From contig QMMC01000005.1 in assembly GCA_003647065.1 (NCBI GenBank), positions 1-44,180 of the forward strand: 44,180 bases of DNA, read 5' to 3'. Position numbers and translations under genes: made by a program. A model generated the notes under the pieces. The model worked only from the letters and a program-made list of their open reading frames with translations. It ran no database searches and was not told the DNA's origin. The DNA is from Deltaproteobacteria bacterium (lineage in GTDB: Bacteria > Myxococcota_A > Polyangia > Polyangiales > B10-G4). The stretch's first letter is position 1. Each line of letters starts with the position of its first letter. Positions 1-44,180 of the stretch are shown piece by piece.

Positions 1-262
1 AGGAGAGCCCCGCCGCTTCGAAGACGCGATTCGCCATCTCGACCTGGTGGTCGAGCCATGCCTGATCGACGGTGGGTGCCCCATCCGACGTGGCGACGGT
101 GACGTGGATGGGCAGGGTCGGGAAGCTCCGCGTCGTGCCCTCGGGGCCTTCCGGCTGAGCTCGTCCGGGGCTCGTGGCGGCCACGGTGAGGAGGCCCAGG
201 GCCAGCGCGAGGCCGACGGCGGCGCTCCACCGGCGAGTGGGGGGACGGCGTAGCCTGGCCAA
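1..262 (-). CDS. Secreted protein, N-terminal part only (runs off left edge)
   Basis: Manual minus-strand translation from TTG at 262: MARLRRPPTRRWSAAVGLALALGLLTVAATSPGRAQPEGPEG...; clear signal peptide; no stop before the window edge. Confidence 0.6.
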   Translation of the reverse strand, partial: MARLRRPPTRRWSAAVGLALALGLLTVAATSPGRAQPEGPEGTTRSFPTLPIHVTVATSDGAPTVDQAWLDHQVEMANRVFEAAGLS

Positions 263-279
263 TGGTGACGTCCCGTGCC

Positions 280-2205
280 TCACCGCTCTGCGTCCAGCTC
301 TTGTCGTATGCGTTGCGCCAGAGCGGCCGGCGTAAACGGTTTGTGCAGGAGCTCTTTCGAATCGACGAGCTGATCGAAGTACTCGTCCGAGTAGCCCGAC
401 ATGAAGAGCACCCGGAGGTCGGGGAGCGAGTCCCTGCACTCCGCGACGAAAGTCGGACCGCTCGAGCCGGGCATCACGACGTCGGAGAGGATGAGATCGA
501 TCGACGACCCCTTGGCCGAGATGATGTCTTTGGCTTCGATGGGACTGGGCGCGGAGAGAACCTGATATCCGATGGATTCGAGGACGCGAACGACCAGGCT
601 TCGAACCGCCCCCTCGTCTTCGACGACGAGGATCGTCTCGTCGCCGCCGGTCATCTCGGTCTCTCGCGTCTGGCTGTCAGCTTTGCCCTGGTGCTCTACG
701 CTCGGGAAGAAGAGGGAGAAACGGGTACACCCGGGCTCGCTGGCCACCTCGACGAAACCACCACTCTGTCGGACGGTGCCGTACACGGCCGACAGCCCGA
801 GGCCAGAGCCTTGTCCTGGGGGTTTCGTGGTGAAGAACGGATCGAAGATCCTCGGCAATACGTGAGGCGGGATGCCCGAGCCCGAATCCGTGACTTCGAC
901 GACCACGTAGTCACCGGCCGTGAGCGAACGCTGTTCGGCGTCGGCCGTCGAGAGGGGCGTGCGCCGGGTGATGATTTCTAGGCGCCCCCCGTCCACCATC
1001 GCGTCCCGGGCGTTCATGACCAGGTTGACCAGCACGCGTTCGAACTCTTCTCGATCTGCGAGGATGCTGCCGGCGTCCGGGTCGAACGACGTCGTGAACT
1101 CGATGCTCTCACCGATGAGCCGCGCAAAGAGCTGACGAACATCGTCGATCGTATCGTTGATGGAGAACGTCGACGGGCGCTTGAGTTCGCTCCGGCCGAA
1201 CGCGAGCAGGTTTCGGGTCATCGACGCGGCACGGCGCGATGCTTCGTGAATCGCACCGAGATGCTCGCGAGCCGTCGAACCTTCGGGGAGCTCGCGCTCG
1301 GCGAGGGACGCGCGTCCGACGATGGCGGTCAGGAGGTTGTTGAAGTCGTGGGCGACGCCCCCCGCCAGCCGCCCGAGGGCTTCGAGCTTCTGTGACTGGC
1401 GAAGCTGGGCATCGATTTGCCGTCGCTCGGTGATGTCATCGCAGAAGCCGATGAAGTGATCTTTGCCGAGGCCCGTCGCGTTGAGCGAGACCCAGATGGT
1501 GCTGCCGTCTTTCCTGCGCAGCCGGAACTCGCCCGCATACGACCCCGTGGCAGTGAGCCGCTGAAATCTGTGGCCGATCTCCGCTGCATCTTCGGGGTGA
1601 ACCGCGTCGGTGATGGACATGGACAGCAACTCGGCCTCGGAGTAGCCGGTCATCCTGCACGCGGCGGCGTTGACTTCGAAGTAGCGCCCGAGGCTGTCGA
1701 CCACGAAGACCCCGTTGGGAGCGCTGGAGATGTAGTCGCGGTACTTGGTTTCGCTGTGCCGCAGGGCCTCCTCGGCCTCCTTGTGATCCGTGATGTCTCT
1801 GCACAGGACCGCGAGGGTGTCGATCTCCCCGTCCGGGAGTGCCAGGGGAAGGTACTGCACGGTCATGTATCGGTGGCCCGTGCCGGCGAAATCGAACCAG
1901 GCTTCGTACTCGATTTCCTCGCCGTCGAAGCAGCGGTCGAGGGCCACCTGGACCACGTCCTCGAAGACCGCGTCGCCGAGCAGAGCGGCGACGTGCATTC
2001 CCATGATGCGTTCCGCCGGGAGTCCGTGGGCCCGGGTGTAGGCGTCGTTGACGAACCGATAGACGTAGTCCCGGTCCACCACCGCCATGTGTTCGGGACT
2101 CGCCGCGGCTACCCGTTGGAGGAGCCGCCGAGCCAGCGCGTCTTCGGGTTGGCTACGGCCTTCGGGCGTGTCGGGTGTGTGCGGTGAGTCGACCATGCTT
2201 GCCAT
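280..2205 (-). CDS. Hybrid sensor histidine kinase (PAS-PAS-HisKA-HATPase-REC)
   Basis: Two PAS segments, H-box [18 protein letters not shown] boxes ([29 protein letters not shown]), C-terminal receiver [12 protein letters not shown]...[10 protein letters not shown]. Start chosen at MASMVDSPH because the upstream part overlaps the divergent PFK gene. Confidence 0.9.
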
Positions 2206-2251
2206 TTGGGGAAGTGGTAGGCTCCGCCCCCCAATCACCCTGGAGTGCAGT

Positions 2252-3586
<1,335 letters not shown>

Positions 3587-3602
3587 GCGCTCTTTGGAGC
3601 GC
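3587..3602. terminator. Possible bidirectional terminator hairpin between convergent genes
   Basis: GCGCTC-TTTG-GAGCGC inverted repeat right after the PFK stop and before the convergent ChaC-like stop; no strong T tract. Confidence 0.35.
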
Positions 3603-3620
3603 CGTCCTCGCTCTCTTGGC

Positions 3621-4253
3621 CTACCAGCCGGGGTCGAGGAGGGTCGCGAGGGCGAAGACGTGGGCGTCGTCGGCGCCCATCGCCCGCAGCGCCCGGGCGA
3701 GCTCGAGGACGTATTCGATGTTGTGCCCGCTCGGGCCTTCGGCCTGGCGGATCTGCGCCGCCATCTCAATGAGGGGCGCGTCGCCGAGCCAGTTGTCGTT
3801 GTCGTGGGTCGCGACGTAGACGAGGGCCTCGGCGAGGGCCTCTCCCTCGCTGGCGAATCCGGCGACGTGAGCGGGGGCTCTTCCGCTCGGCGTGACCGTG
3901 TCACGCGGCCGCTTCGAGTCCCCACTCACGTCGCCTTCTCGTTGACCGACGCTGGCGAAGACCGTCGTCCGGTGCTGGGCGTAGCCGCCGCGCTCGCGGT
4001 GGTCGAGTTTTGCCAGGACAGCGTCGCGGTCTTGTGGAGCGACGCGATACGCCGTGCCCCAGGTGACGGCTTCGCGCTCGGGGATCAACGTCGCTACCCG
4101 CCCCGGTGCGCCGGGCAGTCCTCGGTGATCGGTCGAGCCCTGAAAGAAGCGCCGGGTGAGCCCGCGGACAAACGCCGGTCGGCTCTCCTGGTGAGCGAAG
4201 GCCGGTCGCCAGACCAACGAGCCATATCCGAATACCCAGGTCGACGACATCAC
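3621..4253 (-). CDS. ChaC-like gamma-glutamylcyclotransferase
   Basis: VFGYGSLVWRPAF N-terminus, GTAYRV, LDHRERGGY, GPSGHNIEYVLELARALR motifs of the ChaC family. Confidence 0.85.
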   Translation of the reverse strand: MMSSTWVFGYGSLVWRPAFAHQESRPAFVRGLTRRFFQGSTDHRGLPGAPGRVATLIPEREAVTWGTAYRVAPQDRDAVLAKLDHRERGGYAQHRTTVFASVGQREGDVSGDSKRPRDTVTPSGRAPAHVAGFASEGEALAEALVYVATHDNDNWLGDAPLIEMAAQIRQAEGPSGHNIEYVLELARALRAMGADDAHVFALATLLDPGW

Positions 4254-4280
4254 GCCTCAGTGTGACGCACGGCAAACACG

Positions 4281-4310
4281 AAAAAAGCCCCGCACGTTTC
4301 CGCGCGGAGC
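4281..4310 (-). terminator. Rho-independent terminator of the S21 gene
   Basis: Minus strand reads GCTCCGCGCGGAAACGTGCGGGGCTTTTTT: GC-rich stem, GAAA-type loop, T6 tail, just downstream of the S21 stop. Confidence 0.8.
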
Positions 4311-4332
4311 TCTAGAACCGAGAGGGCTCGAA

Positions 4333-4557
4333 TCAGCCCTCAGCGAACTGCTTGACGCGCTTGCGGCGACGCCGTGCAGCCTCGGCCTCTTTCTTACGCT
4401 TCTTCACCGAGGGCTTCATGTAGTGGCGGCGACGCTTGAGCTCGCGGAGGATCCCCTCCGACGCCATCTTGCGCTTGAGGTGCTTTACGGCGCGGTCGAG
4501 ACCTTTGTCTCCGACCACGACCTCTACAGGCTTACAAGTTACCGCTTCGCTCTTCAT
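4333..4557 (-). CDS. rpsU: 30S ribosomal protein S21
   Basis: VEVVVGDKGLDRAVKHLKRKMASEGILRELKRRRHYMKPSVKKRKKEAEAARRRRK: characteristic S21. Confidence 0.92.
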   Translation of the reverse strand: MKSEAVTCKPVEVVVGDKGLDRAVKHLKRKMASEGILRELKRRRHYMKPSVKKRKKEAEAARRRRKRVKQFAEG

Positions 4558-4836
4558 CTAAATCGCTCCTCAGGGGGCGCGGAAAATGGCATGGCTCGCG
4601 ATGGGGCGCAAGCTCTTGGTTTTGCGGGCCCGGGGGCCCGAAAGCCCACCGAATCAGGCGAAAGATGGTCCGGAGGGCAATTGCGAGGAAGCGGTTGAGG
4701 CAAATACCGCGTTTTGACCCGAGGATCGGGCCGCAAAGCGCCCCCTCTCCTCAATGTTTCTTCGAAGAATCGGGGTAGTGCGCCGATCCGCGGCGTCTAC
4801 GAGGACATCGTTCGTTTTCGAGCATACGCTCCACTC

Positions 4837-5484
4837 ATGGCGGCAGCGATCGCAGCGACCCTCATGACGGTGTTCCTTTGCGCATGTAGCGGCTCGGCCC
4901 CAGAGACCGGGACCGCGGCGGCGACCGGGACCGCGCAAGAGCCGGAGCCGCAGCCCACAGAGACGCCGCAGCCGGAGCCCGCGGAGGCGCCCGAGCCGCA
5001 GCCGGCGCCCGCCCAGGTGCAAGAGCCGGAGCCCGCCCAGGCGCCGGAGACTCTGACCGCCGAGCTCATGCGCGTGGTCAAGCGCGACCTCAAACGCGGT
5101 GACGCCGCGGCGCTCCGCCCTCGCGTGGCGGAACGAGCCACGATCGTCATCGACATTATCGAGGACCATTGCGATGGCACCGCCGCTGAGTGCACCCGGC
5201 ACACCGTGGTGCGAGGCTACGACGCTTTCGCTTCGTGGCTCGCCGCCGCGCGACCGACCTGGGCGCCGGCGAATTGCAGGGAGGGAGCGCCCCCCGCCCG
5301 GCTGGAGCTGTGCGAATACCTCGCGGGCTTCTACATTCAGGGGCGGATGGTTTGCGATGAGAGGTGCTGCCGCCTCACGAACGACTATCCGGGCACGTCG
5401 ATGCTCTCCCTCGAATCCATCTGCTTCGAGCCGACCGCCTCGGGTTCGTTGCGCATCGTGTCGATCACGATGCTCGAGGTTTGA
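4837..5484 (+). CDS. Putative lipoprotein with Pro/Glu-rich tether
   Basis: MAAAIAATLMTVFLCACSGS lipobox, then PEPQPTETPQPEPAEAPEPQPAP linker and a Cys-containing C-terminal domain. Confidence 0.75.
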   Translation: MAAAIAATLMTVFLCACSGSAPETGTAAATGTAQEPEPQPTETPQPEPAEAPEPQPAPAQVQEPEPAQAPETLTAELMRVVKRDLKRGDAAALRPRVAERATIVIDIIEDHCDGTAAECTRHTVVRGYDAFASWLAAARPTWAPANCREGAPPARLELCEYLAGFYIQGRMVCDERCCRLTNDYPGTSMLSLESICFEPTASGSLRIVSITMLEV

Positions 5485-5601
5485 ACCTCGCCTCCGCGAG
5501 GACGACTCCGGCCGGGGTGACCATCTGCGAGGCGGGGTGTCAGAACAACGTAGGTCGGTTTCTCTCTTGGATCTCCGTTCGGCCTTTGGCAGTCTTGAGC
5601 C

Positions 5602-8481
5602 ATGGCTATCCTGCGGGGGGGACGGCGGCACGGGTGGGACCGGGCCGCGGTGATGGTTGGGGCGTTGTTGTTGTCCGTCTCGTGCGGAGGCGATGACGGC
5701 ACTGCCGACGGCGGCGGCGGGCCAACCGGGGCCTTCGAGGTGCTCGCCGAGGGCACGGGAGATGCAAACGACGCACCGCTGCAGCCCATGCGCAGCGGCT
5801 CGGTGCTCCTCTTCAACGGAGCGGTAGTTCGTCCGCCGGTAGCGCTTGCGTCGGGGCGCATTGCCTACCGCTACATCACTCAGCCGAATACTCAGACCGG
5901 GGAAACGAACGTCCCTGTGCCCGGTGAGAGCTACTACTCGGTAGACGAACGCGGGATCTGGTTCGAAGGCGATACGCGTTACGGCATGATCGGTGACTCG
6001 ATCCTCCTCGTCCCGCACGAGGTGCGGGTCGGCATGCGCTGGCGCTCAGGGGGGGGAGAAACTGCGCGCACCTATGAGGTCACGGCCCGCCGTGAGCAGC
6101 CCTCGACCCTCGGGCTGACCACCTTCTGGACCATCGAACAGCAGACCGAGCCTCCCGTCTATCGGCTCTACGCCGAGGGGTGGGGCGTGCTCGCCGCGGC
6201 GGTGGGTTATGAGCCAGACATCCCGCAGATATACAGCAGCTTGCGGGCAGTCACGGGGACCGATCCGGAGCCCGCCCGGAGCACGGGTCCCGCGTTGACC
6301 CTGACCCCGGTCGAGGGGGTCTACGAGGGCATCCTGAATCAAATCCGTGTCGATTCCGTTCGGGCGGTCCGCTACTACGACGGCGGCGTCGTGACCATCA
6401 TGAACATCATGGGCACGGGTCGTGGAGTAGGGCGCCCCGATGGGGTCTACACAACCGAGTTGGCCGAACGTGGCATGGCAATTCACATAGCCTCCGCGAC
6501 CACCGCCTCCGTGCTTCCCATGGGGACGGCTGTGCCCGACCAGGGCATCGGCGCGAGCTATTGGTATGGACCGGGGAGCCTTTTCGGCCTCGGCAACGTT
6601 CGCTTCCTCGACGGAGCTCCCTACTGGACCGTCGACGAGACGTTCATCTTCGAGAACGCGATCGGTGGGCTCGGTGGCGTTCACCTGCACGGTTACGGCG
6701 GGGCGCCGCAGGTGATTGATGAGCTACCGCTGGTCGAGCCGATTCACGGCTACGGGGCGGCGGCGAGCGCTCGGCCGATCTGGGGCAGTTTTCCCCACGA
6801 CAGGAGCAACGACGGCCGGAGGCGCACGCTCTTCGGAGATGGCGCGGACGACGACCATATCCCCTTTGCGTTGATCTACGACCGCATCGGCTCGATGTGG
6901 TTCGGGAGCCTCGAATCCCTCCCGGAGAGCCGCTACATCCGCGTGGGCGACTTCGTCGAGGCGTTCCCCGATGCCTATGCCCCCCGGGGCGGCTACTCTC
7001 GGAAGGCGGCTCTGCACACCACGACCGCCGACGGGAGCCAATCGCATTTCCTGACGAGCCCCGGGGGCATCATCGACCGCATCGTCGTCGATCGAGCCGG
7101 CGCACGTCGCGAGCGCGTTGGCCGGGTAGAGCTTCCTGCCGGCCATCTGCTCCAGGCGGTGGCCGAGAGCGTGGACGGCGGGCTGGTGGTCTTCACCTAT
7201 ACCCCCGACCTGCCGCGCCCCCTCACCCAGGTGTGGAGGACGGAAGCGGGCGGGGCCGAACCCGTCGCGCCGGCGCCCTTCGTGAGCCTCGAGTGGAGCC
7301 ATTGGGACCTGCGCGTGTGCTGGCCCGCCACCGCGGAGCGCCTGGACGGCACCGGGTGGCGCCTGGGACCGGCTCCCGCGGCGGCGGTCGTGTCGGTCGC
7401 GGACAACTGCGCGCTCGTCGTCCGCGACCTCGAGGCGACGCCGATCAGGGCCTCCTTCGAGTCCCCCGACGGTTGGCAGGTCTTCGAGGGCGACGTCCCT
7501 GGGGTTGGCCACCTCCGAGCCTCGGAGCACGGCGTTGGAAACGGCGGCACCGTCGCCCCCACCGGGGGGACCTGGCTCGCCGCGGGTGGCGTCATCGGCA
7601 ACGGAGTCTACTTCGCCCCCGGCGGGGTCCTGCGGGGCGAGCCGCCTTTTGGTGGCGGAGCACTGGTCGATCAAGCGGGGGCAGGCATGTGGGGCGGCAC
7701 CTCGCTCATGGACTTCCCCGATGGTCACTGTGATCCATCCACTTGCGTTCCGGACACTCTCCTTGGTTTCGTGTTGAGCGGTCCGGCGCCGCTCTTCTTC
7801 CCGGTCCTCGACGGCCTGCCCCCCCCGCCTGCTCCCGTACGCGGTGGAGGGGTGATCGTGTCAGGCATACGTGTGGGGTCCGACGAGTACGAAAACCCCG
7901 TGCACCTGCGTGCCGACGGGACGGCCACCCCACTCTCTCTGCCGTCGGTCTACGAGAGCGGCTCGTTCATGCTGATCCGTGCCTCGGGAGAGGTTTGTGG
8001 CCTCGGCACCAAAGCCGCAGGCGGTGAGTTCGTCTTCTGCGCGGCCGCTGACGGTAGCGCATTGCGGGAGGCGGCTGCGACCATGGGGCCGCAACCGACG
8101 GCGGGCAATGGTTGGCAAATGTTCGACGACGCAACGGCGTTCGTCGTCGCGCCTGGGGCCGCGGGAGGCGACACCCTGTGGCTGCTCGACCTCGATGCCC
8201 TCGAGAGCCGCGAGTATCCCGGAAGCATCTCCCTCCGTGCCATCTCGGGATTCTCTCTCGGTGCAGATGGGATCATCTATGGGAGCGCCAATTCTATCCC
8301 GGGTGCCTTTCGTGCCGCGGGCTTCATCCCGCTCTCGGACATCTACGACGTCGACGCGCTTTTTCAGCCTGGTATCGCCGATGGCGAGCTCACCTGGTTT
8401 ACCGTCGGCCCCGACGTCGTGACCATCACCCACGGCTTTCATACCCTGCGCGTACCGCGAGCACGCTGGGACGCTGACTGA
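5602..8481 (+). CDS. Large putative lipoprotein, unknown function
   Basis: 959-aa ORF, N-terminal lipobox VGALLLSVSCGGDDG; antisense ORFs are fragmentary. Confidence 0.8.
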   Translation: MAILRGGRRHGWDRAAVMVGALLLSVSCGGDDGTADGGGGPTGAFEVLAEGTGDANDAPLQPMRSGSVLLFNGAVVRPPVALASGRIAYRYITQPNTQTGETNVPVPGESYYSVDERGIWFEGDTRYGMIGDSILLVPHEVRVGMRWRSGGGETARTYEVTARREQPSTLGLTTFWTIEQQTEPPVYRLYAEGWGVLAAAVGYEPDIPQIYSSLRAVTGTDPEPARSTGPALTLTPVEGVYEGILNQIRVDSVRAVRYYDGGVVTIMNIMGTGRGVGRPDGVYTTELAERGMAIHIASATTASVLPMGTAVPDQGIGASYWYGPGSLFGLGNVRFLDGAPYWTVDETFIFENAIGGLGGVHLHGYGGAPQVIDELPLVEPIHGYGAAASARPIWGSFPHDRSNDGRRRTLFGDGADDDHIPFALIYDRIGSMWFGSLESLPESRYIRVGDFVEAFPDAYAPRGGYSRKAALHTTTADGSQSHFLTSPGGIIDRIVVDRAGARRERVGRVELPAGHLLQAVAESVDGGLVVFTYTPDLPRPLTQVWRTEAGGAEPVAPAPFVSLEWSHWDLRVCWPATAERLDGTGWRLGPAPAAAVVSVADNCALVVRDLEATPIRASFESPDGWQVFEGDVPGVGHLRASEHGVGNGGTVAPTGGTWLAAGGVIGNGVYFAPGGVLRGEPPFGGGALVDQAGAGMWGGTSLMDFPDGHCDPSTCVPDTLLGFVLSGPAPLFFPVLDGLPPPPAPVRGGGVIVSGIRVGSDEYENPVHLRADGTATPLSLPSVYESGSFMLIRASGEVCGLGTKAAGGEFVFCAAADGSALREAAATMGPQPTAGNGWQMFDDATAFVVAPGAAGGDTLWLLDLDALESREYPGSISLRAISGFSLGADGIIYGSANSIPGAFRAAGFIPLSDIYDVDALFQPGIADGELTWFTVGPDVVTITHGFHTLRVPRARWDAD

Positions 8482-8589
8482 GGGCTCCTTAGGAGCTCGT
8501 ACCCAGCCGGCCTACTCCGTGGCGTCGGAGCTCTGGTCGTGCACGTACTTCGAGCGCCGAAGACGGCAATCGACGCCACGCCGCACCGG

Positions 8590-9231
8590 TCAGGGCACCC
8601 CCGGGGGCGGAACGGTGCCGGCGGGATAGCCTGGGTCCCTTCCGCTATCGGACCGGGGCGGCGTGGGGATGACCGTCGGGTCGATGTCGGGTGCGTCGGG
8701 GCTGATCTCGGTGATGACTCGGGTTTGACCGTCGGCCACCACAGTCCCGGTCTCGCAGTGAACCGCCTGCAATTCCAACGTACCGACTCGGCGGCTCAAG
8801 ACGTCGAAGACGGTCCGGCGCCGGGTCTGCTCCCGGGCCTCGAGGTTGTTCAAGCGCCGGGCGTGGTGGCGGAGCATCCTCCGGACGGCGTTGATCTCGT
8901 TCAACGTCTGGTCGAGGCACTGGCCTTCGGTGCGGCGGCCCTCGACCCGGGCTCCGTCGAGGCGGCGGCTCACCAGGCGGCTCGCGTTCTCGGCCCGGCG
9001 CTCAGAGCGGGCGGCGAGGGCTTCGAGGGGAGCCTCCGACCCCTGGGCCAGGCCTCGCCCTTGGGCGGAGGCCGGGACCGGCCCGGCCAGAACGGCGAGG
9101 GCCGACAAGCTGAAGAGGCTGAGGAGACCGAAGAGGCTGAAGAGACCGACGACGGGCCGGCCCGCCGCCTCACGAAAAGAGAGTCGGGGCATGTCCCGGG
9201 GATCGTTGCCGGCGCCCTTCGTTTCGTTCAC
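8590..9231 (-). CDS. Exported hypothetical protein
   Basis: 213-aa ORF with hydrophobic segment VVGLFSLFGLLSLFSLSALAVLAGPVPASAQG, upstream of and codirectional with nothing else on its 3' side; follows clpB on the minus strand. Confidence 0.65.
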   Translation of the reverse strand: MNETKGAGNDPRDMPRLSFREAAGRPVVGLFSLFGLLSLFSLSALAVLAGPVPASAQGRGLAQGSEAPLEALAARSERRAENASRLVSRRLDGARVEGRRTEGQCLDQTLNEINAVRRMLRHHARRLNNLEAREQTRRRTVFDVLSRRVGTLELQAVHCETGTVVADGQTRVITEISPDAPDIDPTVIPTPPRSDSGRDPGYPAGTVPPPGVP

Positions 9232-9238
9232 GAGGTGT

Positions 9239-9263
9239 GCGGCCGGCCGGTGGGGCCGGCCGC
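9239..9263. terminator. GC-rich perfect hairpin downstream of clpB
   Basis: GCGGCCGGCC-GGTGG-GGCCGGCCGC, 10-bp perfect stem 4 bp past the clpB stop; no T tract, so the terminator role is inferred. Confidence 0.4.
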
Positions 9264-9266
9264 GTC

Positions 9267-11885
<2,619 letters not shown>

Positions 11886-11981
11886 GAGGCCGAACGTAAG
11901 CATCGCGACGACCTGGTCAACGGTGGTGCGGTGACGGAATTCGTGGCTATGTAGGGTGGTCCTGCGGCCGCCGGTGGACCG

Positions 11982-13076
11982 TCAGCCGCGCTTCATGTCG
12001 AGGGCCGCGTGGAGGTCGGGGTTGCTGCCGTCGAGGCGCCAAATCCAGGCATCCAAGAAGTAATGCATGATCTGCGGGAGCGAGAGCACGGCAACCCAGA
12101 CGCTCAGCGCCGTCGGGGAGAGCTCCGGCATCTCAAAGGACAAGAGCGAAGGCAGGTACTGCTGCCAAACGAAGCCGTCCCACAGCGTCTCCTCGAAGAC
12201 CGCGGGGACCAGCGCCACGAGATAGAAGAGCAACCAACGGCGCCGCTGTGAGACCCAGGCGACGAAAGGCGAGGGCCCGCCGGTGGTGCCCTGCCATCGC
12301 TTGTTGCAGCGGTGCCAGACGATCGCGATGAAGGGAATGCCATGGAACAGGTTCAGGAATGCCGCCGAGACGAGCGGATGGTCGGCGAGGCCGATGCCGA
12401 CTGACCAGCTCATCCAGCTGCACGCCATCCAGAGGTTCTTGCCGACGTTGAAGTGCCCCGTCGACCAGAGCTTGACTTGGCGACCGACGTAGACGACGGC
12501 AAAGACCGCCATGACCGCCACGATATCCCCGGTGAAGGCCGGGTCGATCTCCGCGATGAAGAACTCGCCGGCGTTGAACCAGTCGAACTGGCGTGCCGGG
12601 GAGGCGTGCCAGATCAACACGGGCCCGAGGGCCCCGGCCCACAAGGTCCACTTGTCCAGGTAGTAGTCGAGGCGTTCGCCCTCCCCGGCTCGGGCCTTGT
12701 AGAGTGCGATGAAGCCGTATTGCTGCTTGATGAAGTGGTAGATCGCGACGTAGGCGAGCAAGGTCCAGAACAAGGTCGGCGAGTGGGCGTGGAGCCGGTA
12801 GGTGAGGCCCAGGAAGAGCGGCACCGGCAGGAAGAGCAGGAGGCGCCGGCTGCGAAGGACCTCGCGGTCGAAGTAGGTCACGAGGGTAGTCGCCCAGACG
12901 TGGGCGACATCGAAGGCCACTATCAAGAGCAGGTACGCCCAGAGAGGGACGTCAGCGCCCCGACCGTAGAGCGTGACCAGGGACACCAACGACGCGACCA
13001 TCGGAACCAGCAGGATCCCGAGGTCGAAGCGCGCTGAGACGAGCCAGCGCGACGCTACTGCGTGGGGTTGGGTCAT
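11982..13076 (-). CDS. Polytopic membrane protein, unknown function
   Basis: Multiple hydrophobic helices (LGILLVPMVASLVSLVTLYG, LWAYLLLIVAFDVAHVWATTLV, LLLFLPVPLFLGLTYRL); start at MTQPHAVASRW. Confidence 0.75.
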   Translation of the reverse strand: MTQPHAVASRWLVSARFDLGILLVPMVASLVSLVTLYGRGADVPLWAYLLLIVAFDVAHVWATTLVTYFDREVLRSRRLLLFLPVPLFLGLTYRLHAHSPTLFWTLLAYVAIYHFIKQQYGFIALYKARAGEGERLDYYLDKWTLWAGALGPVLIWHASPARQFDWFNAGEFFIAEIDPAFTGDIVAVMAVFAVVYVGRQVKLWSTGHFNVGKNLWMACSWMSWSVGIGLADHPLVSAAFLNLFHGIPFIAIVWHRCNKRWQGTTGGPSPFVAWVSQRRRWLLFYLVALVPAVFEETLWDGFVWQQYLPSLLSFEMPELSPTALSVWVAVLSLPQIMHYFLDAWIWRLDGSNPDLHAALDMKRG

Positions 13077-13420
13077 GGGGACGTGGGCCAAGTGCGGCGG
13101 AGGGTAGCACTCGAAACTCCTGTGGTCCGTGCCGTAGCTGGCAGAGAAAGACATGCCCGGCACCTCGGACTCCGGACCGTCCGACTCGGCAACCTCCGAC
13201 ACGGGGGCCTCCGATCGGTCCTCGTCGGGCTCGCCGCTGCGCTGGTCGCGATCTTCTGACTCTGGCCGATGACGGTTGACAGGATTTGCACGGACAGCAG
13301 CAACCCTCGCCGTCTTCGCACCGGCACCTTGGCGCGCTACGAGGCGGTCCGTAAGGGGTCTACACCTCGGCGGTTGTCGGTGTTTTGACGCACGGCTGCC
13401 GTCTCGGTATCACCGAGGCC

Positions 13421-13936
13421 ATGGTCCGCGTCCCCGCGCACTCTTTCCTGGCGTCCCTCATCGTCGTGACCCCCCTGGCCCTGAGCGCCTGCGCGGACGC
13501 TCCCCGGGAGATGCGCTTCGATACCCCGGAGGCGACCCTCGAGACGCTCCTCGGTGCCTTCGGTGTCGAGGACCAGACCCAGGAGGAGGTCCAGCGGCAC
13601 CTGCGTAGCCGCGGGCGCTTCGACCTCCAGGACGAAGAGACCTACCACGCGTGTTTCGTCGACTTCGATGGCCCCGCGAGCGAGGCCCTCGCCGGATACG
13701 TCTTCGGCACCGTTGCGGCGGGCAAGGACCAGCTGCGCATCGTCCACGTCGGCGACAAAGTGCACGTCTATCCCGACCCCGAGCGCCGCGAGCGCTACGT
13801 CGTCATGTTCAACACCGACACCGGCTACCGCATCTCGCTCCGCGAGAGCGTTCCCGCCGAGGTTCGCCGGGCGCTGCTCCAGGAGCACGAACGGATCGAC
13901 AATCGCAACCGACGTGCGGGCGCGGTCCTCGAATAG
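13421..13936 (+). CDS. Small putative lipoprotein
   Basis: MVRVPAHSFLASLIVVTPLALSACADAP lipobox; 171-aa ORF; a degraded paralogue lies at 14964-15225. Confidence 0.75.
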   Translation: MVRVPAHSFLASLIVVTPLALSACADAPREMRFDTPEATLETLLGAFGVEDQTQEEVQRHLRSRGRFDLQDEETYHACFVDFDGPASEALAGYVFGTVAAGKDQLRIVHVGDKVHVYPDPERRERYVVMFNTDTGYRISLRESVPAEVRRALLQEHERIDNRNRRAGAVLE

Positions 13937-13966
13937 CGCTGAATCAGGCCCGTTCCTCGTCTCGAT

Positions 13967-14866
13967 TCAGCGGCCGCCGAGCAACTCGTAGTCGTCGAGG
14001 AGGTCGAGGAGCACGCGACGATTGGTGTCGACGTCACTCCGGTCGCCCCGCCGCCTCGCATCCATGAGCTGCCAGTAAGCCAGTGCGTACGGATGGTCCG
14101 CGAGTACGGTGAGCGCGGAGCGGCTCGCCTCTTCGTAGAGCGGGCTGCCGGTGCTTTCCAGCGTGTAGACCGCATTGATGAAGTGCATGAAAGCATTCGG
14201 GGTCTGCCGAATGTTGGCCGGCAAGGCGCGATAGCCGTCGATGATCTCGGCGTAGCGTCGGTCGAAGCTCAGCTGGAAAAATGACGAGATCGTCGTCATG
14301 TGGGCGCGCGTGGCAGGCGCCATCGAGAGCGCGTTTACTGCCGAGCTGGCGCTGCCGTTGCTCACGACGAGGGTGTCGTCGATGGGCACGCTCTCATTGC
14401 CGCTGAGGTGGAGAAGCCAGTAGTCGAACCGGGTTGGGGTCCACTGCCGGATGGCGATGTGCGGCTCGCCGGCTGCCGTCCGGGTACCCAGACACAGGAA
14501 CTGAGAACCCTCAGGAAACACCATCCGCCCGAAGTTCGCAGGCTGGCTCGGGTTGGCCCGGAGGGTCTGCTCGACGTCCGCCGGCACACCGCCCTTGGCG
14601 ATTATGCGCTCGACGAAGCTCGCGTGGTCGAAGAGGGCGCGTACCGTGTCGCCATCCCCGGTGGCCAAGTCGGTCGCCAGGCGCTCGCAGAGCTCCCGGT
14701 TGGGGTCGTCTGCCAGCCGGGACTCGAGGCGCGTGATCACCATTGCCCGCTCATCGGTCGTGGTGGTGCCGCCAGCCGTCGAGACACTGCCGCACGCGAG
14801 CGACACTGGGCCCAGTATCACCAGGGCGAGGAGCAGGCTGCGGACTGGAGCGTTGCGGGGTGCCAT
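13967..14866 (-). CDS. Putative lipoprotein
   Basis: MAPRNAPVRSLLLALVILGPVSLACGSVS lipobox; start trimmed from the track ORF because its first 51 aa are antisense to the pseudogene remnant. Confidence 0.75.
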   Translation of the reverse strand: MAPRNAPVRSLLLALVILGPVSLACGSVSTAGGTTTTDERAMVITRLESRLADDPNRELCERLATDLATGDGDTVRALFDHASFVERIIAKGGVPADVEQTLRANPSQPANFGRMVFPEGSQFLCLGTRTAAGEPHIAIRQWTPTRFDYWLLHLSGNESVPIDDTLVVSNGSASSAVNALSMAPATRAHMTTISSFFQLSFDRRYAEIIDGYRALPANIRQTPNAFMHFINAVYTLESTGSPLYEEASRSALTVLADHPYALAYWQLMDARRRGDRSDVDTNRRVLLDLLDDYELLGGR

Positions 14867-15022
14867 GCTGGCCGGATACGGCGGGCCAGGGTTGGCGTCA
14901 ACTCGATGGGAGGCGGACCTCTGCCAGCATGCGTTGTCCGCGAGCACGCCGTGATAGATGACGAGCGGCATCTCCGCACCCGCGGGCGCTTCGACCTCCA
15001 AGACGAAGAGACTTACCACGCG

Positions 15023-15092
15023 TGGACTTGGGGACGCGTGGTTGCTTAATTGCCTTATGGACTTGGGGACGCGTGGTTGCTTAATTGCCTTA
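15023..15092 (+). repeat. Exact 35-bp tandem direct repeat (2 copies)
   Basis: Read directly; 35/35 identity, no spacer. Confidence 0.97.
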
Positions 15093-15164
15093 CGCGGCCA
15101 ACGCCTTCCCAGGCAACTGGTGGCCGGGTTCTGGCGTAAGGCAATTAAGCAACCACGCGTCCCC
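15065..15164. repeat. 30-bp perfect inverted repeat, 40-bp loop
   Basis: 15065-15094 versus reverse complement of 15135-15164; inner GGCCA...TGGCC pairing in the loop. Confidence 0.95.
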
Positions 15165-15227
15165 CATCAACTTCCTCGAACGGATCGACACCCGCAACCG
15201 ACGTGCGGGCGCCGTCCTCGATTGATC

Positions 15228-17495
15228 TCAGACCGTCGCGTCGACCGGGGCGGTGATTCCAGGCTGGGTCTGGGCGGCGAGGAAGCCGCTCGAGGAGGTG
15301 GGCTGGTAGGGGACCGCACCCTCGCCCCGGAGTCGCAGGCCCTGCTCCGCCTGGGTCATGCCGACGCCGCCGTCACAGGCTCCGGCGAGGGGCATGCCCG
15401 GGAGGGTGTCGCTGTCGTGCTCATCGCCCAGCTCTTCGAGGAGCTCGTCGAGGAGGTGGTCGAGCATGGCGTCGATGTTCCCGGGCTTTTCCATGGCCTT
15501 CGTCGCCCCGGTGAACACTGGGCGGCTGAGCTCGAAGACCGCTTCCGGTGCGGCTTGCTTGAGCGTCGAGAGCTCGAAGACGGCACCTTCGTCCGATTCG
15601 ATATTGATACTCGCTGCCGCCGCCGCTCGCTTGCGCGCGTCGTCGACGAACTTGATGGCGAGGCTCAGGGCGCGCTGGCCTGCAGCTTCCCGTGACGAGG
15701 CCGTGGCTTCCCAGCGCTTCTGGGCCGCCGCCGCCTGCCGTGCCTTCTGGCGCAGCGCTTCGGCTTCCTCCGCCCTGGCCGCCGCCGCCGCCTCCCAGCG
15801 CTCCTTTTCGGCGCGCACCCGGCCTCGGGCCTCGGCTTCGCGGACCGCCTTGCGCCGCGCTGACGCCGCCGCCTCAACGGCGGACCGAGCCCTTGCCGCC
15901 GCCTCGAGGTCCTCCGTGCTCGGCTCCTCGGAGCCCGCGACCCGCCGTTCGGCTTCGACCCTCGCCTGTTTGAAGGCCGCCTCCCTGGCGAGACGAATGC
16001 TCGCGACGACATCTGCGCGCTCAGCAGCGATCTTCGCCCGGCGCTGGGCTTGCTCCTTGTTGGCCTGGGCCCGGGCCTCGGCTTCGAGCTTGAGGACCTT
16101 GGCCTCGGCCGCTCGCTTCCGCGCCTCGAGTTCGGCCTGGCGGAAGGCCCGATCGAAGGCCTCTTCCTGGGCGATTGCCTTTGCGGCTTCGAGAGCGCGC
16201 ACCGCCTCGGCGGCCTTCTCACCAATGATACGTGCTTCGAGCTCTGCCTCGACCCTGGCCCTGGCTTTTTCCCGAGCCTGGGCCCGGGCGCCCTCGCGGG
16301 CGGCAGCCTCCGCCTGGATCAACATCTCGGCTTCGGCTTCGGCTTCGGATTCGGCTGTAGCCTGGACCGCCGCGGCATCGGCGAGGGCGTCGAGTTCCAC
16401 CTCGATATGCATCTCGATCAAATCCTCGGCGATCTCTTCGTCGAAGGAGTCGAGCTGCACTTCGATCTGCATCTCAATCAGGGCATCCATCGCACCGTCT
16501 GTATCGGATGTGATTCTGCCCAGCGCCGAGAGTTCCTTCGTGCCCGCCATCTCTTCTTTGGCGGTTGTCTTCTTGGCGGTCAGCGTCTCGACCGCAGAGG
16601 GCTCAGTGGCGCGCTTCTCTTCGGCCGCCGTCTTTGCCGCGGCGCGCTTCTCTCCGGCTGCCCGCTTCGCCGCCCGCTTGCTCTCACGCGCGATACTGGC
16701 TGCCCGGGCCTCTTCTTCAGCCTGTCGCTTCGCGGCTTGGTGGTGTCGCGCGACCTCCCGGGCCCCGTCTTCGTCTCCCGTCTCGAGGTGCAGCTCTTCG
16801 AGTTCGGTCCAGGCTTCGGCCCACCCCGGGTCGAGCTCCGTCGCCCGCTCGAAGGAGTCCCTGGCGGCTTCGAGCTCTCCTCGCGCCCTCTCGACGCGGC
16901 CCTTCAAGAGGAGCAGGTCCGGGTCATCGTCCTCGTCCGCGAGGGCAACCCCGAGGACCTGCGTCGCGTCGTCGAAGCGCTCATCCTCGATGAGATCTTG
17001 GAGGAGCAGGGCCGGGTCGACCAGCTCGGGGCGCGCGAAGAAGCGTGCGATCCGGCTGCCTACCTCGTCCTTCCGGGCCACGCGCCGGAGGATCTGAGAG
17101 ACCTGAGCGTCGCTCCCATCGAGGCTTTGAGCGCGGATCAGCGCCTGGACGCCCCGATCCCGGTCGCCGGTTTCGATGAGGGTTTCCCCAAGCCAACGCC
17201 AGGGCTCAGCCCACTCTTCGTCGGCCGAGACGGCCTTGACCAGGACCCGCCGGGCCCACTCGAGCTCGCCGCTGCGAAAGAGCGCGACCCCGAGGGTGAG
17301 CAGCAGATCGGTATCGTCCGGGTCCCGCTCCATCGCGGCTTCCACCACCTGGAGAGCATCCACCGGTCGCTTCGCCGCGAGCAGGTCCTGAGCCAGCATG
17401 ACCGGCTCCTCCCGGTTGGGAGACGCGGTAAATCGGAGGAGCCGAAGGTTGAGCTGATGCTGGGAACGGCAGTTGGAAGCGGCCTGTGCGTGCAT
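15228..17495 (-). CDS. TPR protein with long Ala/Glu/Arg-rich coiled-coil region
   Basis: TPR-like N-terminal half (DALQVVEAAMERDPDDTDLLLTLGVALFRSGELEWARRVLVKA...), then a long Ala-rich charged helix region; start MHAQAAS or the later MLAQDLL. Confidence 0.75.
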   Translation of the reverse strand: MHAQAASNCRSQHQLNLRLLRFTASPNREEPVMLAQDLLAAKRPVDALQVVEAAMERDPDDTDLLLTLGVALFRSGELEWARRVLVKAVSADEEWAEPWRWLGETLIETGDRDRGVQALIRAQSLDGSDAQVSQILRRVARKDEVGSRIARFFARPELVDPALLLQDLIEDERFDDATQVLGVALADEDDDPDLLLLKGRVERARGELEAARDSFERATELDPGWAEAWTELEELHLETGDEDGAREVARHHQAAKRQAEEEARAASIARESKRAAKRAAGEKRAAAKTAAEEKRATEPSAVETLTAKKTTAKEEMAGTKELSALGRITSDTDGAMDALIEMQIEVQLDSFDEEIAEDLIEMHIEVELDALADAAAVQATAESEAEAEAEMLIQAEAAAREGARAQAREKARARVEAELEARIIGEKAAEAVRALEAAKAIAQEEAFDRAFRQAELEARKRAAEAKVLKLEAEARAQANKEQAQRRAKIAAERADVVASIRLAREAAFKQARVEAERRVAGSEEPSTEDLEAAARARSAVEAAASARRKAVREAEARGRVRAEKERWEAAAAARAEEAEALRQKARQAAAAQKRWEATASSREAAGQRALSLAIKFVDDARKRAAAAASINIESDEGAVFELSTLKQAAPEAVFELSRPVFTGATKAMEKPGNIDAMLDHLLDELLEELGDEHDSDTLPGMPLAGACDGGVGMTQAEQGLRLRGEGAVPYQPTSSSGFLAAQTQPGITAPVDATV

Positions 17496-17580
17496 GTCGT
17501 ACACTCTCCTACTCCAACCGACATGCCTCAAATCCGCCCCAGAACCAAAAAAATGGCAGAGGCGTTTCGTCCCAGGCCCG

Positions 17581-19470
17581 TTACGGGGGCATCGGAAGGA
17601 AGGGTGTGATGTCGAGTTCGCGCGCGTCTTCGTCTGCGGCGGCGACGGCGACGGCCGCCTCGAGGCCGACCAGTTCGGTCGCCAGGGGGTTGATCGAGCG
17701 CGCCGCCCCGAGGGCTTTCTGAGCCCGGGCCCAGTGGCCGTTGGCCGCGTAATAGAGCGCCTGGTGGTAGAGGAACCAGAGCAGCTGGTGGCTCGTCTCG
17801 AGCTCGTCTCGATCGTCATCGACCAATCGGTCGAGGAGCTCATACGCCGCAGCCGCTCGCCGGGCGCCTTGTCCGCGGTCGTCTTCGTAGGTCCGGTCCG
17901 GCAGGACTTCGTGGAAGAGTCCGTGGGGAATAAGGGTGCGGTAGAGGTGGGGGTCCAGGCGCGGGTCGAGCTCCACCATCACCGGTCTTCGGGCGGCGAG
18001 GCTCTGGAGGTCGCCCTCCTGGAGGGCCCCGGACAAGACCCGTCCCCGGAGCACGTCTTCGAGGGCGGGCTCGGTGTCCGCGAGGGCGTTGACGAACCCC
18101 GGATAATTCAGAAATGGCATCGCGACCACGGTCACGTCCGGTCGCATCTCCTCCGCCGCTTCGGCCCCCCACATCCGGAAGATGGTCTGGGGGTTGTAGG
18201 CGATGACGACCGCCCGGGCGGGGAGGGTCCGCCGGCCGATCTGCTCGAAACTATCGACCGCCGAGAAGCGCGCGAGGGAGGCACCCTCGACGGAGTGATG
18301 AATCTGGGCCAGGCCAAAGGCGGCGAGGACCACGCTCACGACCACGGCGGTCCGGCCAGGCACGACCTCGCCGGCGCGGCCGAAGCTCACCAGGACCGCC
18401 GCGACGAAAGCGGCGGCGAGGGCCCCGACAGCCCCGAAGGCCGGCATCAGGTAACCGAGGGCGTCGGGGTTGCTGCGAACGAAGCCGAGCCACGCGCGGG
18501 CACCCACGAAGATGACCAAGACGAGGACCCAGATGGTGCCGATGCGGCGCATTCCTCGAGGGCGGAGCAGGGCGTAGGCCCCCGCGAGGGCCATGAAGAG
18601 TGGCACCGGGTGCAGGTTGTTCACGAGCTGCACCAGGACATCGGCGAAGCGTGCCGGTAGCGGCTGGAGACCGGTCGCGTGGGTGCCTTGGAATGCCTGG
18701 GCGCTCACGACCCAATAGAAACGCTCCCAATTGCTCGGGTTGCCGAGGTTCAGGGCGGTTCCGGCCGCTGCGCGCATGGGCAGATAGAGGTAGGTCGAGA
18801 GCCCCGCCGCACCGAAGGCAGCGCATCGCCCGATGGCGCCCAAGCCCTTGGCCCGCTGGACCCGGGCGAAGGTTGGGGCGATGGCTGGCAGGAGGAGGAA
18901 ACCGAGGAAGTGGTGGTTGGCCAGCGAGAGCCCGAGGGCGAAACACGCGACGTAGGCTGGGCGAATATCGTAGGTAGGCCACGAGACTTCGAGGGCGATG
19001 ACGCGCTCGATGACCAGGCAGCTGAGCGCGGCCTGGAGCGCGTACACCTCGGGCCGCACGGCCTGGAACCAGAACCCCACGCTGCCGACGACGAGCCACG
19101 TGGCCCCGAGGGACAGGGGCATGGCGATCCTATTTGACGCGACGCCCTGGGCCCGGACCGTGCGCTCGATGGCGAGGTACAGGAAGGCCGCTGCAATGGA
19201 CGCCATGACCGAGCTGGCGAGGGCGATGCGAAGGGGCAGAGGCCCGAGGGGTAGGAAAGCCAGGAGCGCGTGGACGATGCCGGCGAGGGGGTGACCGGGG
19301 GGATGGGAGATGCCGATGGACGCGGCCTGGGCGATGAACTCGCCGCCGTCATGCCAGTAGCCGGTCGGGGACGCGGTCGCGACGAAACACGCCAGGGGCA
19401 GGCCCCCGGCGAGGGCCAGGGAGAGCAAGCGCGCCGTAGGATCGACCGCTCCAATGCCCCGCGCGTTCAT
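17581..19470 (-). CDS. DUF2723-family membrane protein (glycosyltransferase-like)
   Basis: GYWHDGGEFIAQAASIGISHPPGHPLAGIVHALLAFLPLG motif typical of DUF2723; multiple TM helices. Confidence 0.85.
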   Translation of the reverse strand: MNARGIGAVDPTARLLSLALAGGLPLACFVATASPTGYWHDGGEFIAQAASIGISHPPGHPLAGIVHALLAFLPLGPLPLRIALASSVMASIAAAFLYLAIERTVRAQGVASNRIAMPLSLGATWLVVGSVGFWFQAVRPEVYALQAALSCLVIERVIALEVSWPTYDIRPAYVACFALGLSLANHHFLGFLLLPAIAPTFARVQRAKGLGAIGRCAAFGAAGLSTYLYLPMRAAAGTALNLGNPSNWERFYWVVSAQAFQGTHATGLQPLPARFADVLVQLVNNLHPVPLFMALAGAYALLRPRGMRRIGTIWVLVLVIFVGARAWLGFVRSNPDALGYLMPAFGAVGALAAAFVAAVLVSFGRAGEVVPGRTAVVVSVVLAAFGLAQIHHSVEGASLARFSAVDSFEQIGRRTLPARAVVIAYNPQTIFRMWGAEAAEEMRPDVTVVAMPFLNYPGFVNALADTEPALEDVLRGRVLSGALQEGDLQSLAARRPVMVELDPRLDPHLYRTLIPHGLFHEVLPDRTYEDDRGQGARRAAAAYELLDRLVDDDRDELETSHQLLWFLYHQALYYAANGHWARAQKALGAARSINPLATELVGLEAAVAVAAADEDARELDITPFLPMPP

Positions 19471-19607
19471 GCCGGCGGCATACTACCTCCCCCCGCGAAA
19501 ACTGAGCGGATCGGTACAGTTTTGGGAAGCGACACGGAGTGGCACGGCGTTGCCGCGAGAATCGTTCGTGATTTCCGCTGGCCCGGATCTGGCTATCCTC
19601 GTGGTCT

Positions 19608-21179
19608 ATGCGTCTTCCCGCCCCAACCGGCCTCGCCCTCTTCACCGCCACAGGGCTCATTTTCCCTCTCGGGCTCTGGGGCTGCGGGACCGACGACGTC
19701 ACGCCCCTCCCCGAAGCGGTGGCCCTGGCGTGTCTCACCGCCGATCCCCTGACCGCCACCGAGACCGTCGCCGAGGGCAACGTTTTCCTCATCCGCGGCG
19801 GCCCCTGCGGTGACGCGATCTACGGCGACCAGGTCGCCGGGGTCCGCACCCAGAGCCTCGTCACCCCGGGCCTCGACCCGGTCCCGATGGCGACCTCGAC
19901 CTCTCGTTTCTCTCCCGCCGGCGACCTGGTCTCGCTCTCGAACCCGGACGGGCAGGTCTACGACATCGCCTCGGGGGTGACCCGGGAGCTCTTCGAAGGC
20001 CCAGGCTCCGTGCTCTTCCTCCGGGACCGCGGCCCGTCCCCGGGGGTCTTCGCCGTCGGTTGCGGCGACGGCGAGGTTCGTGTCCTGGGCCAGGGCGGCG
20101 AGGACGGAGAGGGCGGCGAGGTGGCGGTCCTCGCCGAAAGCGTCGTCTCGTGCCCGGCAATCGCTGCCCACGCGCCGATCCTCATCTACCAGGACATCCG
20201 GGGCGTGCTGCACCGCCTCGATGTGTCGTCGGGCGTCGACGTCTCCCTCGACGCCATTCTCTACAGCGACGGGCGCACGACCTTCATCGGGTCCGGTCGT
20301 TCCGACCAGCTGGTCCTCTCATCCGATGGTGAGGTCGTCTTTCACCTGCAGATGAGCTACGGGCGCCCCCAGGAGTGGGCGACCTTCACGCGCACTTCGA
20401 CCGGTGAGCCCCTCGGCGCGATCCCCAATGCCGATGGGAATTTGTCCGCCGTCCCCATGCCCGGCGGTCACGTCATGGCGGTCCAAGCGGCCTCGACTCT
20501 TTGGGTCCTCGACCGTCACTACGAGTTTCGCGCCTATCTCGAGACGTCGTTCGTCGCCGATTTCCCCCTCGTGAACCGTCAGCTCTTCGTCGAAGACGAT
20601 TCGACCGGAGAGCTCTTCATCTTCGAACCCGGCACCGGCCTTCGCGGAGAAAGCCTCGTCCACAGCGACGACCTTCGAGACTTGCGGTTCTCCCCGTCGG
20701 GTCGGTACATCGCCCTCCGGACCGTCGATATCTGCGAGACGGGCTCCTGTGAGCACATCGCGCTCTACGACGCCGAAGAGGATCAGCTACGAGACCTGGT
20801 GACCCTCCAGGGTGACTTCCGCCTGCACCAGGTGACCGACACCGGCCACGTGGTGCTCGCCGGCGCGTTCCGCCCCCTCGGGGCGACGGTGACGGAGGAG
20901 AACATTCGGATCTACGCACCCGACGGGACGCTTCGAGTCCAGCTCCTCGACCGCCGGACCGGCAACTTTGCCCAAGCGTCGGACCGCGCGATCTTCGTCG
21001 AGTCCTGGGATCCCCTCTCCGGCATGCGGCGCCTCGAGCGCGTGGACCTCGCGACCGGCGATGTCGTGGTGCTCACGGACCGCCTCACCGAGGCCACGGT
21101 GGCAGGGGACCGCCTCTACTTCACCCAGCAGGTAGACCCGGCGACCGTCGCCTCGGAGCTCCTGGTCACGCCCTTCTGA
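19608..21179 (+). CDS. Putative lipoprotein with beta-propeller-like repeats
   Basis: MRLPAPTGLALFTATGLIFPLGLWGCGTDD lipobox; repeated SPSGRYIALRT / DLVSLSNPDGQVYDIASG-like blades. Confidence 0.75.
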   Translation: MRLPAPTGLALFTATGLIFPLGLWGCGTDDVTPLPEAVALACLTADPLTATETVAEGNVFLIRGGPCGDAIYGDQVAGVRTQSLVTPGLDPVPMATSTSRFSPAGDLVSLSNPDGQVYDIASGVTRELFEGPGSVLFLRDRGPSPGVFAVGCGDGEVRVLGQGGEDGEGGEVAVLAESVVSCPAIAAHAPILIYQDIRGVLHRLDVSSGVDVSLDAILYSDGRTTFIGSGRSDQLVLSSDGEVVFHLQMSYGRPQEWATFTRTSTGEPLGAIPNADGNLSAVPMPGGHVMAVQAASTLWVLDRHYEFRAYLETSFVADFPLVNRQLFVEDDSTGELFIFEPGTGLRGESLVHSDDLRDLRFSPSGRYIALRTVDICETGSCEHIALYDAEEDQLRDLVTLQGDFRLHQVTDTGHVVLAGAFRPLGATVTEENIRIYAPDGTLRVQLLDRRTGNFAQASDRAIFVESWDPLSGMRRLERVDLATGDVVVLTDRLTEATVAGDRLYFTQQVDPATVASELLVTPF

Positions 21180-21217
21180 GGCTCTGACCGGCCGTCAGGG
21201 AACGGCGTCGGGGCGCC

Positions 21218-21643
21218 TCAGGCGTCGACGCGGATGCGCCGGACGATCTCGGCGTAGTCCCGACGGGGCCCCCGGATGGACGCCTCGGGGGGCTGCCGGT
21301 GCTTGATGGTGGTCGCGAGGAGCAGCCGCATCATGCCGTCCATGCGATTGATCTTGAGCCCGAGGGAGGGCGGGTCGTCTCCCCGACGGCGGCCCGGCAT
21401 CACCCGCGCTACATAGCCCTCGCAGTCGATCCATACCCGGGATTTCGGGATCTGGAGCTTCACCCGGACCTCGTCGCCGACCCGGGCGCTCGGCTCGTAG
21501 GAACGAATGCGCACTCCGTCCCACGAGAGATCCATCGTTTCATCCCCCAGCAGCCGCTGGCCGTCCTGGGTCATCACGACGCAGGCGGTGCGTACTCCAT
21601 GGCGGGAAAATTGGCGTTCGCTATGCACAGTAGTGGTGGTCAC
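21218..21643 (-). CDS. PilZ-domain protein
   Basis: ERQFSRHGVRTACVV...DLSWDGVRIRSYEPSARVGDEVRVKLQIP...LGLKINRMD fits the PilZ fold. Confidence 0.7.
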   Translation of the reverse strand: MTTTTVHSERQFSRHGVRTACVVMTQDGQRLLGDETMDLSWDGVRIRSYEPSARVGDEVRVKLQIPKSRVWIDCEGYVARVMPGRRRGDDPPSLGLKINRMDGMMRLLLATTIKHRQPPEASIRGPRRDYAEIVRRIRVDA

Positions 21644-21659
21644 GGGTCCTCCTGATGAA

Positions 21660-22598
21660 ATGGTAGGGAGTCGGTCGCCGATGGATCCAAATTCACGCAG
21701 GTCAGGTCGCTCGCCCCGCAGCCATCCCGTACCCTTCGGCGAAGTGGATCACCGGCGAATCAAAGGCATCGCGACCCGCGGGGTCCGCGTCCTCGGCCAA
21801 AAGGGAGAGCTCGGGCCCAGCATCCTCGATGACGTGGTCGTCGAAGAGCCCCTCGAGATCCGGGTTGCGGGAGACGCCCTCGCGATCACCATGCGCACCC
21901 CCGGTCACGACGAAGACCTGGCCCTCGGCTTCTTGTTTGCCGAGGGCATCGTTTCCAGCGCGGAGGACGTGGGTCGCATCACCCACTGCGGCCGCCCCGG
22001 CGACGAAGGCTATGGCAATACCGTGGACGTGCTCCCGGGGGCCGGCGCCATCCTCGACCCCGACCGTCTGCAATCGAGTCGCCGGGGCACGTTGATCACC
22101 GCGGCCTGCGGGGTGTGCGGGCGTCGATCGATCGACGACCTCCTCGAGCGCCTCGAGCCTTTCGAAGTCCAGGACCCGGCCTCCCCCAAGGTCTCGGTCG
22201 ACGTCCTGCGCCGGTGTACCGAAGACCTCCGCGAAGAACAGCCGAACTTCGCCCGAACCGGGGGCGTGCACGCCGCATCGCTCTTGGACCGCGAGGGCCG
22301 AATGCTCGCCGTCGCCGAGGACGTCGGGCGCCACAACGCCGTCGACAAGGTCGTCGGCGCTCTGCTCCGCCAACAGCGCCTCGACGAGGCGGCGGTGCTC
22401 GTCGTCTCTGGGCGGGTGAGCTTCGAGATCGTGCAGAAGGCCGCCGTTGCTCGGGTGCCCATCGTGGCGGCGGTCTCGGCGCCTACCTCCCTCGCCGTCG
22501 ACCTCGCCGACCGCCTCGGCCTCACCCTCTCTGGCTTCGTGCGCCAGGGGCGGCTCAATATCTATACCCACCCCGGGAGGCTCGCCGGTGTCGACTGA
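21660..22598 (+). CDS. fdhD: Formate dehydrogenase accessory sulfurtransferase FdhD
   Basis: EEPLEIRVAGDALAITMRTPGHDEDLALGFLFAEGIV, CGVCGRRS, GGVHAASL, VAEDVGRHNAVDKVVG, VVSGRVSFEIVQKAA. Confidence 0.93.
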   Translation: MVGSRSPMDPNSRRSGRSPRSHPVPFGEVDHRRIKGIATRGVRVLGQKGELGPSILDDVVVEEPLEIRVAGDALAITMRTPGHDEDLALGFLFAEGIVSSAEDVGRITHCGRPGDEGYGNTVDVLPGAGAILDPDRLQSSRRGTLITAACGVCGRRSIDDLLERLEPFEVQDPASPKVSVDVLRRCTEDLREEQPNFARTGGVHAASLLDREGRMLAVAEDVGRHNAVDKVVGALLRQQRLDEAAVLVVSGRVSFEIVQKAAVARVPIVAAVSAPTSLAVDLADRLGLTLSGFVRQGRLNIYTHPGRLAGVD

Positions 22599-23214
22599 TG
22601 CTCCTTTGGGCACGTCTGCGGGCACGTCTGCGGACGTCTCTTCGGACATTTTGGCCGGCATCTTCGTAGGCGGTGCCTCGCGGCGCATGGGCGGCCACGC
22701 GAAGGGCCTGCTCCGGGTGCCGGGCACCGACGAGCGCATCCTCGAGCGCCTGGTGCGCCTCAGTCGGGAGCAGGGGTTCACCCCGGTCCTCGTCGGCGAT
22801 GCTCGGCCCTACCAAGAGCTCTCCCTCGGGGTCCCCGCCATCGCCGACGCCGAAGGCTTCCGGGGCCCCCTCGCGGGCCTCGCCGCGCTCCTCGAGGCCG
22901 CCGGTTCCAAGGGGTCCCTCGCCGTCGCCTGCGATATGCCTTTCGTGAGCCCCGAGGCTCTCGAGCGCCTAAGCGCCTTCGCCCCGGGAGCCTCCATCGT
23001 GGCCCCCCGGCGCGGCCCCGATGCGCCTTGGGAGCCACTCTTCGCTCGGTACTCGGCGCCGGCCGTGCTTCCCATTCTCCGGGCCGCCGCGGCGGACGGC
23101 GTGCGTTCGTTTCAGGGGCTCTTCAAGCGCGTCGGGCCGACCGAGCTCCCCCTCGATGCAGAGGTCACAGCGGCCCTCGAGGACTGGGATAGCCCGGCGG
23201 ACCTCCGCGGCTGA
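22588..23214 (+). CDS. mobA: Molybdenum cofactor guanylyltransferase MobA-like
   Basis: GIFVGGASRRMGGHAKGLLRV, GPLAGLAALLEAA, VACDMPFVSP; probable GTG start overlapping the fdhD stop. Confidence 0.85.
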   Translation: MSTDAPLGTSAGTSADVSSDILAGIFVGGASRRMGGHAKGLLRVPGTDERILERLVRLSREQGFTPVLVGDARPYQELSLGVPAIADAEGFRGPLAGLAALLEAAGSKGSLAVACDMPFVSPEALERLSAFAPGASIVAPRRGPDAPWEPLFARYSAPAVLPILRAAAADGVRSFQGLFKRVGPTELPLDAEVTAALEDWDSPADLRG

Positions 23215-25056
23215 TCAAGGGGCCGGGGCTCCGGCTTCGCTCGGGCTGTCGGCCGCTGACTCGGCTGGCGTCGCCGGTTCGGGTGCCGCAGCCGGTGCTT
23301 CGACCGAGGGCTCACAGGCTTCCGTGGACGGTGTGCCCGCGGTCTCTGGGTCCACGACATGGAACTCGATGCGCGCGTTTTGGGCGCGGGCCTGTCGGCT
23401 CGTGCCTTCGGCGACGGGGCGCGTCTCACCGCAGCCCCAGGCCTCGAAGCGCGAGGCCTCGAGGCCGTGCTCGGTCATCCAGGTGACCACGGCGAGGGCG
23501 CGCTCCCGGGAGAGGGTCAGATTGCGCGCGTCGGGGCCGCGGTCGTCGGTGTGGGCGTCGACGCGCACGCGCCGGAGCTGAGGATTCGCGGCGAGGGTCG
23601 CCCGGACCTCGTCGAGGACCTCTTCGGTCCCCTCGGCGAAGGTCGCGCGCCGGGGCGTGAACGAGATGCCGCTGAGCAGGCGCAGCTGGCCCTCTTCGAG
23701 GCGGTGAGACGCGGGGCAGCCGCCGTCCGCGGCGGCACCGACGGCGAGGGGGCAAGCGTCCTCCTCGTCGGGGACGCCGTCCCCGTCGTTGTCGAGGTCG
23801 GGGCAGCCGTCGGCGTCCGCGAATCCGTCGAGGTCTTCGGCGTCGTTCGGGCACTGGTCGTCGGCGTCGAGGATCTCGTCCCCGTCGTTGTCGGGGTCCG
23901 GGCAGCCGTCTTCGTCCTCGAACTCGTCGAGGTCCTCGGCGTCGTTCGGGCACTGGTCGTCGGCGTCCAGGATCTGGTCCCCGTCGTTGTCGGGGTCCGG
24001 GCAGCCGTCTTCATCCTCGAACTCGTCGAAGTCCTCGGCTCCTTCGGGGCAATCGTCTTCATCGTCGGGGTATCCGTCGCCGTCGCCATCGACCGGCCCG
24101 AGGTCTTCTTCGGGCCGGGGCTCGGGCTCGGGCTCGGGTTGAATGAACCCGATGCTCACCAAGACCCGCGCTGCGGGTGTTCCCCAGCCGGCGGACAGGC
24201 CCGGCCCCGCGGCGACGCCCGCCGTGAGCCCGCCCTTGGCGAGGTACTTGAGCCCCAGGAGCATCTCGACGTTGGTCGTCGAGTCCCGGGTTAAGTAGTC
24301 GAGGGCGTGATTCCCGGAGGCCTCGACGATGGCTTCGAGCTCGTCGTCGCCGTCTAAGATCTCGTAGCCGACGCCTGCTCGCCAGAGCAGCTCGTTGCGG
24401 ACCAGAGCGCCAGCGTTGCTCGTATACTCCTCGTGCAGGCGGAGGCCGACGTTGGCGGTCACCCGGAGGCGCGGCGGGCGGAACTCGATGAGCAGTTTCG
24501 GCACGAAGTTCACGCTCTGGTCCCCCGAGTAATTTTGCTCGGGCAGCACCGCCTGGGCGAGGGGGAAGGTCACGTCGGCGGCGAGGGCGACGCCGAAGGG
24601 GTCGAGGGGATCGCCGATGAGCCGCACCCGGGCGCCGAGGGTTGGGTCGCTGAGGGTCGATTCGTCGGCGCTGGGAACGCCCGGCACGTCCTGTCCCGTC
24701 ATCAAGAGGTGGATGGGCAGGGCTCCGTAGAGCAGCAGGCGGTCGAAGAGGCTGTAGGAGAGCGTCGTATGGAGGGTCAGCTGGTGTTCGACGACCGGCG
24801 TCGTCTCGGCCGCACCGGCGGCGGTGAAGAGCAGCGGCGACGCGGCGTAATCGATGACCGCCTGGGCGGCCCAGAAGTCGTGGCCCCGGGCGACGGGGCT
24901 CTCGGCCTGGAACATGTCCTCGGGGGCGTTGGCGGCCGAGAAGCGGTTGAGTCGCACGCCCTGGGCGGCCGCCGTGGAGGCGAGGCCCAAGGCAAGAAGG
25001 CCGGCGATTACGCCGATGGAGAGGCTCGAGCGGATGAGCAGAGAACGTGTAAACAC
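23215..25056 (-). CDS. OmpA-family outer membrane protein with thrombospondin type-3 repeats
   Basis: Signal peptide, beta-barrel-like N-terminus, repeated CPDPDNDGD.ILDADDQCPNDAEDLDEFEDEDG, OmpA-C motif RVRVDAHTDDRGPDARNLTLSRERALAVVTWM. Confidence 0.9.
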   Translation of the reverse strand: MFTRSLLIRSSLSIGVIAGLLALGLASTAAAQGVRLNRFSAANAPEDMFQAESPVARGHDFWAAQAVIDYAASPLLFTAAGAAETTPVVEHQLTLHTTLSYSLFDRLLLYGALPIHLLMTGQDVPGVPSADESTLSDPTLGARVRLIGDPLDPFGVALAADVTFPLAQAVLPEQNYSGDQSVNFVPKLLIEFRPPRLRVTANVGLRLHEEYTSNAGALVRNELLWRAGVGYEILDGDDELEAIVEASGNHALDYLTRDSTTNVEMLLGLKYLAKGGLTAGVAAGPGLSAGWGTPAARVLVSIGFIQPEPEPEPRPEEDLGPVDGDGDGYPDDEDDCPEGAEDFDEFEDEDGCPDPDNDGDQILDADDQCPNDAEDLDEFEDEDGCPDPDNDGDEILDADDQCPNDAEDLDGFADADGCPDLDNDGDGVPDEEDACPLAVGAAADGGCPASHRLEEGQLRLLSGISFTPRRATFAEGTEEVLDEVRATLAANPQLRRVRVDAHTDDRGPDARNLTLSRERALAVVTWMTEHGLEASRFEAWGCGETRPVAEGTSRQARAQNARIEFHVVDPETAGTPSTEACEPSVEAPAAAPEPATPAESAADSPSEAGAPAP

Positions 25057-25156
25057 CGAGAGCTCCCTCTGCCGGAGGAACGTCCCCCGACGGTCGTTGC
25101 ACGCTAACCCGAGAGTCTCTCGGCGGTAAACGTCGAGACTCGTCGCCTCGCCGTGC

Positions 25157-26956
25157 TCAAGGGTCGAGGACGACGTCGAGATAGAAGATCCCGCTACCCC
25201 GGACCGGCATTCCCTGGGCGAGATCTTCGATCACCCGGGAGACGCATCGGGAGGCGGGGCTGCTCGCGTTGGACGGCCAGGGGCCGACGCTCATCAAGGC
25301 CCCGGGCCCGCTGAACTGCACGTGAATGGTGAACTCCATTCTCGATCCGGTGGCGCATCGACCAGCGCCGGGGGTCACCTCGGCGGCCAGCGCTCGACCG
25401 TCGGCTGCGTGGAACGCCCGAGAGAACCTTCGGTAGCGCACACGCGCTCTGCCGCCTCGGTGAGCGGGAGGTGCCGAGGGATCCGCTGTGGGCTGTGTCG
25501 TGAGCGTGGGCGCGGGAGCCGGAGCGGGAGCCGGCCGGGGAGCTGGCCGGGGAGCCGGCCGGGGAGCCGGCCGGGGAGCCGGAGCGGCGACCGGGGGTGG
25601 ATCGGGTGGGCTGTTCACCGTCGGGGGCGGCGTAGGAATGGGGTTCGCTACTACGCCGACCGGGGTGACGGGTGCCGGCCCCCCCGCGACCACCGGAGTC
25701 ATTGGGCTGGGCTGAACCCCGTCCGTGGAGGCACCCTCGGGGCCCCGCGGCGTCGCGATCGACAGGACGCCGACCACCGCGAGGCCCGCCAAGATGGCGC
25801 CGCCGATGCCGAGGGCTGCCACCCAGACGATGCCGCGGCCTTTCGAGCGGGTCGGCGGGACCACCGTCGATGGCGTCGGGGTCGGGGCTGCTGATTGCGC
25901 CCGGTTTCCCGAGTAAGCAGGAGAGCTGGAAGGCGATGGAGAAATCGGATCGGCAGCAGCGGCCTCTGACACCATGCGAGTCGCCGGCGTCGACTCGAAG
26001 GGAACGGGCGCTCGGGCCGACGTCATCGGCACCGGGTGGGGCGTTGGTGGTGCGAGCTCCTGCTCCGGCACGGTTCCCGTGCCGAGACGCAGCACCTCGA
26101 CGGTATTCGCCGTTGCCAGGGCGCGCAGCGCGGCGATGTAGTCCGCGGCGCTGTGAAACCTTCCGTCGGGGTCCCGGCTCAATCCGCGCTCGATGAGGTG
26201 TCGGAGCCCTCCGGGGAGCCACGGTGCCACCTCGCCGAGGGGCGTCGGCGAGGTCGTATTCATGCGGATGAGCAGCTCCTCGTAGCTCTCCGCGGCGAAG
26301 GGCATGTGGCCCGAAAGCATTTGGTAGAAGAGCACGCTGGCGCTGTAGAGGTCCGCGCGCCCATCGACCGCCTTGGCTGCGAGGAACTGCTCCGGGGCCA
26401 TGTAGAGGGGCGTGCCGAGGATCATGCCGGTTTTCGTCAGCGACGGGCTGCCCGCCTCCCGGGCAAACTTGCTCACCCCGAAATCGAGCAGCTTCGCCGT
26501 CGGTGAATGGGTGCCGACCGCGCCGACGAGGAAGATGTTCGCCGGCTTGAGGTCGCGGTGCACGATGCCCGCGCCGTGAGCCGCTCCGAGGCCCTCGAGA
26601 ATCTGCACCGCGATGTCGAGGGCGACGTCTCCCCGGAGGGGTGCCTCCCGGTCGAGGCGCTCGTCGAGGGGCTCACCTTCGAGGAGCTCCATCGCCAGGA
26701 ATACGTCGCCCTCGGCGGTGCGTCCGGAGTCGAGGACCTCGACGATGTGCGGGCTCCCGCGGAGGGCCCCGGCCTGGGCCTCGGCGAGGAATCGATCGAC
26801 CACCTGCGGCGAGCCGAGGTGCTTTTGGTGCAGCATCTTCAGCGCGATGGCGCGCCCGGTCTGGGAGTGCACCGCCCGGAAGACCGTGCCAAACCCGCCC
26901 TCCCCGAGCTCGGCTTCGACGCGATACTGGCCGATGGTGTCGCCGGGGCGGGTCAC
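25157..26956 (-). CDS. Serine/threonine protein kinase (Pkn-like)
   Basis: GEGGFGTVFRAVHSQTGRAIALKML, IVHRDLKPANIFLV, LLDFGVSKF, GTPLYMAPEQF; TM helix, Pro-rich linker, C-terminal extracytoplasmic domain. GTG start inferred at VTRPGDTIGQY. Confidence 0.9.
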   Translation of the reverse strand: MTRPGDTIGQYRVEAELGEGGFGTVFRAVHSQTGRAIALKMLHQKHLGSPQVVDRFLAEAQAGALRGSPHIVEVLDSGRTAEGDVFLAMELLEGEPLDERLDREAPLRGDVALDIAVQILEGLGAAHGAGIVHRDLKPANIFLVGAVGTHSPTAKLLDFGVSKFAREAGSPSLTKTGMILGTPLYMAPEQFLAAKAVDGRADLYSASVLFYQMLSGHMPFAAESYEELLIRMNTTSPTPLGEVAPWLPGGLRHLIERGLSRDPDGRFHSAADYIAALRALATANTVEVLRLGTGTVPEQELAPPTPHPVPMTSARAPVPFESTPATRMVSEAAAADPISPSPSSSPAYSGNRAQSAAPTPTPSTVVPPTRSKGRGIVWVAALGIGGAILAGLAVVGVLSIATPRGPEGASTDGVQPSPMTPVVAGGPAPVTPVGVVANPIPTPPPTVNSPPDPPPVAAPAPRPAPRPAPRPAPRPAPAPAPAPTLTTQPTADPSAPPAHRGGRARVRYRRFSRAFHAADGRALAAEVTPGAGRCATGSRMEFTIHVQFSGPGALMSVGPWPSNASSPASRCVSRVIEDLAQGMPVRGSGIFYLDVVLDP

Positions 26957-27016
26957 GGCGACATTGTACCCATGATTGACAGCCGCGCCGCCGCTGAACA
27001 CGATGGCGCGCGTCCG

Positions 27017-28807
<1,791 letters not shown>

Positions 28808-28823
28808 CCTCGCGTCGCGACTC

Positions 28824-29648
28824 TCATTCGGCGTCGTTCAAGTGCGGCAAAGCCGGGGCCGAACCGTGTTCCGGGTGTTCGGGGAGCTGGTCTCCGGGGC
28901 TCCAGTGGGTTTGCTGGGCTCCCTTCATGTCGATGATCCCGAGGGCGTCGAGGATGCGCATCACCTGGAACGCCGGGTCGACCTCGAACCAGCGCACGGC
29001 GAAATTCGGCGCCATGCCGAACTTGTGGTGGTTGTTCTGGAAGAGCTCGCCAGCGGTGAGAAAATCGAGGGGAAGCGAGTTCACCGATTCGTCGCCTACG
29101 GCGAAGTTTCGGTAGCCGTATTTGTGACCGCCCCAATTGACGATCGCGCCGTGAACCGGGCCCATCAGGAGGTGAACCGGGAGCAGCAGGAAGAAAACCC
29201 AGTGGGGTGCAAAGGCGAGATAGAAGGCCGTGTAGGCCACGCCGAAGAGCACGCGGGTGACCCACGCGTCGCCGACCCGGTCGACCCAGGCCCAGGCTGG
29301 GTAGCCGCCTTCGAAGCGCTCCTCGGCTTCGATGCGTCCCGAGAGCACCCCTTCGTAGCGCTCCTTCGTCGCCCACATCATGCCGAAGACGTTGGTATGG
29401 GTATGGGGGGAGTGGGGGTCCCGGGCGGTGTCGCTGTAGGCGTGGTGCTCGCGGTGGAGGATGGCGTAGGCCCGCGGGTTCAAGAACGAACTCCCCTGGC
29501 TGACCCAGGTGAGCAGATAGAAGAACCGCTCCCAGCCCTTGCTCATGCTGAACATGCGGTGGGCGCCGTAGCGATGCAGGAAGAACGTCTGGCAGAACAC
29601 CGAAAGGGCCCAGTGGCCGACGAAGAAGGCGAGAATGATCCAGACCAT
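28824..29648 (-). CDS. Acyl-CoA/fatty acid desaturase
   Basis: Histidine boxes HRYGAHR, HREHHAYSD, NNHHKFG; membrane helices. Confidence 0.88.
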   Translation of the reverse strand: MVWIILAFFVGHWALSVFCQTFFLHRYGAHRMFSMSKGWERFFYLLTWVSQGSSFLNPRAYAILHREHHAYSDTARDPHSPHTHTNVFGMMWATKERYEGVLSGRIEAEERFEGGYPAWAWVDRVGDAWVTRVLFGVAYTAFYLAFAPHWVFFLLLPVHLLMGPVHGAIVNWGGHKYGYRNFAVGDESVNSLPLDFLTAGELFQNNHHKFGMAPNFAVRWFEVDPAFQVMRILDALGIIDMKGAQQTHWSPGDQLPEHPEHGSAPALPHLNDAE

Positions 29649-29758
29649 GATGATGCGAGGCTAAGACCGGCACGTCGCATCGACGTCGGGGCGGTGTCAT
29701 CCTTCTGTCACGGCGCGGCCTCGCGTACTCTTCGCCGACGGTCCGAAGGGCATCGACG

Positions 29759-31405
29759 TTGAAAGTGCGACCTCCCGCAGTCCTGGTCATCGCGGCCGCT
29801 CTGGTCATCGCGGCGGCCACGGGCTTCGTTCTCCGTGGACTGGTCACCGGGCCTGTCACCGGCGATCCTCCGTCGGCGTCGGCGTCCGCTCCAGCCGGTG
29901 ATGGACCGCCGGCCGCCATGACCCCTCCCGGCCATCGGACCGAGGTGGCGCTCCCGGCGCACATTCGCTGGATTGCCGCCGGCGGCGGAGGAGACCCCAG
30001 CTACAACGAGGTCTCCCTCGAACAAGACCTGGCCCTCGCTCGGGAGGTCTTCGGCCCGGCGGGCGGGGTCCTCTTGCACGCCGGGGGCACGGGGGTCGAC
30101 GGCGTTCGCGTCCGCGATGACCGCCCCGGGCCGTTGGCCGAGAGCGCGGGGGACGATGCGCAGTTCGCGCTCCGATCGCGCTTGGCGGAGCTCCTCGACC
30201 CCCGGGACCGCGCCGTTCGCTACCGCCCGTCAGCGCTCGAAGGCGCCGGCCCCGCCACCCGCGAGCTCTTGACCGAGGCCCTCGTCGCCGGGCTCACCGA
30301 GGCGTCACCGGACCCGTTGTTGTTCTTCTTCAGCGGTCACGGCGAACAGGGAGACGAGGCCCGGTACAACACCGTGCATACCTGGGGCGGCTGGGGCCTC
30401 TCGCCGGCTGACGTCACGGAGTTGCTCGACGAGGCTCGGCCGTCCCGACCCGTCGTCTTCGTCATCGCGGCATGTTTTTCCGGCGGATTCGCGGACCTCG
30501 CCTTTGTCGGCCCGGGCGATGACCCGGTCCCGGACACCGCCTCCGATTCCGAATCCCGACCCATCGAGGCCGCGGCGGGCCGGTGCGGGGTCTTCGCGAG
30601 CACCTGGGACCGTGAGTCCGCGGGCTGCGACCCCGACCCCAACCGGGGAGCCCAGGGCGGCTACAGCATGCACTTCCTCAACGCGCTCCGGGGCCGTGAC
30701 GCGGCGGGCACGGCCCTTCCCCGGGGCGAGTTGGACTACGACGGTGACGGGCACATCTCGGTCCTCGACGCTCATACTCGGGCGCGCATCGCCTCGACCT
30801 CCATCGACGTGCCGACGACCACCTCCGAGGCCTGGCTGCACCACGTTTCATCCGGCGCGCCCGCGCCTGGCCGCGTCTCGGACCAAGTCCAGGCCAGCCA
30901 GACCATCCAGTCAATTCTGCCAGAGGAGCAGGCGGTCATCGTGGCCCTCGGTGCGCGCTTCGGGCTCCACACCGCCGAAGCCGTCGATGCGCGCCTCGAC
31001 GAACTCGAGGGCCGCCTCGACGTCGCCGCCGACCGCCTCGATCTCCTCGACGAAGACATGAACGACGCGTGGGGGGCCGCCCGGATAGCGCTCCTCGAAC
31101 GCTGGCCCGCCCTCGACGATCCCTATCATCGCGACTACGCCCCCACCCTCGCAGCCTCGGCGGGGCCGATCCGCCGTTGGTTCGACGAAGCCCCGGAAGC
31201 GCGCACCTGGGCCCAGGCCCAGCGAGCCCTCGACGCCGAGGGCGACTATCTCGAACTCGAAGCGCAGCACGCTGCGCTCTTGCGACTCGAGCGGGCGTGG
31301 CAGACCGCGGGGCTGGCCGCCCGATTGCGGGCCGAGGGCGGGCCCGGCTGGCGTGCTTTCGAAGCGCTGCGCTCCTGTGAGCGCTCCCTCCCGCCGACTC
31401 CTTGA
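29759..31405 (+). CDS. Caspase-like (clan CD) cysteine peptidase-domain protein, membrane-anchored
   Basis: N-terminal TM segment; catalytic-type motifs LLFFFSGHGEQGD (His) and VFVIAACFSGGFAD (Cys); C-terminal helical region. Confidence 0.7.
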   Translation: MKVRPPAVLVIAAALVIAAATGFVLRGLVTGPVTGDPPSASASAPAGDGPPAAMTPPGHRTEVALPAHIRWIAAGGGGDPSYNEVSLEQDLALAREVFGPAGGVLLHAGGTGVDGVRVRDDRPGPLAESAGDDAQFALRSRLAELLDPRDRAVRYRPSALEGAGPATRELLTEALVAGLTEASPDPLLFFFSGHGEQGDEARYNTVHTWGGWGLSPADVTELLDEARPSRPVVFVIAACFSGGFADLAFVGPGDDPVPDTASDSESRPIEAAAGRCGVFASTWDRESAGCDPDPNRGAQGGYSMHFLNALRGRDAAGTALPRGELDYDGDGHISVLDAHTRARIASTSIDVPTTTSEAWLHHVSSGAPAPGRVSDQVQASQTIQSILPEEQAVIVALGARFGLHTAEAVDARLDELEGRLDVAADRLDLLDEDMNDAWGAARIALLERWPALDDPYHRDYAPTLAASAGPIRRWFDEAPEARTWAQAQRALDAEGDYLELEAQHAALLRLERAWQTAGLAARLRAEGGPGWRAFEALRSCERSLPPTP

Positions 31406-31475
31406 TGCCGGCTCCTGGGCTCTCGGGATGTTGGGATTTCGGGACGCCGGGACGGGCGTTTACTTCAGGACGGGT

Positions 31476-31814
31476 TCAGGACGGAGTGAAGTCTTCGAGA
31501 GCTGCCTTGAGCTCGGGGATCTCGTCGTCGAACTGAATGGCGCAGTGGCAGCCGAGGGGCCCGTCGGGGTCGTTGTAGTTCGGCTCGACCCGGACGATGA
31601 CGCCTTCGACGTTGATCTCACCGCCGTCGCGACCCGGGAGCCGGAGGGTGATCTCGACCGGCGCGCCCACTTCGATGGCATTCGGCGTCGCGACGAGCAG
31701 CCCCTTTGCGCTCGCGTCGTGGCTCACGGCGATCTGGCGTTCCCGGCCCTCGCTCACGATGTGCATGGGAAACCACACCTCGTGGCGTTTCGTATTTCGT
31801 TTGTCGTCGGTCAC
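31476..31814 (-). CDS. PilZ-domain protein
   Basis: NTKRHEVWFPMHIV...VSHDASAKGLLVATPNAIEVGAPVEITLRLPG pattern. Confidence 0.7.
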   Translation of the reverse strand: MTDDKRNTKRHEVWFPMHIVSEGRERQIAVSHDASAKGLLVATPNAIEVGAPVEITLRLPGRDGGEINVEGVIVRVEPNYNDPDGPLGCHCAIQFDDEIPELKAALEDFTPS

Positions 31815-31894
31815 GGCGAGGAAGCATACAGAGGCGCCTCACCGTGGGACAAGAGGGTCTCTGCTCAATTCGTGCCTCGGCCGACCCCCGCCCA

Positions 31895-32434
31895 TCAATC
31901 GGGACAGGCCTGTGGCGTCATCTCGAAAGCCACTCCGTCCCAAACGAGCACGCTGCCCTCGTCATCCCAGACCCCGGTGAAGGAGTCGGTCATGACGGTG
32001 TCCCCGTCGCAGCGGTAGGTGCCGCTCTCGCTCACGTCCGAGTGGCCGTAGCGGTAGCGGCCGTCCCGGAAATCGAGCTGCCAGTTGCACGTCGCGACCC
32101 CATCTGGGGTGAGGCCGCACTCGAGGAGAGCGACGCTCTGGAACCCCCGGAGCTCCAAGGCTTCGCAGAAGGTGAGGCGTCCGATACACGACCCGAGCTC
32201 GTCCACGTCACACATCTCGAGCACGAAGTCCGACCTGCACGCGCAGGGGATGGCGCACCGATCGGCCGGCGCCCCGCACGGCCGGTGGTAGACCATCGCT
32301 GGGCAGGGCCTCGCGTCCGGCGCGGTGTCCGCCAAGGCGTCCACGCCGACGTCGAGACTCGCATCGCGTTCGTGAGACTGGGAGCAGTCACAGCCCACGA
32401 CTACGAGTATCAGCATGATCACCCAGCGCCACAT
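31895..32434 (-). CDS. Small Cys-rich putative lipoprotein
   Basis: MLILVVVGCDCSQS lipobox (internal Met may be the true start); Cys-rich mature part. Confidence 0.6.
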   Translation of the reverse strand: MWRWVIMLILVVVGCDCSQSHERDASLDVGVDALADTAPDARPCPAMVYHRPCGAPADRCAIPCACRSDFVLEMCDVDELGSCIGRLTFCEALELRGFQSVALLECGLTPDGVATCNWQLDFRDGRYRYGHSDVSESGTYRCDGDTVMTDSFTGVWDDEGSVLVWDGVAFEMTPQACPD

Positions 32435-32633
32435 CTTCCGAGCTTACCGCGTCTGCGCACCGGTCGAGGAGGGGAGGAGGGTTGCCTGTGATTGTGGCAC
32501 CATCGTCTACGCTTACGCCGACGCCGGCGTCGATGACGCCATCGATGAGAGGATGGCCGAGGCCCTGCGCCAGCTTGCGCCCTTCGAGCCGTTCGAACGG
32601 CGAAACTCGCCGCCGAAAGGACCCGCCCGATGA
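32415..32633 (+). CDS. Small protein of unknown function
   Basis: 72-aa ORF whose TGA overlaps the ATG of the next gene (ATGA), suggesting translational coupling. Confidence 0.5.
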   Translation: MITQRHIFRAYRVCAPVEEGRRVACDCGTIVYAYADAGVDDAIDERMAEALRQLAPFEPFERRNSPPKGPAR

Positions 32634-34804
32634 CTGAACGACCCGCGACCGTACCCTCAGAGGCCTTCTGGGATGACGACGACGCCGAATGGTGTTTGCC
32701 CGAGAAGGACGGTGAAGGCGAGTTCCACGGCCTGGTGAAGTGGTGGCGCCCCGACGGCACGCTGTGCTGCACGACGGACTACGTACACGGCACGCCCGAG
32801 GGCGCGTTTACGCGTTTTCACGAAAACGGTGAGGTGTCGCGAAAGGGCGTCTTCGAGGCGGGCACCCTGCACGGCCTCAACGTCTTTCACCGGTCGGACG
32901 ACGAGACGACGGAGAACTTCCCCCGCGGACTCGGGGACCAAGTCCGTCGGGCCGAGATGGACTACGTGCACGGCAGCGTCGTCGGGGCGCGCTGCTACGA
33001 CGCCTCGGATGCTTTGTGCATGGAGAACGGCGAAGCCTTTCCCGATACCCGACCCAACGGGGTCCCCGAAGAAGCCCATTTCCGCAAGCGGGAGGCCGAC
33101 GGAGAATACCGCTGGGTAGCGGGCACCGTCGCCGACCGGGGGGATGGGACCATCGCGCGGAAGGGGCCGTGGCGCTGGTGGACCCCAGAGGGCGTACTCG
33201 TCGAGGAGCAGGCCTACGCCGATGGAGAACTCGACGGCGTGGCCCGGGTCTTCGATGAGGACACGGGAAAGCTGACCAGCGAGGTCACCTGGCGCGCGGG
33301 CGAGAAACACGGCCTCGAGCGGACCTTCGACGAGGACGGAAACTTCGTCCACGAGATCGAATACGCCGAGGGTGAGAAGCGGTCCCGGGTCCGCGCCCTC
33401 GACGAGGACGAACGCGGTGATGGCCAGGCCGTGAGGGAGCGCTGCCAGCTCATCGATGACGACCCCACGGGGGTGGTCGAGTACCTCGACGCGGCGGGGA
33501 TGGTGACAGCGACCGTCGATGTCGGCCTCCCCGATGACCTCGAGGCGACCCAGCGCGTGCTCGGCGCGACGGCGGGCTTCGTCGCCCTCGCCGACGAGCT
33601 GGCGAAGGAGAAGAAGACCGGCGCGTCGGTCTTTGCTCTGGTGCGTGCCGTCGGCCGCGGAGAGGCACCGCCGGAACGACTGAAAGAGGCGGTCACAGCC
33701 CTCGCACGCCCCCTCTCCGAAGAAGCCGCGTTCGCAGTCACCCAGCGCTGCAATATGGTCGTCTCGAATATTCAGCGCTTTGGCGGCGGCCCCGACAAGT
33801 GCGTGAACCACCTCTTCGAGGGCATTCGTCTCGGTGGCCTGGCGTGGAGGTTGCTGCGCGTCGCCTCCGGCATCCTCGATGACATGGGCGAGTCCAGGAC
33901 CGCCCTCGAGGTCATCGATGCAGCGATCGCCGCGGCGCCCGCCGACGAGGCCGCGCCCTTCGAATATACCCGGGCCCTGGTGCGCGCGAGCATGGGTGAC
34001 AAAGCCGGAGCGTTCGAGTCGGTGACGACCTACGCCGCCCACGACGCGGACCACGCTGCGGGGCTCCGCGGATATCTCGTGGCGCTCTTCCCCGAGTGGG
34101 CTTTCTGGCCTGCCACGGATTCGCGCCGTCAGGGGACCGGCCGCATTGCCAAGCTGCTCACTCGGACAGGGCCCAAAGGCGTCCCTGACGTCGAGCCCTT
34201 CAGGATGGCCATTCAGAAGAGCGCGACCCGTTTGTCTCGACATCGCGCCCGTCTGGTCGAAGAGCTCGGGGAGGCGGACTGGCTGGTCCCCGACGTGAGC
34301 CATCTGCTGCCGGCGGGGGAAGTCGAGGTGCCGACCTCGGGAGACTTTTCGGGCGTCGGTATTCAGCACCTCTGCCGCCAGGAGTGGACCCGGCTCACCT
34401 GGCTCTGTCATTTCGCGGGCCTCGACGAACTCGGTCTGCCCGAAGAGATTACGCCGCGGGACGACCACGTCGCGCTCTTCCTGATCGGTGAGACGCGGTA
34501 CCTCATGGCCATCGAAGTGGACCCGACGGAGCACCTCGGCGGCCGGCTCTCGGCCGGCGATTACGCTGATGAAGCGAACTACGACAAGCTCATCGCGCTC
34601 ACCAAGGAACTCGCCGGCGCCTCTGAGTGGTTCGGGCTGAAGATGACCGACGTCGAAGACGCCCCCGACGCCAGCTTCCTGATCACCGACGACCAGGCGT
34701 TTCTGAGCGCCATGGGCTTCTTCAACGACACCTCCTTCGACCTCTTCACGGAGCGAGAAGGCGACGACGAGGAAGACGAAGAAGACGAAGAAGACGACGA
34801 GTAG
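32630..34804 (+). CDS. MORN/YwqK-like repeat protein with acidic C-terminal tail
   Basis: Repeated G.fHG.....W.pdG.l....Y..G...G-type units (FHGLVKWWRPDGTLCCTTDYVHGTPEGAFTRFHENGEVSRKGVFEAGTLHG); tail DDEEDEEDEEDDE. Confidence 0.8.
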   Translation: MTERPATVPSEAFWDDDDAEWCLPEKDGEGEFHGLVKWWRPDGTLCCTTDYVHGTPEGAFTRFHENGEVSRKGVFEAGTLHGLNVFHRSDDETTENFPRGLGDQVRRAEMDYVHGSVVGARCYDASDALCMENGEAFPDTRPNGVPEEAHFRKREADGEYRWVAGTVADRGDGTIARKGPWRWWTPEGVLVEEQAYADGELDGVARVFDEDTGKLTSEVTWRAGEKHGLERTFDEDGNFVHEIEYAEGEKRSRVRALDEDERGDGQAVRERCQLIDDDPTGVVEYLDAAGMVTATVDVGLPDDLEATQRVLGATAGFVALADELAKEKKTGASVFALVRAVGRGEAPPERLKEAVTALARPLSEEAAFAVTQRCNMVVSNIQRFGGGPDKCVNHLFEGIRLGGLAWRLLRVASGILDDMGESRTALEVIDAAIAAAPADEAAPFEYTRALVRASMGDKAGAFESVTTYAAHDADHAAGLRGYLVALFPEWAFWPATDSRRQGTGRIAKLLTRTGPKGVPDVEPFRMAIQKSATRLSRHRARLVEELGEADWLVPDVSHLLPAGEVEVPTSGDFSGVGIQHLCRQEWTRLTWLCHFAGLDELGLPEEITPRDDHVALFLIGETRYLMAIEVDPTEHLGGRLSAGDYADEANYDKLIALTKELAGASEWFGLKMTDVEDAPDASFLITDDQAFLSAMGFFNDTSFDLFTEREGDDEEDEEDEEDDE

Positions 34805-34851
34805 TCGCGGCGTTCACCGCGACTCCGAAATCCCGCTCGGGCCTCGGCGGG

Positions 34852-36513
34852 TCATGGTGCGATATCGAAGAGGCCCACTTCGTAGAGCGTCTGAGCGTAG
34901 GCGGTCAGGAGCGATCGGTGGGGGATGCGGTCGGTCATGTCGGCGGGCATCGTCTGCTCGTCGACCGCGCCGGTGGCCAGCTCCCACTGCCAGTGATTTC
35001 CCTCGGCGACGGGCATCACGATCTCGACCTCGGCAACCGGGCCACCGAGGCGTTGGTTTTCGAGGCGCACCTGCATGTCGTTGTAGGGCGTGGCGCCGCC
35101 GGCGCGCTCCAGCAGGGCGTGGAAGAGCCCGTTGCTGAGGGGCAGGTTCGCCCAGGTATCGGTGATGACCGAACGGAACGCCGTGTAGAGCACGTGCTGG
35201 GGAAGGTCCTCGCCGTGCTCTGCCCAGAATGCCTCGGCCTCGACTGTGGTGAGTGACCCGACCCCAGGGAGGTGGGCGACGAAGAACTCGGTCATGGTTG
35301 GAGCTGCGGCGATGTCATCCTCTGCGCCGATCCACGTCTCGAGGTCGGTTACGGGGATGCCCATGGTCATGGCGATGACGTTCATGAGGAACTCCGCTGG
35401 CCGGGGGCTCTGGGATGCGGCCCAGGCGCACGTCGGCTGGGCGACCGGCAGGATCCGATCACAGAACGACTCTGCTTCGCCGACGCCCCGGATGGCATCC
35501 GAGAGCAGGTCCGCAACCTCGGAGCCGTGGCTGGCGCCGTTCATGGTCATGACCGTTCGGGTGCGCGCGGCGATCTCGGGCATGGTGGCCAGGGTCTGGA
35601 GCACGTTCGAGGCTCCCTGGCTGTAGCCGATGAGGTGCAGGTCCACGGGGCCGACCTCGGCCTCGAGGGCGTCGATCGCCGCCTTGGCTCGGTCGGCGTT
35701 GACCGACGGCCGGACGAAGCTGCCCGTGTCGACGACGATCGTGTGCACACACGGCAGAGCGGCGTGGATGGCTTCAGCCTGCTGCTCGAACTCGCGCCGG
35801 TCCATCAACCGCACCACGCCGGGGAAGAAAACGATCGCCGAGTTCGTCGTGCAGGACCACCCGTCGACCGGCGGCTCGGCGGTGCGGGCGAGGGGAAACG
35901 CGTCTTCGTCGCCGACGTAGGCCGGGAAATGCTCGTCGAGGAAGCTCCCCGCCGCGGCGGGGTAGTTCGAGGGCGTCGCACCGTCTCCGAGCTCGGCCAC
36001 CCCGTTCCACACCAAGAGCGAGACGATCCGCTCCCGGAGATAGAGCTGGAAAGCCGGATCGCGGATGGCTCCGGCGTGGTCATCTGCGAGGGCGGTGGCC
36101 GCGGCGGTGCGAGCGCTCGGCACATCGCGCGCGTGCAGCGCTCCGCAGAGGGCGTCGGTGCGGCCCGGGGGGCATACGGCGGCTACGCTCGCGACCGCGG
36201 CGGCCTCGTCCACCGGGACGAAATCACAGAGGCCCGTCCAACGCAGCCACTCGCTGCAGAAGGCATCTGCCTTGCCGGGGTCCCGGAGGCCCTCGCAGCC
36301 TCCGGCGACGACTTCCTGGGCCGAGGTGCGAAACTCACCAATACAGCCCTCCGCCGGAAGAGCGGGGGCCGTCCCCGTGCACTCTTCGATGACTTCGACA
36401 GCGTCGAGACACATCTGGTCATCGGAGGCCTCGGGGGCGCACGACGCGAGCACGGCGACGAGGGCGATGGCGGTCATGGAGCGTTCCATGGGCAATCCGT
36501 TCGCAAGGCGCAT
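34852..36513 (-). CDS. Secreted alpha/beta-hydrolase-like protein
   Basis: Lipoprotein-like N-terminus MERSMTAIALVAVLASCAPEAS; nucleophile elbow LHLIGYSQGASNVLQTL (GxSxG). Confidence 0.7.
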   Translation of the reverse strand: MRLANGLPMERSMTAIALVAVLASCAPEASDDQMCLDAVEVIEECTGTAPALPAEGCIGEFRTSAQEVVAGGCEGLRDPGKADAFCSEWLRWTGLCDFVPVDEAAAVASVAAVCPPGRTDALCGALHARDVPSARTAAATALADDHAGAIRDPAFQLYLRERIVSLLVWNGVAELGDGATPSNYPAAAGSFLDEHFPAYVGDEDAFPLARTAEPPVDGWSCTTNSAIVFFPGVVRLMDRREFEQQAEAIHAALPCVHTIVVDTGSFVRPSVNADRAKAAIDALEAEVGPVDLHLIGYSQGASNVLQTLATMPEIAARTRTVMTMNGASHGSEVADLLSDAIRGVGEAESFCDRILPVAQPTCAWAASQSPRPAEFLMNVIAMTMGIPVTDLETWIGAEDDIAAAPTMTEFFVAHLPGVGSLTTVEAEAFWAEHGEDLPQHVLYTAFRSVITDTWANLPLSNGLFHALLERAGGATPYNDMQVRLENQRLGGPVAEVEIVMPVAEGNHWQWELATGAVDEQTMPADMTDRIPHRSLLTAYAQTLYEVGLFDIAP

Positions 36514-36634
36514 GCCCACGATAATTGCGTGCCGATCTGCCCCGGTCAACTCCTCCGCTATGGTACGCAGACCCCAGTTTCCGGCGACTCGAGTAGCCAC
36601 CGGAGACACCCGTTCCTGGCGCTGCGCCGCTGCC

Positions 36635-37177
36635 CTACTTCCACTTGATCGAGCAGCCCATCGAAGCCGCCACGTCGAAGTCGACAGGCTGGCCTTCGAG
36701 GGCTCGGTCGACGGCGGCGCGAAGGTCCCGGCGGGTGACGGCACCTTCGTCTTGCCAGCTGTCGTCGATGCGTCCGTTGTAGACGAGCTTCCGGCTCTCA
36801 TCGAAGACGAAGGGGTCCGGGGTGCACGCGGCGTCGTAGGCTCGGGCCACTTCCTGAGACTCGTCGTGGAGGTAGGGGAAGTCGAAGCCCTTTTCCCGGG
36901 CGCGCTCCTGCATCGCCTCGAAGGAGTCCGCCGGGTACCGCGCCCCGTCGTTCGAGTTGATCAGCACCAGCTGCGCTCGGCCTGCGTAGTCGCGGGCGAA
37001 GGCGACGAGGCGGTCTTCGCAGGCGATGGCGTAGGGGCAGTGGTTGCAGGTGAAGACGATGACCAGGACCTTCGCCTCTAACGACTCGAGGTCTCGGACC
37101 ACGCCGTCTACGCCGGGAAGGGAAAAGGCCGGCGCCTTCGTGCCGAGGGCCATGCCGTTGGATTGAACGAGGGACAT
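36635..37177 (-). CDS. Thioredoxin/AhpC-TSA-family redoxin
   Basis: GTKAPAFSLPGVDG, VIVFTCNHCPYAIACEDRL, DPFVFDESRKLVYNGRIDD. Confidence 0.88.
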   Translation of the reverse strand: MSLVQSNGMALGTKAPAFSLPGVDGVVRDLESLEAKVLVIVFTCNHCPYAIACEDRLVAFARDYAGRAQLVLINSNDGARYPADSFEAMQERAREKGFDFPYLHDESQEVARAYDAACTPDPFVFDESRKLVYNGRIDDSWQDEGAVTRRDLRAAVDRALEGQPVDFDVAASMGCSIKWK

Positions 37178-37243
37178 GGGAGGTTTTCTAGGGCGTCGGG
37201 CCGCGCATGTAAATCGCCGCCTGCTGCGTTCGTCGCCCCCGGA

Positions 37244-38398
37244 TCAGTAACCGCACTCGGCGGCGCGGATCAGGTTGTCGTATCGCATGCCGATCTGGCC
37301 GCCCACGAAGGCCCACCCGGAGGTGCCCCCGCCGAGCCCGATGCGGGTCACCGGGCCCATCGTCAGGCCGAAGCCGCAGCCGAAGGCGTTCGGGAATTGT
37401 CCTCCGACGACAATGTCGAGGATGGGCCCCGAGTCGAGGCCCCGGGGCTGAGGCCCGAGCACGGCGGAGTAGCCCGCGAGGACCTCGGCGAAGATCGGAA
37501 ACCAACGCGGGGAGCGCAGCCCGCCGAGGAGTGAGTAGACGACGCTCGGGTCCGCCTCGGGCTGGGCCAAGATCATCGCGTCGGCGGCGAGCTCGAGGAC
37601 GAGCCACTCGCCGACGGGAAAACCCAGGCCTAGCTGGGCGAGGCCCCCTGCCCCCGCCAGGTCGCCGAGGGAGGAACCGGCTGCACCCGAGGCCGACAGG
37701 ATGTACTCGACCTTCGGTCGCGTTCGCCGCGGAGGCGCCCCCTCGGGAAGCCGCGAAAGGACCTCGAAGCCCATATAGGTCGATACCAAAAACGCCCGAT
37801 AGTCCGAGGCCGCGCCCAGGCCTTGTTGGTACCGGAGCGCGATGCCGAGCTCGATGGCGGTGCCATGGGCTGGACGCGGGGAGCCTCGGCCCCGAAAAAG
37901 GTTGCCCGCCTGGCGTTCGAGGGAGACTTCGACCATCGGCCCGCTGGCGCCGACGCCGTCGACGATGAGCAGTGCGCCGGCGTCGAGGCCGAGGCGGAAA
38001 GCCTCGTGCCGAGCGGGCTCGGTGAAGAGCGTGAATCGGGGTCCGGCGGTGACGACGAAGGCCCCGAGGCCACTGGCGCTCGTCCCGTCGCCGGCCATGC
38101 CGCGGTGCGCTCCGCGTACGCCTACGCCGAACCAGGACGCGAGGGCGAGGTCTGCATAGAGCCCGATGCCGCTCGTCGCCTCGCTCAGCGGCGCTGCGTG
38201 CTCGGCCCACCCGAGCTGAAGCTCGACCCCGATTCGGATCGGCGGCGCCGCCGGGGGCCGGGCCCGGCAAGGGGGGGAAGGGTCCCCCGAGAACGCCGAG
38301 TCTCCATGACCCGCAACGCACTGGGCGCGGGCGTCCGCCGCGGGCCACGCCAGCGCCAGCGCAGACATCGCGAGCAGGACGAAGAGAGCCCGGCCCAT
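37244..38398 (-). CDS. Putative outer membrane/exported protein
   Basis: Signal peptide MGRALFVLLAMSALALAWPAADARAQC; repeated amphipathic beta-like strands. Confidence 0.7.
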   Translation of the reverse strand: MGRALFVLLAMSALALAWPAADARAQCVAGHGDSAFSGDPSPPCRARPPAAPPIRIGVELQLGWAEHAAPLSEATSGIGLYADLALASWFGVGVRGAHRGMAGDGTSASGLGAFVVTAGPRFTLFTEPARHEAFRLGLDAGALLIVDGVGASGPMVEVSLERQAGNLFRGRGSPRPAHGTAIELGIALRYQQGLGAASDYRAFLVSTYMGFEVLSRLPEGAPPRRTRPKVEYILSASGAAGSSLGDLAGAGGLAQLGLGFPVGEWLVLELAADAMILAQPEADPSVVYSLLGGLRSPRWFPIFAEVLAGYSAVLGPQPRGLDSGPILDIVVGGQFPNAFGCGFGLTMGPVTRIGLGGGTSGWAFVGGQIGMRYDNLIRAAECGY

Positions 38399-38401
38399 GG
38401 C

Positions 38402-38887
38402 TCAGTGGAGTTCGAGGCTCTCGATGGCTCGTTCGACGCGGGCCTCGGCTGCGTCGAATTGTTCGGTGCGGCCTCCCGTCTCGACCAAGTGGAGGTGGCT
38501 CTCGGTCACGAAGATCGTGACCCAGTACTTGAAGGGCGTGCCGTTCTGATCGCGGCCGAAGCGTAGCTGCGTGCCGGTCTGGCCACTGCCCGCGCGTACG
38601 TCCTTCGTGTCGAGGAGGGCATAGCCGCCGTTCATTCGGATCCGGCTCGTGATGGCCTCGACCCAGAACGCGAGGTCGCCCTCCGGGTCGTGTTCGATGG
38701 CGCGGACCGAGATGACGACCCCGTCGGCGCTGGTGAAGCGCGCGTCGTAGTTGGAGTTGTCCTCGTCGAGTTCGACGAACCCGTCGGGGGCAGTCATGGC
38801 GAAGCTGCTCCCGCATCCGGTGACGGCGAGGGCGAGGGCCAGGGCCAGGGCGAAGGTGAAGCCCAGAGAGAAGATTGCGTGTCTCAT
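38402..38887 (-). CDS. Small putative lipoprotein
   Basis: MRHAIFSLGFTFALALALALAVTGCGSS lipobox; start overlaps the stop of the upstream gene. Confidence 0.75.
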   Translation of the reverse strand: MRHAIFSLGFTFALALALALAVTGCGSSFAMTAPDGFVELDEDNSNYDARFTSADGVVISVRAIEHDPEGDLAFWVEAITSRIRMNGGYALLDTKDVRAGSGQTGTQLRFGRDQNGTPFKYWVTIFVTESHLHLVETGGRTEQFDAAEARVERAIESLELH

Positions 38888-39792
38888 CGGAGCCTCATCA
38901 GGTTCGACAGGCCCAGCTCTTCGAGCCAGGGGAAGGGCAAAGAGAACCCGTCCGGACCCGTCGGTTCGGTGGAGAGCGGTTGAAAGACGATGGTGATGGT
39001 CGAGAAGCTGATCTGGTCGGCGAGATGGCGCTGCCGTCCTTTGAAGCGCTCGATGATGTCCGTCAGCCGCTGAAGCTCACGCTCGATGGCGAGGGCATCC
39101 TCGACCGCGTCGGCGCGCTCCAGCAGTTGCTCGAGACGTGCACGCATCACCTCGGCGTTTCGGAGCCGAATGACGATGTCTCGAAACTCCTCGCCGACGT
39201 CTTGCACGTTCACTTCGCGGTGCAGTACGTCCCCGGCGCCCTCCACTCGGTCCACGGCTTGCTGAAAACGCGCCGCCGGGACCCGGAGCACGAGCTCGAC
39301 GTCAGTGCGGCGGGCGAGGAACGCCCCGAGCTCGGCGAATTGTTCGAGGATCGCGTCCTGAGTCTGGGTGACCTCGTAGACCCCCAGGTGGAAGCGCGCG
39401 GTGTAGATCAAGAGCGGTCCGCTCAGATCGACGCCGTCGGTGGCCTGCTGATCCGGGGCGCCCTGCCCTTGCTGGGGTGCGGCCTGCTGGGGTGCGGGGG
39501 TGTTTTGGGCCAACTGGGGCCGCGGCTCCATGAGCACGTCACCCTGCGGGAGGGCACCGTCCATCTCGGCGGATTCGAAGTTGTAGTCGCCGCCCCATCC
39601 ACCGCCCCCGGCCGGAGCGCTGGCTTGGACCGACTCGGCGACGGGTGCGTAGTCGCCGGACGGAGGCGCCATTGGCGCCGACCCACCCGAAGACCGGCTA
39701 TCCGATGCGCCCCCCGATTCCTCGTACGCGTAGCTATTGCTAGCGCATCCGAGGGCGATCCACCCCAAGACCACGATGCTCAATCGCTTCAT
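38884..39792 (-). CDS. DUF4349-like putative lipoprotein
   Basis: MKRLSIVVLGWIALGCASNS lipobox; GPLLIYTARFHLGVYEV...LRVPAARFQQAVDRVEGAGDVLHREVNVQDVGEEFRDIVIRLRNAEVMRARLEQLL...ISFSTITIVFQP pattern of DUF4349. Confidence 0.8.
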   Translation of the reverse strand: MKRLSIVVLGWIALGCASNSYAYEESGGASDSRSSGGSAPMAPPSGDYAPVAESVQASAPAGGGGWGGDYNFESAEMDGALPQGDVLMEPRPQLAQNTPAPQQAAPQQGQGAPDQQATDGVDLSGPLLIYTARFHLGVYEVTQTQDAILEQFAELGAFLARRTDVELVLRVPAARFQQAVDRVEGAGDVLHREVNVQDVGEEFRDIVIRLRNAEVMRARLEQLLERADAVEDALAIERELQRLTDIIERFKGRQRHLADQISFSTITIVFQPLSTEPTGPDGFSLPFPWLEELGLSNLMRLR

Positions 39793-39818
39793 ACGCCCCT
39801 CCGACGTTTTGGCCCGCC

Positions 39819-40977
39819 TTACGGTCTAGACCGTCTTGCCGGGAGCATACGCCGTTCTCCCAGCTTCGTGCTTGCCGCACGGCAAGTGAAGATCATTGGT
39901 GTTCTCGCGTACCCCACGGCCTCCTCGCGTACCCGGGCCTGGTGCCTGCGCTTGTTCGACATGAAGAGCTCTCCGTAATCGCGCACAGCTTCGAGGTCGT
40001 TGTGCGCGCGGCAGCGAAGTTCGACATTTGCGACAGAATGCCCACCGCCTTTTGCCCAGGCCTCGACGTGAGCAAACTCGACACGCCGGGTCTCGCCGCA
40101 TCGGCGACCATCCACGCTGACGAAGCCGCACCGTCCTTCATCGCGCTTCCATACCGTTCTCCGAACCGCAGCCGGAATGGCACGCACTCGCTCATCCGTC
40201 ATCGCATTAGTCGTATTAGTCGTCTTGCGAGCCCGTTCCGTGATCGCCGCCTTCCTCTTCAATGTTTGCTCGAGGAGAAGGCTGAGCGCACGCTGCACGA
40301 TCGCCGCGGGATCGCCGTTGGGTATCTGGTGCGCAAGAAGGTCCTGCAGTTGCCCGAGGTCGAGGTGGGCGCCTTCATCGATCGTGACGGTGAGCTTGTA
40401 CCGCTGCGGCGCGAGTGGCTCGGGGTCGGGGGAGCGTTTGGGACGCCGGGATTCAGCCGCCGCGCGTTCACTCGTGGCACATGAGGCCTGCGGCCCTTCG
40501 GCTATACGTTCCGTCGGAGTGAGAGTCACTTCAATCGCGCGCCGCGGGACCACGCGGACCCGTGAGGCGACGTCAGGCCTAGGCGCCAGCGACGCCCTCA
40601 GGTTGTCGATCTGTGCCAGGCTTTTGTGCTTGGCCTGCGCCAGTACGCTGGCGTGGTTTTCCTCTGTGAGCAGGGTCTTGAGCCGCAGGACTCCGCTCAT
40701 GTGGATTTCGCCGCGGCCGATCATCGAAAACACCAGCGGGAAACGATGCGCCAGCCGCGCGACACCGATGCGTTTCCCTGCCACCGGTTCCGACATGTGG
40801 AAGCGTTTCGTACACATGTCGAACATCGACGAGTACCCCCGCTCCGCCCAGGTTTGCCGCCGATCGATCTCGTCGATCATGCGTAGCAATTCGGTGTTGT
40901 GGCGGCAGTCGCGATCGACCGCCTGGCGCGAAGCGCTGCAGCAATACGTCGTCAGTCAAAGACGTCAGGAGTTCCAT
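39819..40977 (-). pseudogene. HNH endonuclease (DUF222-like N-terminal region), apparent frameshift
   Basis: Main frame encodes RTVWKRDEGRCGFVSVDGRRCGETRRVEFAHVEAWAKGGGHSVANVELRCRAHN. N-terminus MELLTSLTDDVLLQRF is in a different frame from ASRQAVDRDCRHNTELLRMIDEIDRRQTWAERGYSSMFD; shift near 40920-40935. Confidence 0.65.
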
Positions 40978-41162
40978 GCGAGTGAGACGCGCCGGAGCCC
41001 GACCGACTGACCGATTCGCCCCCATTCGCCTTCGACGACCCTTGCTTCGCCAACACGGAAACAGTCTCTCCAACTTCACACGCAACTGCAGGCCCGATCC
41101 GCCGACAAGGAGGCGAGCGGATGCGCCCGGGTGTGGTGTGCCGGATCAATCCAGGAGGACAT

Positions 41163-41468
41163 ATGGATCTGAAGAACATGACGCCACGGGAACTCGACGC
41201 GGAGATGCGCGCAGTTCTCGACGAACAGGCGCAGATGGCTCGCGAATCGTGCGAACCGATCGGGCGGTTGCTTCGTGCAGCACCGATCACCTTCTACGAG
41301 GCCGAGGGTCGAGGACGGCTTCGCATCGAGCTACCCGAAGCGACGATGGAGACACTCCGTGACCTCTGCGATGCGCTGACGGGGCTCGATGGGTACGAGC
41401 TCGAGGACGATCACCTCGTGGGCCTGCTCGCCCTCGCGGTTCTACGTGGGGGCCCGCTGCGTCCGTAG
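41163..41468 (+). CDS. Small hypothetical protein
   Basis: ATG preceded by AGGAGGA at suitable spacing; 101 aa, MDLKNMTPRELDAEMRAVLDEQAQ... Confidence 0.65.
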   Translation: MDLKNMTPRELDAEMRAVLDEQAQMARESCEPIGRLLRAAPITFYEAEGRGRLRIELPEATMETLRDLCDALTGLDGYELEDDHLVGLLALAVLRGGPLRP

Positions 41469-41481
41469 CGGAGCCCGCGCG

Positions 41482-43149
41482 TCAGCCCTCGAGGAGGCCG
41501 ACGGTGTCGATCTGCGGCCAGCCGGGGATGGCGTTGTCGACGTAGACGCATACCCCCTCGATGCGCTGGGGTCGCGGGAGCTCGATCTCCAGCACCTGGG
41601 CGCCCGAAACGGGAGCCGGCGCGTCCTGCCATACGAGTGACTCTCCACGCCCATGGATCACGGTGACCGCGAACGTGGCCCCGGCGCCGTAGGTCTCGAA
41701 GACGCGGATCGTGCGGACCGGTTCGAGGGCGTCGAAGGCGAGCTCGAGCCAATCGACCCCCTTTTCACGCTCTCGGGGCGCCCATGCGCCCGGGAGGTCC
41801 CCCGAGACGGGATAGAGGCCGGGCGACCCCGTCGCGTGCCCGGCCCCCCAGTAGCCCCCGTAGCTCGACGAGGCGCGGGCGCTCGCCGGCCAGGTGCCGC
41901 GCCACCGTGCCCGCCAGTCGTGGCTCATCATTTCGAAGAATGTGTAGCGCGAACCCCGGCCGAGGGGTTTCCCGTCGAAGCCGCGCATGAGTCGCTCGCG
42001 CAGTGTGCGGTCGGCCCCGCTGCGGTACGCGCTTCCGCGCGGCACGCCGTCGTGCATGGTCCGCCGCGGCGGCGTGAGGAGCGCGATGCTGTCGATCTCG
42101 GACCACCGGGGGCCGGTGTTGTCGATCCGGCACCAGACGCGGTCCACTCGCCGGAGCGAAGGAAGATCCACTTCGAGGACGCGCGCCTCGCGCGAGCCGT
42201 GCTCCTCTCGCGCGCCCTGCCACACGCGTTCGAGGCCTGCCTCGGTGCCGATCCGGACCTCGACCGTGCTTCCCGGGGCGCACGTCTCGAAGATCCGAAT
42301 CGCTCGCGTCGGCGGAGTCTCGCGAGGGAACGTCGCCTCGACCCACTCATCGGCGCTGCGCCGCATCTTCGGAGCCCACGCCCCGCGGCGGTCTCCACCG
42401 CGGGGCCATACCTTCGGGCGCCCGACCATCTGGGCCGCGCTCCACGAGCCGGCGTTGTACTCGCTCGATGCTCGGGCGGAGATGGGCCAGACGCCGCGGG
42501 AGTCGACCAGGCTGTCGATGCCCTCGATCTGGCGCGGCGTGTAGCGGCGAGCGCCCGCAGGCTCGCGCTCGGTGCTCGGGTGGGTCCGCTTGGTGTCGAG
42601 GGCGACGGGCGCCCCGGAGCTGAGGCGGGCGATGCTGTCGATCTCCGACCACTTCGAGAATGTGTTGTCGATGTACACCCGCACCTCGTGCACGGGCTGA
42701 GGCTTGGGTAGCCGCACGTCGAGGAGCTGAGCGGTGGAGCCGAGTTTGGTGTTCGGTGGGCCGAGCCACACGACCTCGAACCCCCCACCCGAGTCGACGG
42801 TCACGGCGTAGACCGCCCCCGGACCACAGGTCTCGAATACGCGGATCACTTCCGTGGGCGGGCCGGGATCGAAACGCACCTCGAGCCATTCGACGGGTGA
42901 GGTCTTCTTGCGCGGAGCCCACGCCCCGGGAACGTCTCCGGAGCGCGGCCACACCTTGGGCCGACCGCAGGCCTGGGGTGCTTGCCAGGAGCTCAGCCCG
43001 TACTGACTCGATGCCGTCGCCGAGACCGGCCACGTCGCACTGACGTGCACGTCGACATTGCGCGCGACGGGCGCCGGGGTCCGCGTGGCTTCCCCGAATC
43101 GCCCCCCGCGATATCCACCCTCGATATCTTCGACACCGAGCTTGATCAT
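41482..43149 (-). CDS. Protein with three discoidin-like (F5/8 type C-like) repeats
   Basis: Three modules each of type WP.SA.ASS.Y...W.A.qa.G.P..wP.sGD..GAWAPr....WlE..F.....t..IRvFET..pGa...V...G.e.VW...VL.v.LP....v..V...iDNt...W.EIDsi.LL. Confidence 0.78.
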   Translation of the reverse strand: MIKLGVEDIEGGYRGGRFGEATRTPAPVARNVDVHVSATWPVSATASSQYGLSSWQAPQACGRPKVWPRSGDVPGAWAPRKKTSPVEWLEVRFDPGPPTEVIRVFETCGPGAVYAVTVDSGGGFEVVWLGPPNTKLGSTAQLLDVRLPKPQPVHEVRVYIDNTFSKWSEIDSIARLSSGAPVALDTKRTHPSTEREPAGARRYTPRQIEGIDSLVDSRGVWPISARASSEYNAGSWSAAQMVGRPKVWPRGGDRRGAWAPKMRRSADEWVEATFPRETPPTRAIRIFETCAPGSTVEVRIGTEAGLERVWQGAREEHGSREARVLEVDLPSLRRVDRVWCRIDNTGPRWSEIDSIALLTPPRRTMHDGVPRGSAYRSGADRTLRERLMRGFDGKPLGRGSRYTFFEMMSHDWRARWRGTWPASARASSSYGGYWGAGHATGSPGLYPVSGDLPGAWAPREREKGVDWLELAFDALEPVRTIRVFETYGAGATFAVTVIHGRGESLVWQDAPAPVSGAQVLEIELPRPQRIEGVCVYVDNAIPGWPQIDTVGLLEG

Positions 43150-43319
43150 GGGTGGATTCAACCACAGGGGGACGGTCCGCACTTTCCGAATTTTGCATTC
43201 CACGCACGCTTCGAACTCAGGGCGCCTGGAGGATGCGCGGCCTTCATTGGGCCAAAGCCTGTGGACGCGGCCCGGACCTGCGATTGGCACTCGCGACCGC
43301 CGTGCCTTACGGTCCTCCC

Positions 43320-44180
43320 GTGCACGAAGAGCGGCCCGAGGGAAACGCGTTTTCCGCTGAACGGTACGCGAAGCTCGCTGGCTTCGACTCGGACTGGCGG
43401 GACGGTTGGTGGAGTGAAGACTTCCTCGGACTGCTCGCGTCTCGATGGCGCCTCGACCGGGTCCAACGTCTGCTGGACGTAGGCTCGGGCGGAGGCCACT
43501 GGGGCCAGCGCCTCGCAAAATGGCTTCCCGACGGAGCTGAACTCGTGGGCGTGGACCGGGAGCAGGGCTTCCTCGAGGGGGCCGCGGCGCGGGCGGAGGA
43601 GCGCGGTCTTTCGGGGGCGACCTATGTTCGCGGCGACGCCGAATCCCTGCCCTTCGAGGACGCCACCTTTGACGCAGTCACCTGCCAGACCGTGCTCATG
43701 CACGTGGCGAATCCGGCGGCGGCCCTCGCCGAGATGCGCCGGATCCTGAAACCCGGGGGCCTCGTGATCGTCTCCGAGCCCGACAACATGGCCAACGCCA
43801 TGGTCGAGATGTCGGCCAATCCCCGGCCCGACTGGAAGACCGCGTCGGCGCTTCTGGGTTTCCTGCACGTGGTCGAGGTCGGCAAGGAGGCCCGAGGCCA
43901 GGGGGACAGCTCCATCGGGGCGCGCATGGCCGGACTCGTCGCCGATGCGGGCTTCGAGCAGGTGACCGCGTGCACCAACGACCGGTGCGCGGCCCTCCAC
44001 CCGCCCTACGCTACCCGGACCCAGCAGGTCGACCTCGCCCAAGAAATCGAATGGGCCGAAGGCGACGTCTGGCCCGCGGCCGGGCACCGCGAAGACGCGC
44101 ACCGGCTCTTCCTCGCCGGGGGCGGCGCGGCCGAGGACTTCGACGACCTATGGCAGCTCCAGATGACGCGCCAGCGCACG
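43320..44180 (+). CDS. Class I SAM-dependent methyltransferase (runs off right edge)
   Basis: Manual translation from GTG: VHEERPEGNAFSAERYAKLAGFDSDWRDGWWSEDFL...LLDVGSGGGHWGQRLAKWLPDGAELVGVDRE...YVRGDAESLPFEDATFDAVTCQTVLMHVANPAAALAEMRRILKPGG. Confidence 0.85.
   Translation, partial: MHEERPEGNAFSAERYAKLAGFDSDWRDGWWSEDFLGLLASRWRLDRVQRLLDVGSGGGHWGQRLAKWLPDGAELVGVDREQGFLEGAAARAEERGLSGATYVRGDAESLPFEDATFDAVTCQTVLMHVANPAAALAEMRRILKPGGLVIVSEPDNMANAMVEMSANPRPDWKTASALLGFLHVVEVGKEARGQGDSSIGARMAGLVADAGFEQVTACTNDRCAALHPPYATRTQQVDLAQEIEWAEGDVWPAAGHREDAHRLFLAGGGAAEDFDDLWQLQMTRQRT

Follow-up and report, generated by a model that had tools for sequence, protein, structure and literature searches.

The hairpin at positions 15065–15164 of the window, by which we mean the whole 44,180-nucleotide stretch analysed here, is very probably a non-autonomous MITE of the terminal inverted repeat (TIR) type, REPIN-like in layout and belonging to a private family, for which a Y1/HUH transposase of the TIRYT kind on contig C30 of the same genome would be the autonomous partner. 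The C30 gene carries the same arms as its terminal repeats, with 2 differences in 28 positions, and the sequence comparisons below make the element most likely a small parasite copied by the C30 enzyme. The window family is a new family of the known TIRYT/TIRtron kind, a class that was described in 2013 (PMC3733652) and linked to transposase subclass 2.1 in 2018 (PMC6006769). The features discussed here and their coordinates are collected in Table 1.

Table 1. Features of the window element, its insertion site, and the two TIR-associated transposases of the source genome
Feature	Location	Strand	Remarks
MITE proper	window 15065–15164	.	100 bp: two perfect 31-bp inverted arms and a 38-nt spacer; no arm mismatch
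Left arm, GGGGACGCGTGGTTGCTTAATTGCCTTACGC	window 15065–15095	+	2 differences in 28 from the repeats that end the C30 transposase element
Spacer (loop)	window 15096–15133	.	GC-rich; poorly conserved in an alignment of 16 family members
Right arm	window 15134–15164	-	left arm copied in inverted orientation
Extra tandem unit	window 15023–15057	+	TGGACTT plus 28-bp arm; identical to 15058–15092
Intact-looking paralogue of the relic	window 13385–13936	+	small lipoprotein-like ORF
Left flank, gene relic	window 14963–15024	+	residues 70–89 of the 13385–13936 gene; DNA ~90% identical to 13593–13653
Right flank, relic of 3′ end	window 15177–15221	+	residues 169–183 of the 13385–13936 gene; 93% identical to 13888–13932
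Transposase ORF	C30:14145–15059		337-codon open frame at L033 1550–2563
C30 arms, 31 bp each	L033 1530, 1567 and 2617, 2671	+ (1530, 1567); - (2617, 2671)	two per side
Second TIR-associated Y1 transposase	C514:1266–2442 (L032)		flanking repeat GGGGACGGTATAAACTTTCTCACTTT

The element opens with an exact tandem duplication of the 35-bp unit TGGACTTGGGGACGCGTGGTTGCTTAATTGCCTTA, whose copies at 15023–15057 and 15058–15092 are 100% identical, as an earlier note on this DNA had reported. That note had also described a perfect 30-bp stem with arms 40 bp apart; the stem is indeed perfect, although its arms (15065–15095 and 15134–15164) measure 31 nt each, 100% complementary, and are separated by 38 nt. 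The right arm can also pair with the upstream tandem copy, giving a second perfect pairing of 28 nt. Within the 44-kb window the 24-mer core of the arm has three matches against zero expected, and the 15065–15164 hairpin is the strongest inverted repeat in the entire window. Folded as single-stranded DNA, the 142-nt stretch reaches −50.4 kcal/mol, whereas its shuffles average −23.4 kcal/mol (z −9.8), a gain in stability of 27 kcal/mol. Aligning 16 family members reveals no consensus base pairs within the loop. The G+C content of the element is 58%, compared with 68% for the window, and the element encodes no gene, in agreement with the earlier reading: open frames merely run across it mechanically. 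A similarity search of plasmid and phage DNA gave no match, nor did a search of Rfam.

The source genome is a draft of 7.08 Mb in 594 contigs, 86% complete, and a search of it for the 28-bp arm, allowing up to three mismatches, gives 71 copies (72 with a slightly different pattern), while a control with the reversed pattern gives none; many of the copies are paired, so that the dispersed inverted pairs foreseen in the earlier note are present. The 72 arms resolve into 16 inverted pairs of 97–102 bp, which are the MITEs, and 40 unpaired arms, some of them in tandem 35–38 bp apart. General MITE properties are found in the family, its members being short and non-coding and having terminal inverted repeats in common with an autonomous element, but the 40 unpaired arms do not follow from a simple two-ended MITE. 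Many unpaired arms are preceded by the motif GGAYTT and lie next to another repeat, GACTGACGCAAGTGGACGCGATTGCCCC, of which the source genome has 14 copies. This second repeat usually lies directly upstream of single GGGGACGCG arms, as at C542:5144–5322 (L036). Searching 37 further genomes of the order gave no copy of the arm family, and an exact-pattern search of genome_contigs found no arm. Two loci of the family have features of their own. At C579:70–166 (L069), near a contig end, the outer flanks of the MITE are perfect inverted copies of each other, possibly through an assembly fold-back; at C304:6791–7910 (L037), two MITEs lie 1 kb apart with their spacers in opposite orientations, and one of them has the 15-bp direct repeat TACTTTCGCGCCATG on each side, ~7 bp away.

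By rough gene calls the elements are mostly intergenic, many of them only a few bases from a stop codon, and frequently placed between convergent genes but rarely between divergent ones; PMC3733652 reports a similar gene-end and intergenic placement for REPs. Such a distribution, together with a strong stem and the compensatory changes in it, is also what might be seen if the element were a host-selected RNA hairpin at gene ends, acting as a bidirectional terminator or mRNA stabiliser and no longer mobile. We consider this very unlikely, as it leaves unexplained why dozens of loci share nearly the same sequence, why a transposase is flanked by the arms and why single arms occur in tandem, and no T-run follows the stem. 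A role in RNA can nevertheless hold as a side effect alongside transposition.

TIR-associated Y1 transposases form a large and little studied branch of the RAYTs. An intact Y1/HUH transposase gene, present in one copy, lies on contig C30 with the arms doubled at both ends, and with it the earlier expectation of a Y1 gene flanked by the same motif is borne out. The C30 arms (GAGG...GTCTTA) have two differences from those in the window, and C30 therefore need not be the direct parent. The Y1_Tnp profile match of the protein falls below the Pfam cut-off (E 0.02), and we based the assignment on homologues and on the predicted fold. Across 12 aligned homologues, H59, H61, Y122, N126 and P127 are invariant, and the combination of HUH with a Y---NP signature is assigned to class 2 in PMC6006769. 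The AlphaFold model of the protein (mean pLDDT 86.8) has as its top PDB match 4er8, a RAYT in complex with a REP hairpin (E 2e-5, probability 1.00), followed by the IS200, IS608 and ISDra2 transposases and then by the DnaA DNA-binding domain (3pvp), and the C-terminus matches a DnaA profile (E 1.9e-5). The C30 protein is accordingly modelled as a Y1-type transposase whose fold is that of a RAYT and whose C-terminal domain resembles that of DnaA. A more distant Y1 gene on contig C169 was discarded as a partner, having no framing inverted GGGGAC repeats and no arm in its flanks. On contig C144, a 770-bp segment between opposed arms contains no recognisable transposase frame.

The same rule of partnership is repeated by a second TIR-associated Y1 transposase, on contig C514, and this supports the pairing of C30 with the window arms. 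The two proteins are 44% identical over 183 amino acids, and the C514 protein matches Y1_Tnp (E 8e-4), REP_Tyr_transpos (E 2e-7) and Bac_DnaA_C (PF08299, E 1.6e-4), all below curated cut-offs. Its flanking repeat is dispersed in the source genome as 26 hairpin MITEs of 59–62 bp (loci L142–L167), and its TIRs begin with GGGGACG yet differ from those of C30. These 26 MITEs are near-perfect hairpins with short, hypervariable loops. We also considered 31 homologous genes, the best matches to C30 from the source genome and others of the class. In a count made without a shuffled control, [GA]GGGACG repeats match on both sides of 23 of the 31, most of them in other genomes, and in both of the other genomes tested the gene's own TIR is dispersed (23 arms in G018 and 15 in G139). 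Because the C514, G018 and G139 genes each have their own dispersed repeats, the comparison indicates that every transposase has a private repeat, with only the GGGGACG start in common.

None of the 42 MITEs of the two families (16 and 26) has a target-site duplication, direct matches between flanks being no more frequent than chance. HUH transposases of the IS200/IS605 and REP kinds are not known to make target duplications; the result therefore fits an HUH enzyme and argues against MITEs of the DDE type. If the element were instead the MITE of some TIR-bearing DDE transposon and had nothing to do with the C30 gene, this would account for its perfect terminal repeats and small size, but not for arms that flank a Y1 gene, for a second TIR family flanking a second Y1 gene in the same genome, or for the abundance of unpaired arms; we regard this reading as extremely unlikely. 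For mobilisation by the C30 enzyme, we infer that the transposase would recognise the GGGGACG arm, probably when it is folded in single-stranded form on the template of the lagging strand, and cut it with its tyrosine, after which the element would be moved or copied in trans without target duplication. A single-strand mechanism is described for REP-kind/HUH transposases in PMC6006769.

Judged by its features, the C30 transposase fits a TIRYT of RAYT group 1/TnpA subclass 2.1. As described for TnpA-REP subclass 2.1 (PMC6006769), which includes RAYT group 1 (Bertels et al. 2017), C30 combines HUH and Y---NP signatures with a long C-terminus carrying a DnaA-like or HTH domain, and TIRs are present while canonical REPs are absent nearby. 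PMC6006769 reports no REP-like sequences beside subclass 2.1 genes and leaves the link to TIRs to further analysis. The TIRtrons/TIRYTs (PMC3733652) likewise have long terminal inverted repeats, with GGGG as their first bases, on both sides of a Y1/HUH gene, and TIR copies dispersed singly, as dimers and in clusters. The start of the TIR here, GGGGACGC, fits seven of the eight positions of the GGGGWSAS motif, with G as the seventh base where the published base is A; the same source describes this motif as common to some TIRs only. The present account differs from that of the TIRtrons in the doubled, nested ends and the arm-by-arm identity measured here, for neither of which we found a published measurement in the literature covered, mostly outside subscription journals.

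A resemblance also exists to REPINs (Bertels and Rainey 2011, PMC3116915): these are extragenic, have a pair of short repeats in inverted orientation that fold into a long hairpin, and are believed to be moved in trans by a Y1 transposase present in one copy, as is proposed here. Unlike in REPINs, the arms here are not REP palindromes themselves and have no GTAG guide. Although the inverted-pair layout, extragenic position and Y1 partner are those of a classical GTAG REP/REPIN served by a canonical RAYT (subclass 2.2, 2.4 or 2.5), in which the arms would be self-folding palindromes with a GT[AG]G guide, the arms begin with GGGGAC, and the sole GTGG in the arm becomes GAGG or GTGA in other copies. 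Moreover, a single arm folds weakly alone, the changes between copies do not keep the fold, and the partner has the DnaA-like C-terminal domain of the TIR-associated branch. With neither a conserved GT[AG]G nor a conserved palindrome, the arm was rejected as a self-folding REP, and we judge the classical system very unlikely. The REP-like element mobilised by a Y1/RAYT enzyme, as the earlier note had it, is thus upheld in its dispersed family and Y1 partner and not as a classical GTAG REP/RAYT pair.

The tandem second copy had been taken for something unusual, a slippage product or an intermediate. It is not unusual: the ++- layout, with an extra tandem arm on one side, occurs in three pairs (the window, C10:24160–24296 and C250:2462–2599), and 16 of the 31 homologous transposase genes have a doubled repeat on one or both sides. 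In several of these genes the left outer repeat matches the right outer and the left inner matches the right inner, and the spacings of the doubled repeats are equal on left and right (61/61, 56/56, 84/84, 61/61, 60/61), while the spacers have diverged. The doubled ends look like an old two-site end, and as they are frequent around homologous transposase genes, we read the tandem arm of the window as an instance of this common layout, in which the extra arm would correspond to a doubled end as found around the autonomous gene. A one-off slippage product was rejected as a general account, since tandem arms elsewhere have different spacers. For the window copy, in which the 7-bp spacer is identical in both tandem units, a recent local 35-bp duplication is the probable origin.

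Both arms are identical in 14 of the 16 elements (30 nt) and in all 26 of the second family (27 nt), even though the arms differ between elements. Random arm pairing gives 1.6 and 7.1 identical pairs, with maxima of 7 and 15 in 5000 shuffles. When the arms are counted as a helix, 99.2% of cells are paired, with 31 double-sided changes, eight pairs changed on both sides and a covariation score of 0.180 against 0.071 after shuffling. Several transversions (T-A to A-T, C-G to G-C) are mirrored on both arms without intermediates, and private variants are mirrored within single elements on C437, C153 and C392. Inheritance from a few masters accounts for part of the arm identity. The mirrored private variants need two coordinated substitutions or one copying event, and copying of this kind is known to occur by template switching inside inverted repeats (PMC8794818, PMC7202029). 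Because the arms are identical within each MITE, mirrored transversions included, the pattern points to hairpin-templated correction or to selection for pairing, which are not separated here. With correction, one arm would template the other in the hairpin by template switching; with selection, well-paired copies alone would be mobilised.

Taken together, the nested ends and matching arms raise the possibility, which we offer tentatively, of a transposase class with two nested recognition repeats at each end and MITE arms that evolve in concert by arm-to-arm copying. If true, each variant would be fixed on both arms in one event, with copying through a hairpin intermediate or replication template switching, and each end would consist of an outer and an inner repeat, equally spaced left and right despite diverged spacers. 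The doubled ends suggest a testable idea of the enzyme's binding target. In the window family the enzyme partner, the doubled ends and the matching arms are unusually easy to see, and a single genome offers two TIR-associated transposases, each with private hairpin MITEs whose arms can be compared pair by pair. This makes it a natural data set for two questions, the mobilisation of TIRs in trans and the persistence of long perfect hairpins.

Relic sequence from the 3′ half of the 13385–13936 gene surrounds the window element, with ~235 nt absent between its two pieces. This part of the duplicated lipoprotein-like gene was lost either when the element inserted or by a later deletion. A microhomology event at the site is possible, given that ACGCGTGG is common to the left flank and the arm. 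Viewed across the locus (13385–13936 and 14963–15221), a lipoprotein-like gene has been duplicated and one copy is down to two fragments around the element. Elsewhere in the window, at 23739–24085, a repeat with a 99-bp period is present in three diverged tandem copies.
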